Shown: one piece after another, positions 1-64,000 of the stretch
Numbering within the stretch: the first letter of the stretch is position 1
Layout of the letters: each line of letters begins with the position of its first letter
DNA from: Lampropedia puyangensis
GTDB taxonomy: Bacteria; Pseudomonadota; Gammaproteobacteria; Burkholderiales; Burkholderiaceae_C
DNA length: 64,000 nt
Assembly (NCBI RefSeq): GCF_004833285.1
Contig: NZ_STFG01000005.1
Coordinates: 1 to 64,000 of the forward strand
Direction of reading: 5' to 3'
Program-made: the position numbers and the translations under genes
Notes under the pieces: generated by a model
Databases searched by the model: none
What the model was told of the DNA's origin: nothing
The model's input: only the letters and a program-made list of their open reading frames with translations

Positions 1-186
1 TACCAAAAGATACTCGCCAGTGTTCGTGCCAAAGTTGAGCACGCGTTCCGCATCATCAAGCAGCAGCTTGGCTCTACCAAGGTGCGATACCGCGGCATTG
101 CCAAAAACGACAACAAGCTGCAGACGATGTTTGCGTTGGCCAATTTGTGGATGATGCGGCGCGCTTTGCCACAGCTGCAGGCATGA
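1..186 (+). pseudogene. IS5-family transposase, C-terminal end (cut by window edge)
   Basis: The reading frame is open from base 1 and stops at TGA 184-186. It encodes 61 residues including VEHAFRIIKQQLG, KVRYRGIAKN and ALANLWMMRR. This matches the C-terminal part of IS5-family DDE transposases, where a V(E)HxFRxIKxxxG block carries the last catalytic Glu and is followed by a (K)VRYRGL-type block. The rest of the gene lies outside the window, so I cannot tell whether the element is intact. Confidence 0.8.
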
Positions 187-325
187 GTAGGCCTGCAATA
201 TGGCCCGACAGGGCCAAATACCTCAAATGAGGCTTAGAAGAGCTACTAATTTGCTCAAATGGGGTTTCACCACAAGTCGCATTGAACCCTCTTGTCTTGA
301 TTCTGGTAGTTTTGCAGAGTTTCCC
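187..325 (+). mobile_element. Probable right end of the IS5-like element
   Basis: This stretch separates the transposase stop from slyX and has no convincing gene. Bases 305-325 read outward as an IS-like terminus (reverse complement begins GGGAAACTCTGCAAAACTAC) and are followed by TTAG at 326-329, which would fit the CTAR-type target duplication of IS5 elements. The left end is not in the window, so neither the inverted repeat nor the duplication can be confirmed. Confidence 0.4.
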
Positions 326-359
326 TTAGTTAAGGCGCGCATCAACGGCGCCTATCCAT

Positions 360-608
360 TCAATAGTGAGGAGGTAATTCATCTCGCGGATCGCGAGTGC
401 CTTCTGCAGAAGAGCTGCTTTGCACTTGCTGCAGGCGTTGCACTTGTGCTGTAAGGGTGTCAATTTGGGCTTGTTGCTTGTACACAAGTAAATTGAGCTG
501 TTCAAGTAAATCGTCGTTGTAGCTTTGTTTGATTTCCAGGTCGGTCAAGCGGGTTTCGATGTGCGCTGGCAGTGTATTCGCTTGCGGCAATGGTGGTGTG
601 CTGGTCAT
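360..608 (-). CDS. slyX: SlyX family protein
   Basis: Small protein of 82 aa, the usual SlyX length. The body is a predicted coiled coil (about residues 15-60: IETRLTDLEIKQSYNDD, then LNLLVYKQQAQIDTL) and the protein ends in PPHY, the typical SlyX tail. Its biochemical role is not established in the family. I chose the ATG at 608 because the reading upstream of it (to 701) overlaps the next gene and is not SlyX-like. No strong ribosome binding site is visible. It lies 46 bp downstream of the VF530 gene on the same strand. Confidence 0.85.
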   Translation of the reverse strand: MTSTPPLPQANTLPAHIETRLTDLEIKQSYNDDLLEQLNLLVYKQQAQIDTLTAQVQRLQQVQSSSSAEGTRDPRDELPPHY

Positions 609-654
609 AGGAAAGTGTGCGTTCAGGGCGAGCGGCTTGCAAGATGCAGCTTGA

Positions 655-924
655 TTATTGGCTGCTGGAATGCGGTGGAATACGTTTGGCCGACCGTTCA
701 TGTCTGCGCAGAGTGTCTACATACAGCTGTTCTACCTTGTCTCGGGCCCAAGGTGTTTTGCGCAAAAATTTAAGACTGGAGGAAATACTAGGATCGAGCT
801 GAAAGCAGCGTATGGGAATACGTTGTGCCAGTGCTTTCCAGCCGTAGTGGTCGACCAAATCGGTCAGGAGACGCTCCAACGTCACGCCGTGGAGCGGATT
901 TCGCGGTTGTTCTTGCAAAGTCAT
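655..924 (-). CDS. VF530 family (DUF2132) protein
   Basis: An 89-aa protein with the core [19 protein letters not shown], then [13 protein letters not shown] and [13 protein letters not shown]. These are the conserved blocks of the VF530/DUF2132 family, small helical proteins proposed to bind DNA. The function in this organism is unknown. It precedes slyX on the same strand and may be co-transcribed with it. Confidence 0.88.
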
Positions 925-1037
925 GCGGTATTGTCAAGCATTTAAGACTGGATGGTTGACTGGTACTGGCAGTACTTTAATGTTCTGCCGTATGCAGACA
1001 TGCGCGCATGAAGAGCTAGGTTTGCGCCTAGCAGTGC

Positions 1038-1463
1038 TCAGGTAATAACCAATTCAACTGGAATATTTCCGCGTGTCGCGTTGGAGTATGGACAGACTTG
1101 ATGGGCCGCATCAACCAGTTTTTGTTTTATATCAGCATCCAAGGCTGGCAGCGCAATGACCAGTTTGACGGCAATGCCGAATGCGTTACCTCCTTGCGTT
1201 GGACCTAGTGAGACGCTGGAATCAATGGCAACGTCTTGTGGGACTTTGATTCCAATTTTGGGGCCAACTGCCTTCATTGCCCCAATAAAACAAGCTGCGT
1301 AGCCAATAGCGAAGAGTTGCTCAGGATTTGTTCCTGGCTTGTTAGAGCCGGGTGGACTCAATTGCACGTCCAGCGCGCCATCACTGCTTTTGCCAGTGCC
1401 ATCACGTCCGCCAGTGGTATGGGCTTGGGCGGTATAGATAACTTTGTCGAGTGGGGTGCTCAT
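1038..1463 (-). CDS. ohr: Organic hydroperoxide resistance protein (Ohr/OsmC family)
   Basis: A 141-aa Ohr-type peroxidase that reduces organic hydroperoxides with a Cys pair in the cytoplasm. The two reactive cysteines are visible: Cys58 in GYAACFIGA (peroxidatic) and Cys124 in HQVCPYSNATRGN (resolving). The glycine-rich start TTGGRDGTGKSSDG and the PGTNPEQLFAIGYAACF block separate Ohr from OsmC. The length is normal. It stands alone. No adjacent OhrR-type MarR regulator is present in the window, although ohr is often next to ohrR. Confidence 0.93.
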   Translation of the reverse strand: MSTPLDKVIYTAQAHTTGGRDGTGKSSDGALDVQLSPPGSNKPGTNPEQLFAIGYAACFIGAMKAVGPKIGIKVPQDVAIDSSVSLGPTQGGNAFGIAVKLVIALPALDADIKQKLVDAAHQVCPYSNATRGNIPVELVIT

Positions 1464-1830
1464 GGTGGTCCTTTGCGTTCAGAGAGATAAGGCTTACAAG
1501 AGTAGACCCAACCGTGTGCTGGCGTAAAAGTGATGGCCAAGTCGCGGTTGCAAGTAATGGTATTGGCTCTTGGTCAGCAGAGAACGTCGGTAGAAGTTAG
1601 TGGTCCTGCTGTAATGGATGTTTGGACGATTCCTGGATTGTGAATTTTGAGGAACCCAACAATCGTGCATGACCAAGTTACGGTATACAACGTTTGCTTA
1701 GCTTGCTATTGTTTTCACGTATTGCTTCATAATTCCGTCTCGTTCGCGAGGCGGTGTTGTGCAAAAAAGGGCGGCCAGCGACGATCCGCAGTAATCGTGC
1801 TGCAGCAATTACATGAAGGAAATCGCGGCC
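1464..1830. other. Intergenic region between ohr and the YebC-like gene
   Basis: About 370 bases with divergent genes on each side. It must hold the promoters of ohr (minus) and of the YebC-like gene (plus), but I see no clear promoter boxes, no operator palindrome and no credible small gene. The AAGGAA at 1816-1821 is the likely ribosome binding site for the plus-strand gene. Confidence 0.5.
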
Positions 1831-2535
1831 ATGGGTGCGCAATGGAAAGAAAAAGGCAAGGCGCTTGTCGCTGATGCCAAAGGAAAACTCTTCGGCAAAC
1901 TGGTCAAGGAAATTACAGTCGCAGCTCGCATGGGCGGGGGAGATCCAGCAGGAAATTCACGCCTGCGCATGGCTGTTGAAGCGGCGCGTAAGGCATCGAT
2001 GCCAAAAGATACGCTTGAGCGCGCCATCAAAAAAGGCTCTGGCGCAGGCGCTGATGCAGTCAATTATTCAACCGTGGTGTTTGAGGGGTATGCTCCGCAC
2101 CGCGTGCCGGTGATGGTTGAGTGTTTGACAGACAACCCTAACCGCACGGCCCCAAACATGCGTGTGTGTTTTCGCAAGGGGCAGCTGACTGCAGTGGCTT
2201 GGGACTTTGATCACGTTGGCATGATTGAGGGAGAACCTGAGAATGGCGCTGATGTCGAGTTAGCTGCGATCGAGGCTGGAGCCCAAGATTTTGAAGCTGG
2301 CGAAGAAGAGGGTGTGACACTGTTTTTGACTGAGCCTGGCGATCTGGATTCTGTCAGCAAAGCGTTGCCGCAGCAGGGGATCAAAGTCATATCTGCCAAG
2401 CTTGGCTATAAAGCCAAGAATCCGGTCAGCATGGGCAGTTTGCCTGCTGAGGCACAGGAGGAAGTGCAGACTTTTCTTGCTGGTATTGAAAACGATGATG
2501 ACGTGCAGCACGTCTATGTCGGTTTGATCGACTGA
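1831..2535 (+). CDS. yebC: YebC/PmpR family transcriptional regulator or translation factor (second-type)
   Basis: A 234-aa TACO1/YebC family protein. Proteins of this family act as transcriptional regulators or help ribosomes through difficult sequences. The conserved middle is clear: [18 protein letters not shown], then [19 protein letters not shown] and NRTAPNMR, with the C-terminal third ending VQHVYVGL. The N-terminus [10 protein letters not shown] differs from the canonical MAGHSKWANI and is typical of a second YebC type seen in Comamonadaceae. I chose ATG 1831 over 1813 because the MGAQW start is conserved and AAGGAA sits 9 bases upstream. Confidence 0.9.
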
Positions 2536-2546
2536 TTTAGAAAGCA

Positions 2547-2585
2547 CTCAAGGCCTGCCGAAGGGATACTTCAGCAGGCCTTGAG
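2547..2585. terminator. Hairpin between convergent genes
   Basis: CTCAAGGCCTGC (2547-2558) pairs perfectly with GCAGGCCTTGAG (2574-2585), a 12-bp stem. It sits 11 bases after the YebC-like gene and 16 bases before the end of the convergent TRAP gene, so it probably ends transcription from both sides. There is no long T run. Confidence 0.65.
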
Positions 2586-2601
2586 AGTCGGTTTGCAAGA
2601 T

Positions 2602-3684
2602 TTAGATCTTGATGCTGTTCATATACTGGTTGAATGGGAATTCAGAGAAGCGGTTCCACAGAATTTGATCGCGTTGGAATGCGCGCATATCTTGGTGGAT
2701 TTCTTTGAATTCAGGTGATTTGGCTTCGTGTTCGGCAAAAACCTCCATGGACGCCTTAAAGCCTGCATCCATGATTTCTTTTGAGAACATCTTGAGTTGA
2801 GTCTTGTCTGCAACCAACTTTTTCAAAGCGCCAGGGTTGTAGGCCGTGTATTTAGATGTCATGTCTGCTGCGGCCACGCGGGTTGCGGCATCCAAAATCG
2901 CTTTGTTTTCTGGTGAGAGTTCGTTGTATTTTTTTATGTTGATGAAGAACTCAAGTTCAGCACTGCCTTCCCACCAACCTGGGTAATAGTAAAACGGAGC
3001 CACTTTATTCAGACCCAACTTCTCGTCGTCGTAAGGGCCAACGAATTCTGCAGCATCCAACGTACCTTTTTCCAGTGCGGTGTACACATCACCACCAGGA
3101 ATGTTTTGAGCCACAACCCCTAATTTGGCCATGGCTTCACCAAACACGCCGCCGCCCAAGCGCATTTTCAAGCCCTTGAGATCATCAACGGTTTTAATTT
3201 CCTTGCGGTACCAACCGCCCATTTGCGTGGTGGTATTACCCGCGCTTGCTGCACGGAAGTTGTATTTCTCAAAGAAAGCATTGAGCAATTTATACCCATT
3301 GCCGTGGTCTTTCCATGCGTTCAGTTGCAGGGTCGTCAGACCAAATGGAACCGCGCAGCTAAAGGCAAAGATAGGGTCTTTGCCTGTGTAGTAATAGGCT
3401 GCTGTTTGTCCAATTTCGATTGTGTCAGCTTGCAGTGCATCAACCACTCCAAAAGCGGGCATCAGTTCACCAGCTGGGTGAACGCTGATTTCAAATTTCC
3501 CACCAGACATGGCTTTGACGGAGGAAGCCAGTTTTTCAGCGCTGCCGAAAATAGTAGGGAGTGACTTAGGAAAGCTAGAAGCCAGGCGCCAGCGGACTGC
3601 TTGTTGGGCGTGCACGGCTGGGGCAACGCCAGCAGCTAAAACGCCAGCCAGCCCTGCGCCTTTGATGATTGATCGACGATCCAT
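2602..3684 (-). CDS. TRAP transporter substrate-binding protein (DctP family)
   Basis: A 360-aa periplasmic binding protein of the tripartite ATP-independent (TRAP) system. It starts MDRRSIIKGAGLAG, a twin-arginine-like signal with probable cleavage after residue 26 (VHA-QQ). DctP blocks include HPAGELMPAFGV, AAYYYTGKDP, LKGLKMRLGG and the C-terminal FNQYMNSI. The aromatic YYYTGKDP and the FYYYPGWW segment resemble 2-oxoacid-binding TRAP proteins; the ligand is inferred. No DctQ/DctM membrane genes are adjacent. The frame stays open upstream to 4308, but that extension overlaps an opposite gene. ATG 3684 has GGGAGA upstream. Confidence 0.9.
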   Translation of the reverse strand: MDRRSIIKGAGLAGVLAAGVAPAVHAQQAVRWRLASSFPKSLPTIFGSAEKLASSVKAMSGGKFEISVHPAGELMPAFGVVDALQADTIEIGQTAAYYYTGKDPIFAFSCAVPFGLTTLQLNAWKDHGNGYKLLNAFFEKYNFRAASAGNTTTQMGGWYRKEIKTVDDLKGLKMRLGGGVFGEAMAKLGVVAQNIPGGDVYTALEKGTLDAAEFVGPYDDEKLGLNKVAPFYYYPGWWEGSAELEFFINIKKYNELSPENKAILDAATRVAAADMTSKYTAYNPGALKKLVADKTQLKMFSKEIMDAGFKASMEVFAEHEAKSPEFKEIHQDMRAFQRDQILWNRFSEFPFNQYMNSIKI

Positions 3685-4002
3685 GAAAATTCTCCCGTGT
3701 AAATAGAGGGGCCATCCTGCGAAACAATGCAGGTCTCTTTGGCCGCCTGCGCATTGTATTGAACGTGTTTCAAAGCGAAATAGCGGGAAAACCCCGCTAA
3801 CTGGCAATAGCCGTGCAGGCGGGTTGCGAGATGCCGAATGCACATGGCTAAACAAGGATGAATTGGGTGCAATCCGGTCATAATAAGCAGCGATAATCAT
3901 TTCCAGTTTTGAGTCATTGTTGCTGCAGATCGCAGTCACCCTGGTGAGTTGATGACTCGCATTTTTTCTTTTTTGACGTGACTTGTCCGAACTCCCATAT
4001 TG
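3685..4002. other. Divergent intergenic region
   Basis: About 320 bases between the TRAP binding protein (minus) and the DUF6776 gene (plus). It should hold both promoters. I see no strong promoter boxes, hairpins or short genes that I could defend. Confidence 0.4.
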
Positions 4003-4797
4003 ATGATGCGTTTTCGTTTGTTCAGACGTAGATATCCTTTGAACGGCCGCCGTTTGATGGTGCGTCGACTTGTTCCGAAGTCTTTGCGCTGGCTTCTGGG
4101 GATGCTGCTGACTGGAATAGCTGTGCTGGCTATTGTCGCGAGTCAATGGGGGCATGATGTCATGCAGCGTTTTAGTAGGCAGGAGCAATCGCAAGCCGAA
4201 TTGGCTCGTTTGCAGCAGGAGATGCTGAGTTTGCAACACCAATTGCAAGCCCAAACACCGCAACCTCCGGCAATGCAAGAAAATTTTGCAGAGTTGCAAG
4301 GCTTGCAAGCGCCTGCCCTAAGGCATGAAGATGCACAAGCCTTGGATGCCTTGGCGGTTATGCATGAAGCAACACTAGAGGCATTGCGACAGCAAGTTAA
4401 AGAGCTGCAGCAAGAGAATCAACGCCTCAATAATGAGTTGAGCTTTTATGAAAACCTGCTGCCCGCAGAGGACAATGGCGGAGTATCCATCCGTAGTCTG
4501 AATGTGGAGCGGCGCGTGCCCGATGAGTTGTATTGGCAACTTTTGCTGATGCAGCTCAAACGCAACGCAGCTCCTTTCAAGGGCGAATTGGAATGGCAGG
4601 TGGCTGGCACATTGGACGGGAAAACATGGCGTCTACCTGCTAAAGATCGAAGGCAGAGCCTTACGCTTGAGACATACCAGCGTTTGGATGGCCGAGTTCC
4701 TATACCAGCAAATTTACAGCTCAGCAGTGTGACTATGATCGTGTGGGAAGGCAAACAAGAGCGCACGCGTCAGTCCATCGCCTTTGACACACAGTAG
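4003..4797 (+). CDS. DUF6776 family membrane-anchored coiled-coil protein
   Basis: A 264-aa protein of unknown function. Features in order: a basic N-terminus, one membrane segment (about residues 31-47, LRWLLGMLLTGIAVLAIVAS), a long coiled coil rich in Gln/Glu/Leu (about 60-150) and a C-terminal globular part from NVERRVPDELYWQLLLMQ. Betaproteobacteria commonly carry such a gene directly before a bactofilin gene, as here (29 bp), which suggests a cell-envelope or cytoskeleton role; that is inference. ATGs at 4003 and 4006 and a TTG at 4000 are all possible starts. Confidence 0.75.
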   Translation: MMRFRLFRRRYPLNGRRLMVRRLVPKSLRWLLGMLLTGIAVLAIVASQWGHDVMQRFSRQEQSQAELARLQQEMLSLQHQLQAQTPQPPAMQENFAELQGLQAPALRHEDAQALDALAVMHEATLEALRQQVKELQQENQRLNNELSFYENLLPAEDNGGVSIRSLNVERRVPDELYWQLLLMQLKRNAAPFKGELEWQVAGTLDGKTWRLPAKDRRQSLTLETYQRLDGRVPIPANLQLSSVTMIVWEGKQERTRQSIAFDTQ

Positions 4798-4826
4798 CCA
4801 TCCGATCATCGAAAGTGAGTTTGAAT

Positions 4827-5369
4827 ATGTTTTCTAAAAACAAACAAGCAGCCATCCGAAGCCTAGTCGCACAGGGGTGCCAGATCCAAGGCAATATTTC
4901 TTTTACGGATGGCATTCGGATTGAAGGGGTCGTGGAAGGGGCACTCACTGGAGATGTGACTGCGTCCAAAAAGGGGACATTGGTTTTCGTGGCGGAGCAT
5001 GGGCGAATTGCCGGTGGTATCAAAGCCGATGTGATCATCGTCAATGGTTTGGTTGAGGGGCCGATTCATGCAGCGCAGTTGTTGGAGTTGCAACCCAAAG
5101 CCCGCGTGTGTGGCGACATCAGTTACCGGCAACTTGAAATGCACCAAGGGGCATTGGTGTCTGGGCGAATGAATCCTATTTTGCCTGCACAAGAGCCAAC
5201 CACCGCAGCGTTGGAAGTGCAACAGCCCGAGGCGATTGGTACTGAATTACCTCAACTGCAAGGCGTTCAGACTCAACGCAATACTGCAGCGCAAATACCT
5301 GCTGCTAGACGCGCTGAGGACAGCAGTAGCAGCACTGCTAAAACAGCAAAAACCAGCAGCGCAGCATAG
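4827..5369 (+). CDS. Bactofilin family polymer-forming cytoskeletal protein
   Basis: A 180-aa bactofilin. The beta-helix core shows regular repeats with glycines and hydrophobic steps (GCQIQGNISFTDGIRIEGVV, then HGRIAGGIKADVIIVNGLVE and ARVCGDISYRQLEMHQGAL). A Gln/Ala/Ser-rich tail from about residue 120 is probably disordered. Bactofilins polymerise without nucleotide and scaffold wall enzymes at the membrane. The start is ATG 4827, preceded by GTGAG; a GTG at 4815 would add four residues. It follows the DUF6776 gene closely, and erpA lies downstream. Confidence 0.88.
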   Translation: MFSKNKQAAIRSLVAQGCQIQGNISFTDGIRIEGVVEGALTGDVTASKKGTLVFVAEHGRIAGGIKADVIIVNGLVEGPIHAAQLLELQPKARVCGDISYRQLEMHQGALVSGRMNPILPAQEPTTAALEVQQPEAIGTELPQLQGVQTQRNTAAQIPAARRAEDSSSSTAKTAKTSSAA

Positions 5370-5482
5370 ACATCTAATTTGGCCTAATATGACGGCCATT
5401 ACCACGCTGAAATGCAGCGTATTGTCCAGTGATGGCATGTGGGCTGCAGAAGTCCAATATCCATCCACTTTGGAGAGCAACG

Positions 5483-5851
5483 ATGAATGCAGTAGCAGAG
5501 CAAGCACAAACAACAGATTTGCCGACCCCCATTATTTTTACCGATTCAGCTGCTGCGAAAGTGGCTGATCTGATTGCCGAAGAAGGCAACCCTGACTTGA
5601 AGTTGCGGGTGTTTGTTCAAGGCGGTGGTTGTTCAGGTTTTCAGTATGGTTTCACGTTTGATGAAATCGCTAATGAAGACGACACCACGATGACAAAAAA
5701 TGGTGTTTCACTCTTGATTGATGCGATGAGCTATCAATATTTGGTGGGCGCTGAAATTGACTATAAAGAAGACCTTCAAGGTGCGCAGTTTGTCATCAAG
5801 AATCCGAATGCGACAACCACGTGCGGTTGCGGATCGAGCTTTTCGACCTGA
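5483..5851 (+). CDS. erpA: Iron-sulfur cluster insertion protein ErpA
   Basis: A 122-aa A-type carrier that passes Fe-S clusters to target enzymes. The three cluster-binding cysteines are visible: one in [14 protein letters not shown] and two in [10 protein letters not shown] near the C-terminus. The length fits ErpA. ATG 5483 is preceded by GGAGAG; a longer reading from 5429 lacks family similarity. Confidence 0.95.
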
Positions 5852-5956
5852 GTTGCCCTTGTCGCTTAAACCAGCAATACAAGCGAATGGTTCATTGCAA
5901 CTTCACTGAGGTTTGTTTAGAGCGTTATCCTTACTGCGGGTATTGAAAAAAACAAA

Positions 5957-5985
5957 AAGGTGCTATCGAAAGCGCCTTTTTTATT
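5957..5985 (+). terminator. Rho-independent terminator after erpA
   Basis: AAGGTGCT (5957-5964) pairs with AGCGCCTT (5971-5978) with one G-T pair, followed by a T run. It lies about 105 bases after erpA and just before the end of the convergent icd gene. Confidence 0.8.
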
Positions 5986-5997
5986 TTGAATGGAGTG

Positions 5998-7263
5998 TTA
6001 TTCCTGTTCAATATGCTTTATCAGGATATCTCCAAAGCCTGAGCAGCTCACTTGCACGGCACTTTCCATCATGCGGGCGAAGTCGTAGGTGACGTGCTTG
6101 CTTTGGATGCTTTTGGTCATTGCTCGGATGATGACATCAGCCGCTTCTGTCCAGCCGATATGGCGCAAGAGCATTTCTGCCGAAAGAATGCTTGAGCCTG
6201 GATTGACATAGTCTTTGCCTGCATATTTGGGCGCTGTCCCATGCGTGGCTTCAAACATCGCGACGGTTTCATTCATATTGGCACCGGGCGCAATACCAAT
6301 ACCGCCGACCTGTGCTGCCAGTGCGTCTGAAATGTAGTCACCATTGAGGTTCAATGTGGCGATCACGCTGTATTCAACCGGACGCAGCAAAATTTGCTGC
6401 AAGAAGGCATCGGTGATGCAGTCTTTAATGGCAATGTTCTTGCCTGTACGTGGGTTTTTCAGGCGTAACCATACGCCTCCGTCAATTTCCTCTGCGCCAA
6501 ACTCGCGCTTAGCCAGGGCGTAGCCCCAATCACGAAACGCCCCTTCGGTGAATTTCATGATATTGCCTTTATGCACCAATGTCACACTCGGTTTGTCATG
6601 GTCAATGGCATATTGAATCGCTTTGCGGACAAGTCGCTCGGTCCCTTCCTTTGATACAGGTTTGATACCAATACCAGAGGTTTGTGGGAAACGAACTTTA
6701 TTGGCACCCAATTCGTTTTGTAAGAAAGCAATGAGTTTTTGCGCCTTCTCACTGTCAGCCTGAAATTCAATACCAGCATAAATGTCTTCTGAGTTCTCCC
6801 GGAAGATCACCATATTGGTTTTGTGTGGCTCTTTGAGCGGCGAGGGGACTCCATCAAAGTATTGAATGGGACGCAAACAGACGTACAAATCCAGTTGTTG
6901 GCGTAGGGTGACGTTCAATGAGCGGATTCCGCCTCCTACTGGAGTTGTTAGTGGCCCCTTGATTGAGACCAGATGTTCTTTGACCACATCAACCGTTTCG
7001 GTAGGTAGCCATACGTCGGCACCATACCGTTGCGTGGCCTTAGCACCCGCATAGACTTCCATCCACTCCAGTTTTCGTTCTCCAGCATAAGCTTTGGCTA
7101 CTGCCGCATCAACGACCTTGCGCATCACGGGAGTGACATCGACCCCTACGCCATCGCCTTCAATAAACGGAATGATGGGATGGGCGGGGACATTCAATGT
7201 GTTGTTCGCATTGAGTGTGATTTTTTGACCTTGTGCGGGTACTTGAATGTGCTGGTATGTCAT
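5998..7263 (-). CDS. icd: NADP-dependent isocitrate dehydrogenase
   Basis: A 421-aa TCA cycle enzyme that turns isocitrate and NADP+ into 2-oxoglutarate, CO2 and NADPH. The substrate residues follow the E. coli pattern with a shift of two: Ser115 and Asn117 in [12 protein letters not shown], Arg121, Arg131 and Arg155 ([10 protein letters not shown]). Ser115 corresponds to the serine phosphorylated by AceK in enteric bacteria; no aceK is in the window. The cofactor region [16 protein letters not shown] is typical of NADP enzymes. GGAGA lies upstream of ATG 7263. Confidence 0.96.
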
Positions 7264-7555
7264 GGAAGTCTCCGGGGAATGCGAAAAAATCTTGCTTGCG
7301 TTTCAACCAAGAAACACAGTCAAAAAAAGAGAGTGGTTGTGGGAGTACCTAACGCAGGCCAAGCCTTCGGGTAGGTGTGGCTGGGTTTGCATACGTACTA
7401 ACGAAATGCAGTGGTTTCGCATTTTAACGGGCACGGATGGATAACGGTGCGCAGTCGATTCTATCCATGCAGTATGTTCATTCCTTCCACGCACCTAGTG
7501 GGTTAGGGTGTGTGTTTTGTTTGGGGTAGACAAATTTTTTTAGCTGCGACATAAA
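7264..7555. other. Region between icd and the bacterioferritin gene
   Basis: This stretch of nearly 300 bases lies upstream of icd and downstream of bfr, both on the minus strand. It should contain the icd promoter, but I cannot point to convincing -35 and -10 boxes. Only the bfr terminator at 7556-7584 is clear. No gene is visible. Confidence 0.4.
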
Positions 7556-7584
7556 AAAACAGCATTCCGTAGGAATGCTGTTTT
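7556..7584 (-). terminator. Rho-independent terminator after bacterioferritin gene
   Basis: AAAACAGCATTCC (7556-7568) and GGAATGCTGTTTT (7572-7584) form a perfect 13-bp stem with a 3-base loop. On the minus strand it is followed by a run of T. It lies 29 bases beyond the bacterioferritin stop codon. Confidence 0.88.
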
Positions 7585-7613
7585 ATCTTGATGCATTTAA
7601 CGCGATATGGAGA

Positions 7614-8093
7614 TCAATGCGCTTCTTCGTGCATTTGCGACTGAAGGTAATTGGGCAATCCTGTCTGCTCGATCAGTGACAGTTGAGTCTCCAGAAAGTC
7701 GATGCGCTCTTCAACGTCTTCAAGAATCTCCAGCAACAGGTCTCGGGAGACGTAGTCCATCACCGTTTCACACTGGGTAATGCCTGCTTTGAGTGCGCTT
7801 TGTGAGTCGTGTTCAAGCTGCAAATCGCACTCCAGCAACTCTTGTACGTCTTCGCCAACGCGCAGTTTGCCCAAGTCTTGCAGATTGGGCAGGCCATCCA
7901 ATAGAAAAATGCGAGCCATCAAAGTGTCAGATTGCTTCATGGCCTTGATAGAGGCTTTGTACTCTGCTTTTCCCAGCACACCAAATCCCCAATGCTGCAA
8001 CATACGGTAGTGCACGAAGGTTTGGTTGATGTTGGTCAGCAGCACTTTGAGCTCGGCCTGCAAATGGGTCATGACTTGAGGGTCGCCAATCAT
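7614..8093 (-). CDS. bfr: Bacterioferritin family protein lacking ferroxidase ligands
   Basis: A 159-aa protein that aligns without gaps to E. coli Bfr (MIGDPQVMTHL, LDGLPNLQDLGKLRVGEDV, DYVSRDLLLEIL, LPNYLQ). The haem-ligating Met52 is kept (KAMKQSD). Of the six diiron ligands only Glu94 remains. Glu18 is Leu, Glu51 is Ala, His54 is Gln, Glu127 is Val and His130 is Arg. It should therefore not oxidise iron by itself. It may be the haem-carrying partner of a catalytic Bfr subunit in a mixed 24-mer, as reported for two-subunit bacterioferritins; that is inference. ATG 8093 is preceded by GGAGTG. Confidence 0.88.
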   Translation of the reverse strand: MIGDPQVMTHLQAELKVLLTNINQTFVHYRMLQHWGFGVLGKAEYKASIKAMKQSDTLMARIFLLDGLPNLQDLGKLRVGEDVQELLECDLQLEHDSQSALKAGITQCETVMDYVSRDLLLEILEDVEERIDFLETQLSLIEQTGLPNYLQSQMHEEAH

Positions 8094-8294
8094 GGGGCAC
8101 TCCAATATAGGTATGTTATCAATGACGCTATTGTTTCAAGCTTGCTGTGCTCTGGCAATGCAATCCCATGCTTTGCCAGTCTGGTTGCGCGTGATATTAA
8201 GAACGGTTCTCTCTACGCATTGAGTGTGCCTAGTGCACAGGACATGCTGGGCACTCTGGCTGAACAGATTTGATTCAGGTTCAGCCAGAAGCCG

Positions 8295-10595
8295 TTATGG
8301 CTGAGCGACACAGTCGGCGAAGAAGCGTTTGTTGCCATCGGCGTCTTTTTCCATCACTAAACCGTGGATATCGGTTTCGAAACCTGGCAGTTGTTTGGCA
8401 AATTCGCGGGCAAATTTCAGGTAATCCACGATTTTCTTGTTGAAGACCTCCCCAGGAATCAACAGTGGAATACCCGGCGGGTATGGCGTGACCAAACCCA
8501 CAGTGATGCGACCTTCCAAATGGTCGATTTCCACACGTTCAGTCTTGCGGCGGGCAATGTGCGCATAGGCATCAGCAGGGCGCATGGCCGGCGTTAAGTC
8601 AGACAGGTAAATTTCGGTGGTCAGGCGCGCAATATCGTGCTTGGCGTAGAGTTGGTGCACATGCTGGCACAAGTCGCGCAGGCCCATTTTTTCATAGCGG
8701 CGGTGTGCAGCAGAGAACTCCGGCATGATGCGCCAGAGTGGTTGGTTTTTGTCGTAGTCGTCTTTGAATTGCTGCAGCGCAGTCAAAAGCGTGTTCCAGC
8801 GGCCTTTGGTAATGCCAATGGTGAACATGACAAAAAAGCTGTAAAGCCCCGTTTTTTCCACAACCACGCCATGTTCGGCCAAAAATTTGGTCACGATGGA
8901 AGCTGGGATGCCGGTTTTGTCGAACTTGCCATCCAAATCCAAACCTGGCGTAACGATGGTTGCCTTGATCGGATCCAGCATGTTGAAGCCGTCTGCTAGG
9001 TCGCCAAAGCCGTGCCAATTGCTGCTGGCTTTGCGTGACTTGGTGCCGTTGCTGGAGATGATCCAGTCCGCTGAGCGGCCCACTCCTTCTTCGGCGAGCT
9101 TTTCAGGCCCCCACACTTTGAACCACCAGTCGTTCTTGCCAAACTCATCTTCCACCTTGCGCATGGCGCGGCGAAAATCGAGTGCTTCTAAGAGGCTCTC
9201 TTCGACCAGCGCTTCGCCGCCGGGCAACTCCATCATGGCGGCAGCCACATCGCAACTTGCAATGATGCTGTATTGCGGGCTGGTGGAGGTGTGCATCAGA
9301 TAAGCTTCATTGAACAAAGCGAAATCAAGTTTGCGCTCTTGAGAGTCTTGCACCAGTACATGGCTGGCTTGGCTAATGCCGGCTAGCAATTTGTGGATGG
9401 ACTGCGTGGCGTACACCACACTGGTTTTTGGGCGGGCGCGTTTTTTGCCCATGGCATGGTAGGTGCCATAGAAAGGGTTGAATGCGGCGTGTGGCAGCCA
9501 TGCTTCATCAAAATGCAGGTTGTCGACATAGCCGTCGAGCATGCTCTTGATGGTTTCTGTGTTGTAGAGCACGCCGTCATAAGTCGATTGCGTGAGGGTC
9601 AACACACGCGGCTTGATCTCTTTGACGTTGACATCTTTGAGCAGCTCTTTCATCAAGGGGTTGGCCTTGATTTTTTTCTGGATGTTTGCAGGCTCAAATT
9701 CGCTTTTATGGATGGGGCCAATGATGCCAAAGTGGTTGCGTGATGGTTTCAAAAAGACCGGAATAGCGCCGGTCATGATGATGGAGTGCAGGATCGATTT
9801 GTGGCAGTTACGATCGACCACGACCACATCGCCTGGCGCCACATTGTGGTGCCAGACAATTTTGTTGGATGTGCTGGTGCCATTGGTCACGAAGAAGCAA
9901 TGGTCGGCGTTGAAAATGCGAGCAGCATTGCGTTCGCTCTCGCCAATGGCGCCGTTGTGGTCGAGCAGTTGGCCTAGCTCTTCAACTGCGTTACAAACGT
10001 CTGCACGCAGCATGTTTTCGCCGTAGAACTGGTGGTACATCTGCCCAATAGGCGATTTCAGGAAAGCGACGCCACCTGAGTGCCCGGGGCAGTGCCAAGA
10101 ATAGGAACCGTCATCTGCATAGTCCAGCAGGGCTTTGAAGAAGGGCGGCTGTATGCTTTCGAGGTAATTTTTTGCTTCGCGGATGATGTGCTTGGCAACA
10201 AACTCAGGCGTATCTTCAAACATATGGATGAAGCCGTGCAACTCGCGCAGAATGTCATTGGGCAAATGGCGGGCTGTTTTGGTTTCCCCATGGATGTAGA
10301 TGGGCACTTCGTCGTTGCGACGTCGCACTTCTCCGATGAAATCACGCAAGCTCTGAATAACCAGTGGTTCGCCTTCATCGCTGGTGGTCAATTCTTCATC
10401 GTCAATAGACAAAATAAAAGCACTTGCGCGGCTTTGCTGTTGGGCAAATTGGCTCAAGTCGCCATAACTGGTCACACCAACAACTTCAAAGCCTTCTTCC
10501 TCAATGGCATGTGCTAAAGCACGAATTCCTAAGCCGGAGGTGTTTTCAGAGCGATAGTCCTCATCAATGATGATGATGGGAAAGCGGAATTTCAT
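8295..10595 (-). CDS. Biodegradative arginine/lysine/ornithine decarboxylase (fold type I, PLP)
   Basis: A 766-aa decarboxylase of the AdiA/LdcC/CadA group, which removes CO2 from a basic amino acid. Domains: an N-terminal wing resembling a response-regulator fold (about 1-130), a PLP core and a C-terminal domain. The PLP lysine is Lys402 in ATQSIHKLLAG. Other core blocks are CPGHSGGVAFLKSP, VVVDRNCHKSILH and LHFDEAW, with PYPPGIPLLIPGE at the C-terminus. The WHGF and MLDPIK blocks look closest to arginine decarboxylase, but I cannot fix the substrate. No antiporter gene is adjacent, so an acid-resistance role is not shown. GGGAGTG precedes ATG 10595. Confidence 0.92.
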   Translation of the reverse strand: MKFRFPIIIIDEDYRSENTSGLGIRALAHAIEEEGFEVVGVTSYGDLSQFAQQQSRASAFILSIDDEELTTSDEGEPLVIQSLRDFIGEVRRRNDEVPIYIHGETKTARHLPNDILRELHGFIHMFEDTPEFVAKHIIREAKNYLESIQPPFFKALLDYADDGSYSWHCPGHSGGVAFLKSPIGQMYHQFYGENMLRADVCNAVEELGQLLDHNGAIGESERNAARIFNADHCFFVTNGTSTSNKIVWHHNVAPGDVVVVDRNCHKSILHSIIMTGAIPVFLKPSRNHFGIIGPIHKSEFEPANIQKKIKANPLMKELLKDVNVKEIKPRVLTLTQSTYDGVLYNTETIKSMLDGYVDNLHFDEAWLPHAAFNPFYGTYHAMGKKRARPKTSVVYATQSIHKLLAGISQASHVLVQDSQERKLDFALFNEAYLMHTSTSPQYSIIASCDVAAAMMELPGGEALVEESLLEALDFRRAMRKVEDEFGKNDWWFKVWGPEKLAEEGVGRSADWIISSNGTKSRKASSNWHGFGDLADGFNMLDPIKATIVTPGLDLDGKFDKTGIPASIVTKFLAEHGVVVEKTGLYSFFVMFTIGITKGRWNTLLTALQQFKDDYDKNQPLWRIMPEFSAAHRRYEKMGLRDLCQHVHQLYAKHDIARLTTEIYLSDLTPAMRPADAYAHIARRKTERVEIDHLEGRITVGLVTPYPPGIPLLIPGEVFNKKIVDYLKFAREFAKQLPGFETDIHGLVMEKDADGNKRFFADCVAQP

Positions 10596-10784
10596 GGGGT
10601 GACACTCCCGAAAAAAGCTGCCAGTTCAGGCCAAAATGGAAGGCCGCCCGCAGATGCCAAAGACATGTGCGGGCGGAAATGCGCGAAGTGTAATCAAATC
10701 GTGTGGCAGATGCATGAAAAAACGCCAAAACATATCACTTCAGCAAGGCATTCAAGTGACTTTTGATGATGAATAGGCGGTGTT

Positions 10785-11681
10785 TTAGCCCAAACTAGGT
10801 TCTTCGCCTCCAAGGGCTTCAATCAATTGTGGGATGAGCTGGCTTAACTCTCCTGTCGTCAATGCCACATCGGCATCAAAATGGTCGTCATTTTTGTCTT
10901 TGTCTTCGTGTACAGCATCACTGAACGCGAGTTTTTTTACTTGGAGTGTCTCGGTGAGTACCAATTGGCAGCGGTCGGACCAGCCCAGAGACAGCCGGGT
11001 AGGGCGTTTTCCTGCTTGTAGGTGTCCGCGGATTTCCTCAATCTCCAAGGAGTGTCGTGCATAACGGACACTGGCTTTGGTGTCATCAACAGCTTTGAGT
11101 TCGCACTCATCCCCTAGGCTGAATGCGCCCGGCGCGCTCTGGTCTTCGAGCCAGGCGGTCATGGCTGTTGCCGGGCTTTCTTGTGTCTGCAAAATTTTGG
11201 GAATGAAACCGGGCAATTGTTCAACCAACGCTGTGAGGATTTCATCGGCTTTTTGTGGGCTGCTGGCGTCGATCACCAAGAAGCCTTGTTTGATATCAAT
11301 CCAAACCCAATGGCCTTGGGTTTTGGTAAAGGCCATTGGGAGCAGGCTTAGGCGGGCTTCGTCTTTGAGATCTCGTAATTCTTTACGACCCGGCTTACGC
11401 CCTGTTTGGGCCTCAATTTGCAGGCTTTTTTCATTGACTTGCGCATCTACTACAGATGCAGGCAATATTTTTGTTTCCGTGACGTGGCGCAAGATCCATT
11501 GACCATTGATGGATTCGACCATTGGTGCATGGGGCTGGCCACGGGGCGCAACCCAGCCTAGTGCGCGTTCTTGCGTCGGGGTGCAAGGGGTGAATGGATG
11601 GGCCTCAAGGGCCTGGGTGGCGGCGGTAAGGTCTGGCGACCAACTCGAAGCAATGCGGTAGATCAGTAGGTTTTTAAACAA
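10785..11681 (-). CDS. rdgC: Recombination-associated protein RdgC
   Basis: A 298-aa RdgC, the usual length. It starts MFKNLLIYRI as RdgC proteins do, and carries RALGWVAPRG, LRDLKDEARLSLLPMAF and RPTRLSLGWSDRC. RdgC forms a ring-shaped dimer on double-stranded DNA and moderates RecA loading. It is a single gene with 103 bases to the next plus-strand ATG region. The C-terminus (GGEEPSLG) is acidic. Confidence 0.94.
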   Translation of the reverse strand: MFKNLLIYRIASSWSPDLTAATQALEAHPFTPCTPTQERALGWVAPRGQPHAPMVESINGQWILRHVTETKILPASVVDAQVNEKSLQIEAQTGRKPGRKELRDLKDEARLSLLPMAFTKTQGHWVWIDIKQGFLVIDASSPQKADEILTALVEQLPGFIPKILQTQESPATAMTAWLEDQSAPGAFSLGDECELKAVDDTKASVRYARHSLEIEEIRGHLQAGKRPTRLSLGWSDRCQLVLTETLQVKKLAFSDAVHEDKDKNDDHFDADVALTTGELSQLIPQLIEALGGEEPSLG

Positions 11682-11857
11682 AACAATAGGTCCTTGCGAT
11701 GGTCATGCACTGGTAGCGGTGGCAGTTCGTGCATGGGTGGGCAATGTCTGATTATCACCGCTTCGTGTTGCAATGCATGGACTGCGACTTCTTCAAGAGG
11801 CTTGGTGTGCAGTATGCTCAGAGGATTATTTCTATTGCGTTATACGAGGAGTGACCA

Positions 11858-12198
11858 TGTCAGCGCTACCAGCTTGCCCCCAGTGCAGTTCAACATTTGT
11901 GTATGAGGATGGTTCTTTACTGGTTTGTCCAGAATGCGCCCATGAGTGGTCTAGTGTGGACGTTGTTGATGAAGCAGAGGAGCTTCAGGTAGTCAAAGAT
12001 GCCGTGGGGAATGTGCTGCAAGATGGCGATGCTGTGACCGTGGTCAAGGACTTGAAAATCAAGGGCTCCTCAACAGTGGTAAAGGTAGGCACTAAGGTTC
12101 GTAGCATCCGCTTAGTAGATGGGGATCACAATATCGACTGCAAGATTGATGGAATTGGTCCGATGCAGCTCAAATCTGAATTTGTTAAGAAAGCTTGA
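11858..12198 (+). CDS. yjdM: YjdM (PhnA-type) zinc ribbon protein
   Basis: A 113-aa protein with an N-terminal zinc ribbon (CPQC at residues 7-10, CPEC at 24-27) followed by the SH3-like PhnA domain ([15 protein letters not shown], then [11 protein letters not shown] and [20 protein letters not shown]). Despite the old name PhnA it is not thought to be a phosphonate hydrolase; its role is unclear. ATG 11858 follows GAGGAG. The longer reading from 11773 is not conserved. Confidence 0.93.
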
Positions 12199-12232
12199 TG
12201 TACTCGCCGCAGCGAGCCACGCGTGCCAATAT

Positions 12233-12580
12233 TCAGTAAGTCGGCACAGAAGAGTCAACCGTGGCAGACCATGCGTCGATTCCGCCCACAATGTTGGCGA
12301 GTGTAGAGAAACCGTTGGTGTGCAGGAAGTTGGCCACATTCTGGCTACGTACACCATGGTGGCAGAGCAGGGCAGTGGGGCGATCCGGGTCAAGGTGGTT
12401 CAGGGCACTAGGAATCTCACCCATAGGCAATTGCTTTAATTCACACGAAGCGAGAGGTTCAATGCTGGCGATTGCCCATTCCCAAGGCTCACGCACATCA
12501 ATGATGAGAGGCTTTTCATCAGATGCTGCGTGGTTCTGAGCCCATCGCAATAGGTTCTGTGGTGTGATTTGTTCAATCAT
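12233..12580 (-). CDS. Single-domain rhodanese-like sulfurtransferase
   Basis: A 115-aa rhodanese domain (GlpE/PspE size). LIIDVREPWEW begins the fold, and Cys73 in CHHGVRS is the persulfide-forming residue, followed by FSTLANIVGGIDAWS. The loop CHHGVRS differs from thiosulfate-type CxxGxR only in its His residues and is common in stand-alone rhodaneses. The sulfur donor and acceptor are unknown. It is transcribed convergently to yjdM, 34 bases away. Confidence 0.9.
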   Translation of the reverse strand: MIEQITPQNLLRWAQNHAASDEKPLIIDVREPWEWAIASIEPLASCELKQLPMGEIPSALNHLDPDRPTALLCHHGVRSQNVANFLHTNGFSTLANIVGGIDAWSATVDSSVPTY

Positions 12581-12891
12581 GGCTGCGGTTGTCTATTTGA
12601 GGAGGTTGGGATTTTCCCTAGCTAGGCGTGAGGAAAGGGTAATGAATCACAATGGTATGGCTTTTTAATTCGGAGAGTTTAGCCCCATTCGTACACTGAT
12701 TTTGATGTGACAGCGGCACATTCAATGTTCTAGTCCTGTGCAAACAGTTGCGGTTGGCATGTGCTGCACGGGGTTTACGCTATTCTTGCAACTGTTTTAT
12801 AGCGTCAAGCGGTTTGCGCATATTTGATCTGTTCGATAGACCGCATGACAATTTTTTTCATGCGCATTGCTTTAGATGCGCAATCGTTTTT
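12581..12891. other. Divergent region between rhodanese gene and folA
   Basis: About 310 bases. The frame of folA stays open back to 12748, but the residues before 12892 do not resemble dihydrofolate reductase. The promoters of both genes must lie here; I see none that I can defend, and no RNA gene. Confidence 0.4.
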
Positions 12892-13428
12892 ATGACATCT
12901 TCACGTTCACCACGTATTGCATTAATTGCTGCATTGACGCGTAATCTTACTATTGGCCGCAGTGGAGGGATGCCGTGGCATCTGCCACAAGATTTGCGCC
13001 ACTTTAAGGAAAAGACGATGGGCAGCCGGATGATTATGGGAAGCCGCACTTGGGCGTCTCTGCCCGGATTATTGCCAGGTCGTGAGCATGTGGTGGTTTC
13101 CTCTCGTGCCTTGGAGTTGCCGGGGCAGGTCATTTTGGTCTCTAGCCTTGAACAGGCTTTGGCTTTGCCAAGCAGATCAGAGGCAAAAGACGGGGCTGAG
13201 ACGGTGTTTGTGATTGGTGGTGGCCAGGTGTATGCCCAAGCCTTGCCATTCGCGACGGACTTGTACTTGACAGAAATCCATACTGATATCGAAGGGGATA
13301 CCCACTTCCCTGCATGGAATAAATCTGATTTTGTTGAGCAAAGTCGCCAGTCGCATAGTGCCCCCTTGGAGAAGGATGGGCCTGCAGTGCCATTCGATTT
13401 TGTGCATTACAAACGCCATGCGACGTAA
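12892..13428 (+). CDS. folA: Dihydrofolate reductase
   Basis: A 178-aa enzyme that reduces dihydrofolate with NADPH. Conserved parts: ALIAALTRNLTIGRSGGMPWHLPQD, where the acidic active-site residue is the Asp after PQ, then FKEKTMGSRMIMGSRTW, LPGREHVVVSS and VIGGGQVYAQALP. The C-terminus DGPAVPFDFVHYKR is normal. The ATG at 12892 has no clear ribosome binding site, so the start is the least certain part. It lies 63 bases before coaD on the same strand. Confidence 0.93.
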   Translation: MTSSRSPRIALIAALTRNLTIGRSGGMPWHLPQDLRHFKEKTMGSRMIMGSRTWASLPGLLPGREHVVVSSRALELPGQVILVSSLEQALALPSRSEAKDGAETVFVIGGGQVYAQALPFATDLYLTEIHTDIEGDTHFPAWNKSDFVEQSRQSHSAPLEKDGPAVPFDFVHYKRHAT

Positions 13429-13491
13429 TTGAGTGCATGCCTTCTGGGCCTATAGATTTCTCGACAATTTTGGTTTTTAGGGGGATGCGCT

Positions 13492-13998
13492 ATGTCTGCC
13501 TCAATTCTGGCTATTTTTCCAGGAACATTCGATCCTATTACGCGTGGGCATGAGGAGATGATTCGCCGTGCCGCACGCATGTTTGATCGTTTTATCGTCG
13601 CGGTTGCTGCGGGGCACCACAAGAAGACACTGTTTACGCTAGAAGAGCGTATGGATATGGTGCGCTCTGTATTTTCTGATTTGCCACATCTCAGTGTGCA
13701 TAGTTTTTCAGCATTGATGCGTGATTTTGCGATGGAGCATGGTGCACAAGTGATGGTGCGTGGCGTGCGTGGCGTGACGGATTTTGACTATGAAGTGCAG
13801 CTAGCCGGCATGAATCGAAAACTGATGCCTGAGGTGGAGACCATCTTCATGACGCCGAGCGAGCGCTATCAATATGTCAGCAGTACCTATGTGCGAGAGA
13901 TTGCGACACTTGAAGGCGACGTAGAGCAATTTGTTTCGCCACAGGTGCACCAGCGGCTCTTGGCGCGCGTGAAAGAGCGTCAGCAGACAGCAGGCTGA
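13492..13998 (+). CDS. coaD: Phosphopantetheine adenylyltransferase
   Basis: A 168-aa enzyme of CoA synthesis that joins AMP from ATP to 4'-phosphopantetheine. The nucleotidyltransferase motif TFDPITRGHEE (T/HxGH) and the C-terminal SSTYVREIA are both present. AGGGGG sits upstream of ATG 13492. Its last 19 bases overlap the end of the convergent zinc peptidase gene. Confidence 0.96.
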   Translation: MSASILAIFPGTFDPITRGHEEMIRRAARMFDRFIVAVAAGHHKKTLFTLEERMDMVRSVFSDLPHLSVHSFSALMRDFAMEHGAQVMVRGVRGVTDFDYEVQLAGMNRKLMPEVETIFMTPSERYQYVSSTYVREIATLEGDVEQFVSPQVHQRLLARVKERQQTAG

Positions 13999-15206
13999 TC
14001 GGGGAGAGTCGCTCTGTTTTTTTGATGGGCGTACCGACGGATGGCGTTGTGCACAAAGCCTAGTTTTTGCAGAACAGGTGACGAGAGTGCAAACGGATAG
14101 GCATCGTTATGCCCTAGGCTGCGATTGAGACTGTTGAGCACTAAAGAGATGCCCATACTTTGATTCAATAGGTGGCTAATGTCTTGCGGTGAATCATCCT
14201 GTGGCGCTTGTGCGAAGGTGGTGAACGGATTTTCTACCTGTGTGCAAAGCACTCCTTGCGTACCATGTATTGCGAATTGAAGCTGATAACTAGAAGCGGT
14301 TTCCTGTAAATCGATCAAATGCAGGTAGTGTGCCCAAGTTTCAGCCCAATCCTCCCAAGGGTGGGCTGAAGCATAACTGCTGACATAGTTGTTTTGCCAG
14401 TCCCCTTGAGGAGTTTGGTAGTGCTGCTGTAGTGCTTGGCTATAGTCCAGCCGTTCATCGCCAAACAGCAGTCGAAATTTTGCAAGCGCCCATTCGTCAC
14501 GGATGAAAAATTGATCCCAGTAGAAATGGCCTACTTCATGACGTAAATGCCCCAAGAGGGTTCGATAGGGCTCGTGTAGGTTGATGCGTCTACGCGTGCG
14601 TTCTGCGTCATCAGCTTCGGCAATATTGAGCGTAATCAAACCGTTTGCATGCCCGGTCATTACAGGGTCCTGACCCTCTATATCTTCAAGAAAATCGTAT
14701 TTAGGGGGGTGTTGGGTATTTTTCAGCCCTAGCTTGGCCAGTGAGTAAAACAAGCGTCGTTTAGCATTTTCAATGGTAATCCACGCATGAAGGTTGCTGA
14801 GGTTCGATAGATTTGGAATAGTTTCCGTCTGTCTGCATGAGAGGCAGTAGTCATGCGAATCAGAGGCTGCAAGGAGAAAGTTGCATCCGTGCGCGTCGAT
14901 ATGGTTTTTGCAAAACTTATAACCTCCCACAGGTTGTTGCGTATGGATTTGAAAACCCATCGCATTGTTGAGTTGCCAGTGTGACTGAACGATAAGGGGC
15001 GAATCACCAACAGGCGCAGTAGGCGCCGTCGTATCGTTTACTGCATCTTCTAAATTGAGGGCGCTTGGATGAGGTGCCTCAATAGATTGCAGCGCGAGCA
15101 GAGTGAGCGACTCTGGATCAAATCCAAGTGGGCTGCCGCAATTGACGCAAACTTGGCTATCAAAGAAAACCAAATTGGCGCATTGTGTGCATTGAAACGT
15201 TTGCAT
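13980..15206 (-). CDS. Putative zinc-binding metallopeptidase with N-terminal zinc ribbon
   Basis: A 408-aa protein. The N-terminus has a zinc ribbon (CTQC at 6-9, CVNC at 20-23) and further cysteines around residues 100-130. The peptidase part contains LRHEVGHFYWD, an HExxH-type motif, and DWAETWAHYLHLID, which may give the third ligand. This matches the family annotated as putative zinc-binding metallo-peptidase (DUF2248/DUF4157-like size). The substrate is unknown. No signal peptide is seen, so it is probably cytoplasmic. The 19-bp tail overlap with coaD is convergent. Confidence 0.85.
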   Translation of the reverse strand: MQTFQCTQCANLVFFDSQVCVNCGSPLGFDPESLTLLALQSIEAPHPSALNLEDAVNDTTAPTAPVGDSPLIVQSHWQLNNAMGFQIHTQQPVGGYKFCKNHIDAHGCNFLLAASDSHDYCLSCRQTETIPNLSNLSNLHAWITIENAKRRLFYSLAKLGLKNTQHPPKYDFLEDIEGQDPVMTGHANGLITLNIAEADDAERTRRRINLHEPYRTLLGHLRHEVGHFYWDQFFIRDEWALAKFRLLFGDERLDYSQALQQHYQTPQGDWQNNYVSSYASAHPWEDWAETWAHYLHLIDLQETASSYQLQFAIHGTQGVLCTQVENPFTTFAQAPQDDSPQDISHLLNQSMGISLVLNSLNRSLGHNDAYPFALSSPVLQKLGFVHNAIRRYAHQKNRATLPDQPAVC

Positions 15207-15410
15207 AATGCCCCTAGAGCAACCCTACAAGGGGTTAATAAAGCAGTGGGACTGGCATCAGACTCAACAAAAGCAACGTGCATTGCCGCATTAGCACAGC
15301 CGCTGCACATTGCGCGCTCAACTACACACGTAAATGTTGAAGATCGGTGAGTCCCTTACAGTGCTCAATAGCCTATGTTGAGGCAAGAAACAGCCTGCAT
15401 ATAGATGTTA

Positions 15411-15707
15411 TTAATGCACAACGACAGGATGTTGAGCCAGTCCGGTATAGCTGTCCAGTGTGTCTTCCACTTCTTCTTGAGTTGGTGTATTGCGTTGCCA
15501 CTCTTGAATTTGGGCATGAAACACCTCAGCCCAACTCCCATCTAGATAAACTTCGCGTCCGGAGCGTTTGTCGACGATTTCAAAGCCATGCCGTACGAGA
15601 TTGTGCTCAGGCTTGGGCTCCCATAAAGAGTCTGCTTGCAATGGGTTGGGAATATCCTGCTGCATATGCACGACTGAAAAAGCTTCAGAGTCATACAAAG
15701 TATTCAT
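15411..15707 (-). CDS. DUF3567 family protein
   Basis: A 98-aa protein of unknown function. It contains HGFEIVDKRSGREVYLDGSW and a C-terminus DTLDSYTGLAQHPVVVH, which match the DUF3567 family of betaproteobacteria. ATG 15707 has an excellent GGAGGA ribosome binding site; a longer frame to 15827 is not supported. Neighbours give no hint of function. Confidence 0.85.
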   Translation of the reverse strand: MNTLYDSEAFSVVHMQQDIPNPLQADSLWEPKPEHNLVRHGFEIVDKRSGREVYLDGSWAEVFHAQIQEWQRNTPTQEEVEDTLDSYTGLAQHPVVVH

Positions 15708-15937
15708 GGAGTCCTCCAATGAGATAGGTTCATTCCACATGGATGGGGGCGTTTGGCTAACTTTCAATAGAACGGAAGTTTGTGGGGCAGGCCCCCAACT
15801 GTGAGCAGTTTTTAACTGTGTTGTCAATAGTGACCAGTATGCACGAAAAATACCAACATTTTCGCGAAGTGCGATGAAGCGTTTTTAAGTACGGCAGCTT
15901 GATTGAAATCGTGCTTTTACGTATGGCTTTATAAAAA

Positions 15938-15959
15938 AAGCCCGGCATATGCCGGGCTT
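15938..15959 (-). terminator. Terminator after the phasin gene
   Basis: A perfect 22-bp palindrome (AAGCCCGGCAT followed by its complement) at 15938-15959. On the minus strand it runs directly into seven T residues, as expected for the phasin gene ending at 16111. Confidence 0.8.
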
Positions 15960-16110
15960 GAAAGGATCCATGAAAATGGTTTCGAAAGGATCCAAGGAGA
16001 CAAAGGTTACCTGCCTTGCAAAGGCGCCACCGCTAGGTTGTGCTAAGTGACTCCGTTCCGGGCAATCGTCTATGCAGGCATTTGTACAAAGCAATGCCTT
16101 GCACTAAATA

Positions 16111-16659
16111 TCAGGAGCGGCGACGTGTGGTGCTTTTGGCTGCGTTCGATGCACTTTCGGTCACGGCGTTGAAATTTGCTTGTGCAACATCAGAAGCTTG
16201 CTTTACCGTTTTTTGCACTGACTCAAAAGCATTGTTGGCTGCGGAAAGAGCACTGCGCACAACGGCGACAGAAGCTTCAGTACCTGCAGGAGCGTTTTTT
16301 GCTGCGCTTTCAACCAAATTGGTCACAGCCTGTTGCGCCTCAGCGGTGCGTTCTTCAACGACTTTGTTAAGCTCCTGACCGCTTTCAGAGGCGATTTCGT
16401 ACAACTGGCGGCTGTAGTTGGAGACTTTTTCAGCCAATGGTTGGAAGATACTCGATTGCAGAGCCGCCAACTCTTGTGCGTCTTTAACCGACAGAACAGC
16501 TTGGCTGTGCTTGGCCGCATCGCTCAAGGCTTCGCGTGAAACCTTGACGTTCAGTTCAATGAGTTTTTCCACGCTGGCAAAAGCTTTGTTGGTCAAACCA
16601 AACAATTGCTCGATATTGGCTTTGTGTGCTGCGAGAACTTGTTCTGGGGTCAGTGCCAT
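16111..16659 (-). CDS. Phasin family protein (PHA granule-associated)
   Basis: A 182-aa phasin. The start [20 protein letters not shown] and the block [20 protein letters not shown] are typical of the PhaP family, and the rest is amphipathic helix rich in Ala/Ser/Lys with a basic tail TTRRRS. Phasins coat polyhydroxyalkanoate granules. No pha synthase genes are in the window. GGAG precedes ATG 16659. It has its own terminator at 15938-15959, so it is probably a single, highly expressed unit. Confidence 0.92.
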
Positions 16660-16846
16660 GTCAATCTCCAAATTACAAATGGTAAGAGGGGTAATCCATG
16701 CTGCTACTGGGGGATGCCCATTTTTCAGGTCTCATACAACTCATGTTGCGCTGCAGCATGCTTGTGATTATGCACGACGCACCAAATACATGCAATCTTT
16801 TTGTTGCAATGCAGCATTAATTGGATTGCATAGCGCAAAGCCGGCA

Positions 16847-17371
16847 TCATTCAATCGACTTGACAGAGGGTACTAGTGCAAGAAGCTGCTGAAGTGCATG
16901 CTTTGTTGCAGCCTGCCTTATGGATGCACGATCACCATGAAAGACAATTTTCTCGCTGACAGTTTTATTGTATGCAGACCATGCAAACCAAACGGTGCCC
17001 ACAGGCTTGTCGTATGAGCCTCCCCCAGGGCCGGCAATACCGGTAATGGCAACGCTGAAGTGCGCGTTTGAATGGATGATTGCGCCGTGGGCCATGGCCC
17101 GCGCAACGGGCTCGCTGACTGCACCATGCTCCATAATCAATGCGCTCGGCACACCGAGCAGATCCGTTTTGGCGTCGTTGGAGTAGGTCACCATGCCTCG
17201 GTCAAACCACAGACTTGATCCTGCCAGATCAGTGCATGAGGCTGCTACGAGGCCTCCTGTGCAGCTTTCAGCGGTCACCAGCATGGCGTTTTGCGCAATT
17301 AATGCACCAGCCAGATCAGATACTAGCTGTGTAATGGTTGCTATCGTCGTTGGTGGGGAGTTGCTTGTCAT
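16847..17371 (-). CDS. pncC: Nicotinamide-nucleotide amidohydrolase PncC (CinA C-terminal domain)
   Basis: A 174-aa stand-alone CinA C-terminal domain. It converts NMN to nicotinate mononucleotide and ammonia. The signature VTAESCTGG (residues 32-40) with the catalytic serine, WFDRGMVTYSN, GAVSEPVARAMA and ITGIAGPGGG are all present. pgpA lies 67 bases upstream on the same strand, a pairing common in betaproteobacteria. Confidence 0.94.
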   Translation of the reverse strand: MTSNSPPTTIATITQLVSDLAGALIAQNAMLVTAESCTGGLVAASCTDLAGSSLWFDRGMVTYSNDAKTDLLGVPSALIMEHGAVSEPVARAMAHGAIIHSNAHFSVAITGIAGPGGGSYDKPVGTVWFAWSAYNKTVSEKIVFHGDRASIRQAATKHALQQLLALVPSVKSIE

Positions 17372-17438
17372 GGCTGCGTTGGATCTAAAGTGATGGAGGT
17401 ACCAGATGTGGTGCCAGGGATAGGCTCAAGATTCGTTT

Positions 17439-18047
17439 TTAGCCTAGCCATTGGTGTAGGACTGCAAGCACGAGGAGACTGCAAAAGGCGGCCACCAAAT
17501 CGTCCCAAATGATTCCCCAAGCCCCACGCCAACCTGTGCCTTTGAAGGTGCTGTCAGCCCATTTGACTGGTTGTGGCTTGGCTGCGTCGAAAAAACGAAA
17601 CAGCAGGAATGCGAGCAGTTGTAACCCAAAAGCACTTGGCCCAAGCAGCCATAACACTAGCCAGAACGCCAGAATTTCGTCCCACACAATGTGACCAGAG
17701 TCAAGCGAGCCTAAAGCATCCGATGTCGCTTTACATGCCCACCAACCAAAAAATAAGGCAGACAGCCAAACAATAGCAATGGTTATATCGTTTCTTTGCG
17801 CTAGAAACAGATTAAAGCTCAGCCAACCCCATGCTGTGCCTACAGTGCCGGGGGCGTATTTACTTAAACCTGAGCCAAAGCCGAGTGCGATCAGTCGGGC
17901 AGGGTGTTTGAGGTCTTGAATGCTTGGAGAACGTTCAATGGAGGCGGTCTGTGAGGCCATGGATGGTGGATTTGAGCGTGAAGTCGTGGGCAGTTTGGGC
18001 GTGCATGCCTGAGGCTGTGTGCGTGTTTGCGAGCTTAGGAATGTCAC
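17439..18047 (-). CDS. pgpA: Phosphatidylglycerophosphatase A
   Basis: A 202-aa membrane phosphatase that makes phosphatidylglycerol from phosphatidylglycerophosphate. The family blocks ALGFGSGLSKYAPGTVGT, DSGHIVWDE and FFDAAKPQPVKWAD are clear, with about four membrane segments between residues 70 and 200. The first 40 residues are Ser/Thr/Pro-rich and not conserved. The GTG at 18047 is the longest start; ATG 17960 is a real alternative, and neither has a good ribosome binding site. It is followed by pncC. Confidence 0.9.
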   Translation of the reverse strand: MTFLSSQTRTQPQACTPKLPTTSRSNPPSMASQTASIERSPSIQDLKHPARLIALGFGSGLSKYAPGTVGTAWGWLSFNLFLAQRNDITIAIVWLSALFFGWWACKATSDALGSLDSGHIVWDEILAFWLVLWLLGPSAFGLQLLAFLLFRFFDAAKPQPVKWADSTFKGTGWRGAWGIIWDDLVAAFCSLLVLAVLHQWLG

Positions 18048-18164
18048 CTATGTTAGAGCGTAAATAGGTGAAAAATGACAATATTCCGTCAGAATGGACT
18101 GTGTTGGAATCAAAGAGACAAGGGCTGCGCTTGGCGCAGCTTTCAATAAAAGGAGTTGAATGGT

Positions 18165-19835
18165 ATGAATCATCGCCCCTGGCTTTCAGCCTATCCAGAT
18201 GGTGTTCCTTCCGATATTGATCCAGATCAATACAGTTCTTTAATTGATTTGATGCGCATCGGGTTCGCGCAGCATAAAGACAAGGTGGCATACAGCTATC
18301 TGGGGAAAGATTTTAGTTTTGCCCAGATTGATGAGCAGAGCAAAATATTTGCAGCCTATTTGCAAGGGCTTGGCCTTAAGAAGGGCGATCGTGTTGCTGT
18401 GATGATGCCTAACGTGGTGCAGTATCCGATCGCTGTCGCAGGCATATTGCGCGCAGGATTGATACTTGTGAATGTCAATCCGCTCTACACAGCACGCGAA
18501 TTGGAGCACCAACTCAATGATTCTGGCGCAGCCACCATTGTGATTATTGAAAATTTTGCCCAAACATTGCAAAAGTGCTTGGGCAACACGCCCATTAAGC
18601 ACATTGTTTTAGCCAGCATGGGGGACCGTCTGGGCATGATTAAAGGCTCGGTGGTCAATTATGTGGTGCGAAATGTGAAGAAATTGGTGCCAGAGTTTGC
18701 AATGGCGGGTGCGATCCCTTTCAATACTGCGCTGAAACTAGGCACTGGAAAACCGTTAACGGCAGTATCGATAGACCGGGATGACCCTGCGGTTCTTCAA
18801 TACACAGGTGGAACCACAGGCGTGAGTAAAGGCGCTGTGCTGAGCCACCGCAACATCATTGCCAATATCCTCCAGTCCGAGGCCTGGAATGCGCCAGCGA
18901 TGAACCGTATCCCCAGTACAGAGCAGCCTACCTCAGTATGTGCCTTGCCGCTCTACCATATCTTTGCTTTTACGGTGAATATGATGCTGGGCTTGCGCAA
19001 TGGGACGAAAAACATTTTGCTGCCTAATCCGCGTGACTTTCCAGCTGTTTTGGGGGAGTTATCAAAGCACACATTCCATCAATTTCCTGCAGTCAATACA
19101 TTGTTCAACGGCTTGCTGCACCACCCTGATTTTGCAAAAGTCAATTGGCGCAATTTGAAAATATCGATTGGTGGCGGTATGGCCGTGCAGGGGGCGGTTG
19201 CGAAACTGTGGCTTGAGAAAACAGGCTGCCCGATTTGTGAAGGCTATGGATTGTCAGAGACCAGTCCTTCAGCAACATGTAATCCTGTGACGGTACGTGA
19301 ATATACGGGAACGATTGGGGTGCCTTTACCGAGTACGTTGCTCAAATGCATTGATGACGAAGGCAATGAGGTTGCACAGGGGCAGCCAGGTGAAATTGCT
19401 ATCAAAGGGCCGCAGGTCATGCAGGGATACTGGCAGCGCCCTGACGAAACAGCCAAAGTGATGACAAGCGACGGTTTTTTCCGCTCGGGCGATATTGGAA
19501 CAATGGATGCCAATGGTTATTTCAAAGTTGTAGATCGTAAAAAGGATATGGTGCTAGTGAGTGGCTTCAATGTATTTCCCAACGAAGTCGAAGACGTGAT
19601 TGCTGGGTTGCCTGGTGTTTTTGAGTGTGCAGTTGTGGGCATTCCTGATGACAAAACAGGTGAGGCGATCAAGCTGGTGATTGTGCGCAATGATCCGGCG
19701 CTGGATGAGGCTGCTGTGCGTAGCTATGCCGCTGATAATTTGACGAACTACAAGAGACCCAAAGTCATTGAATTCCGTGACGCATTACCCAAAACTTCTG
19801 TGGGAAAAATTTTGCGCAGAGAATTGCGCGGGTGA
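18165..19835 (+). CDS. fadD: Long-chain fatty acid CoA ligase
   Basis: A 556-aa AMP-forming acyl-CoA synthetase that activates fatty acids for beta-oxidation or lipid synthesis. The ATP loop YTGGTTGVSKGA (213-224), EGYGLSETSPS, the hinge block FKVVDRKKDMVLVSGFNVFP and the C-terminal catalytic lysine in PKTSVGKILRREL are present. The length is that of FadD. AAGGAG lies 9 bases before ATG 18165. It is divergent from pgpA and ends before a strong terminator. Confidence 0.95.
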   Translation: MNHRPWLSAYPDGVPSDIDPDQYSSLIDLMRIGFAQHKDKVAYSYLGKDFSFAQIDEQSKIFAAYLQGLGLKKGDRVAVMMPNVVQYPIAVAGILRAGLILVNVNPLYTARELEHQLNDSGAATIVIIENFAQTLQKCLGNTPIKHIVLASMGDRLGMIKGSVVNYVVRNVKKLVPEFAMAGAIPFNTALKLGTGKPLTAVSIDRDDPAVLQYTGGTTGVSKGAVLSHRNIIANILQSEAWNAPAMNRIPSTEQPTSVCALPLYHIFAFTVNMMLGLRNGTKNILLPNPRDFPAVLGELSKHTFHQFPAVNTLFNGLLHHPDFAKVNWRNLKISIGGGMAVQGAVAKLWLEKTGCPICEGYGLSETSPSATCNPVTVREYTGTIGVPLPSTLLKCIDDEGNEVAQGQPGEIAIKGPQVMQGYWQRPDETAKVMTSDGFFRSGDIGTMDANGYFKVVDRKKDMVLVSGFNVFPNEVEDVIAGLPGVFECAVVGIPDDKTGEAIKLVIVRNDPALDEAAVRSYAADNLTNYKRPKVIEFRDALPKTSVGKILRRELRG

Positions 19836-19901
19836 ATTTGGCCCAGGGTGACGATTTTTTGAAGTTTTCCGCAGATTTTTCGACTGACTGAGTCTTTATA
19901 A

Positions 19902-19933
19902 AAAAATCCCCGCTTGCTTAAGCGGGGATTTTT
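19902..19933. terminator. Bidirectional terminator between fadD and the FlgO-domain gene
   Basis: A perfect 14-bp stem, 19902-19915 with 19920-19933 (core TCCCCGCTT), and a 4-base loop GCTT. The A run on the left and T run on the right let it work for both convergent genes. Confidence 0.92.
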
Positions 19934-19968
19934 ATGTATGTGCCATTGCTGGCACTGTTTTGACGCAA

Positions 19969-20520
19969 TCAGTGTGTTTGCAGCAACCGGCGAATATCAC
20001 GGTTGTTGGGCAATGCGTAGTCATAAGCGCTAATGATGCGGCTGTCTTCTGTACGCACCAGCTTCAAGCTGACATACGTAAAACGTGAAGCAGCAGAGTA
20101 GGTGCCGACCAATACGATAGCAGAGTTCTGGCTCTTGGCTACATTCTGAACTTCGCGCGACAGAAGCAGCTCACCTGTGCCTTCTTGCACAAAGACGTTG
20201 CCGCGGAGTTTGATTTCGCGCACATTCAGCCCCGAATTGGCCAATGTCGAGGAATACTGCTCCGACAGTGTACGCCCCAAAGGTGCTGAAACGCGTGTGT
20301 CGTTGACATCGACAATGGTGGCAACCAGCAGCGGATTATTCTCAAAATTAGCGGCGCCATAGCCCGCAATCAGCTTTTGAGCAGCCTCTTGATTGGTGCT
20401 CAAAAACGTATTTGCTGTTGCGTCTTGGTAGCTGGGCTCTGAGCGGACAGCGTTCGTGTTGTAAGAGCAGCCGGTTAGTGCGACTGCTGCAGCCAATGAT
20501 GCGAGGAATTGGATTTTCAT
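19969..20520 (-). CDS. FlgO-domain lipoprotein
   Basis: A 183-aa lipoprotein with signal peptide and lipobox LTGC (Cys18), so probably in the outer membrane. The mature part (LLVATIVDVNDTRVSAPLGR, then TLSEQYSSTLANSGLNVREI and RFTYVSLKLVRTEDSRI) resembles the FlgO domain, first described in a flagellar outer membrane protein. No flagellar genes are in the window, so a flagellar role is not supported here. Its start overlaps the stop of the next upstream lipoprotein gene by four bases (ATGA), indicating one operon. Confidence 0.83.
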   Translation of the reverse strand: MKIQFLASLAAAVALTGCSYNTNAVRSEPSYQDATANTFLSTNQEAAQKLIAGYGAANFENNPLLVATIVDVNDTRVSAPLGRTLSEQYSSTLANSGLNVREIKLRGNVFVQEGTGELLLSREVQNVAKSQNSAIVLVGTYSAASRFTYVSLKLVRTEDSRIISAYDYALPNNRDIRRLLQTH

Positions 20521-21194
20521 TGATTCACCACTTTCAGATTCACGCTTTTGAGGCTATTGCCGTTGTCGACGCCAAACAAGCCGGCATCTACATTTTCAAG
20601 GTAATACACATCGGTTGTACGCGAGATAAAACGATCTTGGTGCAAGACAGCCGTAGTTAGCACCAGTTCAGTACCTGTTTGTGCAGAGTAGGTTGAGAGC
20701 TCTGGATGTCCGTAACCTTGGTGCAGTGGCACAGATTCAATGTTGTGCGCACCATGGCGAACGGTAACGCCATCACCGAGGTTGTAATAGTCGCGCCCAC
20801 CATGGCCGGTCACCCATAAATTGGATGGATGACGCACAACTTGCGTGTGGTAAACCACCGTGTATTGACCGGCTACGGGGTGGGCTTGCACCGTTGCGCC
20901 GCTATCAACCAGAGCGGTTGTCAGCATGTCGCGGAAAGCCCAGTCAAAGCTTGATGCATTCTCCGGCAAGGCGACATACAGAGGTGTACTTTGTGTCGCC
21001 CCTGCTGCTTCCAGTGCTGCAACAGTACGATTTGTTGCATCGGCACTGATGGTGCTCCAGTGCTTAGCCGAACGGACTTTGTATTGGGATGTTTGATCAA
21101 AGTTCTTTGATAAGGGGATGGCACTGCTGCCGCAGCCAACAAGACCTGCTACGGCTAAACACAGCGCAGTAGTGCGAAATACGCGTTGATGCAT
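20517..21194 (-). CDS. Lipoprotein of unknown function, operon partner of FlgO-domain protein
   Basis: A 225-aa lipoprotein with signal peptide and lipobox VGCG (Cys21). I do not recognise a domain. The mature protein alternates short beta-like stretches (PLYVALPENASSFDWAFRDM, QYTVVYHTQVVRH, TTDVYYLENVDAGLFGVDNG). The block SFDWAFRDMLTTALVDSGATV has the pattern of proteins that assemble as outer membrane rings or plugs, but this is weak. It is the first gene of a two-gene minus-strand operon. Confidence 0.75.
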   Translation of the reverse strand: MHQRVFRTTALCLAVAGLVGCGSSAIPLSKNFDQTSQYKVRSAKHWSTISADATNRTVAALEAAGATQSTPLYVALPENASSFDWAFRDMLTTALVDSGATVQAHPVAGQYTVVYHTQVVRHPSNLWVTGHGGRDYYNLGDGVTVRHGAHNIESVPLHQGYGHPELSTYSAQTGTELVLTTAVLHQDRFISRTTDVYYLENVDAGLFGVDNGNSLKSVNLKVVNQ

Positions 21195-21449
21195 TTTGAC
21201 TCTCCTAAATACTGTCTGACCTTAAAGGTCGTTCGTTTATGCGTAAAAGTAACTATTAGTGACCTGATGCCTATTGGAAAACAATCTTGAGCTTTTCTCA
21301 CGCATTACAAAGCATTTTTATAGTTTATTTGCAAAAAAAAGCGATTGATTGACGAGAAAGCTACGTTTTTGAATGCCCTCCAGTGGTAACGCGTATTTTT
21401 TATGCTTTGGCTAAACCTAATGGGTAAGCATAGGTTTATCTAACCCAAT

Positions 21450-22640
21450 TCAGGATGCGCGTTTTGCCAGAATTTCAAAGGCAGGAAGTGTTTTGCCTTC
21501 GAGAACCTCTAAGAACGCACCTCCCCCAGTGGAAATGTAACCAATTTCCGACTCTAACTGATATTTGGCAATTGCAGCAAGAGTATCTCCACCGCCTGCG
21601 ATGCTGAATGCCTTGGAGTGTGCAATAGCTTGTGAGAGGGTTTTTGTTCCATTTTCGAACGCATCGAATTCAAAAACGCCAACTGGACCATTCCATACAA
21701 TTGTCCCAGCAGATTGCAGTTGCGTAGCCAAGTGTGCGGCGGTATTTGGACCAATATCCAGAATCATGTCGTCATCTTCGACATCCTGCGCATTTTTAGT
21801 GGTTGCGGGGGCGTTGGCTGCGAAGGTCTTTGCTGTCACCACATCTTCTGGAATGGGAATGATGGAGCCCCGCTCTGACATCATCTTGATAATGCTTTTG
21901 GCTTCTTCAACCAGATCCGTTTCGGCCAAGCTTTTGCCTATGGGTAAACCGGCTGCCAGCATGAAGGTATTGGCAATGCCCCCTCCGACAATTAGAGCAT
22001 CGACCTTCTCAGCAAGGCTGCGCAAAATCGTCAGTTTGCTGGAGACCTTTGAGCCGCCAACAATAGCGATCAATGGCCGTTGAGGTTGGCTGAGCGCTTT
22101 GCTGAGCGCATCGATCTCAGCGGCGAGCAAGGGGCCTGCACATGCAACAGGCGCGTATTGGGCCACGCCATAGGTGGATGCCTCTGCACGGTGGGCTGTG
22201 CCAAAAGCATCATGAACAAACACATCACAAAGCGCTGCCATTTTCTTTGCAAGTACTGGATCGTTCTTTTTTTCTCCAACGTTGCCACGGCAGTTTTCAA
22301 GCAGAACGACGTGTGATGGTGTAACGTTGACGCCATCGATCCAGTTTTGAACTAGGGGTACTTCTTGACCTAGTAGCTCGCTTAGGCGTTGTGCCACAGG
22401 GGCCAATGAGTCTTTGGCCTGCAATTGCCCTTCCGTAGGGCGCCCCAAGTGACTGGTGACCATGACAGCAGCGCCTGCGCCGAGTGCTGCTTGAATGGCT
22501 GGGATGGAGGCGCGAATGCGTGTGTCTTCCGTGATCAGCCCTTGTTCATTAAGGGGCACGTTCAAGTCAGCGCGAATCAGTACACGCTGATCTTTGATAC
22601 GCCCTTGTTGACAAAGGTCGGTGAAACGGATGAATTGCAT
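21450..22640 (-). CDS. pgk: Phosphoglycerate kinase
   Basis: A 396-aa glycolytic enzyme. [33 protein letters not shown] (the usual ENxRF here reads ENCRG), [39 protein letters not shown] and AGGGDTLAA match the substrate and nucleotide regions. GGAG lies before ATG 22640. Pyruvate kinase and other glycolytic genes are not adjacent in the window. Confidence 0.96.
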
Positions 22641-22824
22641 GCTTGACTCCGATTTGAATAAAGTGAAATCAACTAAGCTGGCACAAGCGCCGCGTAAGCC
22701 GTGCGGTGTGCGAATGCCTCACTCAGTAGGGGGCGCTTAAAAGGCCGTATTGTCGCGTAAATTGGTGCGGTGAAACGGCTTGGTGAGGTGTGAGCGTTGT
22801 GGTTAGCTGTTCTGCAGTGGTGGT

Positions 22825-23160
22825 TCACCAGCCTAGTAGCAGTCGCAAGGGTAAATACACCGCCATGCCCGCAAGAATGGTCCCAAGAATGCCTTGCCGC
22901 CAAAAATAGTAGGCGCAAGCGGCAGGGACTGCATAAAGCCGAGCGTCTTGCCAAGTCGCGATCAAACTGCCGTTGCTTGTGACTATTTCCGGGATGATTA
23001 CGGCTGCCAATGCTGCTAAAGGCGCGTATTTCAAGCCACGCTTGAGCCAGGTTGGCAGAGGAATTTCTTTGTTGGGGAACATGAAAAAGCCTCGGGTGAT
23101 CACTGTGACGATAGTCAGTCCAATGATTGCGCTCAGTACCCACCAGTCGTCGTTACTCAT
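22825..23160 (-). CDS. azlD: AzlD family branched-chain amino acid exporter small subunit
   Basis: A 111-aa membrane protein with about four segments. ITVVTVITRG-like start (IIGLTIVTVITRGFF), RGLKYAPLAALAAVIIPEI and YFWRQGILGTILAGM fit AzlD. It works with AzlC to export branched-chain amino acids or their analogues. Its ATG overlaps the azlC stop by four bases. Confidence 0.92.
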   Translation of the reverse strand: MSNDDWWVLSAIIGLTIVTVITRGFFMFPNKEIPLPTWLKRGLKYAPLAALAAVIIPEIVTSNGSLIATWQDARLYAVPAACAYYFWRQGILGTILAGMAVYLPLRLLLGW

Positions 23161-23933
23161 TTCAACTTACCTGCAGAAGATGGGGCCCCTGTTTTCAAAG
23201 CTTGTTCGAGAGACTCAAAAATCAAGCCGATGACGATGGCCGCGGAAATCGCAACCAAAATGTTGAGTTTCAGGGGCAGGGCATAAGCCAATACAGCAAC
23301 TACGCCTGCAACGGCAATGGCAATATAGGTGTAGCGATCAACCAGCAAAGACAGTGTTACGCCAAGAAGGGCCAGAATACCGGCAAAGCCCAAACCCCAA
23401 TGAAGGGGGATGAATTGGGCAAGAAAAATGCCTGCAAAGGATGTGCCTTGCCAAACACACCATGTCACTAGCGCACCACCTAGAACATAGTATTCATGCT
23501 CTGGCGATGGCTGAATATTTTTGTAGCGTTTGAAAAAAAGCACGAAAAGCATATCTGTGGTGAGGTACATCAGCCAAATCCGCTTGCGGCGAGGTAGGTG
23601 GCCAAAGGGCTCGCGCCAAAGACTGCTGAAAATCACAAAGCGCAGGTTGACGCATAACCCGGTAAGCCAGATGACCCACAGTGGAGAGTGACTGGCTAAC
23701 AGCGGAAGGACTGCCAATTGGGAGCTGCCTGCGTAGACCAGCAGTGACATCAGTCCAGCCATCGGAACAGATAGCCCGCTTTTGACCATGGCGACACCAG
23801 TGACCAAACCCCATGCCCCGACGCCGAGGGCGACCTGAGCTTGGTCTTTTGCACCATCACGAAACGCTGGATGTTTGAGCGTCGTTTGCAGCCGTTGGCT
23901 TAGCGACAAAGGAAGAGGGGCGTGAGGGCACAT
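23157..23933 (-). CDS. azlC: AzlC family branched-chain amino acid exporter large subunit
   Basis: A 258-aa membrane protein. FRDGAKDQAQVALGVGAWGL, SLLVYAGSSQLAVLPLL and LCVNLRFVIFSSLWREPF match AzlC, with about six to seven membrane segments. A hydrophilic loop lies around residues 130-150. It forms a translationally coupled pair with azlD. No Lrp-type regulator is adjacent. Confidence 0.93.
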   Translation of the reverse strand: MCPHAPLPLSLSQRLQTTLKHPAFRDGAKDQAQVALGVGAWGLVTGVAMVKSGLSVPMAGLMSLLVYAGSSQLAVLPLLASHSPLWVIWLTGLCVNLRFVIFSSLWREPFGHLPRRKRIWLMYLTTDMLFVLFFKRYKNIQPSPEHEYYVLGGALVTWCVWQGTSFAGIFLAQFIPLHWGLGFAGILALLGVTLSLLVDRYTYIAIAVAGVVAVLAYALPLKLNILVAISAAIVIGLIFESLEQALKTGAPSSAGKLK

Positions 23934-24052
23934 GAGCAGAAGTAGGGAGCAGAAAGTACTATTGTTTTTTTAGTGATGAATGTGGCTCAAGCAAGTAGTT
24001 TGGAAACCAAAATTGCAATCTCTTGTAGCAAGCTGCTTGCAGATATGGATTG

Positions 24053-24421
24053 TCAGTTGCTGAGCAAGGGACCCAGAAGCAGGCATGCAAAACCAATAAT
24101 GGCAAGCGCGCATCTAGACTTGCGTGGCCCCACCGCAGCGAGCTCTGACTCTGTCCATAGGCTATGCAAAGGAGCGTTCAGTACCGGAGGCTGGAGAAAT
24201 GCCAGTATGCCAAGCGCGATCCACCCCATTACCTGCCAAACCCCGCCTGAGGCTGGCGTTACTGCCATGTTCCAAACTTCAAACATGCCCATTCCAATGA
24301 GTAAGCTGGAAAAAACGATTCGCGACGTAATGTGAGGCCACAGCTTGGTCATAACGGGATTGGACTTTTGGGGAGCAGGCAGCGGAGTGCGCAAAAGAAA
24401 TGGCGCTCTTGGCGCCAACAT
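24053..24421 (-). CDS. Small membrane protein of unknown function
   Basis: A 122-aa frame with three hydrophobic segments (about 35-52, 60-78, 104-120). I recognise no family. It lies between fmt and azlC on the same strand and no other frame in this stretch is better. The start may be ATG 24421 or ATG 24352 (MTKLWPHITSRIVF). It could be a shadow; the regular hydrophobic pattern is the only support. Confidence 0.45.
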   Translation of the reverse strand: MLAPRAPFLLRTPLPAPQKSNPVMTKLWPHITSRIVFSSLLIGMGMFEVWNMAVTPASGGVWQVMGWIALGILAFLQPPVLNAPLHSLWTESELAAVGPRKSRCALAIIGFACLLLGPLLSN

Positions 24422-24493
24422 GAAACGGTATTATGCCTTTACTGCGCAAGCATCATTGTGTGATTAGGTTAATCCAGAGCTGCAAGCTCATGC

Positions 24494-25519
24494 TCATGGA
24501 GTAATAAGCTCGAACCGGTCACCAACTTGGAGATCAAAACCATTGAGGAACTGCTGCACAGGCAGGCGCTTGCTGCCAGCACGCTGCAATTCAATAAGGC
24601 GCAATGCGGTGTTTTCTCCGCAAGCAACGAGAATGCCTTGGCTGCGGTCAATGGCCACAACCGTACCGGGTTCATCTGCGTTATCTGTGGGGGATTGTTC
24701 AACCCGAGCGGTCCATACTTTCAAGGTCTCGCCCTGCGCTTTATCCGCTGTTGTGTCGCGTTTGAGTAATGTGGATTGGGCTGCGGGAAATGGATTGAAG
24801 GCTTGTATTTTCTTGACCAATTGTGGTGCAGGAAGCTGCCAATTCAAATTGCTTTCTGCGCGGCTGATTTTTTCTGCATAAGTGATACCTTCTGCAGCTT
24901 GAGGCGTGCTAGGTAAGAGGTTTCGTGCTTGTGCCAATTGTTCCATCGCTTGGACTATGCATTGGCCGCCAAGTATGGCTAAACGATCGTGCAACTGCGC
25001 AGTGGTTTCATTCGCCTCAATAGCCAGATGCGCGATGGAAATGACGGCACCTGTGTCCAGGCCTTCATCCATTTGCATGATGCTGATCCCGGTTTCAGCG
25101 TCCCCTGCCTCAATAGCGCGGTGAATTGGGGCAGCTCCGCGCCAACGTGGGAGCAGACTGGCATGGATATTTAAACATCCAAAACGCGGCAGCGTAAGCA
25201 CCCACTGGGGAAGGATCAATCCGTAGGCAGCGACCACCAATACATCCAGATTCAATGCTTGCATTGCAGCCTGCGTGCTCTGCGCTTCTTGGGCGAATTT
25301 ACCATCGAGACGCAAACCATGCGGTTGGAGTACAGCAATGGAATGTTGCTGTGCTAACTGTTTAACGGCCGAGGCTTGCTCTCGCATGCCACGCCCTGCA
25401 GGGCGATCGGGCTGGGTTAAAACGAGTGTGGGTGTATATCCTGCTTCAATCAGGGCCTGAAGCGCATGTTGGGCAAATTCCGGGGTTCCTGCAAATGCAA
25501 AGCGTATGTCTGATCTCAT
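24494..25519 (-). CDS. fmt: Methionyl-tRNA formyltransferase
   Basis: A 341-aa enzyme that formylates initiator Met-tRNA with 10-formyl-THF. The formyl-transfer region (VVAAYGLILPQWVL, then CLNIHASLLPRWRGAAPI and MQMDEGLDTGAVIS) holds the Asn-His-Asp catalytic set, and the C-terminal OB-like domain (ISRAESNLNWQLPA, IQAFNPFP) is complete. It overlaps the upstream lipoprotein gene by four bases, and def lies one gene further upstream, so the three are probably one operon. Confidence 0.96.
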   Translation of the reverse strand: MRSDIRFAFAGTPEFAQHALQALIEAGYTPTLVLTQPDRPAGRGMREQASAVKQLAQQHSIAVLQPHGLRLDGKFAQEAQSTQAAMQALNLDVLVVAAYGLILPQWVLTLPRFGCLNIHASLLPRWRGAAPIHRAIEAGDAETGISIMQMDEGLDTGAVISIAHLAIEANETTAQLHDRLAILGGQCIVQAMEQLAQARNLLPSTPQAAEGITYAEKISRAESNLNWQLPAPQLVKKIQAFNPFPAAQSTLLKRDTTADKAQGETLKVWTARVEQSPTDNADEPGTVVAIDRSQGILVACGENTALRLIELQRAGSKRLPVQQFLNGFDLQVGDRFELITP

Positions 25520-26094
25520 TGCGTGGTGTTATTTGGGTCTGCAGAAATTTCAATGTTTGATACCACGCCTTTAGCGTCCACTGTAATGGTCACTATAAAG
25601 TAGCGGTTGAATTCACGGCTGCCGTAGATCCAGTTTCTACTGTCTGTATCGGCCTCCGCTTGAACGTTGCTTGCTGGTGCATCGTCACCGAGACTTTGCA
25701 GTAATCCAGCTCGTGGCATTTCTTGCCGGATAGGTGGGCCAAAGTGTTGAAGTAGCTGTGCCGTCGTCCATGTTTGTGCTTGCACTAGAGAAAATGCTGC
25801 CCGTGTCCACGCCGGACCAGACGTGATCAATTGCTTTTGTGTGTCAAAAACCACGCGATCCCGCTGCATGTCACGGATGGCGGTGTTGTAAAACCAAATA
25901 CTACCTTGATCATTCGTATAAATGGCAAACGGTTCGCCACGCTGCGCGCGCAATTGGTCTTGGTTTAATCCTTGAACAACGCGTTGACCAAAGAGTGTGG
26001 GACTGGCTGGGTGCGGGGCGCCTCCATCAGAAGAGGCACAACCGGCCACAATGGTGCAAAGGAGAGTGAGGCAAACGAAGAGTCGCACGCGCAT
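25516..26094 (-). CDS. BamE/OmlA-like lipoprotein
   Basis: A 192-aa protein with signal peptide and lipobox VAGC (Cys19). FGQRVVQGLNQDQLRAQRGEP and WTTAQLLQHFGPP look like two SmpA/OmlA-type repeats (helix followed by GxP), and SRNWIYGSREFNRYFIVTI with VVSNIEISAD resembles the end of a BamE fold. Its role is unknown; BamE itself is a part of the outer membrane assembly machine. It is coupled to fmt by an ATGA overlap. Confidence 0.78.
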   Translation of the reverse strand: MRVRLFVCLTLLCTIVAGCASSDGGAPHPASPTLFGQRVVQGLNQDQLRAQRGEPFAIYTNDQGSIWFYNTAIRDMQRDRVVFDTQKQLITSGPAWTRAAFSLVQAQTWTTAQLLQHFGPPIRQEMPRAGLLQSLGDDAPASNVQAEADTDSRNWIYGSREFNRYFIVTITVDAKGVVSNIEISADPNNTTQ

Positions 26095-26322
26095 AAACTT
26101 GTATGTGAGTGATGAAGGAAAGGGGGGGACTGCAGATTGTCACATTTGATAGCAGCCATGCGCTGACAAAAATAGCATTGCTGATCCTGCTTAGCTGCGA
26201 AATAGCATACCAGTATTGCTGTGGCCTCACCGCGTTATCCCGGCTTTGGCATTCCTACTGTACAGAGTGCAAGCTTTAATTTCTCATCTACCCTGGGTAG
26301 CAACGGGCCTGCGTCCGGCTCC

Positions 26323-26835
26323 TCAGTCTGTAGTTTTGCTTTTTTGGCGTTTAAGCAACTTGGCTTTAATACGATTGCGTTTGAGAGGGGATAGGTACTC
26401 AACAAAAAGTTTACCCATGAGGTGGTCCATCTCATGTTGAACGCAGACGGCTTGTAAACCCTCCGCCTCAATAGTGCGCCATTGACCATGTTCATCCTGC
26501 GCTTTGACATGCACACGTACATGCCGCTCAACACCGTCGTAAATTTCAGGAACCGAGAGGCAACCCTCATCGCCTGTGGATGTTTCGTCACTGGCCCAGA
26601 CAATCTCCGGATTGATGAGGATAAAAGGCTCTTTGCGTGATTCTGACGTATCCATGACCAGCATTCGCTGATGGATGTCCACTTGCGTTGCCGCCAAACC
26701 CACGCCGTTGGCTGCATACATAGTTTCCAGCATGTCGGCGGCAATTGCCCTGATTTGATCGTTAACTTCAACGACAGGAACTGCCACTTTGTGTAAACGT
26801 GGATCGGGGTACTCAAGAATATTCAGGATAGCCAT
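26323..26835 (-). CDS. def: Peptide deformylase
   Basis: A 170-aa metalloenzyme that removes the formyl group from new proteins. All three motifs are present: GVGLAATQ (44-51), EGCLSVP with metal ligand Cys92, and QHEMDHL with His134, Glu135 and His138. The length is typical. It functions together with fmt, which is in the same gene group. Confidence 0.96.
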
Positions 26836-27112
26836 AATACGTTGCTTAGTAATCTGTCGTTATTTTCGCGACTTTTGCGATTGATCACACTCAAGCCAGA
26901 AGAAAATCATTGATTAATGAAGGCCTTAGAATGAGAATCTATGAGGATTGTCACAATTTGGGACGCTTGTTAGTCTCTTGAAACCATGAGGTGAGGCGGT
27001 GCATGGAAGTGGCCCAGTCGCTCATTTTGGGTTTTGCCACGGATTCTTGCTGCTAGGATCGCGTGTTGCGTAAGCGGCGCTTCTCCATCTTGATTCAGAT
27101 TTGTTTATCACC

Positions 27113-28351
27113 ATGATTTTGAACCAATTTAAAAAATTTCAATACAACCGCGTTTTCTTCGCGCAAAAAACAGGCCTTGGATTGGCCGCTACATCGTTGA
27201 TATTGGTTTTCGCCATGCCCTTGGCACAAGCTGCCAGCACCACTAGCGTGACGGTGGCACAGAACCAGGCTGCACAGCAAGCTGCAAGTCAGGGCGTTCC
27301 TGTTTCGGCCTTGAATGCCAACGCACCTAGTTCCTACACCGTGCAGCGTGGGGACACACTATGGGCTATTTCAGGCTTGTATCTTAACCAGCCATGGCGT
27401 TGGCCTGAATTGTGGGGAATGAACTTGGATGCGGTTAAAAACCCGCATCTCATTTATCCTGGCCAAGTCTTGCACTTAGGCGTGCGTGATGGCTATGCTC
27501 GCTTATCTGTTGACGCCTCGTCCACAGGAACCATCAAACTGTCCCCGTCTGTTCGCTCGGAGCCCTTGGCGGCCGCCGCGCTGCCCACGATTCGCCGCGA
27601 TTTGATTGAGCCGTTTTTGGTGCGCCCGGTCATCAAGGATGAGGCAGAGCTGGAACGCCTGCCGGATATCCTTTCCTCCGTAGATGATCGTTTGATCATG
27701 GGGGTGGGGGACAAAATTTATGTGCGCGGCACTGACCAGTTGCCGTTATCCACTCGAGATGGCTCTCCAAAACAGTTTTCTATCTTCCGCCAAGCAAAAC
27801 CACTCAGAGATCCTGAAACTAAAGAAATTTTGGGTTACGAGGGTGAGTACGTGGGACAGGCGCGCATTGTGCGCGATGAGTTTTTTGAAGAAGTGCCTGA
27901 CCGTCGTGGTCGTACCGTAGAAGAGTACCGTCCTGCGACTTTGGAGATCACCAAGTCGGTTTCGGATGTGCGCGTTGGTGATCGACTGGATTTATTGACT
28001 GAGGATGCTGATTACTCCAGCTTTGTGCCCCGGCTTCCGCCCCCGGAAACTACTGGCCGTGTGATCTCGCTGTATGCGGATGTGTCGGTGGCCAATGCGA
28101 CATCAGGCCAAGTGGTGGCTGTGAATTTGGGCACGGATGATGGAATTGAAGCAGGGCAGGTTTTGCAAATTCTCAAAAAAGGGCGCTTGAGTCGTGACCG
28201 GGAAAATGGGCCGAATGCGCGCATTCGCCTGCCAGATGAGCCCAATGGCGTGCTCTTGATGTTCCGTGTTTTTGAACGCGTCTCTTATGGCTTGATCATG
28301 GATAACAATGATCCAGTCACGGTTGGAGATAAGCTGACAAGCCCCGAGTGA
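27113..28351 (+). CDS. LysM domain secreted protein
   Basis: A 412-aa exported protein with a long basic N-terminus and signal peptide (hydrophobic stretch about residues 25-40, ending AQA). The LysM domain is at about 70-125 (SYTVQRGDTLWAISGLYL, PWRWPELWGMN, HLIYPGQVLHL) and binds peptidoglycan. The remainder is a conserved extension (PDILSSVDDRLIMGVGDKIY, then GYEGEYVGQARIV and PDEPNGVLLMFRVFERVSYG) typical of the betaproteobacterial gene placed before dprA. ATG 27113 is chosen over a TTG at 27101. It is divergent from def. Confidence 0.9.
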   Translation: MILNQFKKFQYNRVFFAQKTGLGLAATSLILVFAMPLAQAASTTSVTVAQNQAAQQAASQGVPVSALNANAPSSYTVQRGDTLWAISGLYLNQPWRWPELWGMNLDAVKNPHLIYPGQVLHLGVRDGYARLSVDASSTGTIKLSPSVRSEPLAAAALPTIRRDLIEPFLVRPVIKDEAELERLPDILSSVDDRLIMGVGDKIYVRGTDQLPLSTRDGSPKQFSIFRQAKPLRDPETKEILGYEGEYVGQARIVRDEFFEEVPDRRGRTVEEYRPATLEITKSVSDVRVGDRLDLLTEDADYSSFVPRLPPPETTGRVISLYADVSVANATSGQVVAVNLGTDDGIEAGQVLQILKKGRLSRDRENGPNARIRLPDEPNGVLLMFRVFERVSYGLIMDNNDPVTVGDKLTSPE

Positions 28352-28387
28352 GATAAAACGTTTTTTTCTGTGCTTGTATCTGGATTG

Positions 28388-28424
28388 TCCCGCCTGCACC
28401 TGCTGTAGGCGGGATTTTTATTTT
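28388..28424 (+). terminator. Rho-independent terminator after the LysM gene
   Basis: TCCCGCCTGC (28388-28397) pairs with GTAGGCGGGA (28405-28414), including one G-T pair, followed by TTTTTATTTT. It lies 36 bases after the stop codon. Confidence 0.9.
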
Positions 28425-28537
28425 CTTATCCTCGCCTGAATTTTAAAAAACAAAGACATGGCCGATTGCGTTCGGCAATACTGATGGCCTTGCCACGCGT
28501 ATAGAGGGCCTACCGACCTAAATTGCAGGAGGAGACA

Positions 28538-29770
28538 ATGATGCGAGAGCAATTCGACCAAGAAATTGCACCATGGTTGCGCTTACATGGGTGCGCACAT
28601 ATTGGAGCATTACGTGCGGCCCAGTTGATTAGAGCATTTGGATTGCCGCAGCACGTTTTTGCGCAATCTGAGCAGACGTTGGCGCACGTATTAGGTAGTC
28701 AGCGCTACGCCCAATCTGTTTTGCGACAACCATCTCCGACCATGTTGGCGACGATAGAAGCCTGCTACCGCTGGCTGTCCGAGGGCAATGTGAAAGCGTC
28801 CGGCTTGAGCAAGGCAATAGTGACGTTGGGAGATGCACGTTACCCTCCTAGCCTCAAAGAAATTGACGACCCACCATTGTTTCTATTTGCCATTGGGGCT
28901 GAGCGATGGCTGGATCTCAATACACGACCGTGGTGGCAGAGCTGCAATGGATTATTGGCTGTTGTGGGCAGTCGGGCGCCAACAGGGCAAGGGCAGCAAA
29001 ATGCACACGTACTAAGTGGGCAAATTCAAGCGCAAGGTGTATGTATTGTTTCAGGGTTGGCGCGTGGTATTGATGCTGCAGCGCACGAAGGTGCCTTGGA
29101 TGTGGTTAGTGGCCAAGGGCCTGCAACAGTTGCAGTCATGGGGACAGGCGTTGATCGAATCTACCCTGCATACCATAAAGAGCTTGCTCACCGCATTGCC
29201 CAAAATGGCTTGCTGTTGAGTGAGCAGTTGCTTGGGGTCGGGCCATTGGCCACAAATTTTCCCAAACGCAATCGCATCATTACTGGGATGTCGCAAGCGA
29301 CCTTGGTTATTGAGGCGGCTGAAAAATCCGGTTCCTTAATTTCTGCTCGTTTGGCCGCTGAACAGGGGCGTGATGTGATGGCTGTTCCTGGCTCCATCCA
29401 TTCTGCGCAGTCCAAGGGGTGCCACTGGTTGATCAAGCAAGGGGCTAAATTGGTGGAAGACGCAGTAGATATCTTGGAAGACTTTTCTACGCTTGGTACT
29501 TTGGATCTATCCCTAACACAGAGCCCAATAAATACTGTGAAACGCACCGGAACAAACACTTCTGAAGCGTCGCAGGCATTGCCATGTGAGGCCGAGGAGG
29601 ATGACGCGTTTTTGGTCGCAATGGGTTATGACCCCATTGACCTAGAACAATTACAGGCGACGACAGGCCTACCTACCGCAACACTTCAAGCACGGCTGCT
29701 TGAGCTGGAGTTGATGCAAAAAATAGTCCGATTGCCAGGCGGATTGTTCCAGCGACTGGGGCGTTGCTGA
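28538..29770 (+). CDS. dprA: DNA processing protein DprA
   Basis: A 410-aa protein that loads RecA on incoming single-stranded DNA in natural transformation. Order: N-terminal SAM-like region (HGCAHIGALRAAQLIRAFG), Rossmann-like core (AVVGSRAPTGQGQ, VSGLARGIDAAAHEGAL, VMGTGVDRIYPAYH, PKRNRIITGMS, EKSGSLISARLAAEQGRDVMA), and a C-terminal winged helix (MGYDPIDLEQLQATTGL). AGGAGGAG lies before ATG 28538. No com genes are nearby. Confidence 0.94.
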   Translation: MMREQFDQEIAPWLRLHGCAHIGALRAAQLIRAFGLPQHVFAQSEQTLAHVLGSQRYAQSVLRQPSPTMLATIEACYRWLSEGNVKASGLSKAIVTLGDARYPPSLKEIDDPPLFLFAIGAERWLDLNTRPWWQSCNGLLAVVGSRAPTGQGQQNAHVLSGQIQAQGVCIVSGLARGIDAAAHEGALDVVSGQGPATVAVMGTGVDRIYPAYHKELAHRIAQNGLLLSEQLLGVGPLATNFPKRNRIITGMSQATLVIEAAEKSGSLISARLAAEQGRDVMAVPGSIHSAQSKGCHWLIKQGAKLVEDAVDILEDFSTLGTLDLSLTQSPINTVKRTGTNTSEASQALPCEAEEDDAFLVAMGYDPIDLEQLQATTGLPTATLQARLLELELMQKIVRLPGGLFQRLGRC

Positions 29771-30007
29771 GTACGCATGCATAAGGCTTGCCTTCTTAAG
29801 GTTCATGAGGCTTTTTGAATGGCATTTTCGCGCTTGCGGCCTTTCGTATTGAATGGGGCCGATGAGTAAAGAAATAGCGTTTAAAGTCTTGTAAGTGACA
29901 GTTTGCTGCACTGCACTGGGGGTTACCCGGTGCGATGGTTGGGCGCTGGCCGATACCCTTGCGGATATTGAAGTTCACTGTAATTAAAAAAGCGCAAGGA
30001 GACCGAC

Positions 30008-31270
30008 ATGAAGTCACTTTATCGTTCCTTACCGAGCCATCTCGTTATGGCTACGCTGGCCGGTTTGCTGGCAGCGAATGCTGCTCAGGCACAGCAAGGT
30101 GAGTCTGTCAAAATTGCTTGGATTGATCCTTTATCAGGGTTGATGGCTTCTGTGGGCAGTAATCAACTCAAAAGCTTTCAATACACCGCTGATTATTTCA
30201 ATACGCAAAGTAAGAATAATCCCGCTGGCGTTAAGTTCGAAGTGGTTGGTTTTGACAACAAGCTGAGCCCACAGGAAACGGCAAGCATTGTGCGCAGTGT
30301 TATTGATCAAGGCATTCACTACATCGTGCAGGGCAACGGTTCGGGCAATTCGTTGGCCATCATGGAAGCGTTAGAGCGCCATAACGCTCGCAATCCTGGC
30401 AAGGAAGTGATATTTCTCAACCATGCCGGTGTGGATTCGGACATGACCAATGAGAAGTGCAGCTTCTGGCATTTCAGGCTGGATGCCGACAATACCATGA
30501 AGCTCAAAACGATGACCCAGTTCATTGCCGACAAGCCAGAAGTCAAAAAAGTTTTTTTGATTAACCAGAATTATGGCCATGGGCAACAAGTTGCGCGTTT
30601 GGCCAAAGAATACCTGAAGCAGGTTCGTCCAGATATTGAAATCGTCGGAGACGATTACCACCCATTGGCGCAGGTGCGAGATTTCGCACCCTATATTGCC
30701 AAAATTCGCCAATCTGGGGCTGATGCCGTCATTACAGCCAATTGGGGGTCAGACTTGTCTTTGCTGATTAAGGCGGCAAACGACTCTGGGCTACATAACG
30801 TGAACTTTTATGTCTATTACGGCACTGCCAGCGGTTCCCCGACACAGCTGGGCGCGGCTGCTGAAGGTAAAGTCTATGAGGTGTTTTATAGCCACATGAA
30901 CTTGCCTGGTGAGATAGGTGAGGTGACCCAAGGTTTCAAGTCCAAATTTGGTGAGGACATGTATACCACTGCGGTCTATAACGGTTTGGCCGCCTTATCG
31001 CATGGGATGGCGAAGGCCCAATCGACTAATGCTCTGGCCGTTGCCAAAGCAATGGAGGATCTGGAGTTCCCTGGCGCTTATGGCACGGTGCAAATGCGCA
31101 AGCAAGACCATCAGTTGCAACAAGGCTTGTTCATGACCCGCTGGAGTAAGGTGAGTGATGCACTTCCCTATTCACAAGAGAATACTGGCTACGCGTTCCA
31201 GCCGGTGAAGTTCTACCCGCGCGAAGAAACCAGTACGCCTACGACGTGCCAAATGAAACGCCCCTCCTGA
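30008..31270 (+). CDS. Branched-chain amino acid type ABC transporter, substrate-binding protein
   Basis: A 420-aa periplasmic binding protein of the hydrophobic amino acid (HAAT) family. Signal peptide ends about residue 29 (ANAAQA-QQ). IAWIDPLSGLMASVGSNQL, KFEVVGFDNKLSPQETASIV, FLINQNYGHGQQVA and VITANWGSDLSLLIKAAND follow the LivK pattern. The ligand is not fixed by sequence. AAGGAG precedes the ATG. It heads a five-gene transporter operon with 40 bases to livH. Confidence 0.93.
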   Translation: MKSLYRSLPSHLVMATLAGLLAANAAQAQQGESVKIAWIDPLSGLMASVGSNQLKSFQYTADYFNTQSKNNPAGVKFEVVGFDNKLSPQETASIVRSVIDQGIHYIVQGNGSGNSLAIMEALERHNARNPGKEVIFLNHAGVDSDMTNEKCSFWHFRLDADNTMKLKTMTQFIADKPEVKKVFLINQNYGHGQQVARLAKEYLKQVRPDIEIVGDDYHPLAQVRDFAPYIAKIRQSGADAVITANWGSDLSLLIKAANDSGLHNVNFYVYYGTASGSPTQLGAAAEGKVYEVFYSHMNLPGEIGEVTQGFKSKFGEDMYTTAVYNGLAALSHGMAKAQSTNALAVAKAMEDLEFPGAYGTVQMRKQDHQLQQGLFMTRWSKVSDALPYSQENTGYAFQPVKFYPREETSTPTTCQMKRPS

Positions 31271-31310
31271 GGAGGATTCATATTCACCGTACAAACAGGT
31301 AGATCAACTC

Positions 31311-32264
31311 ATGAGTTTTGAGTTCTTTGTCATATCGCTGCTCAACGGATTGAGCTATGGGCTGCTGTTATTCATGCTCAGCTCTGGGCTGACCTTGATA
31401 TTCAGCATGATGGGGGTGCTGAATTTTGCACATGCCAGTTTCTATATGCTTGGAGCATATTTAGCCTACGTCGTCTCTAATGCAATTGGCTTTTGGGCTG
31501 CATTGATTGTGGCGCCATTGCTTGTTGGTGCGTTAGGCGCTGCGTTTGAACGCTACAGTTTAAGGCGAGTGCACAAGTTTGGCCATGTGCCAGAGTTACT
31601 GGTCACCTTTGGGTTGTCTTACCTGATTCTTGAGGTGGTCCAACTAGTCTGGGGCAGAGCGGCTGTGCCCTATGGTTTGCCACCATTCTTGCAAGGCCCA
31701 CTTTTTACGCTGTTCGATACGCAGTTTCCTAAGTCGCGGGCTTTCATCATGCTGGTGGCCGTTGTGATGTTGGTTTCCATCTGGCTTGTCCTGACACGCA
31801 CGCGCATTGGTCTGGTCATCCAGGCCGCGCTGACACATCCAGATATGGTGGAGGCATTGGGCCACAACGTGCCGCGCGTATTCATGCTGGTTTTTGGTGG
31901 CGGTGCAGCGCTTGCTGGGCTTGCTGGGGTGATTGGTGGCAACACCTACATCACCGAACCTGCCATGGCGTTGGCAGTGGGGCCAATTATTTTCGTGGTC
32001 GTCGTGGTTGGAGGCATGGGATCGCTTGGAGGGGCGTTTGTTGCATCACTGTTGATTGGCATCATGCAAACTTTTGCTGTTGCGATGGATTACTCGCTGC
32101 TCGGCTTGTTGCGTAGCGCCGGCGTGGATGCAGGGCCTGATACGTTTGGCTATCCTGTTTTGAGGCTGACTATTTCCCAAGTTGCACCGATTTTGCCGTA
32201 TTTGCTTTTGGTGTTGATGCTTGTGTTCCGCCCACGCGGCCTCATGGGTAAGCGGGAGGGATAA
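31311..32264 (+). CDS. livH: ABC transporter permease LivH family
   Basis: A 317-aa inner membrane permease with about eight segments. FFVISLLNGLSYGLLLFML, LTLIFSMMGVLNFAHASFYM and VVVVVGGMGSLGGAFVASLL (the EAA-like loop region) match LivH. The start ATG 31311 has no very strong ribosome binding site (the GGAGG at 31271 is too far). livM begins 4 bases after its stop. Confidence 0.94.
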   Translation: MSFEFFVISLLNGLSYGLLLFMLSSGLTLIFSMMGVLNFAHASFYMLGAYLAYVVSNAIGFWAALIVAPLLVGALGAAFERYSLRRVHKFGHVPELLVTFGLSYLILEVVQLVWGRAAVPYGLPPFLQGPLFTLFDTQFPKSRAFIMLVAVVMLVSIWLVLTRTRIGLVIQAALTHPDMVEALGHNVPRVFMLVFGGGAALAGLAGVIGGNTYITEPAMALAVGPIIFVVVVVGGMGSLGGAFVASLLIGIMQTFAVAMDYSLLGLLRSAGVDAGPDTFGYPVLRLTISQVAPILPYLLLVLMLVFRPRGLMGKREG

Positions 32265-32268
32265 AACC

Positions 32269-33603
32269 ATGAACTCGACTTCGATCACTTCATCTGTCGC
32301 AGGTACTTCTCCTGTGCATGTGCCCATGCTTAATAAATGGCGCATTCTGGTTTGGGGCGCATTCGCACTGATTTTGATTATTGCGCCGCAATGGTTCAAC
32401 AGCGGTTTGGCCCTGACGATGCTCTCACAAATGGGCTATCTGATTATTATTTGCTTGAGTTACAACATTTTGCTCGGTCAAGGTGGCATGCTCAGTTTTG
32501 GCCATGCTGTGTATGTTGGACTGGGAGCTTTCATTGCCATCCATGTGCTCAACAAAGTTGGAGATGGTGCATTTTTCCTTCCGGTCTCGCTGATTCCATT
32601 GGTCGGCGGTTTGGCTGGTGCCTTTTTCGCTGCGTTGTTAGGCTACGTGACGACGCGCAAGTCCGGTACTACTTTTGCCATGATCACGTTGGGTATTGGT
32701 GAGCTGGTGGCATCCATGGCCTTGATGTTTCCAGAGTTCTTTGGTGGAGAGGGAGGTATTTCAACCGATCGTGTTGTAGGTAATGCCTTTATGGGCATCA
32801 CCTTCGGCCCTTCCATTCAGATGTATTACCTCATTGCCGCGTATTGTTTCGTGTGCACGGCCCTTATGTTTGCGTTTACACGTACGCCATTGGGGCGCAT
32901 GCTCAATGCTGTCCGCGACAATCCTGAGCGGGTGGAGTTTATTGGGTACAACACCCACAAAGTGCGTTACTTCTCCTTCATCATCGCAGGCTTTTTTGCC
33001 GGTATTGGTGGCGGTTTGATGGTGTTGCACTTTGAGATTATTACTGCAATGGACAGTTTGAATGCCATCCGTTCAGGCACCTATTTGCTATTCACATTTT
33101 TGGGGGGAGCAACTTTGTTCTTCGGCCCCATCATTGGTGCGGTACTGATGGTGTTTGCGATGATTTTGATGTCTGAGCTGACGCAGGCATGGATGCTGTA
33201 TTTGGGGCTGATTTTCCTGTTTATGGTGATGTTTGCGCCAGGAGGGGTTGCCAGCATCATTATGGTCAATATTCGAGTTTACAAATTTCACAGATTCAGG
33301 CCATTGGTATTGCCTTACATCGCGTTGGCAATCACAGGTGTCTTGGCATTCATAGGTATTGCTGCATTGATTGAAATGATTTATCACCTGCAAATGAATG
33401 CCATTATGAGCACCCAATTCACATTTATGGGGCAAACGCTGGATGTGGCCAGCGCCATGCATTGGTCGGTGATTGTTGGCTGGACAGTCCTAACTGTTGG
33501 CGTGTTTTTGTGGGTTCGAAAAGGCTTTGTCAAGCGCTGGCATCAGCAGCAAGAGCTGATTGAGGCAGATATTCGCCGTATGCAAGAAGGAGGTCGCACA
33601 TGA
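32269..33603 (+). CDS. livM: ABC transporter permease LivM family
   Basis: A 444-aa permease, longer than classical LivM. The core MGYLIIICLSYNILLGQGGM, LSFGHAVYVGLGAF, TRTPLGRMLNAVRDNPERVE and AGFFAGIGGGLMV is followed by an extra C-terminal part with two more membrane segments (about 340-420) and a basic end. The frame continues upstream to 32221 but that overlaps livH. It is coupled to livG by an ATGA overlap at 33600-33603. Confidence 0.93.
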   Translation: MNSTSITSSVAGTSPVHVPMLNKWRILVWGAFALILIIAPQWFNSGLALTMLSQMGYLIIICLSYNILLGQGGMLSFGHAVYVGLGAFIAIHVLNKVGDGAFFLPVSLIPLVGGLAGAFFAALLGYVTTRKSGTTFAMITLGIGELVASMALMFPEFFGGEGGISTDRVVGNAFMGITFGPSIQMYYLIAAYCFVCTALMFAFTRTPLGRMLNAVRDNPERVEFIGYNTHKVRYFSFIIAGFFAGIGGGLMVLHFEIITAMDSLNAIRSGTYLLFTFLGGATLFFGPIIGAVLMVFAMILMSELTQAWMLYLGLIFLFMVMFAPGGVASIIMVNIRVYKFHRFRPLVLPYIALAITGVLAFIGIAALIEMIYHLQMNAIMSTQFTFMGQTLDVASAMHWSVIVGWTVLTVGVFLWVRKGFVKRWHQQQELIEADIRRMQEGGRT

Positions 33604-34427
33604 GTGTGCAGCAACCATACGCTTTGGAGTTGCGCGACCTGCGCAAAGCATTTGGAAAAACGGAAATCATCAGGGGTGCCAATTTAGCTGTTCAAAAAGG
33701 TGAGCGAGTTGCCATCATCGGCCCTAATGGCGCAGGAAAGTCAACCTTATTTAACCTCATTAGCGGACGCTTGCTGCCATCTGGTGGAGAGGTGCAGCTC
33801 AATGGGCAGCGCATTGATGGAAAGACTCCTTACGACATTAATCGCTTGGGCTTGGCACGCAGTTTTCAGGTCAGTAATCTGTTTTCGAAATTGAGTGTTT
33901 TTGAAAATTTGCGTTGTGGCTTGCTTTGGAGTGCAGGCTACAAATACACCTTTTTCCGCTTCTTGGCGAATCTGCATGATGCAAACCAGCGTGCGGAAGA
34001 GTTGCTGCACAAGCTCCACCTTGAGAAACGGCGTGACGACCTGGCGATGAACCTGACCTATGCAGAGCAACGCGCTTTGGAAATTGGCGTCACCATTGCC
34101 GGTGGGGCAGATGTGATTTTGCTCGATGAGCCCACTGCAGGAATGAGCAAGACTGAAACAGCCCATTTCATTGAATTGATCAAAGAAGTGACAGTAGGCA
34201 AAACCCTTTTGACTGTGGAGCATGACATGGGCGTGGTTTTTGGCTTAGCTGACAAAATTGCCGTGGTCGTCTATGGGCAGGTAATTGCATTTGACACACC
34301 AGAGAAGGTGCGCGCGAACGCCGCAGTGCAGGAAGCCTATCTGGGATCTACCTTGGCAGATAACCAAGCCAACGCAGTACTCACTGGCGCTTCACAAGCA
34401 GAAGGGAGCGACTATGTTGCGCATTGA
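33600..34427 (+). CDS. livG: ABC transporter ATP-binding protein LivG family
   Basis: A 275-aa ATPase. Walker A GPNGAGKST, Q loop in LARSFQVSNLF, Walker B VILLDEPTAGMS and the H loop TVEHDM are visible. The ABC signature reads LTYAEQRALEIG, where the usual LSxGxxR is altered to LTYAEQR, as is common in LivG. It energises the transporter with livF, whose start lies inside its last codons. Confidence 0.94.
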   Translation: MSVQQPYALELRDLRKAFGKTEIIRGANLAVQKGERVAIIGPNGAGKSTLFNLISGRLLPSGGEVQLNGQRIDGKTPYDINRLGLARSFQVSNLFSKLSVFENLRCGLLWSAGYKYTFFRFLANLHDANQRAEELLHKLHLEKRRDDLAMNLTYAEQRALEIGVTIAGGADVILLDEPTAGMSKTETAHFIELIKEVTVGKTLLTVEHDMGVVFGLADKIAVVVYGQVIAFDTPEKVRANAAVQEAYLGSTLADNQANAVLTGASQAEGSDYVAH

Positions 34428-35124
34428 ACAATTACATGCCTACTATGGCAAAAGCCACATCTTGCACGGCGTGCAATTCCATGTGGAAAAAGGCGAAATC
34501 CTGGCTTTACTTGGGCGTAACGGTTCAGGTCGCTCGACCACTGCCAAGGCCATTTTGGGGTTAGTCGATTGTCAGGGGGAAATTTTGCTTAAACAAGCCA
34601 ATGGCCAAGAGGTCAATTTGGTGGGCAAAAAACCGTATGAAATTGCCTATATGGGAATAGGGTACGTACCTGAAAATCGAGAAATTTTCCCAAAGTTGAC
34701 GGTGCATCAGAATTTGATGCTTGGAGAAAAACGTGGCCATCAATCCACACGATGGAGTTTTGAAGACTCTTATCGTTTATTTCCAAGGCTGAGAGAGCGA
34801 CAACACACAGAAGCGGGTGTGCTTTCTGGGGGGGAGCAGCAAATGTTAGCGCTGTGCCGTGCGTTGATGGGCGATCCCGACCTTGTTGTCATTGATGAGC
34901 CTACAGAAGGCTTGGCCCCCAAAATCGTCGAGCAAGTGGGCGAGTTTCTTATTACTTTGCGAGAGCGCGGTGTTTCTGTATTGCTTATTGAACAAAAACT
35001 CACCATCGCTTTAGAGATCGCTGACCGTTGTCTGCTGATGGGACATGGCAGTATCGTGTTTGAAGGAACTCCTGAGGAGCTCAAGGCTGATTCAGCAATT
35101 CGTAAAGAATGGCTGGAGGTGTAA
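34414..35124 (+). CDS. livF: ABC transporter ATP-binding protein LivF family
   Basis: A 236-aa ATPase. Walker A reads GRNGSGRSTT, with Arg in place of the usual Lys in GxxGxGKST. This is the nucleotide-contacting lysine and the change is worth noting. Other motifs are VLSGGEQQMLALCRALM (signature), VVIDEPTEGLAP (Walker B) and LLIEQKL (H loop replaced by Gln). It overlaps livG by 14 bases and ends the operon. Confidence 0.93.
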   Translation: MLRIEQLHAYYGKSHILHGVQFHVEKGEILALLGRNGSGRSTTAKAILGLVDCQGEILLKQANGQEVNLVGKKPYEIAYMGIGYVPENREIFPKLTVHQNLMLGEKRGHQSTRWSFEDSYRLFPRLRERQHTEAGVLSGGEQQMLALCRALMGDPDLVVIDEPTEGLAPKIVEQVGEFLITLRERGVSVLLIEQKLTIALEIADRCLLMGHGSIVFEGTPEELKADSAIRKEWLEV

Positions 35125-35133
35125 TAAATTTAC

Positions 35134-35454
35134 ATGGATTTTTATGCCATTGCTAAGTGGGCTGTGGCGTCATCAAATGCAAAGACCATTCACGTGCGCT
35201 CCATTGTCGTGAGCACCAACGAGGTGGGCGACCTTTCAGTGGTGCCGAATCTGCTCGATCAAATACCAAAAGAAGAGACTGAATCGACCAGTATTTCCTA
35301 CACAGTTTTGAGGCTCATGGAATTGCGTTTCTCGAACGCTACAGGATATAGACCGCTCTACAGAGGGATGGCTGCGTCTGAGGTGTTTGATAAGCGCGCC
35401 CTTCATTCGATTTATGCAAGGACTCCCCATATACGTGCAAACGGCCTTCATTGA
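35134..35454 (+). pseudogene. Decayed IS5-like transposase fragment (tentative)
   Basis: A 106-aa frame right after livF. Residues 17-50 (KTIHVRSIVVSTNEVGDLSV, then VPNLLDQIPKEE) resemble the middle of IS5-family transposases, where a beta strand precedes a D-x-x-x-L-P-x-L-L-x-Q-I-P block. The rest does not match, there is no DDE motif and the ends of an element are not seen. It may be a short remnant of an insertion, or chance similarity. Confidence 0.35.
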
Positions 35455-35682
35455 ATGGAGTTCGTCCTATAGGCGGTTGGCATCGCTTGTCAGCAGTTGT
35501 TACATATTTGAGGTTGAATCAAGCATCTTTTCATCCTTGTATAGTTTAGTTTGATCGGTATGCCATGGTTTAATGCCAATCAAATGCACTCTCAGCGTTA
35601 AGGCCGTATGGCTGCTATCTTTGTAGGATAACCTGAGTTTTTGACAGTGCTCTGGCGTTGAATTATTTCGCTTTTAATTGAT
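35455..35682. other. Gap before the glycosylation cluster
   Basis: Together with the preceding remnant this makes more than 550 bases without a normal gene. I see no promoter pair, RNA gene or hairpin that I could defend. It probably carries the promoter of the DUF2304 gene. Confidence 0.35.
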
Positions 35683-36096
35683 ATGGCAATGGCTCCTTTT
35701 CATTTGACTACCTCACTTTTAGGCCTTGGACTTGCGATCTTGATTGTGTTGTTGATTCGTCGAGATGATCTTTATATAAGGCATGCATTATTTTGGCTTG
35801 CCGTTGCCTTTGCCGCTGCCGTTTTGGGGGTGTGGCCTCGTATTCTGGATGGGATTGGGCATGTGGTTGGGGTTCAGTATTCTCCCGCCTTGGCATTGCT
35901 TTGTGGTGTGATTGTGCTTTTCATCAAAGCCTTGCATGCGGATGTGGTGAACACCCGTCTGGAGACAGATCTACGTCATATAGAGCAATCTGTAGCCCTG
36001 CTTGAAGCCGAGTTGGCTCAATTCAAGGTGTTGCGTGACCAAGTTTCCAGTGAAGCTCAAATGCGACATCAAAATAATTCACAATCTCCCTCATAA
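35683..36096 (+). CDS. DUF2304 family membrane protein
   Basis: A 137-aa protein with three membrane segments (about 8-24, 34-52, 62-82) and a C-terminal coiled coil (DLRHIEQSVALLEAELAQFK). HALFWLAVAFAAAVLGVWP is the family block. DUF2304 genes usually accompany a dolichol-phosphate-mannose-synthase-like GT2 gene; here such a domain is found fused to a GT4 enzyme 2.3 kb downstream. A role in lipid-linked sugar transfer is inferred from that context. Confidence 0.82.
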   Translation: MAMAPFHLTTSLLGLGLAILIVLLIRRDDLYIRHALFWLAVAFAAAVLGVWPRILDGIGHVVGVQYSPALALLCGVIVLFIKALHADVVNTRLETDLRHIEQSVALLEAELAQFKVLRDQVSSEAQMRHQNNSQSPS

Positions 36097-36249
36097 TGCA
36101 CTAACAGGTTTCAGTGTTCAGAAGTTTGCAACCGCCATTTCTGTTTGAATAAACCTCTGCCCGTAGTAGGCGCCCCTTGATGGCGTGCCTTTTGTGTTTA
36201 CCCCAACTACAGAGAGCTGGTCATATTTGATCACGCGCTGCTGTCTTCG

Positions 36250-38385
36250 ATGATCTCACTCAATCAACAAAACAACAATTTGTTAACCATGGGGCAGCCA
36301 TATGAGCGTGTCGTGAAAATGGCTTTCATCGCGATTGCGCTGGTGTGCATAGCGGTGTATTGTCATGGTTTGGGAAATGGTTTGGTGTTTGATGATCGGC
36401 GCTTATCCGATGGAACTGTGATGGATGCGTATGGGGGCCTCTGGCCTTTTAAGCAGCGCTTGTTGTCTTATGGAAGCTTTGTTTGGATTGCCCACATTTT
36501 TGGGGAAGACAATTTTCTCGCACAGCGAATTTTCAATTTGATGCTGCATGTGGCAACAGCCATTGTTGTTGGACTCTTGTCACAGGCATTGCTTAATCAA
36601 TGGCTGAAAGAGGCGGCATTGCGAGCCCCGCAGAGCGAGCTCGATGCAGTGCTTGATAAACGTCTGTCAGTCCAAGAATTGAGCACTCGTGCTCGCGTCG
36701 CTTGGGTGGTTGCCGTTGGTTGGTTTGCGCTCAACCCTGTGGCGGTCTATGCAGCTGGCTATTTGATTCAGCGCTCTATTGTGATGGCCACCATGTTTAC
36801 TGCTTTGGCCTGCTGGGCATGGGTGTATGCATTGCAGCAGCAGCAATCAGGCCGCTCGCGTGGCTGGGGCTGGATGATCTTGGCCCTAGTGTCTGCTCTT
36901 ATGGCATTTTTGTCTAAGGAACATGCTGTTTTAGTGCCAGCGTTGGCTGTGCCTCTGTATGTTTATGTAAAACGGCCCTCTGCGAAGTCATTGCTATTGG
37001 TGCTGGTAGGGGCTGTCGTTGCTGTTGCGTTGCTCTCTGCTGTGCTCTGGAGTCGTTTTGGCCAAATCTTGGGAGCCGCTGCGTTTGATGAGACGTCTGG
37101 CGCATATGTGCGTGAGCTTGCTGCACTCCAAACGGATGGCGCTGCGGGCCCATTTGTGCTGAGCATTTTTAACCAAGCTAAACTGTTTTTCTTTTATTTA
37201 GGTTATTGGCTGGTTCCTGACGTTACCTCTATGTCGATTGACATGCGTCCAGAGTTTCCTCTAAGTTGGTCGAAGCCTATAACGCTATGCTGGATGCTTG
37301 CATTCATTGCGTTTGTTCTCGCAAGCATTTGGGCACTGCTAAAGCGACGTGATGGTTGGAGCTTATTCGGGCTGTGTGTTTTGTGCGCCACGGTTCTTTT
37401 TGGTACGGAATTCGCTACAACCTGGATTCAAGATCCATTTGTTTTGTATCGCAGTTATTTGTGGGCTATTTTTCTTCCTCCAGGCATGGCCATGCTCTGG
37501 ACCGTATTGCCACGTAAAGCCATTTTGTTGCTAGGTGGTGGGATTTTGTTTGCGATGGCAGCATTGAGCTACCACCGTCTGACGTCCTTCAAAAGTGAAT
37601 ACACCGTTTGGGATGATGCCGCAGATAAAATTGATCAATCTGCGTCTGCGCAGGCATTTGGTCGCTGGCGTCCCTTCATGAATCGTGGCGCTTATTACCT
37701 TGAGCAAGGCGAAGGTAATGCGCAATTGGCGTTGGATGATTTTGATCATGCGGTGCGACTTGGGGAGCCTTTAGGCAGTGCCTTGTTCAGCCGAGGGATG
37801 GCTTTGCAATTACTGGGTAAGTATCCTGAGTCCGTTCAAGCGTTCCACCAAGCTGAACAAAAAGGTTTTCAAGATACTTCCTTGTATTACCAAGCAGCAG
37901 TATCGCTGCGAAGTATGAATGCAGCTCAGAACGCGGTGGCGGCGATTGAGCAAGGGCTCAATCGCAACCCCGATGCAGTGATGAAGGAGCATTTGATTCT
38001 TTTGCGCGCGGAGATTTACAGCCAAGCCGGTGCGCATGCGCAAGCAGCGAAGGAATATGCTGATTTGCTTCAATTGGTGCCGGAAAGTGGAAAATATCTG
38101 GTCGGCCTTGGTATGGCATGGATGGCGCAGGGCAATAAAGATAAGGCGCTGGAGCAATTCAATCGGGCAATTTCACTTAGAGATGACTCTGCAGCGTATT
38201 TTGCGCGCGGCTTGTTGCAAATGCGCATGGGTGATGGGCCCGTAGCTGCATTGGCAGATGTTGAAAAAGCTGTGGCACTTGCCCCTCAAAATCAACTCTA
38301 TCGGCAGGCTCTTGCTAGCCTACGCAACCAAACCTCTACGACGGTTGTGCCTCAGTTGGGGCCGTTGCGGCAACTTGAGCGTTAA
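36250..38385 (+). CDS. Multi-pass membrane protein with C-terminal TPR repeats (TMTC-like)
   Basis: A 711-aa protein. The N-terminal half has about eleven membrane segments, with LGNGLVFDDRRLSDG (about residues 42-56) in the first outer loop, where GT-C glycosyltransferases carry a catalytic acidic pair. The C-terminal 240 residues are TPR repeats (MNRGAYYLEQGEGNAQLALD, ALFSRGMALQLLGKYPESVQ, YLVGLGMAWMAQGNKDKALE, AYFARGLLQMRMGDGPVAAL). This architecture matches TMTC-like or O-mannosyltransferase-like proteins; the acceptor is unknown. ATG 36250 or ATG 36292 may be the start. Confidence 0.8.
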   Translation: MISLNQQNNNLLTMGQPYERVVKMAFIAIALVCIAVYCHGLGNGLVFDDRRLSDGTVMDAYGGLWPFKQRLLSYGSFVWIAHIFGEDNFLAQRIFNLMLHVATAIVVGLLSQALLNQWLKEAALRAPQSELDAVLDKRLSVQELSTRARVAWVVAVGWFALNPVAVYAAGYLIQRSIVMATMFTALACWAWVYALQQQQSGRSRGWGWMILALVSALMAFLSKEHAVLVPALAVPLYVYVKRPSAKSLLLVLVGAVVAVALLSAVLWSRFGQILGAAAFDETSGAYVRELAALQTDGAAGPFVLSIFNQAKLFFFYLGYWLVPDVTSMSIDMRPEFPLSWSKPITLCWMLAFIAFVLASIWALLKRRDGWSLFGLCVLCATVLFGTEFATTWIQDPFVLYRSYLWAIFLPPGMAMLWTVLPRKAILLLGGGILFAMAALSYHRLTSFKSEYTVWDDAADKIDQSASAQAFGRWRPFMNRGAYYLEQGEGNAQLALDDFDHAVRLGEPLGSALFSRGMALQLLGKYPESVQAFHQAEQKGFQDTSLYYQAAVSLRSMNAAQNAVAAIEQGLNRNPDAVMKEHLILLRAEIYSQAGAHAQAAKEYADLLQLVPESGKYLVGLGMAWMAQGNKDKALEQFNRAISLRDDSAAYFARGLLQMRMGDGPVAALADVEKAVALAPQNQLYRQALASLRNQTSTTVVPQLGPLRQLER

Positions 38386-38439
38386 CCTCACATCGCTCTG
38401 TGAAGGTAACGACTTTGACATGGCTCTAAGGCAACGCTA

Positions 38440-40473
38440 ATGCGGACTTTTGTCACGGAACCTCTGGACGGTCAAGCTTCCCCCAGTGCAGATGGGCCCT
38501 CTTCATCAGATGTCGGAGGGGACGGTTTGCGCAGGGCGGATAACCAGTTTCGAATCTTGCATATCGGCAAGTTTTATCCTCCTGCGCGCGGCGGGATCGA
38601 AACTTATCTCGCAGACTTGATGCAGCAGCAGCGTTCGCATGGTATGGATGCCCGGGCACTGGTGCACGGCCAACCACTGGCCGATGATCCATCTTGGATT
38701 GAGCGTTTGCCCGTCCATATTCGACTGATTTTTACACCTATTTCTCTTGGCTTTCCTTGGGCTATCAGACGCCAGCTTAAAAGTTTTCAACCTGATGTTT
38801 TGCATCTGCACATGCCTAACGTGGCTGTGTTTTGGTTGCTTTCTTTGCGGCGTGCAAGGCGTATCCCATGGGTCATTCACTGGCACTCAGACGTAACGTT
38901 CAGTGCAGGGCAAAAAGCATTGTCATTGGCCTACCGCTTGTATCAGCCGTTTGAACGTTCTGTTCTGGCTCAGGCTCGCTATGTGATCGCAACTTCTCCT
39001 CCTTATTTGCAGGCAAGCGAAACACTGAAAGATTGGCATGACAAATGTGTCGCAATTCCTTTGGGATTGCAGTTGCAAGACACCAGTCAGGCACAGTGCA
39101 TGTGTAAAGGGGGGCGTGACCAGCAAGACCTGTGCGATGAGAGCGTAATTACAAAGGCGCAATGGGTAGAGGGTAAGTTACGCGTGCTCTCTATTGGACG
39201 TTTGACTTATTACAAGGGTTTTGAAATCTTAGTGCAGGCTGTGAGCGCCATGCCAAATGTGCAATTGCAGATTGTTGGCGATGGTGATTTACGTTCTGAA
39301 TTGCAAGAGCTTATTGCAGCGTTGCGCGCCCAAGGTTTGCCTGCGGATGTACAGTTGCTCGGGGGCGTTAGTGAGGATACTAAACACAGTTTGCTTGCTA
39401 CATGCGATGTTTTTGCCTTGGCTTCTCGTGAAAGAACTGAGGCCTTTGGCTTGGCGTTAGTAGAAGCAATGCAATTTGCACGCCCCTGTGTGGTTACTGA
39501 TTTGCAAGGTTCAGGGATGCCGTGGCTGATTCGACAATCTGGCGCAGGTTTATGTGTGCCGATGGAGGATGTTTCTGCTTGGCGGCGTGCCTTTTCTACG
39601 CTTGCCTCTGATCCGGGATTGCGACAGTGTTTTGGCAATGCGGGGCGCCTGGCTGCACACGAGCTATTCTCAATAGGGGCCAATAGTTCGCATGTCAAAT
39701 CGCTATACGCATCGCTGGTGCCGGAGCACCAATCCACTCACAGAGGTACGGTAATGGTTATGTCGCTTCAAAAAGCCATTTCCGTATCTCAGTTACAAAC
39801 ATGGCATACATGGCTAAAGCACAGTCATGACGGAGATATGGTCCTGATTGAAGAGGCGCAAGCCTTCGATGGAGGGGAGGCAGGACTTGCTGATTGGCTC
39901 CGTGCCAATGGTGTGGTTGTGATTCATGCGCCACGCGACTTTTCTACATTAAGTGCTACGCAAACAGCCATGCGCTGGGCTTTGCGACAGGGTTATAAAC
40001 AACTACTCTTTGTTCCAGCGCAAATGGCTCTCATGCCTGACGTTTGGTCATCGCTGAGAGCCTCCATGGGAGGCTTGCTTGAGCAAGCAGAAGCCAATGA
40101 TGTGGATATTGTGCAAGTCGTTGCAGTAGCCCCTTCTACCAAATTGTCGAAAGGTTGGGTAGAACGTTGGTTAAGCTTTCTTATGAAAACTGACGTTTCG
40201 CTCGACAGCGGGCAGAGTCTCTATGTGTTTAAACGTGCTGCGCTGGAGAAGTCCTATCAAAAACGTTTGTCGATTCTGGATCAGCCAGAAATAGGATTGC
40301 GCCTGCTTGCGATACAAGCGCAGATCAAGATAGAGGTCATTCCTTTAGAAATACAGCTTGCTACGCCCAAAAAAACACGTTGGCGAGAGCTTGGTCGTTC
40401 TGCCCGTTTGTGTGTAGTTGGCACTTTGATGTATTTTGCAAAACGCACAAGCTGTAATAGCAATCAGCATTAA
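38440..40473 (+). CDS. GT4 glycosyltransferase fused to a degenerate GT2 domain
   Basis: A 677-aa protein. Residues 35-425 are a GT4 (GT-B) glycosyltransferase: ILHIGKFYPPARGGIETYL, VIHWHSDV, LRVLSIGRLTYYKGFEILV, LQIVGDGDLRSELQEL, and the donor region RERTEAFGLALVEAMQFARP. Residues about 440-660 follow the layout of DPM1-like GT2 enzymes (VVVIHAP, MRWALRQGYKQLLFVPAQMA, VDIVQVVAVAPS, SGQSLYVFKRAALE, LRLLAIQAQIKIEVIPLEI). The DxD-containing stretch there reads PAQMAL, so this domain is probably inactive. It follows the TPR protein by 54 bases and likely acts in the same glycan pathway. Confidence 0.85.
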   Translation: MRTFVTEPLDGQASPSADGPSSSDVGGDGLRRADNQFRILHIGKFYPPARGGIETYLADLMQQQRSHGMDARALVHGQPLADDPSWIERLPVHIRLIFTPISLGFPWAIRRQLKSFQPDVLHLHMPNVAVFWLLSLRRARRIPWVIHWHSDVTFSAGQKALSLAYRLYQPFERSVLAQARYVIATSPPYLQASETLKDWHDKCVAIPLGLQLQDTSQAQCMCKGGRDQQDLCDESVITKAQWVEGKLRVLSIGRLTYYKGFEILVQAVSAMPNVQLQIVGDGDLRSELQELIAALRAQGLPADVQLLGGVSEDTKHSLLATCDVFALASRERTEAFGLALVEAMQFARPCVVTDLQGSGMPWLIRQSGAGLCVPMEDVSAWRRAFSTLASDPGLRQCFGNAGRLAAHELFSIGANSSHVKSLYASLVPEHQSTHRGTVMVMSLQKAISVSQLQTWHTWLKHSHDGDMVLIEEAQAFDGGEAGLADWLRANGVVVIHAPRDFSTLSATQTAMRWALRQGYKQLLFVPAQMALMPDVWSSLRASMGGLLEQAEANDVDIVQVVAVAPSTKLSKGWVERWLSFLMKTDVSLDSGQSLYVFKRAALEKSYQKRLSILDQPEIGLRLLAIQAQIKIEVIPLEIQLATPKKTRWRELGRSARLCVVGTLMYFAKRTSCNSNQH

Positions 40474-40498
40474 ATGGCGCATCAAAAGCGCTGCATAT

Positions 40499-40550
40499 TG
40501 GCCTGCCAGGAGGGACTCGAACCCCCGACCTGCTGCTTAGAAGGCAGCTG
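40499..40550 (-). pseudogene. 3' part of disrupted tRNA-Arg(TCT), with left att core
   Basis: On the minus strand this is the 3' part of a tRNA: the last base of the D stem, the 5' anticodon stem GCTGC, loop CTTCTAA, 3' stem GCAGC, variable loop, T arm with TTCGAGT, acceptor strand CTGGCAG, discriminator G and CCA (CCA at 40499-40501). The D arm and 5' acceptor strand are missing; beyond 40550 the sequence becomes AT-rich island DNA. The missing 25 bases are found 2.7 kb away at 43266-43290. Confidence 0.9.
40537..40550 (+). repeat. Left core repeat (attL core)
   Basis: TTAGAAGGCAGCTG, identical to 43252-43265. It covers the last D-stem base, the linker, the 5' anticodon stem and the anticodon loop of the split tRNA gene. 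Tyrosine recombinases of phages and islands commonly use this part of tRNA genes. Confidence 0.85.
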
Positions 40551-40601
40551 TTCAATAGAAAAAATATATTAAAATCAATGACTTACGATAGCAAAAAATC
40601 T

Positions 40602-40715
40602 ATTTGGGAAAAATTTGGGAAAAATTTTGGAAAAAATAAGAGTTTCTTCACTAAAAGCTTTAAAAATCTTAAATAGGGTTTTTGTAAGCTATTGATTTTA
40701 CTTATATATTTTCTT
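40602..40715 (+). repeat. Left arm repeat (TTTGGGAAA iterations and shared tail)
   Basis: Bases 40602-40622 are identical to 43112-43132 (two units of ATTTGGGAAA-type sequence), and a third weaker unit TTTTGGAAAAA follows here. At 40679-40700 a 22-base block (TTTTTGTAAGCTATTGATTT and two more bases) matches 43192-43213 at 20 positions. The two copies are in the same orientation and equally spaced, as arm-type integrase sites on both sides of an attP core would be. Confidence 0.7.
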
Positions 40716-40747
40716 GTTTCTAATGTTTGGAGTGGGGCTTTGAGATG

Positions 40748-40774
40748 GAACAGCTGCCTCAAAGGTAGCTGTTC
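40748..40774. repeat. 12-bp hairpin with an att-core-like arm
   Basis: GAACAGCTGCCT (40748-40759) pairs with AGGTAGCTGTTC (40763-40774), with one G-T pair and loop CAA. The first arm equals the 12 bases found at the left tRNA junction read on the minus strand. It lies 50 bases beyond the stop of the cold-shock gene but has no T run, so it may be a weak terminator, a processing signal or a recombinase site. Confidence 0.6.
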
Positions 40775-40823
40775 TATTTATGAAATTTTTTTTTGGTTTA
40801 TATTCCGTAATTTTTCTCTAAAA

Positions 40824-41027
40824 TCAACCAATTTTGATTATTTTTCTTGCTGATGGGCATCGTCCGGTTGAACTTTCATTTAAGGAGAACTGAACTTTAG
40901 CGCCCTCGTATATTTCGGCTTCATTTTCCAAGTCTTTGTAAAAAAAGAAAACGTCTTTTCCTTTTTCTCGTCTGATAAAACCATAGCCTTTGAATGGAAA
41001 AAAGCATTTAATAGTTCCAGTTTCCAT
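40824..41027 (-). CDS. Cold-shock-domain protein in retron operon
   Basis: A 67-aa single cold-shock domain that should bind single-stranded RNA or DNA. It starts METGTIKCFFPFKGYGFIRR, with RNP1-like KGYGFI (residues 13-18) and RNP2-like DVFFFYKD (25-32), and ends with a basic strand ARKIIKIG. It begins 8 bases after the RT stop with GAGAGA upstream, so it is co-translated with the RT. Its AT-rich composition matches the island, not chromosomal csp genes. It may bind the retron RNA or msDNA; this is inference. Confidence 0.85.
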   Translation of the reverse strand: METGTIKCFFPFKGYGFIRREKGKDVFFFYKDLENEAEIYEGAKVQFSLNESSTGRCPSARKIIKIG

Positions 41028-41035
41028 GTTATCTC

Positions 41036-42205
41036 TCAGATCGGTTCGTTGTAAAGAAGTTCATCTTTCATGCCTAATGGTTTGCATGATTTAAGATTCC
41101 CTTTTATTTGGTTTGCCAGTGATTTGTTGTTTCTAGTTAAAATATTTAATTTGTATAAGAGCTTGTGATATTTTTTGAAATAGACATATTTTTTTCTATA
41201 ATTTGGTTTTGATTTTAGTAAATAGTTTGCCTGTTTCCGAATACTGACTTCTTTACTTTTATCGAATAGTGGCAGGATGCCTCTTAAAATATATCTATAT
41301 CTTTCGGACTCTTTATGTTTTAGATATGAAAGTTTTGCAACTTTTCCTGAAATGCTATTGTGTATCTCATGATACTCTGCACTAAAGCGATCTTTTTTTG
41401 CCATTGTTTGACATTTATGCATTTCTGCTCTTATTAATTTTCTATCGTATGTATGCGCTTTGGGGGTTCCTCTGTTTAGCCATAGGCCAGTCACTTCCAT
41501 GAGTATTTCAGGATTCGATCTTGATGTTATTTTTTGTTTTTTATTGTTGAGCTTTAAATCTGATTTGCTGATTGTTTCTTTTGTTTTTTTGATTATTTTT
41601 GTTATTTCTTCTTTGCTTATTAAATGTTTGGAAGAAATATTTATATCATCCAGTAGGCGTGTGTATGTATATTTTTTACTGGATAGCCAAGATACTAGTG
41701 AGTATTCTGTATTATTCAGAATCAAATTTGCAATGTGTGAGCTGCTGCAGCCGCCTTGTGGAACCGAATTGTTTAAACAACAAAGTTCTGCTAATAATTT
41801 AGATACATCTTTGGGGAAGTGACAGAAAAATTGAAAAATCTCTTCTACTTTATCAATTGAAATTGATGGATAGAAATTTTTAATATCTAATGCAATTACA
41901 ACCTCTGCTGAGGAGTGACAATTTGCATTTTTAACATAATCTTTTTCTGGCAATCCACCGTGCAAATACGATGGATAAACAACATTTTCAAAAATGTGTT
42001 TGTTAATTCTCTTTTGTATTATTTTTAAATGATTGCTTGGTATATTGATTTCACGAGTGCCGCCACTTTTTTTAACTATTTCATGAGCATGATAATGCTC
42101 CTCAATATTAGAGGCTGTTCTTTGGAGAATGCTTAGCTCAACTTGTAATGTCTTTGATAGAGCAGCCAAGGAGCCGATAGGGCGAGCATCGTAAAATGGG
42201 CGCAT
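41036..42205 (-). CDS. Retron-type reverse transcriptase with LLDD catalytic box
   Basis: A 389-aa reverse transcriptase. RT blocks in order: REINIPSNHLKIIQKRINK (RT1-2), the retron hallmark NAxxH as NANCH (93-97), motif A VVIALDIKNFYPSI with Asp107, SVPQGGCSSSHIANLIL (147-163, motif B), catalytic box YTRLLDDINIS with Asp186 and Asp187 (the usual YADD is LLDD), motif D LNNKKQKI and the retron VTG motif (238-240, EVTGLWLNRGTP). The C-terminal 130 residues are very basic and probably bind RNA. No maturase or endonuclease domain follows, so it is not a group II intron protein. It sits between the small basic protein and the cold-shock gene. Confidence 0.9.
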   Translation of the reverse strand: MRPFYDARPIGSLAALSKTLQVELSILQRTASNIEEHYHAHEIVKKSGGTREINIPSNHLKIIQKRINKHIFENVVYPSYLHGGLPEKDYVKNANCHSSAEVVIALDIKNFYPSISIDKVEEIFQFFCHFPKDVSKLLAELCCLNNSVPQGGCSSSHIANLILNNTEYSLVSWLSSKKYTYTRLLDDINISSKHLISKEEITKIIKKTKETISKSDLKLNNKKQKITSRSNPEILMEVTGLWLNRGTPKAHTYDRKLIRAEMHKCQTMAKKDRFSAEYHEIHNSISGKVAKLSYLKHKESERYRYILRGILPLFDKSKEVSIRKQANYLLKSKPNYRKKYVYFKKYHKLLYKLNILTRNNKSLANQIKGNLKSCKPLGMKDELLYNEPI

Positions 42206-42264
42206 AAATGAAAAAGGTAAATGTCAACTTATATCGAGAAAATATTTTACTAATTCAACGATAA

Positions 42265-42423
42265 TCAGTTTTGAAAAAAATATTGACTGTTTAGAGAAAA
42301 TAATTTTTTCGAGCCAGCTATTAGCGCTGTTTTTAATCGGAAGTTGCTCTCGCTTCTTCTGATTTTTTTTGTGGTTCTCTTGCGAGATCCCGAATATGAT
42401 TTTTTTTGTGACTTTTTAGTCAT
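42265..42423 (-). CDS. Small basic protein at head of retron operon
   Basis: A 52-aa protein starting MTKKSQKKSYSGSRKRTTKK and ending LFSLNSQYFFQN. About one third of residues are Lys or Arg. I recognise no family. ATG 42423 has AGAGG six bases upstream, which supports translation; the longer frame to 42468 lacks such a site. It ends 59 bases before the RT and is read in the same direction. It could bind nucleic acid. A chance frame cannot be excluded. Confidence 0.6.
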   Translation of the reverse strand: MTKKSQKKSYSGSRKRTTKKIRRSESNFRLKTALIAGSKKLFSLNSQYFFQN

Positions 42424-42430
42424 CTTAACC

Positions 42431-42481
42431 TCTTTTCCGTTAAGCACACCGAGATTGATATGCAGCACAACGCGGAAAAGA
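42431..42481 (-). promoter_or_regulatory. 9-bp inverted repeat over the leader of the basic protein gene
   Basis: TCTTTTCCG (42431-42439) pairs perfectly with CGGAAAAGA (42473-42481), enclosing 33 bases that hold the direct repeat AGCACA twice. The arm next to the gene ends inside the AGAGG ribosome binding site of the 52-aa protein, so folding could limit translation. It could also be part of the retron RNA. Confidence 0.5.
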
Positions 42482-42490
42482 AGTGTTAGA

Positions 42491-42868
42491 GAATTAAAAA
42501 CTTATAGCTGACCCAGACATTTACTTTTTTAGCACAACAACCGACTCTATAAAAAGAGTTCTCAGGAGTCTTTGCCGCTCAATGGGATTAGAGGGGGGGG
42601 ACTGCCTGACCCGCCGGTACAGTTCTGTTAAACAGAACGTTTTCCAAAAAAGAAAACTCAGACTTCTCTAAAAAAAAATCAAAACAAAAATACAGCCCAG
42701 ACGAAGCATCTGGTATGAGACATACTTTAACGCAAAAAATACTTCCGCTAACTTTTCTGGAATAGATTTTTCACATTTATTGTTTATTTTTGTATCATGT
42801 GTAATTTTAGTGGTGTTTTTGAGTATTTTTATCGAAATACATCTGAAGATGTGCTAAGTTTTTTGCTC
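42491..42868 (-). ncRNA. Candidate retron msr-msd RNA
   Basis: A gene-free stretch upstream of the RT operon. Read on the minus strand, AAAAACTTA (42863-42855) can pair with TAAGTTTTT (42504-42496), and GAG/CTC just outside may extend this. The first arm ends TTA followed by GC, as at known branching guanosines (candidate G at 42854). Hairpins lie between: GTATTT/AAATAC (42840-42823), GTATG/CATAC (about 42725-42713), CCAGATG/CGTCTGG (42713-42697), GTTCTG/CAGAAC (42638-42622). A second TTAGC at 42751-42747 is an alternative start just before the tightest hairpins. At about 370 bases it is long for a retron RNA. Confidence 0.5.
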
Positions 42869-43003
42869 TATGGATCTAGCATCCCAAACTTTTCCTGAAT
42901 GGTACTTGTGATGCATTTTGAGAGGTAGCGATAGGTTTCTTATGAGTGAAATAAAACTTCCACGTGTAGCTTAAACCTCATAGGTACTTCTTTGCAGGCA
43001 ATA

Positions 43004-43028
43004 AAAAAGCACCCTTTGGGTGCTTTTT
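43004..43028 (-). terminator. Terminator after the island tRNA-Arg
   Basis: AAAAAGCACCC (43004-43014) and GGGTGCTTTTT (43018-43028) form a perfect 11-bp stem with loop TTT. It lies 5 bases beyond the tRNA 3' end on the minus strand and is followed by T there, so it separates the tRNA from the retron transcript. Confidence 0.88.
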
Positions 43029-43033
43029 GTTTA

Positions 43034-43110
43034 TGGTGCCCCGTGCTGGGTTCGAACCAGCGACATCTCGCTTAGAAGGCGAGTGCTCTATCCAACTGAG
43101 CTAACGGGAC
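43034..43110 (-). tRNA. tRNA-Arg(TCT), complete, carried by the island
   Basis: A 77-nt tRNA on the minus strand. Acceptor GTCCCGT with ACGGGGC, D arm GCTC/GAGC, anticodon stem CTCGC/GCGAG with loop CTTCTAA (anticodon TCT), T arm GCTGG-TTCGAAC-CCAGC, discriminator A and an encoded CCA. It reads the same AGA/AGG-type arginine codons as the split gene but differs in all stems, so it is not a duplicate of it. It lies 142 bases inside the right core repeat and can replace the destroyed tRNA. Confidence 0.95.
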
Positions 43111-43111
43111 A

Positions 43112-43225
43112 ATTTGGGAAAAATTTGGGAAAGATTAGATAAGAATAGGCAAGAAAAGGCCGGAAATAACGGTAGTTCTAAGGATGGCTTATTTTTGTAA
43201 GTTGTTGATTTTAAATATATTTTTT
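43112..43225 (+). repeat. Right arm repeat (TTTGGGAAA iterations and shared tail)
   Basis: The counterpart of 40602-40715. Bases 43112-43132 are identical to 40602-40622, and 43192-43213 matches 40679-40700 at 20 of 22 positions. The intervening part is diverged. It starts two bases beyond the 5' end of the island tRNA. Confidence 0.7.
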
Positions 43226-43251
43226 TAGATTTTGCACCAAATCATTTGAAA

Positions 43252-43290
43252 TTAGAAGGCAGCTGCTCTATCCAGTTGAGCTACTGGCAG
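43252..43290 (-). pseudogene. 5' part of disrupted tRNA-Arg(TCT), with right att core
   Basis: On the minus strand: acceptor CTGCCAG, TA, D arm GCTC-AACTGGATA-GAGC, linker, anticodon stem GCTGC and loop CTTCTAA, then the tRNA breaks off into island sequence (TTTCAAATG). Joined to the part at 40499-40536 it gives an unbroken 77-nt tRNA-Arg(TCT) with all stems paired. The natural promoter should lie just above 43290 and would now transcribe towards the island tRNA. Confidence 0.9.
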
Positions 43291-43373
43291 CTTGATTGCT
43301 GAGCCGATAAGAGCCTGGCATCATACCAGTAGTCATCGGCCCTTTTGTGATGGTCACGCGTTTTCATGTGGAG

Positions 43374-44594
43374 TTACTTTGTGAGGGGCATTGCCTTGAG
43401 TGGGCTGTGCGCTTGTAAATGGTGTGCGTAGTCCTGTGTATGCTTGCGTTCTCGCTCAAGATAGCGACCTATAGCCGCTTGAAATGGGCCGTCGGCGATC
43501 CAGTGGGCGGAATAGGTTGTTTCAGGCAGCAAGGCCCTTGCGAGTTTGTGCTCGCCTTGGGCGCCACCTTCGAAGCGGTCATAGCCATGCGCAATGCACC
43601 AAGCAATGGGCTGGTAGTAGCACAGATCAAAATGCAAACTGTTGACGCGCGCGAGTGCGCCCCAATAGCGGCCATAGGCGATGTTTTCGCTGCCGCCGTG
43701 CAGCGATTGATCGTGTAATGCCAATAGGCTGCAAGCAATAGGTTCGCCCTTTGATTGCGCGATGAATAGCAGCCAGTGGTCCGGCATGGTGTGTTGCATG
43801 TCTTTCCAGAATGCGGGCGACAAGTAAGGGCTGTTGCCGTGTTCGAGGTAGGTTCTTTCATAGCAGCGATAGAAAAAGGCCCAGTCTGCTGAGGTGATTG
43901 CCTTACCTTGTACTGTTCTGTATTCAATGCCTGCATCTGCGACTTTGCGCATTTCTTGCTTGATTTTTTTACGCTTATTTCCTTGAAGGGACTCAAGAAA
44001 TTGCGTGAAAGAGGCAAAGCGTTGATCGGTTCCGGGCGCAGCGTTGTGCCAGTGAAATTGCACTCCCTGACGAATCAGCCAATGCTGTTGAGTGCATGCT
44101 TGGCGATCTTGTTCAGATAAAAAGAGGATATGTGCTGTCTCCAAACCCTGTTCGTTACACCACTGGCTAAGAGTCTGTAGCAGCCAAGTGCGAGTGGTGT
44201 CATCTTGGGCCATCAAGCGTGTACCAGGCGCAGGTGTGAAAGGGGGGGCAACCAGAGCTTTTGGGTAATACGCTTTGCCATGTTCGGCGTAGGCATTGGC
44301 CCAGGCGAAATCAAATACATATTCGCCCCATGAATGGGACTTTAAGTAGAGCGGACAGGCTGCAATAAGTCGCTGGGCATCCCATAAGCACAGGTGGCAA
44401 GCTGTCCAGCCGTTTTCAGGCCTTGCGCTTTGGCTTTGTTCCATTGCCAGCAAGTATTCATGCCGCATAAAAGGAGTGGGCTGCTTTTGCTGTGCCAGCA
44501 GCGTATTCCACGCATGGGCATCAATCTCGCTGATGGCTGAATGCAGGCGCGCGATAATGCGGCTATGCCCTGAGGGCGTTGGGAGAGGGTGCAT
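43374..44594 (-). CDS. GNAT-like (DUF482, FemAB-type) acyltransferase
   Basis: A 406-aa protein of the DUF482 family, described as GNAT-like proteins related to FemAB peptidyltransferases. TPFMRHEYLLAMEQSQSARP, WGEYVFDFAWANAYAEHGK, LQGNKRKKIKQEMRKVADAG, FYRCYERTYLEHGNSPYLS and CYYQPIAWCIAHGYDRFEGG are family blocks. The substrate is unknown. ATG 44594 is chosen because the reading above it is not conserved; there is no good ribosome binding site. It is divergent from nadE. Confidence 0.87.
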   Translation of the reverse strand: MHPLPTPSGHSRIIARLHSAISEIDAHAWNTLLAQQKQPTPFMRHEYLLAMEQSQSARPENGWTACHLCLWDAQRLIAACPLYLKSHSWGEYVFDFAWANAYAEHGKAYYPKALVAPPFTPAPGTRLMAQDDTTRTWLLQTLSQWCNEQGLETAHILFLSEQDRQACTQQHWLIRQGVQFHWHNAAPGTDQRFASFTQFLESLQGNKRKKIKQEMRKVADAGIEYRTVQGKAITSADWAFFYRCYERTYLEHGNSPYLSPAFWKDMQHTMPDHWLLFIAQSKGEPIACSLLALHDQSLHGGSENIAYGRYWGALARVNSLHFDLCYYQPIAWCIAHGYDRFEGGAQGEHKLARALLPETTYSAHWIADGPFQAAIGRYLERERKHTQDYAHHLQAHSPLKAMPLTK

Positions 44595-44757
44595 CTGAAT
44601 ACGGTGTTTTCTTACCTGATGACCGATTGTGCGCTTTCTTGGTGGGCGATGCAGTTGGCACACGCATTGTGTGTGAAACGTTTAAATATGTGCGCGCCTA
44701 TTGGTTTTTGCCAGCTATGCAGTGGCGCTGCGGCTGGCAGTCAACACAAATGAAGTC

Positions 44758-46509
44758 ATGACACTGTCTATTTGTATTGCGCAGCTCAATCCTGTGGTTG
44801 GGGATGTGAAGGGCAATCTTGCCAAAGCGATTGCAGCGGCAGAATCTGCACACCAACAAGCCCATCAGTTGGTGGTCTTTCCTGAGTTGTTTTTATGTGG
44901 CTATGCCGCTGAGGATTTGTTTTTCAGGCCTTCGTTTCTTGAAGACTGTGCGTTGGCATTGCAAGAGTTGATTCAGGCCAGCATTCGATGGCCTGGTTTG
45001 CATATCTTGATGGGGCACCCGCAAGCGGTCGATGCCGCCGCACCTTGGCCGCGCGACAGTGATTTTTTGCCACCTGCATGGAATGCGGTCAGTCTGATTT
45101 CACAGGCGCAAGTGTTGGCCACTTACCGTAAACAAGCTTTGCCTAATTACGGAGTGTTTGACGAGAAACGTTACTTTGCTAGCAGCACAGTGATGGAGCA
45201 AGGGCTAGCAGCAGACCACATAGAAGCGAGCGCTGCGACTGTGGTTGACATTGCCGGTGTGCGTTTGGGGTTACTGATTTGTGAGGATGCTTGGGTGCCG
45301 CAACCAGCGCTGCGCGCCAAGGCGGCGGGTGCGCAGGCGTTGGTGGTGGTGAATGCATCGCCTTTTGTGGTCGGTAAACCGCAACAACGAGCCCATATTT
45401 TGGCCCAGCGTGCACAGGAAACAGGGCTGCCATTGGTTTACGCCCACATGGTGGGCGGGCAAGATGAGCTGGTATTCGATGGGCACTCATTTGCGTTACA
45501 AGCCGATGGCGGCATGGTGGCGATGGCCCCTGGTTTTGAGGAAATTTTGTGGCCGTTGGTATTGATTACTGATAGTGCGAGTGCGCAGCAATGCCGTTGG
45601 GCAGACGCGGAAAAAACGCAACCACAGCCATGGGACGATGCCTCATTGCAAGCTTGGCCGCAAATCTGGCAGGCTTTGGTATTGGCCACGCGTGACTATG
45701 TGCGTAAAAATGGGTTTGCCCATGTGCTGTTGGGGCTCTCTGGTGGGCTCGATTCGGCGTTGGTGCTGGCGATAGCCGTAGATGCATTAGGCGCTGACAA
45801 AGTGCGTGCCGTGATGATGCCTTCCCCCTATACCGCATCGATCAGTCTGGAGGATTCCCGAGAAATGGTGCGTCGACTGGGCGTACAGTATGACGAGATA
45901 AGCATTCGAGAGACATTTGAAACTTTCAAACTCAGCTTGGCTGCGCAGTTTCAGGGGCGAGCAGAAGATACCACTGAAGAGAATTTGCAGGCGCGCATTC
46001 GCGGTGTGATGCTGATGGCGCTGTCCAACAAATTTGGAGGGCTGCTGCTGACGACGGGCAATAAAAGTGAGGTGGCAATGGGCTACAGCACTTTGTATGG
46101 CGACATGTGCGGTGGCTTTGGCCCGCTCAAGGATGTGTATAAATCTGATGCGTTTGAACTGGCGCGTTGGCGCAATAGCTGCGGTGATGCTTATGGCGTT
46201 GCCAATCCGATTCCAGAGCGCATCATCACGCGGCCGCCGAGTGCAGAGTTGCGCGAGGGCCAGACGGATCAGGATAGCTTGCCTCCGTATGACATGCTGG
46301 ATGCTATTTTGCGCTTGCGCATGGAGCAAAACCAATCGCGCGCGGAGATCGTTGCAGCAGGCTTTCCTGAAGACCGTGTGGACCAAGTGATTCGACTGCT
46401 TCGCATCAACGAATACAAGCGCAGGCAAGCTGCTCCCGGGCCTAAATTGAGTGCGCGGGTGTTTGGTAAGGATTGGCGCTACCCCATCACCAATGGTTAT
46501 AGAGGGTGA
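44758..46509 (+). CDS. nadE: Glutamine-dependent NAD+ synthetase
   Basis: A 583-aa two-domain enzyme that makes NAD+ from deamido-NAD+, ATP and glutamine. The N-terminal nitrilase-type glutaminase has Glu43 (FPELFLCGY), Lys125 (YRKQALPNYGVFDE) and Cys175 (LLICEDAW). The synthetase domain starts about residue 310 with the P loop LGLSGGLDSAL and contains LTTGNKSEVAMGYSTLYGD. ATG 44758 lies within a longer open frame from 44701; the residues before it are not conserved. Confidence 0.96.
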   Translation: MTLSICIAQLNPVVGDVKGNLAKAIAAAESAHQQAHQLVVFPELFLCGYAAEDLFFRPSFLEDCALALQELIQASIRWPGLHILMGHPQAVDAAAPWPRDSDFLPPAWNAVSLISQAQVLATYRKQALPNYGVFDEKRYFASSTVMEQGLAADHIEASAATVVDIAGVRLGLLICEDAWVPQPALRAKAAGAQALVVVNASPFVVGKPQQRAHILAQRAQETGLPLVYAHMVGGQDELVFDGHSFALQADGGMVAMAPGFEEILWPLVLITDSASAQQCRWADAEKTQPQPWDDASLQAWPQIWQALVLATRDYVRKNGFAHVLLGLSGGLDSALVLAIAVDALGADKVRAVMMPSPYTASISLEDSREMVRRLGVQYDEISIRETFETFKLSLAAQFQGRAEDTTEENLQARIRGVMLMALSNKFGGLLLTTGNKSEVAMGYSTLYGDMCGGFGPLKDVYKSDAFELARWRNSCGDAYGVANPIPERIITRPPSAELREGQTDQDSLPPYDMLDAILRLRMEQNQSRAEIVAAGFPEDRVDQVIRLLRINEYKRRQAAPGPKLSARVFGKDWRYPITNGYRG

Positions 46510-46673
46510 CGGTGCACAGGCCAGGTGCTACGCGCTATTTTTAAATGTCAAATCGCCTGGGTAGATATCCCCCGCACCACAATGGCACGGAGCCGCGCTT
46601 GCATGGTAGGAGGCGATTCCGCGTTACTATTAGGTATGCGGGCGCATGCACAGTGCCCGATTTATCTGTTTGA

Positions 46674-47045
<372 letters not shown>

Positions 47046-47234
47046 TTAGTGTGACGTGCCTGTGGCGGTTGCGCTGGAGTCCCTCAGAAAAAAGCGGATG
47101 CAACCTCGATGGCTTTCTAGCTTGCCCGCTTGTTATCGTGATGGAATGCCAAGCTAGAGCGTATTGCGATTAGGTGCGCCCAAGCCGTGGGCGAATTTCA
47201 GCGGCATAAGAACAAAAAATTTAGGAGCACAAGC

Positions 47235-48176
47235 ATGGCATTGCCTGCCAAAGTCAACATCATCGACGTGGGCCCGCGCGATGGCTTACAAAACGAAAAG
47301 CAATTGGTGCCCGCGCAGGTCAAAACCGAATTGGTGCACTTGTTGCAAACGGCCGGTTTGCGCGAAATTGAAGTGACCAGTTTTGTGTCGCCAAAATGGG
47401 TGCCGCAAATGGCTGACAACGCGCAAGTGATGGGGCAAATTCAACGCCGTGACGGAGTGCGTTACTCTGTTTTGGTGCCAAACATGAAGGGCATGGAAGC
47501 GGCCTTGCTGACACAGCCTGACGAGATCGTGGTGTTTGCTTCTGCCAGCGAATCGTTCAGTCAGAAAAATATCAATTGCTCCATTGCTGAGAGTATTGAG
47601 CGTTTTGCGCCGGTGGTTCAGGCAGCTCATGCGCAAGGTATTGTGGTGCGTGGAGCCATGTCATGCACAGTGGGTTGTCCTTATGAGGGTGATATTGCAC
47701 CTGCCCAAGTTGAGTATTTGGCGCGTTTGTTGCACGACGTAGGCGTTGATCGTGTTGATGTGGCAGACACCATTGGTGTAGGCACTCCACTGAAAATTCA
47801 AAGGGCCCTGGAGGCCACATTCAAGCACTTTGGCGTAGATAACGTCTCAGGCCATTTTCACGATACCTACGGTCAGGCCATCGGCAACACATTGGCCGCG
47901 CTTGAATTGGGTGTCTGGAATTTTCAGTCCTCTGTCGCAGGCTTAGGTGGTTGCCCTTATGCAAAAGGTGCAACGGGGAATGTAGCTACAGAAGATGTGG
48001 TGTTTATGCTGCATGGCATGGGCATTGAGACTGGGATTGACCTGGATCGGTTGGTGGATGCTGGCTTGTACATCAGTGCCCAATTGGGGCGACCCTCTCA
48101 CTCGCGCGCAGGTACTGCCATCGCAAAAAAACGCCCTGTGCAAGAGGGGGCAGCAACAGGGCAAATCTGCGCTTGA
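47235..48176 (+). CDS. hmgL: Hydroxymethylglutaryl-CoA lyase
   Basis: A 313-aa lyase that splits HMG-CoA into acetoacetate and acetyl-CoA, the last step of leucine breakdown. VNIIDVGPRDGLQNE, VTSFVSPKWVPQMAD, AMSCTVGCPYEGD, FHDTYGQAIGNTLAAL and the signature GLGGCPYAKGATGN with the reactive cysteine are present. AGGAGC precedes ATG 47235. Other leucine pathway genes (liu cluster) are not adjacent. Confidence 0.95.
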   Translation: MALPAKVNIIDVGPRDGLQNEKQLVPAQVKTELVHLLQTAGLREIEVTSFVSPKWVPQMADNAQVMGQIQRRDGVRYSVLVPNMKGMEAALLTQPDEIVVFASASESFSQKNINCSIAESIERFAPVVQAAHAQGIVVRGAMSCTVGCPYEGDIAPAQVEYLARLLHDVGVDRVDVADTIGVGTPLKIQRALEATFKHFGVDNVSGHFHDTYGQAIGNTLAALELGVWNFQSSVAGLGGCPYAKGATGNVATEDVVFMLHGMGIETGIDLDRLVDAGLYISAQLGRPSHSRAGTAIAKKRPVQEGAATGQICA

Positions 48177-48199
48177 AACGGCTTAGTGTGTTGCAAAAA

Positions 48200-48688
48200 A
48201 TGACTGAACACGACCCGACTTGGCCTCTTGGTGTATTGCGCGTAGCAGAGGCATTGCAAACCTGCGAGCCGGTGGCCGAGCCTTTCATGCTGGAAAGCGA
48301 TGCACGCACGGCGCAAGAGGCTGCAGATGCTTTGGGAGTTGCCTTAGGGCAGATTGCCAAAAGCGTGGTATTTCGCCGTTTGGCTGATGATGCGCCTGTT
48401 CTGGTGATGACTGCAGGGGATCGGCGTGTAGATGAAAAAAAGGTAGCAACCTTAATTGGCCCGGTTGGCAAGGCTGATGCGCAGTTTGTGAGAAGTCGCA
48501 CGGGGTTTGTTATTGGTGGTGTGGCGCCTGTCGGGCACCTTACTCCCCCTATGGCTCTGCTTGATGCCAGCTTGCAGCGCTTCAGCCGCATTTGGGCAGC
48601 CGCGGGGCATCCCCGCGCTTTGGTCGCGTTGTCACCCCCTTTGCTTGAGGCGCTGACGGGAGCGCCGTGGGCCGAGGTGACGGCATGA
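48200..48688 (+). CDS. ybaK: YbaK/EbsC family aminoacyl-tRNA deacylase
   Basis: A 162-aa protein of the YbaK/ProX group, which hydrolyses mischarged tRNAs such as Cys-tRNA(Pro). RTAQEAADALGVALGQIAKS, VVFRRLADDAPVLVMTAGDR, VGKADAQFVRSRTGFVIGG and GGVAPVGHL carry the conserved lysine and glycine residues. The frame continues upstream into hmgL (48173); I prefer ATG 48200, with GTG 48188 possible. No clear ribosome binding site. Confidence 0.88.
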   Translation: MTEHDPTWPLGVLRVAEALQTCEPVAEPFMLESDARTAQEAADALGVALGQIAKSVVFRRLADDAPVLVMTAGDRRVDEKKVATLIGPVGKADAQFVRSRTGFVIGGVAPVGHLTPPMALLDASLQRFSRIWAAAGHPRALVALSPPLLEALTGAPWAEVTA

Positions 48689-48730
48689 TTGTTGTTTTGT
48701 CGCGATTTTTAGTGATGGGCTGTTAACCTC

Positions 48731-49147
48731 ATGGCTTGCGCTTCATCTGATCAACCTCTTTGGGGCGCATGTGCGCCGAAACTCCCGGCCCGCGCATTGT
48801 TGCGACTGGCTGAGCATGTACAGCGCAAAGGCATGTTGGCGAAACCGCTTCAGGCCAATTCGCGCAGCTGTACAGAGCAGAGTTCCATACCTTCCCCGTG
48901 TATTAATGTATGCACCATGCAGCAGATAGAAGCAGCGCAGCAGGAGCTGTGTTTGGGCTGTTTGCGAACGCTACCTGAAATCGTGGAGTGGGGCAGTGCG
49001 TCGCGCATACGCAAGCAGGCCATTTGGTCGGAGGTGTTGGTCCGCATTACAACAGTACAGGCATGGTCTGATGGTGCGCAGCAGCCTATGGAGGGCAGCG
49101 CAATGCAATCTGCTATGGCTAAAGCCAACGCAAAGGAGGTAAAGTGA
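48731..49147 (+). CDS. DUF1289 family cysteine-rich protein
   Basis: A 138-aa protein. Residues 54-91 hold the DUF1289 pattern SPCINVC, then LCLGCLRTLPEIVEW, in which four cysteines may bind metal. The first 50 residues are not conserved; ATG 48833 may be the true start. The C-terminal 40 residues are Ala/Gln/Lys-rich. The stop overlaps the start of the next gene by four bases (GTGA), so they are co-translated. Confidence 0.85.
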   Translation: MACASSDQPLWGACAPKLPARALLRLAEHVQRKGMLAKPLQANSRSCTEQSSIPSPCINVCTMQQIEAAQQELCLGCLRTLPEIVEWGSASRIRKQAIWSEVLVRITTVQAWSDGAQQPMEGSAMQSAMAKANAKEVK

Positions 49148-49743
49148 AATCCATTCAGTTTTTCTTTGATTTTGTTTCGCCTTACGCATACTTGGCCTTT
49201 CAACGTTTGCCAAAGGTGCTGCAAGGCAGCTCATACCATGTGGCATACAAACCAGTGGTTTTGGGCGGTATTTTCAAGGAGCAAGGCATCACGGCGCCAG
49301 CCTCCATTCCAGTCAAGCACGATTGGATACGCCGCCACACCTTGTGGCTTGCGGAAGAGCAAGGCGACCATGCATTTCGATGGCCTGATATACACCCATT
49401 CAATAGCGTTGGATTGAGCCGATTGGCATTGGCCTGCAGCGTCCATGGCAGTATCAATCGCTTTACCGCGCAAACCATTTTTGAGCATGTCTGGCATGGT
49501 GGCGCAGATCCATTAAGTCCTGCCCGCTTGCAGGCCTTGGAAGTTCAATTGCAAGCGCAACTGGCCCAATCCACTGCCTATCCATTAGGCAGTGACGCCA
49601 ATAAATTGCTCTTGCGGGCGCTTACGCAAGAGGCGGTTGATGCGGGCGTTTTTGGCGTGCCTGCTTATGTGGTCGATGGTCAAATGTTGTGGGGACTTGA
49701 TGCCTTGCCCATGTTGAAGCAGTTGATTCAGGAAGAAGAATAG
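49144..49743 (+). CDS. 2-hydroxychromene-2-carboxylate isomerase family (DsbA-like) protein
   Basis: A 199-aa thioredoxin-fold protein of the HCCA isomerase/kappa GST type. FFFDFVSPYAYLAFQRLP carries the active serine (Ser12) in place of the DsbA cysteine pair, and VFGVPAYVVDGQMLWGLDAL holds the cis-Pro loop. It may use glutathione; the substrate is unknown because no aromatic degradation genes are near. It begins at GTG 49144 with a strong AAAGGAGG, overlapping the DUF1289 stop. Confidence 0.9.
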   Translation: MKSIQFFFDFVSPYAYLAFQRLPKVLQGSSYHVAYKPVVLGGIFKEQGITAPASIPVKHDWIRRHTLWLAEEQGDHAFRWPDIHPFNSVGLSRLALACSVHGSINRFTAQTIFEHVWHGGADPLSPARLQALEVQLQAQLAQSTAYPLGSDANKLLLRALTQEAVDAGVFGVPAYVVDGQMLWGLDALPMLKQLIQEEE

Positions 49744-50116
49744 GCCTGATTTGATGGCAGGTGGGCAGTTCAGTCTGTATTGAAAAACCTCAATGCGACT
49801 CTCGATAGGCAAGTGCGAAATTTTGGTGTGCAGCCTGTACTGCTTACGATTGCGTGTTTGATTTCCCTCATAAATTTTCGGCCTGATCGCTCGTTGGTTG
49901 CATTTAATGGTAGTTCAGCCAGAGTCACGGGCTTTCCATGATGCAAACCTTGGCCTTGCGCGCAACGCACCCTTATGTAATGCGCGATAATCGACAGATC
50001 GCCCCAAGATCGACTCAAGAGGTTGTTGTCAGGGCCAGAGATGGTGGATTGATCCTCGCGCCTCTCACTTCTGCGCAGTTGATGCGATTTTTTTTGCCAT
50101 AGTTTGAGCAACCACG
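49744..50116. other. Gap before ilvD
   Basis: About 370 bases. A short plus-strand frame (49941-50102) and a longer minus-strand frame exist but neither resembles a known protein or has a good ribosome binding site. In related bacteria a LysR gene is often divergent to ilvD; none is here. The ilvD promoter should lie in this stretch. Confidence 0.4.
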
Positions 50117-51976
50117 ATGCCTGTATACCGATCCAAAACCTCTACTGGCGGCCGCAATATGGCCGGCGCGCGTGCCTTGTGGCGTGCCACCGGCATGAAG
50201 GATGATGATTTCTCCAAGCCGATCGTTGCGGTCGTCAATTCATTTACTCAGTTTGTTCCGGGCCATGTGCACCTGAAAGACTTGGGCCAACTCGTTGCGC
50301 GCGAGATCGAAGCTGCCGGCGGTGTCGCCAAAGAGTTCAATACGATTGCCGTGGACGATGGCATTGCCATGGGCCATGACGGCATGCTTTATTCACTGCC
50401 GAGCCGTGACATCATTGCTGATTCTGTGGAATACATGGTCAATGCGCATTGTGCGGATGCGATGGTGTGTATTTCCAATTGCGACAAGATCACCCCCGGT
50501 ATGCTGATGGCCGCGATGCGCCTGAATATCCCTGTGATTTTTGTTTCTGGCGGTCCAATGGAGGCGGGTAAAACCAAGCTGGCCAATCCAACGACCAAAA
50601 CCATAGAGTTCAAAAAACTGGACTTGGTGGATGCCATGGTGATTGCTGCCGATAACCATTACTCTGACGAGCAAGTTGCACAGGTGGAGCGTTCGGCATG
50701 CCCAACTTGCGGTTCTTGCTCAGGCATGTTCACCGCCAACTCCATGAACTGTTTGACTGAGGCCTTGGGGTTGTCCTTGCCCGGCAATGGCACGGTTGTG
50801 GCTACCCATGCAGACCGTGAGCAGCTGTTCAAGCGAGCGGGACACCGCATTGTTGAGCTGGCCCGCCAACATTACGAGCAGGATGACTACAGTATTTTGC
50901 CGCGCTCAGTGGGGTTCAAGGCATTTGAGAATGCGATGACGCTTGATATTGCAATGGGCGGCTCGACCAACACCATCTTGCATTTGCTGGCTATTGCGCG
51001 TGAAGCGGAGATTGATTTCACGATGACCGATATTGATCGCTTGTCGCGTGTTGTGCCCCAGCTGTGCAAGGTTGCTCCTAACACCAACAAATACCATATT
51101 GAGGATGTGCATCGTGCAGGTGGCATCATGGCTATTTTGGGCGAGCTTGAACGTGCAGGAAAACTGCACATCAATGTGCCAACCATTCATGCCAAAACAT
51201 TAGGCGATGCATTGAACCAGTGGGACATCGTGCGAACCAACGACGAAACTGTGAGGCATTTTTATTTGGCGGGCCCTGCAGGAATTCCAACGCAAACGGC
51301 GTTTAGCCAGAATACCCGCTGGCCAAGTCTGGACTTGGATCGGGCCGAAGGCTGCATCCGCTCTTACGAGCATGCCTTCTCTAAAGAGGGGGGCTTGGCC
51401 GTGCTGACAGGCAATATTGCACTGGATGGCTGCGTCGTGAAAACAGCTGGTGTTGACGAAAGCATCTTGGTGTTTGAGGGGCCAGCACGTGTTTATGAAA
51501 GCCAAGATGCCGCAGTGACTGGTATTTTGGCTGATGAGGTGCAGGCTGGTGAAGTGGTGGTGATCCGTTACGAAGGTCCTAAAGGGGGCCCTGGCATGCA
51601 AGAGATGCTGTATCCCACCAGCTATTTGAAGTCCAAAGGTTTGGGTAAGCAGTGTGCATTGCTTACTGATGGGCGCTTCTCTGGAGGTACGTCGGGGTTG
51701 TCTATCGGCCACGCTTCGCCCGAAGCTGCTGGTGGCGGCGCGATTGGTTTGGTCCAAAACGGTGATCGTATTCGCATCGATATTCCTGCCAGAACGATTG
51801 ATGTGCTGCTGCCAGAGTCAGAGTTGGCCAGTCGCCGTCAAGCGCAGAATGTAAAAGGGTGGAAGCCTGCTAACCCTCGTTCACGCAAAGTCTCGACTGC
51901 CTTGAAAGCGTATGCGAAATTGGTAACATCTGCAGACAAAGGCGCTGTGCGTGATGTGACTTTGTTGGACGATTAA
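50117..51976 (+). CDS. ilvD: Dihydroxy-acid dehydratase
   Basis: A 619-aa enzyme of valine, isoleucine and leucine synthesis that dehydrates 2,3-dihydroxy acids. [20 protein letters not shown] starts the protein. [14 protein letters not shown] and [19 protein letters not shown] hold the Fe-S cysteines, and [19 protein letters not shown] carries the C-terminal active serine. The length is that of the E. coli type (with a [4Fe-4S]-like pattern). ATG 50117 has only a weak ribosome binding site. Confidence 0.96.
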
Positions 51977-52030
51977 GTCGACGTTAATCGCACTTTTGCT
52001 TATTACCCACGCGGTTGATGCGTGGTAAAC

Positions 52031-52056
52031 AAAAACCGCTTGTAGAAGCGGTTTTT
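52031..52056 (+). terminator. Terminator after ilvD
   Basis: AAAAACCGCTT (52031-52041) pairs perfectly with AAGCGGTTTTT (52046-52056), loop GTAG, 54 bases after the ilvD stop. Confidence 0.9.
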
Positions 52057-52176
52057 GTTTTGGTTCTATGAACAGTCCAGTCTTTGATGTAAGGCAGGCG
52101 CAGGTTGCCGGAATAGTTTAAAAATAATTGGCGCAATGAAATTGAATTGATATGTTGCGCTGCACAATATTGCCCC

Positions 52177-53088
52177 ATGATTTTACGACCTAAGCTCCAC
52201 TGGCTGCGCATGCTTTTTGTTTGGCGCGGTTCGGTCTTACCCATCATCATGCCCCAACTGGTGGCAACAACTACGTTTGCGATACTGATTACGCTGCTGC
52301 ATGGCGCCATCTTGTCGTGGAAGGTGTCATTGAATTTTGTGCCTTTCTCCTTAATTGGTATCACGCTGGCAATTTTTTTGGGGTTTCGCAATAGCACTGC
52401 CTATGCGCGGTATTGGGAAGCCAGAACGTTGCTCGGAACGATTCTTGTGGCCGCCCGCAGTTTGGCAGGGCAAGGAATGAGTCTTAGCAGCGATCCACAA
52501 GCAGCGAAATCATTAGCGTATCGGCTGTGTGCTTTTTCGCATGCAGTAAAGCACCAATTGCGGGGGACTGATCCGCGAGACGATCTGAGGCACTTTCTTT
52601 CTGCAGAAGATGCGCAAAAGGTGCAGGAGTCCCGTTATCCGGCAGCCAAATCCTTGTGGTTCACCAATCAATGGGTGGGTGAAAATTTGCGGCAAGGGAA
52701 TATCCAGGCTGCAGTGGTTCCCGCGTTGGAGCAGTCGATTGCACAGCTTGGTGCCGCCTTAGGTGGCTGTGAGCGCATCGCCAGTACGCCTATTCCGTTT
52801 ACGTATTCCGTCATCATCCATCGGTGCATTTATTTGTATTGTTTTTGGTTGCCATTTGGTTTGCAAGACGCGATTGGCTACATGACTCCGGTGATTGTGT
52901 GCATCATTGCCTACACATTTTTTGCGTTGGAGGCTTTAGGCGCTCAACTAGAAGATCCTTTTGGAACGGAGTCCAATGATTTACCCCTGTCCGCGATTGC
53001 GTATACGGTTGAAGCATCGGTTCTGGAGCTGGTTGGCGAGGCGCCTCGCACGGAACAACCGATGCTGAAGGATTTTGTCTTGCTATAA
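52177..53088 (+). CDS. Bestrophin family (YneE-like) ion channel protein
   Basis: A 303-aa membrane protein of the bacterial bestrophin family, which forms pentameric ion channels. WRGSVLPIIMPQLV, FLGFRNSTAYARYWEARTLL, IPFTYSVIIHRCIYLYCFWL (neck region) and EALGAQLEDPFGTESNDLPL match. About four membrane segments. ATG 52177 is chosen over 52147 because MILRPKLHWLRMLF is the usual start. Confidence 0.9.
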   Translation: MILRPKLHWLRMLFVWRGSVLPIIMPQLVATTTFAILITLLHGAILSWKVSLNFVPFSLIGITLAIFLGFRNSTAYARYWEARTLLGTILVAARSLAGQGMSLSSDPQAAKSLAYRLCAFSHAVKHQLRGTDPRDDLRHFLSAEDAQKVQESRYPAAKSLWFTNQWVGENLRQGNIQAAVVPALEQSIAQLGAALGGCERIASTPIPFTYSVIIHRCIYLYCFWLPFGLQDAIGYMTPVIVCIIAYTFFALEALGAQLEDPFGTESNDLPLSAIAYTVEASVLELVGEAPRTEQPMLKDFVLL

Positions 53089-53273
53089 ATGCGCTGGTGG
53101 TACACGTAGGTATTCATTCTGATTGCTGGATTTTGTAATCTAGTAGTCAAGCGAACAAACCCAGGAGCGTAAAATCTGGGTTTACACCGTTCGGTGCATT
53201 TTGCCTCGAACGCACAGCCCTTGATTTGTTGTTTGACTGTGCATGTTCAACAACACAACACGTTTTCCCACAC

Positions 53274-53915
53274 ATGACGATTAATCGCGACACCCTGCAT
53301 ATCATTGACCACCCATTGGTTCAGCACAAATTGACTTTGATGCGTGTCAAAACAGCAAGCACCAATAGTTTTCGCAGATTGCTCAATGAAGTCAGCACGC
53401 TGATGGCATACGAAGTCACGCGTGATATGCCTGTGCAAATGGTAGAGATCGAAACGCCCATGGAGTCGATGCAGGCCCCTATGATTGATGGCAAGAAGCT
53501 GGTTCTGGTTTCCATTTTGCGTGCTGGCGGAGGCATTCTCGATGGCGTGCTGAACATTGTTCCTGGCGCGCGTGTGGGGCATATTGGTCTTTACCGTGAC
53601 CCTGCCACTTTGCAGGCGGTGGAGTATTACTTCAAGATGCCTTCCGAAGTTGCAGAGCGCGATGTGATCATGGTCGACCCGATGTTGGCCACAGGCAATT
53701 CTATTGTGGCTGCAGTCAATCGCATCAAGGCACTCAAGCCTCGCTCCATCAAATTCATGTGTTTGTTGGCTGCCCCTGAAGGCGTCAAACTCTTGCAGAA
53801 AGAGCATCCTGATGTGCATATCTATACTGCATCGTTAGATCGAGAGCTGGACAGCCACGGTTACATTTTGCCTGGTCTTGGTGATGCCGGCGACCGTATT
53901 TTTGGCACCAAATAA
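53274..53915 (+). CDS. upp: Uracil phosphoribosyltransferase
   Basis: A 213-aa pyrimidine salvage enzyme that makes UMP from uracil and [60 protein letters not shown] (PRPP loop) and the end [20 protein letters not shown] are typical. ATG 53274 has no good ribosome binding site; the frame is open to 53226. The region before it (53089-53225) shows no uracil permease and no clear attenuator. Confidence 0.95.
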
Positions 53916-53965
53916 AGGGTGCACCTCGCTTTTTGTTGAATGCTTTATTCCTACCGGAGCGTGTG

Positions 53966-54403
53966 ATGTGTGATGCCTGTGTTCTGTGCCGAGAGTCAGG
54001 TGGACGAGTGGTGTTTAGCGCTTCACAATTTCGATTGATTCATGCGCAAGAGCCAGGTTTGGAAGCGTTTTATCGACTCATTTGGAATGCGCATGTCGCG
54101 GAGTGGTCAGACCTGAGCGCTGAGGATCAGGTGCTCTGCATGCAGGCGGTGACGCAGGTTGAGCAAGCCATGCGTGAAGTATTGGCACCACGCAAGATCA
54201 ACTTGGCGGCATTGGGCAATATGGTGCCGCATTTGCATTGGCATGTGATTGCTCGCTTCGAATGGGATGGGTATTTTCCTGCTCCTGTATGGGCGCAGCC
54301 GCATACCCCGCCAGAGCAACTGCCGGTTGCTCAAGTAGACAGGGTGCGCAGATTGCGGGGGGATTTAGAAGCCGCTATGGTCGCCAGGCTGCAGTCGCTC
54401 TGA
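53966..54403 (+). CDS. HIT family nucleotide-binding protein
   Basis: A 145-aa histidine triad protein. NMVPHLHWHVIARF is the HxHxH triad near residue 100. CVLCRESGG at the N-terminus may bind zinc. HIT proteins hydrolyse nucleoside phosphoramidates or dinucleotides; the exact substrate is unknown. CGGAGC precedes ATG 53966. It comes before the DUF971 gene, a common pair in this group. Confidence 0.92.
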   Translation: MCDACVLCRESGGRVVFSASQFRLIHAQEPGLEAFYRLIWNAHVAEWSDLSAEDQVLCMQAVTQVEQAMREVLAPRKINLAALGNMVPHLHWHVIARFEWDGYFPAPVWAQPHTPPEQLPVAQVDRVRRLRGDLEAAMVARLQSL

Positions 54404-54520
54404 GTATTCTCTGCGAATGCATGATTGGCTCATGTGATAGCCTGTTGGCGGCAGGGTACTGAACCTTTTTTATAGTGATGCGCACAACCCCTTGTGCACA
54501 ATTTTGATAAGTAGATTTCC

Positions 54521-54895
54521 ATGGCAGGTTTGACGTCGACCACTCCTACGCCCACAAATATCGTGGTGCATGGTACTTCCAGAATTTTGGAGGTTGCCTT
54601 TTCCACCGGTGAGGTGTTTGAGCTGCCTTTTGAGTTGCTCCGCGTGTATTCGCCATCCGCCGAGGTGCAAGGGCACGGACCTGGGCAGGAAGTGCTGCAA
54701 ACGGGAAAACGGCAGGTGGATATCTTGGCTGTCGAGCCTGTTGGGCATTACGCCATACAGCCCCATTTCAGTGATGGCCACCGCAGTGGTATTTTCTCGT
54801 GGGCGTACTTGTATGAGCTGGGCCTCAATCAAAGCAAGTACTGGAATGAATACGAAATTCGCATGACGATTGCTGGTGCATCACGCGATGCTTGA
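54521..54895 (+). CDS. DUF971 (gamma-butyrobetaine hydroxylase-like N-terminal domain) protein
   Basis: A 124-aa protein. ILEVAFSTGEVFELPFELLR, YSPSAEVQGHG, VEPVGHYAIQPHFSDGHRSG and YLYELGLNQSKYW are DUF971 blocks. The family has a small fold and has been linked to iron-sulfur or quinone pathways, but its function is not settled. In relatives it is followed by ubiE; here the next gene is purU on the other strand. Confidence 0.9.
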   Translation: MAGLTSTTPTPTNIVVHGTSRILEVAFSTGEVFELPFELLRVYSPSAEVQGHGPGQEVLQTGKRQVDILAVEPVGHYAIQPHFSDGHRSGIFSWAYLYELGLNQSKYWNEYEIRMTIAGASRDA

Positions 54896-54980
54896 GCAGT
54901 AATCACATGACTTGAATGATGAGTGCTAGAGCAGCCATTAGATCTGTTTGGAGCAGGCGTTAAGCTGCTGGAGAAAGAAT

Positions 54981-55006
54981 AACGGCCATGATTCCATGGC
55001 CATTAA
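54981..55006. terminator. Possible terminator between DUF971 gene and purU
   Basis: GGCCATG (54985-54991) pairs with CATGGCC (54996-55002), and TAA/TTA outside extends the stem past one mismatch. The two genes are convergent. There is no T run, so this is tentative. Confidence 0.4.
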
Positions 55007-55057
55007 TTTGAATAGAAGCATCTCTCGCAGACATGCCTCAGTACAGCTTTCGCTTCT

Positions 55058-55915
55058 TTAGCGGAAGACCACCGTTTTGTGGCCATTGATCAGAATGCGG
55101 TGTTCGCTATGCCATTTGACGGCACGGGCCAATACTTGGCTTTCGGTATCACGGCCGCGTGCAGTCAGGTCTTCTACTGTGTCGGTGTGGAATGCGCGGG
55201 CAACGTCTTGCTCGATGATCGGGCCTTCATCCAGATCTGCCGTCACGTAATGGGCTGTGGCACCAATGAGTTTCACACCACGCTCATGGGCTTGGTAATA
55301 AGGCTTGGCGCCTTTGAAACTTGGCAAAAAGCTGTGGTGGATGTTGATGGCTTTGCCACTGAGCTTCTGACTCAGATCGTCAGAGAGAATTTGCATGTAA
55401 CGTGCCAAAACCACCAACTCTGCCTGCTCGGCTTGGATGATCTCGTATTGGCGCGCTTCAGCTTGTGTCTTGGTCGCAGCCGTCACTGGAATATGGTGAA
55501 ACGGCACGTTGTAGCTGGCTGCCAGTTGGTAAAAATCGCGGTGGTTGCTGATGATGGCGCGAATGTCGATAGGCAGCAGACCACTTTTCCAGCGGAACAA
55601 CAGGTCATTGAGACAATGGCCTTCACGGCTGACAAACACAACCGTTGGGACTTTCTTCGCGGCATCATGCAGACTCCAGTGGATATTCAGTGGAGGCGCG
55701 AATTCAGCCAATGCCGTTTGCAGTTCTGCCAGATTTTTGCCTTCTGCAGAAAACTGCAGGCGCATAAAAAACAAACCTGTCGTCTGGTCGTTGAATTGCG
55801 CGGCCTCTTCAATATTGCCGCCGTTGTCGAGCAAAAAGCCAGAAACAGCGTGCACCAGCCCTTTGCGGTCAGGGCAGGAGAGGGTGAGAATGAAGGTGGT
55901 AGGAGCGTGATTCAT
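55058..55915 (-). CDS. purU: Formyltetrahydrofolate deformylase
   Basis: A 285-aa enzyme that releases formate from 10-formyl-THF. The N-terminal ACT domain (LTLSCPDRKGLVHAVSGFLL, DNGGNIEEAAQFND) is followed by a formyltransferase-like domain (VVLARYMQILSD, INIHHSFLPSFKGAKPYYQA, with the N-x-H and H-S-F-L-P-S-F signature, and TADLDEGPIIEQDV with the catalytic Asp). ATG 55915 is chosen; three codons more are possible (55924). Confidence 0.95.
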   Translation of the reverse strand: MNHAPTTFILTLSCPDRKGLVHAVSGFLLDNGGNIEEAAQFNDQTTGLFFMRLQFSAEGKNLAELQTALAEFAPPLNIHWSLHDAAKKVPTVVFVSREGHCLNDLLFRWKSGLLPIDIRAIISNHRDFYQLAASYNVPFHHIPVTAATKTQAEARQYEIIQAEQAELVVLARYMQILSDDLSQKLSGKAINIHHSFLPSFKGAKPYYQAHERGVKLIGATAHYVTADLDEGPIIEQDVARAFHTDTVEDLTARGRDTESQVLARAVKWHSEHRILINGHKTVVFR

Positions 55916-55993
55916 AAGGGCCAATATTGTCGCATTGATTCATGCAGTGTGCTGCATTGCACCACGATGATGCATGCCAATTGCAGGTGCGGT

Positions 55994-57112
55994 TTATTTG
56001 GCTGCGTGCTGTTTGGCGCGGCGTGTGCGAACAGCCTCGGCTAATGCGAGTAGTACCGGTTTGGTTTGTTCAAAGCTGATGCAGGCATCTGTAACGGACA
56101 CGCCCCATGCCAGCGGCTGTCCTTGTACATGGTCTTGTCGCCCTTCGTTCAAATGGCTTTCAATCATGATGCCTGTGATGCGCGTATCGCCAGCAGCAAT
56201 TTGCTGCGCTACATCGTAGGACACGTCGATTTGTTTCAGGTGTTGCTTACTGCTGTTGGCGTGTGAGACATCAATCATCACTTGTGGGCGAATTTGGGCT
56301 TTGGCAAGCATTTGGCATGCTTCTTCAACATGTGTGGCACTGTAATTGGGCTGTTTGCCGCCGCGCAGAATGACATGGCAGTTGCGGTTGCCTGCTGTCT
56401 CAAAAATGGCTGCTTGCCCCATTTTTGTCATGCCCATGAATGCATGTGGTGCACTGGCAGCCAAAATGGCATCGCAAGCGACTTTGATGCCACCGTCGGT
56501 GCCATTTTTAAAACCCACAGGGCATGAAAGTCCGCTGGCGAGTTGGCGGTGACTTTGGCTTTCAGTCGTACGCGCCCCAATTGCGCCCCAGCTGACCAGG
56601 TCGCTTATGAATTGTGGGGAAAGTAAATCCAGGAATTCCGTGCCAACAGGCAAGCCCAGCTCCAGCACTTCCAAGAGCAGGGCGCGGGCTTTTTCCAGAC
56701 CTTCATTCATGGCAAAACTGCCATCCATTCGAGGATCGTTGATGTAGCCTTTCCAGCCAACGGTGGTACGCGGTTTTTCAAAATACACGCGCATGACTAC
56801 GAGCAAGTCGTCTTTGAATGTTTGTGCTTGCTCGTGCAATTGACGGGCATAGGCCAGGGCCTGCTCATGGTCGTGTATAGAGCAGGGGCCAACTACGACG
56901 ATCAGCCGATCGTCTGAGCCGTGTAATACGTTGGCAATTTGCGTGCGGCTGGACTCGACCAAATCCAAGGCAGCTTGTGGCGCAGGGAGCCATTCTTGCA
57001 GCAGTGCAGGGGTGATCAGTGGTCGAATAGCTTTGATAGAGCGGTCATCTACGCGTTTAGCCTCTTCATGGTTGATCGGTGTTGCTTGGCGTGGTTTGTT
57101 ATTGGCTGTCAT
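55994..57112 (-). CDS. aroG: 3-deoxy-7-phosphoheptulonate synthase (class I)
   Basis: A 372-aa first enzyme of the shikimate pathway, joining PEP and erythrose 4-phosphate. VVVGPCSIHDHEQALAYA with the metal-binding Cys, MRVYFEKPRTTVGWKGYIND, GARTTESQSHRQLASGLSCP, VGFKNGTDG and MIDVSHANSSKQH are the family blocks. Feedback type (Phe, Tyr or Trp) cannot be read by eye. It follows the cytochrome b561 gene by 61 bases on the same strand. Confidence 0.95.
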   Translation of the reverse strand: MTANNKPRQATPINHEEAKRVDDRSIKAIRPLITPALLQEWLPAPQAALDLVESSRTQIANVLHGSDDRLIVVVGPCSIHDHEQALAYARQLHEQAQTFKDDLLVVMRVYFEKPRTTVGWKGYINDPRMDGSFAMNEGLEKARALLLEVLELGLPVGTEFLDLLSPQFISDLVSWGAIGARTTESQSHRQLASGLSCPVGFKNGTDGGIKVACDAILAASAPHAFMGMTKMGQAAIFETAGNRNCHVILRGGKQPNYSATHVEEACQMLAKAQIRPQVMIDVSHANSSKQHLKQIDVSYDVAQQIAAGDTRITGIMIESHLNEGRQDHVQGQPLAWGVSVTDACISFEQTKPVLLALAEAVRTRRAKQHAAK

Positions 57113-57173
57113 GGTGAAATATGTCTGTGTGGGCGCAGGCCTTTTGAAGGCCTGTGCTATTGGGGGGCATGGA

Positions 57174-57767
57174 TCAGGCTTTGCGCCCAAGCATTTTGTG
57201 CAAGGTGCCATCTTTCCAGACCCAATGGTGAAGGATGACCATTCCGATATGGCCAACAATGATCAGCAAAAGCAGCCAACCTAGCAGGCCGTGAATGCTG
57301 GCGCCCAAGGTTTCGCGTGTGCCATTGATGAATTGCCCAATCGCTGGAGTCGCCGTGCCCGGAGACAAAACAGGAATGGTATTGAACAGGTTGAAGCCGC
57401 GTCCTGACGCCCAGGAACGTACGAGTGCAGAGAGTGGAACCAGGAGCATCAACAGGTACAGTGCAGCATGGCCCAAGCTGGCGCAGCGTGCCAGAAATCC
57501 TGTGCCATAGGAGGGGCGGCGATGGATGTTGGCAATGGCCCAGATGGCGCGCAAGACCATTAGTACCATGAGCACAAAGCCGACATGCGCGTGAGTACCG
57601 AGCAGCCACGAATCACGTGGGTGCAGGCCGAGGGTGACTTTGAGCACCATACCTGTGAACTGCCATAGAAACAGCAGCGCCATGCTCCAGTGCAGGATGC
57701 GACTGATACGGCCATATTGAGTAGGGCTGTCAAGCCAAAGCGTGGGGGGGGCTGCAGTGGCAGTCAT
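57174..57767 (-). CDS. Cytochrome b561 family protein
   Basis: A 197-aa di-haem membrane cytochrome with four segments. Haem-binding histidines are expected in RISRILHWSMALLFLWQFTG, LGTHAHVGFVLMVLMVLRA, SIHGLLGWLLLLIIVGHIGM and the following HHWVWKDGTLHKML. It probably passes electrons between the quinone pool and a periplasmic partner, which is not present in the window. Confidence 0.92.
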   Translation of the reverse strand: MTATAAPPTLWLDSPTQYGRISRILHWSMALLFLWQFTGMVLKVTLGLHPRDSWLLGTHAHVGFVLMVLMVLRAIWAIANIHRRPSYGTGFLARCASLGHAALYLLMLLVPLSALVRSWASGRGFNLFNTIPVLSPGTATPAIGQFINGTRETLGASIHGLLGWLLLLIIVGHIGMVILHHWVWKDGTLHKMLGRKA

Positions 57768-57848
57768 GGGGAGTAGAAATTGTCAGAGTGAGAAAAATGG
57801 TTGGTTGCGGCTCAAGGAATCAGCCTCACCTTGGAAGCTTGGCGATGC

Positions 57849-58748
57849 TTAAAGTCCAGCATTTTGAAGCAAGAACGCCAACACAATCCCCGCAAACAAG
57901 GTAAAGCCTAGCCAATGGTTTTGAGTGAAGGCGCGAAAGCATTCTGCACGCTGGCGGTGGCGGATCAGACGCCAATGCCACACCACTTGCAACCCTGCCA
58001 GTACAAGTGCAGCATACCAAGGCCATCCTAGCGAGAGGCTCCATAGGCCCCAAGCCCAGCACAGCAAAAACAGCACGTAGCAGGAGGTCACTCCTATAAC
58101 ATCAAAGCGCCCCAAGGTAATCGCAGAGGTTTTCATGCCGATTTTCAGATCATCGTCTCTGTCTACCATGGCGTATTCGGTGTCGTAGGCGATTACCCAG
58201 AACAGGTTGCCCAGCAGCAAAATCCAGGCGGTAGGGGCAATGGCGGCATTGACTGCTGCGTATGCCATAGGGATACCGAAGCTGAAGGCAACGCCCAGCA
58301 CGGCTTGTGGCATGGAGAAAAAACGTTTGGTGAATGGATATAAAAGCGTGACAAGTACTGCAAAGACCGAGCAATAAATCGTCAGCGCGTTGGTAGTCAA
58401 TACCAGCGCAAAGGCGGCCAGTGTGAGTGCCAGTCCCACCAATAATGCTTCTTTGACCGAAACACGACCGGAGGTGACGGGGCGGTTAACTGTACGTTTG
58501 ACGTGACGATCAAAATCCCGGTCGGCTACATCATTGATGCAGCAGCCAGCGCTGCGCATCAAGATGGTTCCCAGCGTGAAGACAACAACTAAATGCCACC
58601 CAGGAAAACCATCTGCAGCCAGCCACAATGCGCTTAACGTAGGCCATAGCAACAGTAACCAGCCAGCAGGGCGGCTCCAGCGAATCAAATCCAGATAGTT
58701 GTGCAAACGTTGCGTACAGGTTGGCGCAGCAGAAGGGGCGGTGTCCAT
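57849..58748 (-). CDS. ubiA: 4-hydroxybenzoate octaprenyltransferase
   Basis: A 299-aa membrane prenyltransferase of ubiquinone synthesis. The two aspartate-rich motifs are clear: [16 protein letters not shown] and [36 protein letters not shown] starts the first segment. Nine segments are expected. The longer frame to 58823 overlaps the HPP gene; ATG 58748 is the likely start although no ribosome binding site is visible. Confidence 0.94.
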
Positions 58749-58819
58749 GAGGTAAGCGAGATGGGATGTTGGAATTGATCTGGGCTGAGCAATGGCTGTT
58801 GGTAGGCCGTCTCTTGCGC

Positions 58820-60157
58820 TCAAACTGGAGGCGCGCCGTTGGCGACTACAGCGGAGGCGCCTTGCGCTTGGGGAGAGGGCAGAGCGCGGTCAAGCGCACG
58901 CAGCAGATCGGTCTGGGTGATGATACCTTGCAAATGTTGAGCATCGTCAACGACAGGTACGTGGTAACGCCCACCCTGGCAGAGAATAGGGATGATTTCC
59001 ATCAGCGGTTGTTGTGGATGGGCAATGACCAGCGATGGCACCATTACATCGCGTACCCGTTGTGGCTGCATGGCATTGTGGAGTGAGGGCTCTTGCGGTG
59101 CTGCTGCGGAGGGCGTTTGGTCGGCGCGGCTATTGCCTAAACGAGCCAGTCCAACTATGCTGAGGATTTTTTTACTCCATCCAGTCTGTGTCGCTGGTTT
59201 GAGCGTTGGCTGAGATTCCTCGGATGCAGGCGCTGAGTCATCACGATCGCTGGTGTTTGGTGTTGTGGTTGAGACCGTGTTGTGAAGGACGTCAAACCAT
59301 TGCTCCAAGCCAATGGTGCCTAGCAAGCGATTGTGCTTGTCAACTACGGGCAACTCCCGATGTTTGCCCTGACCGAGCAGGGTGCGCAAGTCATCCAATG
59401 GGGCATCGGCAGGTGCGCAGCGGACATTGGTGATCATGGCATCAGCGCAGAGCAGGTCGCCCAAGTGGCGTTGGTAGGCTGCACCGCTGGCAACTTGGAG
59501 CAAAGACGTTAAGTCATCGCGACTGATGGCTAACACCTCGTTATAGCGCGCCAACGCCTGGTCCACATCGGATTGGGATACTTGGCCGCGCCCTGATGCA
59601 GGGGCGGAGCTGGCTAATTGCCGATAGGGATAGCGTCGGCCAGTCAGTCGGTTGTATGCCGTCCCTACAGCCACTAGTACAACTAAGTTAAAACCTAGGG
59701 GAAAGAGCAATATCTCAGGCGCATGCACATGCTTGAGCACCATGTACAGGGCGACGGCAGTGGCTGGCGGGTGTACGGCACGCAGTTGCATCATTGCCAG
59801 CACTGACAGTGGTAGCGCAATAGTTGCCGCAACTACGGTATTGCTGAACACGTAGGTACAGCCCATGCCGATAGCTGCGGCGCTGAGGTTGCCTACCAAA
59901 ATGGCCCAAGGTTGTGCAAATGGGCTGGAAGGCAGGGCAAACAAAATGAATGCTGTGGCGCTGATGGAGGCGCCTTGCCAAAACATTTCCAGTTGGTCAT
60001 GCGCAACCCACTGGCTGGTGAGTGCGGTGATACATATGGCCAGTGCCATTCCCGCCATGATCCGTGCGCATTCGAGTGGCGTGATGCCTGGAGATGCGGG
60101 GCTCAAATCTAAAAGCAGTTGCTTCCAGTAGGGCGGGCGTGGCGGTGTGGATGGCAT
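58820..60157 (-). CDS. HPP family membrane protein with CBS domains
   Basis: A 445-aa fusion. The N-terminal HPP domain (residues 1-190) has about five membrane segments and the name-giving [20 protein letters not shown]. The C-terminal part has two CBS domains, at about 230-290 ([20 protein letters not shown]) and 375-430 ([12 protein letters not shown] region, [32 protein letters not shown]), which bind adenine nucleotides. A Ser/Thr-rich linker separates them. HPP proteins are candidates for nitrite or anion transport. The last three bases overlap the upstream reading of ubiA. Confidence 0.88.
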
Positions 60158-60208
60158 GGCTTTACGCGCAAGAAGGTGCGCGGCGTGCGGCTGTTTGGGA
60201 GTGGCGCA

Positions 60209-62371
60209 TCATTTCAATTGCGCCAAATGGCTAGTTAGACGACGCAATTTTGCCCCTGCTTGGCTGTCTGTTTCATAGCTTTGTGTCACTTCGTCGATTT
60301 CCAGCTTCAACTGGCGAATCATGATGTGCTTGAGCACATTGCGGAATTCATCTTCATAGTCCATTTGCGGATGGCTTGCAATCGCCTCAATGTGTGGCAG
60401 CAAGCGTTTGAGTGGGCCCGGCGCCGCCGCAAGAATGGCTGGTTTAAGTTGTTCCCAGGATTGGGCACCCTGGTGTTGGAAATGGTCGTCGACAAGACCA
60501 AAAAGCATCCCATCTGGGGCAGGTAGGCGGCACAACAGTGTCATGTCTTGCTCGCCAAGAGTTTCCAGTAATGGCATGTGGGCGAGCAAAATGCAGGCGG
60601 CGTGTTCTTCGCGGCGAAGGGGGCGTTGGCGCAGCGGCCCTTTGGCGGTAGTCGGTGATGAACGTGAGGCGTCTTTGCTACGGAAAAATTTGCCGCCATC
60701 TTTGTCACCACGTCCTTGCCATGGGCCCCGTTGGCTATTTCTGTTCTTCGTATAGCCTGAATCCGTAGCCTGAAACATGCTGTCTGGCAGCATATGCTGC
60801 TGCTCGTAAGTGTTCAAGGCTGGTTCGTACCCCTGCATATGCGATAAAGCTCTGCTGTCGTCGTGCTGGGGCAACCATGCTGGCGGTAGGTCGGCTTCAT
60901 CGTAGGATGCCGGGGCCATCATGTCTTCCTCGCTCCAATAGCCTTGGTCTATGGGTGCTGGTTGTTGCGCATTGATGGGGTAACCGTCGTCTGCAAATGT
61001 CGGCGTGGATGGGGGCGCTGGTGCCTGGTTACTCTGGGGCGTGCGCTGGCGATACCCGTTGGATGCATTGGCCGCATGCGCATCCCATAGCATTTGCAGG
61101 TCTTCGCGGGCCATTTGTGCTACGCGCGCAATTTCATCGCGCATTTGCAGCTTCAAGGCTCCGGTGGGGAGCAATGCCCACAATGGCCGTGATTGATGTG
61201 CCATGCGAGCGCGCCCTTCAGGAGTGGCTAAATTGCAGTCCTGACTGGCAACTTGCAGCAAATATTGGCTAAGTGGCAGGGCCAGTTCGATCTGCTCTGC
61301 AAAGGCTTGTTCGCCACGATCGCGGATAAAGCTATCGGGATCATGCTCTTTCGGGAGAAATAGAAAGCGGATGCTGCGGGTATCGGTTGCAAAAGCCAGG
61401 GCCACTTCTAGCGCTTTGGCCGCCGCTTTTCTTCCCGCGTTGTCGCCGTCGAAGGAGAAAATAATATGGTCCGTATGCCGCAGCAGCAGCTGAATGTGTT
61501 GTTCTGTACAAGCCGTTCCCAAACTGGCTACGGAATTAGCAAAGCCCCATTGCGCCAGCGCAACGACATCCATATAGCCTTCGCACACCAAGGCAAAACC
61601 TTTGCTGCGAATGGCTTGGCGCGCTTCATACAAACCATAAAGCTCGCGGCCTTTGTGAAAAATCGGGGTTTCAGGTGAGTTGAGGTATTTGGGCTGGCCA
61701 TTGCCCATAATGCGGCCGCCAAAGCCAATGCATTCGCCGCGGACATTGCGGATGGGGAACATCAGCCGATCGCGAAAACGGTCATACCTTTTGCCCGTGT
61801 CTTCTTTGTAAATGACCAAACCAGCATCCTCCAGCATGGGGTCTGCGTAGTCTGGGAACACGGATGCCAGTGCATGGTCGCCTGTGGGCGCATAGCCCAG
61901 TTGAAAGCGGGCTGCAATCTCGCCACTGACGCCTCTGCCTTTGAGGTAAAGAATGGCATCTGGCGCGCGCTTGAGGTGTTCTTTATAGGCTTTGGTTGCT
62001 TGGGCGTTGAGATCGGCCAGCGTCTTTTTTTCTTCTTTGCGCTGTTGCCGTTCTGCTGCCTGGGCAGGCGAGACGTTGTCTTGTGGCACTTGCATGCCTG
62101 CCAATTGGGCCAAATCCTTGACGGCATCTACAAAGCCCGTGCCGGCGTAATCCATCAAAAAACCAATGGCATTGCCATGTTTTCCGCAGCCAAAGCAGTG
62201 GTAGAACTGCTTGCTCGGACTGACGGTGAATGATGGCGATTTCTCTTCATGAAAGGGGCATAAACCCAGTAGGTTGACGCCCCCTTTTTTGAGCGTGACA
62301 TAACGGCCGACCACGTCAACAATGTCTACGCGTTCGATCAATTCATCAATAAAGGTTTGTGGGATGGCCAC
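60209..62371 (-). CDS. dnaG: DNA primase
   Basis: A 720-aa primase that makes RNA primers for replication. The N-terminal zinc site is Cys38, His41, Cys59 and Cys62 (LLGLCPFHEEKSPSFTVSPS, FYHCFGCGKHGNAI). The TOPRIM core has FALVCEGYMDVVAL and IIFSFDGDNAGRKAAAKALE. The C-terminal helicase-binding domain starts about residue 600. Between about 430 and 590 there is an unusually long Gln/Pro/Ser/Tyr-rich linker, which makes the protein longer than E. coli DnaG (581 aa). rpsU and rpoD are not in the window. Confidence 0.96.
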   Translation of the reverse strand: MAIPQTFIDELIERVDIVDVVGRYVTLKKGGVNLLGLCPFHEEKSPSFTVSPSKQFYHCFGCGKHGNAIGFLMDYAGTGFVDAVKDLAQLAGMQVPQDNVSPAQAAERQQRKEEKKTLADLNAQATKAYKEHLKRAPDAILYLKGRGVSGEIAARFQLGYAPTGDHALASVFPDYADPMLEDAGLVIYKEDTGKRYDRFRDRLMFPIRNVRGECIGFGGRIMGNGQPKYLNSPETPIFHKGRELYGLYEARQAIRSKGFALVCEGYMDVVALAQWGFANSVASLGTACTEQHIQLLLRHTDHIIFSFDGDNAGRKAAAKALEVALAFATDTRSIRFLFLPKEHDPDSFIRDRGEQAFAEQIELALPLSQYLLQVASQDCNLATPEGRARMAHQSRPLWALLPTGALKLQMRDEIARVAQMAREDLQMLWDAHAANASNGYRQRTPQSNQAPAPPSTPTFADDGYPINAQQPAPIDQGYWSEEDMMAPASYDEADLPPAWLPQHDDSRALSHMQGYEPALNTYEQQHMLPDSMFQATDSGYTKNRNSQRGPWQGRGDKDGGKFFRSKDASRSSPTTAKGPLRQRPLRREEHAACILLAHMPLLETLGEQDMTLLCRLPAPDGMLFGLVDDHFQHQGAQSWEQLKPAILAAAPGPLKRLLPHIEAIASHPQMDYEDEFRNVLKHIMIRQLKLEIDEVTQSYETDSQAGAKLRRLTSHLAQLK

Positions 62372-62614
62372 GGTAGGAGGCGAGAAACGGTAGGAGGAAG
62401 AGCCAAGTCAGCTAAACAGCAGGTAGGTGATTCGCTGTGTTGATGCCATAGGCCCAAGGGGCTGTGGCTGGTAGAAGGGGCCAATTATCCAACTTTCTCA
62501 GCTGCGCGCTTTTTCTTGTTCATTGCTCACATTGGGATTTAAACGGGTAATCGGTAAAAGCAGCTGGCTTGAAGACAGGGCCCATTGTTGTTTGAGGGCG
62601 CTTCAGACTCAATA

Positions 62615-62641
62615 TGCCGAATGCTGAATCAGCATTCGGCA
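62615..62641 (-). terminator. Possible terminator after the LOG gene
   Basis: A 27-base near-perfect palindrome with 13-bp arms (TGCCGAATGCTGA, 62615-62627, and its complement 62629-62641). It lies 21 bases after the LOG stop codon. A T run is absent on the minus strand, so it may act as an RNA-stabilising hairpin instead. Confidence 0.6.
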
Positions 62642-62661
62642 ACTGCCTGTGCTGTTTCGCC

Positions 62662-63258
62662 TTAAATGTGTTGCGTGAGTTCAGCGGCATTGTGCTGCGG
62701 CATGCCGGCAGCTTGCACTAAACCTTGCAGCAAAGTCGGAACATCTTGACCAATTTCTACCAATTGCATTTGCCAATCATTCATAAAACCATTGCTGCTG
62801 CAATTGCTCAGAAATGATTCCAGTCCATCGTAATAGCCAGCAGCATTGAGAATGCCGATGGGTTTGTCGTGGTAGCCTAACTGGCGCCAAGTCCAAATTT
62901 CGAAAAGCTCTTCGAATGTGCCAATTCCACCGGGCAGAGTTAGAAAGGCATTGCTTCGCTCGGCCATCATGGCTTTGCGCTGGTGCATGGTCTCAACCAC
63001 GTGTAACTCATCGCATGCGTCATTGGCCAACTCTTTGTGAACCAATGCTGTAGGGATGATGCCAATGACACGGCCACCTGCTTGCTTGGTCGCTCTAGCC
63101 ACCGTACCCATTAAGCCAGTTTTTCCTCCTCCGTACACAAGTTGTCCGCCGTGCTCGCCAATCCAGTGGCCAACTTGTTCGGCAGCTTGATTCATCAGTG
63201 CGCTTGTGCCGTCACGAGATCCGCAGTACACGCAAATAGAAAAATGAGGGGATGTCAT
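62662..63258 (-). CDS. LOG family phosphoribohydrolase (TIGR00730 type)
   Basis: A 198-aa LOG protein. SICVYCGSRDGTSALMNQAA, LVYGGGKTGLMG and the signature LTLPGGIGTFEELFEIWTWR (PGGxGTxxE) are clear. Such enzymes release ribose 5-phosphate from purine monophosphates, including cytokinin nucleotides. It is coupled to dgkA by a four-base overlap (ATGA). Confidence 0.93.
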   Translation of the reverse strand: MTSPHFSICVYCGSRDGTSALMNQAAEQVGHWIGEHGGQLVYGGGKTGLMGTVARATKQAGGRVIGIIPTALVHKELANDACDELHVVETMHQRKAMMAERSNAFLTLPGGIGTFEELFEIWTWRQLGYHDKPIGILNAAGYYDGLESFLSNCSSNGFMNDWQMQLVEIGQDVPTLLQGLVQAAGMPQHNAAELTQHI

Positions 63259-63635
63259 GCAATAAACCTTTCATATAGTGCCCACGCCCATGTCATGAGA
63301 CAAAAGACAATCGCGAGCAAAACCGCTGCACTACCCAAATCTTTGGCATTTTTCGATAGGGCATGCCATTCGGGACCTACTCGGTCAACAACGGCTTCTA
63401 CCGCTGAGTTGAGAATCTCTGTGACCAGAACAAATACAACCGTACCTATTAGAAAGCAGATTTCCAGCCAGTTTTTTCCAACTCCGAAAGCAGCGGGAAT
63501 CAAGATGATGGCTAGCAGCAATTCTTGTTTGAAAGCGGCTTCTTGGCAGGCTGCGATTAACCCATGACAGGAGTTTCTAAAAGCAGAAATGATGCGCTGG
63601 AGGCCTTTTCGAGGGGCGTGCTGTTTGGTTGGCAT
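63255..63635 (-). CDS. dgkA: Diacylglycerol kinase (prokaryotic, DgkA)
   Basis: A 126-aa membrane kinase that phosphorylates diacylglycerol to phosphatidate. GLQRIISAFRNSCHGLIAAC, then AACQEAAFKQELLL and the signature VTEILNSAVEAVVDRVG with the metal-binding Glu, followed by SKNAKDLGSAAVLLAI, match DgkA. Three membrane segments. Its stop overlaps the LOG start. Confidence 0.95.
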   Translation of the reverse strand: MPTKQHAPRKGLQRIISAFRNSCHGLIAACQEAAFKQELLLAIILIPAAFGVGKNWLEICFLIGTVVFVLVTEILNSAVEAVVDRVGPEWHALSKNAKDLGSAAVLLAIVFCLMTWAWALYERFIA

Positions 63636-63823
63636 GGATGATTTGTCGACCTTAGCTGGGCCATGCCATGATCAGTATGCGGGGGCCGCATGGAGTCTGA
63701 GCAGGCAAAAGTGTGAGTATGCCCTGAGAAATGTTGATGCAAACCCTGATGGCTAAATCTGAGAACATGACAGGCAGTGCTGCTAATACCCAATGCCTTG
63801 TATTTATTGAGAAAGAGTTTGGA

Positions 63824-64000
63824 CTAATCGGTATAAATTTCAGGGGGCTCTGGCGGAGTGATTGGAATGCCATGCCAGTAGATGACACGCGGTGCAGTTG
63901 GAGCAGGGGGCACGGGTAAAGTTTGCTCGGGCAGGTCGACCGTTGTGACTTCGGTTACTGGCCGAGCCTCCGTTGCTTCCTGTGCAGATGCATCAGGGAT
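63824..64000 (-). CDS. C-terminal end of a gene cut by the window edge (unknown)
   Basis: The minus-strand frame is open from base 64000 to a stop at 63824-63826 and gives 58 residues. It is rich in Pro, Thr, Val and Glu (LPVPPAPTAPRVIYWHGIPI, PPEPPEIYTD). It looks like a disordered tail of a larger protein, possibly of an envelope protein; I cannot name the family. It could be a chance frame. Confidence 0.5.
   Translation of the reverse strand: MPDASAQEATEARPVTEVTTVDLPEQTLPVPPAPTAPRVIYWHGIPITPPEPPEIYTD

Follow-up and report, generated by a model that had tools for sequence, protein, structure and literature searches.

Judged from the DNA itself, a host tRNA-Arg(TCT) gene of Lampropedia puyangensis is split in its anticodon arm by a 2.7-kb element, and neither junction restores the gene. 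The element lies within the 64-kb stretch analysed here (the window), and is very probably a small mobile element, now integrated, that carries a retron as cargo, splits the host tRNA-Arg(TCT) and supplies a replacement of its own. In the mechanism that we propose, a tyrosine integrase, probably PF13356 (P4-type) and encoded outside the present element, would recombine the attP of the element, across a 14-bp core, with the host tRNA-Arg(TCT) gene in its anticodon arm. Because this core is too short for the gene to be rebuilt, the native tRNA would be destroyed, and the insertion would be tolerated because the element brings a complete foreign tRNA-Arg(TCT). The latter shares its strand with the split gene and lies just inside the junction, where the host tRNA promoter could read into it.

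The first-pass annotation had described a tRNA split in two on the minus strand, an identical 14-bp core at both junctions and a fully paired tRNA when the halves are joined, and its coordinates proved exact (Table 1). The core is TTAGAAGGCAGCTG, with one copy per junction, and joining the halves there yields a 77-nt tRNA-Arg with anticodon TCT, all stems paired and the CCA encoded (ARAGORN). Neither half is called by ARAGORN on the 64-kb window, and at the split tRNA Rfam returns a sub-threshold piece (40510-40575, E=0.069). A search of the own genome found the host-type tRNA-Arg(TCT) solely as the two halves. Upstream of the 5' half lies an extended -10 9-mer, TGGTATGAT, which also stands before the intact tRNA in 5/7 relatives examined and is likely the host tRNA promoter; among the sites listed by the promoter scan none precedes the tRNA, and the numbers of promoter-like and terminator-like sites were not above those of shuffles. 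In a classical tRNA genomic island the target gene is rebuilt by island sequence, which is not the case here. In these respects the arrangement is that of tRNA-dependent integration, with an attB overlapping a host tRNA gene that is intact in 7/9 relatives and split here, and with a short common core (14 bp) and no rebuilt tRNA (ARAGORN calls none at the junctions).

Table 1. Features of the element and its junctions (positions in the window)
Feature	Position	Strand	Remarks
Host tRNA-Arg(TCT), 3' half, CCA included	40499..40550	-	with the 5' half, gives the gene that is intact in 7/9 relatives
14-bp core, left junction	40537..40550	.	identical to 43252-43265
IHF-like site, left arm	40573..40585	+	matches WATCAANNNNTTR
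Three TTTGGGAAAA-type repeats, 11-bp spacing, candidate arm-type integrase sites	40603..40635	+	
IHF-like site, left arm	40685..40697	-	IHF consensus match
Core-like site GAACAGCTGCCT as palindrome, one mismatch	40748..40774	.	inside direct repeat of right end
Cold-shock-domain protein, retron Se72-family effector	40824..41027	-	PADLOC CSD_V E=3e-26; NCBIfam NF038236.1
Retron reverse transcriptase (RT), type V	41036..42205	-	PADLOC RT_V E=6.4e-106
Predicted retron ncRNA (msr-msd)	42211..42530	-	15-nt inverted repeats 42516-42530 / 42211-42225
Hairpin between tRNA and retron, possible terminator	43004..43028	.	listed on + strand only
Complete foreign tRNA-Arg(TCT), putative replacement for the split gene	43034..43110	-	ARAGORN; Rfam 66.8 bits
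Two TTTGGGAAAA-type repeats, 11-bp spacing, candidate arm-type sites	43113..43133	+	
IHF-like site, right arm	43198..43210	-	IHF consensus match
14-bp core, right junction	43252..43265	.	identical to 40537-40550
Host tRNA-Arg(TCT), 5' half	43252..43290	-	joins with the 3' half into the relatives' intact gene
Likely host tRNA promoter, extended -10 TGGTATGAT	43320..43328	-	9-mer common to 5/7 relatives

The proposed insertion, with the gene rebuilt at neither junction, is borne out by the relatives. Seven of the nine same-genus genomes (G001, G003, G004, G005, G006, G007 and G009) carry the joined 77-nt sequence letter for letter; G002 has a full-length copy at 88%, and in G008 two contig ends each hold a piece of the host tRNA, the pieces overlapping. 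The first-pass annotation had named, as proof of the insertion, a relative with the intact tRNA between a GT4 gene and a DUF482 gene. The FemAB-like (DUF482) gene is found in 3/9 genomes and the intact tRNA adjoins it in all three, but no GT4 gene was recognised beside the tRNA in these three loci (ORF lists read by eye, without a family search), and the empty site is therefore confirmed on one flank.

The same annotation had warned that tRNA-Arg(TCT) would be lost unless another copy served. The native gene is indeed lost; the copy that may serve is a complete tRNA-Arg(TCT) inside the same 2.7 kb, on the strand of the split gene and 141 bp from the right core, as in tRNA-dependent integration, where the element carries a tRNA of the same isotype. 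This carried tRNA, the retron identity of the cargo and the attP-like ends had all been overlooked in that first reading. The carried tRNA is identical to the host one at 52/77 positions; in a scan of 369 genomes of the class its closest match, the own genome apart, is a tRNA-Arg(CCT) at 87%. No other intact TCT tRNA was found in the own draft genome (76 contigs, 99.57% complete, with gaps between contigs), and the host tRNA is single-copy within that draft, the inter-contig gaps remaining. The carried tRNA appears to make up for the split host gene, and it lies downstream of the promoter-like motif common to relatives. Terminator-like sites such as the hairpin that separates it from the retron number 2, against a shuffle mean of 1.9.

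By its genes, the element carries as cargo a retron of type V (Se72 family), made of an RT, a cold-shock effector and a predicted ncRNA. It resembles type V/Se72 systems in its RT_V and CSD_V assignments (PADLOC) and in an effector that exceeds the cut-off of the NCBIfam Se72 model (93 bits against NF038236.1, cut-off 82), and may do so in a candidate a1-ncRNA-a2 structure upstream of the RT. Three further type V enzymes share 36-40% identity with the RT; none of the NCBIfam retron RT models passes its own cut-off, the best being St85 (166 of 235 bits). The candidate a1/a2 15-nt repeats span 320 nt, 6 nt before the RT, and are matched by 2/100 shuffles, while repeats of this type in relatives are matched by 1/100 (L101), 0/100 (L103) and 24/100 (L048). 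The ncRNA call is weakened because shuffles reach such repeats, in the window as in L048. The fold of 42206-42640 beats 100/100 shuffles, the predicted ncRNA has no Rfam match, and a small lysine-rich ORF (42265-42468) lies inside it. The GC content of the element is 0.33 vs 0.50, and we therefore read its DNA as foreign.

Both ends of the element look like the attP arms of a tyrosine integrase. IHF-like sites were identified with WATCAANNNNTTR, which we take to be the IHF consensus. It occurs three times in 64 kb, each time at an element end; this number is that of chance (mean 2.92) but the placement is unusual, three matches in the end windows, which were picked post hoc, occurring in 0/2000 dinucleotide shuffles of the element and two or more in 2. 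The 20-mer TTTGGGAAAAATTTGGGAAA, with up to one mismatch, is confined to this element among 200 family genomes; it has 0 occurrences in viral contigs and is found on 8 other contigs, from distant organisms, in the genome_contigs collection. The left end (~40602-40778) repeats part of the right end in direct orientation, with a score above all 500 block shuffles; when the two possible left ends are compared, the result is borderline (59.8 vs a largest shuffle of 59.2). It is possible that a miniature second element sits in tandem at the left end. The left arm matches 3 phage records (E up to 0.1), two of which are of one phage, Psymv2, and the right arm 12 weak records, those listed being mostly in hypothetical genes with no att site noted; the right arm has no match among plasmids.

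An element-encoded tyrosine integrase, expected in tRNA-dependent integration, was not found among the retron proteins and 17 of the 27 unassigned frame pieces of the element, 8 scanned with PHROGs (weak unknown-function matches, best E=0.0013) and 9 with Pfam, where the best match (E=0.0028) stays below cut-off. The own genome has 9 PF00589 matches, and we could identify no helper because none of them lies in or near the element or beside a TTTGGGAAA array (single 9-mers occur at five loci). In G001 and G008, PF13356 integrases adjoin the same tRNA-Arg(TCT). These islands share with the element its target gene, and they too have GGGGAA-type repeats, spaced 12 bp apart in G001 and 11 bp in G008, and an IHF-like site, which reaches the full consensus in G008 alone. 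Unlike the element, they carry their own integrase; the tRNA is intact in the G001 island, cut by contig ends in G008 and split here.

It is quite possible, if short of probable, that within the main explanation the element is a shrunken remnant, that is, that a larger prophage or island with an integrase entered by tRNA-dependent integration and then lost the integrase and other genes, the tRNA being kept as needed and the retron as useful or by chance. Such integration is published for prophages, the type V retron of G016 adjoins a partial 171-aa integrase ORF between tRNA-Thr fragments, and the element seems rearranged because its left end partly repeats the right end, including the core-like site. 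On the other hand, the 17/27 frame pieces scanned hold no integrase or phage gene, and the layout of both arms is still complete. We advance with more hesitation the idea that this is a minimal hitchhiker dependent on a helper, in which 2.7 kb of attP arms, swap-in tRNA and retron form a defence cassette that would be moved by the integrases of islands or prophages at the same tRNA. Since the cell would need the insert for its swapped tRNA, the cassette would stay locked in without any toxin-antitoxin pair.

We compared six type V loci with an RT and a cold-shock gene: the window, G016, G578, G667, Halomonas L101 and the Klebsiella plasmid L103. The other five lie on a small plasmid (1), a megaplasmid (1), a tRNA-Thr island (1) and chromosomes (2); the tRNA is intact at the tRNA-Thr island, and the two chromosomal loci have no tRNA in the fetched stretch. 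ARAGORN called no tRNA near any of the five in the stretch fetched around the retron, and the notion that type V retrons generally travel with a tRNA is unsupported, the window alone of the six having one. This also bears on the proposal that the carried tRNA serves the retron mechanism, for example as an effector-resistant form, and is not a replacement. It differs from the host tRNA at 25/77 positions, and AGA is favoured in the retron genes (13/21 arginine codons in RT and cold-shock gene), but with 0/5 other loci having a tRNA, and with replacement alone accounting for it, we regard this proposal as highly unlikely.

G016 was also considered as a second anticodon-split tRNA and rejected: in its wider stretch ARAGORN calls an intact tRNA-Thr(TGT), and pattern matching and inspection by eye show two displaced 3' fragments, neither of which Rfam scores at E up to 1. 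The retron lies between these fragments, beside the 171-aa ORF, which includes the integrase arm domain and half of the central one, with no match to the catalytic PF00589. The locus fits ordinary tandem islands.

Searches for siblings of the whole element in 10 genus genomes gave, among the matches listed outside the own genome, tRNA-tRNA matches only. With the RT, 101 stretches of the genome_contigs collection matched the pattern and 0 were confirmed; a 4-sequence profile found 18 loci in viral contigs (24-33% identity), and relatives occur in 34 plasmid records (<60% identity) and 3 phage records. Counting the own genome, profile A1 matched 4/399 family genomes and RT_V 6/369 class genomes, the other five RT_V matches being ORFs of 321-332 aa with no cold-shock gene beside them by motif search.

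If the 14-bp repeats were instead the target-site duplication of a transposon, the tRNA location would be due to chance. Imperfect inverted repeats do lie at the ends (40556-40586 / 43197-43227, 74% complementary), in a whole-end comparison matched by 2/500 shuffles, but they overlap the IHF-like sites and lie inward of the core by 5 and 24 bp, no transposase appears in the small ORF, the retron proteins or the 17 frame pieces scanned, the anticodon loop is a usual target of tyrosine integrases according to PMC4383910 and PMC8371274, and the matching replacement tRNA would be a coincidence, which makes this reading hardly tenable. An assembly chimera is the least credible alternative: the assembly is a draft of 76 contigs, but the contig runs uninterrupted through the element, the 14-bp joins are exact and fall where an insertion makes biological sense, and the insert DNA is absent elsewhere in the own genome among the matches listed.

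The closest parallel to our preferred reading, integration with tRNA replacement, is tRNA-dependent lysogeny, in which, according to PMC10865867, actinobacteriophages (Fionnbharth, LeBron, Gaia and others) disrupt a host tRNA and supply a replacement. The element shares with them integration within a host tRNA gene, a short core (14 bp vs 8-17 bp in Table 2 of that paper, where a phage tRNA accompanies the cores), no rebuilt tRNA and a carried tRNA of the same isotype. Those phages are temperate, have their own integrase and actinobacterial hosts and were tested by deletion (PMC10865867), whereas the present element is 2.7 kb long, with no integrase found, a retron as cargo and another kind of host, and is known from sequence alone. 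Phage-related inserts of 3.24-88.98 kb in Sinorhizobium meliloti likewise replace an inactivated host tRNA with a foreign isoacceptor; the available text of PMC11476347 describes no retron cassette. Retronphage phiR73 also places a retron (Ec73) on a tRNA-targeting element, at the selenocysteine tRNA; unlike ours it is a P4-like cryptic prophage mobilised by P2, and no replacement tRNA is mentioned in the portion of PMC6868368 at hand. As far as our searches show, what is new is the vehicle, an integrase-less retron element of 2.7 kb, tRNA disruption and replacement having themselves been published.

If our reading is right, tRNA-dependent integration, shown experimentally for complete temperate phages, would extend to an integrase-less retron cassette. 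It would suggest a route to retron fixation, the insert being losable only by precise excision, as well as one way for a foreign tRNA gene to supplant a conserved one, and would offer a concrete test case for integrase use in trans. Searches for a donor with exact anticodon-arm patterns gave 0 matches in viral contigs; one attP side, AACAGCTGCCTTCTAA, matched 4 contigs as a pattern, inside a whole tRNA-Arg gene in each, and the other side matched 0 contigs. A similar tRNA-Arg occurs in 7/5426 E. coli genomes, five being listed at 84-85.5%. Of two such E. coli loci that we opened, one lies among phage genes and the other on a plasmid.

The insertion amounts to a swap of tRNA genes rather than to the loss of one. 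ARAGORN finds a single tRNA in the window, a complete tRNA-Arg(TCT) (66.8 bits with Rfam). The element carries it 141 bp away from the right core and in the orientation of the split host gene, and it is identical to the host tRNA at 52 of 77 positions. The first-pass annotation had concluded that a tRNA-Arg(TCT) gene would be lost unless another copy served: the host gene is indeed split, and the complete gene carried by the element would serve as its replacement. No further TCT gene was found in the draft genome of L. puyangensis by searches with the carried and host-type sequences and with ARAGORN. The carried tRNA has 13 matches in this genome; at the 10 for which loci were obtained, ARAGORN returned the carried gene and genes for Thr, Lys, Met, Val, Gly, Tyr and Arg(ACG) only, and the other three are the split gene and two short matches of 14 and 19 nt.

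Both halves of the host gene lie exactly where they had been placed, the 14-bp core TTAGAAGGCAGCTG is found at both junctions, and joining the halves at this core yields a 77-nt tRNA-Arg(TCT) that is accepted by ARAGORN. This joined sequence exists as an identical, intact gene in seven of the nine same-genus genomes, and the own genome holds it as the two halves only. In G008, another member of the genus, it is seen as overlapping pieces at contig ends. The copy of a further member, G002, is 88% identical to the one invariant in the seven, and is perhaps another replacement event. The empty site had been expected between a GT4 gene and a FemAB-like (DUF482) gene. The latter was found in three of the nine genomes and is adjoined by the intact tRNA in all three; the GT4 gene was not recognised by eye on the other side of the tRNA in these three loci. 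The empty site is hence proven on one flank.

Feature coordinates (window positions unless a locus or contig is named; L135, G002; L048 and L170, genome G016; L043 and L149, own genome G000)
Feature	Position	Strand
Host tRNA-Arg(TCT) halves	40499-40550; 43252-43290	minus
14-bp core	40537-40550; 43252-43265	
Left-end repeat	about 40602-40778	
GAACAGCTGCCT	40542-40553; 40748-40759; one mismatch, 40763-40774	
Palindrome	40748-40774	
Reverse transcriptase	41036-42205	
Folding region of the predicted retron ncRNA	42206-42640	
Small ORF	42265-42468	
Hairpin	43004-43028	
Carried tRNA-Arg(TCT)	43034-43110	minus
TGGTATGAT	43320-43328	
G002 tRNA-Arg(TCT)	L135:1501-1577	
Displaced tRNA-Thr 3' fragments	L048:5797; L048:11835	
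Intact tRNA-Thr(TGT)	L170:6323-6398	
Type IV retron	G000:C30:9643-11590 (L043:5644-7591)	
MITE-like stretch	L149:2720-2832 (G000:C19)	

Judged by their sequence, the element ends have the anatomy of a putative tyrosine-integrase attP. Crossover in the anticodon loop is described as standard for such integrases (PMC4383910, PMC8371274). Repeats of the TTTGGGAAAA type, spaced by 11 bp, occur in both arms, three on the left and two on the right. Across the 64-kb window the IHF consensus is matched three times, which equals chance expectation, and all three matches lie within the element arms; in 2000 dinucleotide-shuffled versions of the element, three IHF sites never fell in the end windows (picked after the sites had been seen), and two or more did so twice. 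Psychrobacter phage Psymv2 has an arm-like stretch, a weak match (E=0.007), at a distance of about 40 bp from its annotated attP. Two members of the genus, G001 and G008, have a gene for a PF13356-type integrase directly downstream of the same tRNA-Arg(TCT), and the gap between tRNA and integrase contains GGGGAA repeats (spaced 12 bp in G001, 11 bp in G008) and an IHF-like site, with the full consensus in G008 only. None of the nine PF00589 matches in the own genome lies inside the element, and the TTTGGGAAA array was not found in the stretches read around them. No integrase was found in the element among the retron proteins, the small ORF or 17 of the 27 further frame pieces; the enzyme therefore acted in trans or was lost.

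The left end repeats the right end in direct orientation, including a core-like site (0 of 500 block shuffles reach its score), and points to a past insertion in tandem or a deletion within the element. The core-like site forms a 12-bp palindrome immediately downstream of the effector gene, perhaps a second attachment site.

The swap mechanism is already known in phages. In tRNA-dependent lysogeny, by definition, the core does not suffice to restore the tRNA and the phage brings a tRNA of that isotype (PMC10865867); Table 2 of that work gives cores of 8-17 bp for phages using it, with the exception of Omega (44-bp core, tRNA rebuilt), and the text names Lj965 as a possible case beyond actinobacteriophages. 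Replaced tRNAs are also described in Sinorhizobium inserts (PMC11476347). At the sequence level our element shows every defining trait save an integrase of its own. The ordinary route is seen in the type V retron of G016. Displaced tRNA-Thr fragments flank it on both sides, tRNA-Thr(TGT) is intact ~25 kb further on, and the interval between the fragments, a 6-kb inner stretch, also holds a PF13356-type integrase ORF truncated at 171 aa. These are likely tandem islands at tRNA-Thr(TGT). Among the open-access papers listed, judged by title or abstract start, none describes a retron cassette with a replacement tRNA, and the vehicle is, as far as our searches show, new.

Upstream of the 5′ half lies the 9-mer TGGTATGAT, which we take to be an extended -10. 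It also precedes the intact tRNA-Arg(TCT) in five of seven relatives examined; in the remaining two a tRNA-Ser lies just upstream. Transcription from the host promoter could plausibly continue into the carried tRNA. For the hairpin that follows the carried tRNA, the scan gives the plus strand only, and hairpins of this kind do not occur more often than in shuffled sequence.

As for the cargo, the reverse transcriptase matches the PADLOC type V model RT_V (6.4e-106), with no NCBIfam retron model above its own cut-off. Its catalytic motif is LLDD (LLDD or LIDD in three aligned type V enzymes), the usual one being YxDD. The cold-shock protein matches CSD_V and exceeds the NCBIfam cut-off for the effector of Se72, a retron reviewed as plasmid-borne with a cold-shock ORF (PMC6868368). 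Upstream of the reverse transcriptase, the region of the predicted ncRNA outscores every one of 100 shuffles in folding (z=-5.4) and contains 15-nt inverted repeats, the second arm ending 6 nt before the gene, as expected for a1/a2. Because shuffles reach the repeat score (2/100 for the window, 24/100 for the G016 locus L048; 1/100 and 0/100 for the Halomonas and Klebsiella plasmid loci, L101 and L103), these borders are likely rather than proven. The small lysine-rich ORF within the predicted ncRNA has no family match; the G016 retron has a frame in the same place that begins similarly (MVRKSKK against MTKKSQKK). In the element, the retron genes are AT-rich (GC 0.32-0.35), and AGA encodes 13 of their 21 arginines; they too therefore lean on the carried tRNA.

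Two other elements were seen in the own genome. On contig C30, whose end resembles a tRNA fragment by eye, a PF13356-type integrase is followed downstream by a second retron, of type IV (PADLOC RT_IV, E=2.7e-163; 2TM_IV, E=4.1e-64). On C19, the 18-bp inverted ends GGGCTTTGTTGCATAAAT bound a short, MITE-like stretch.
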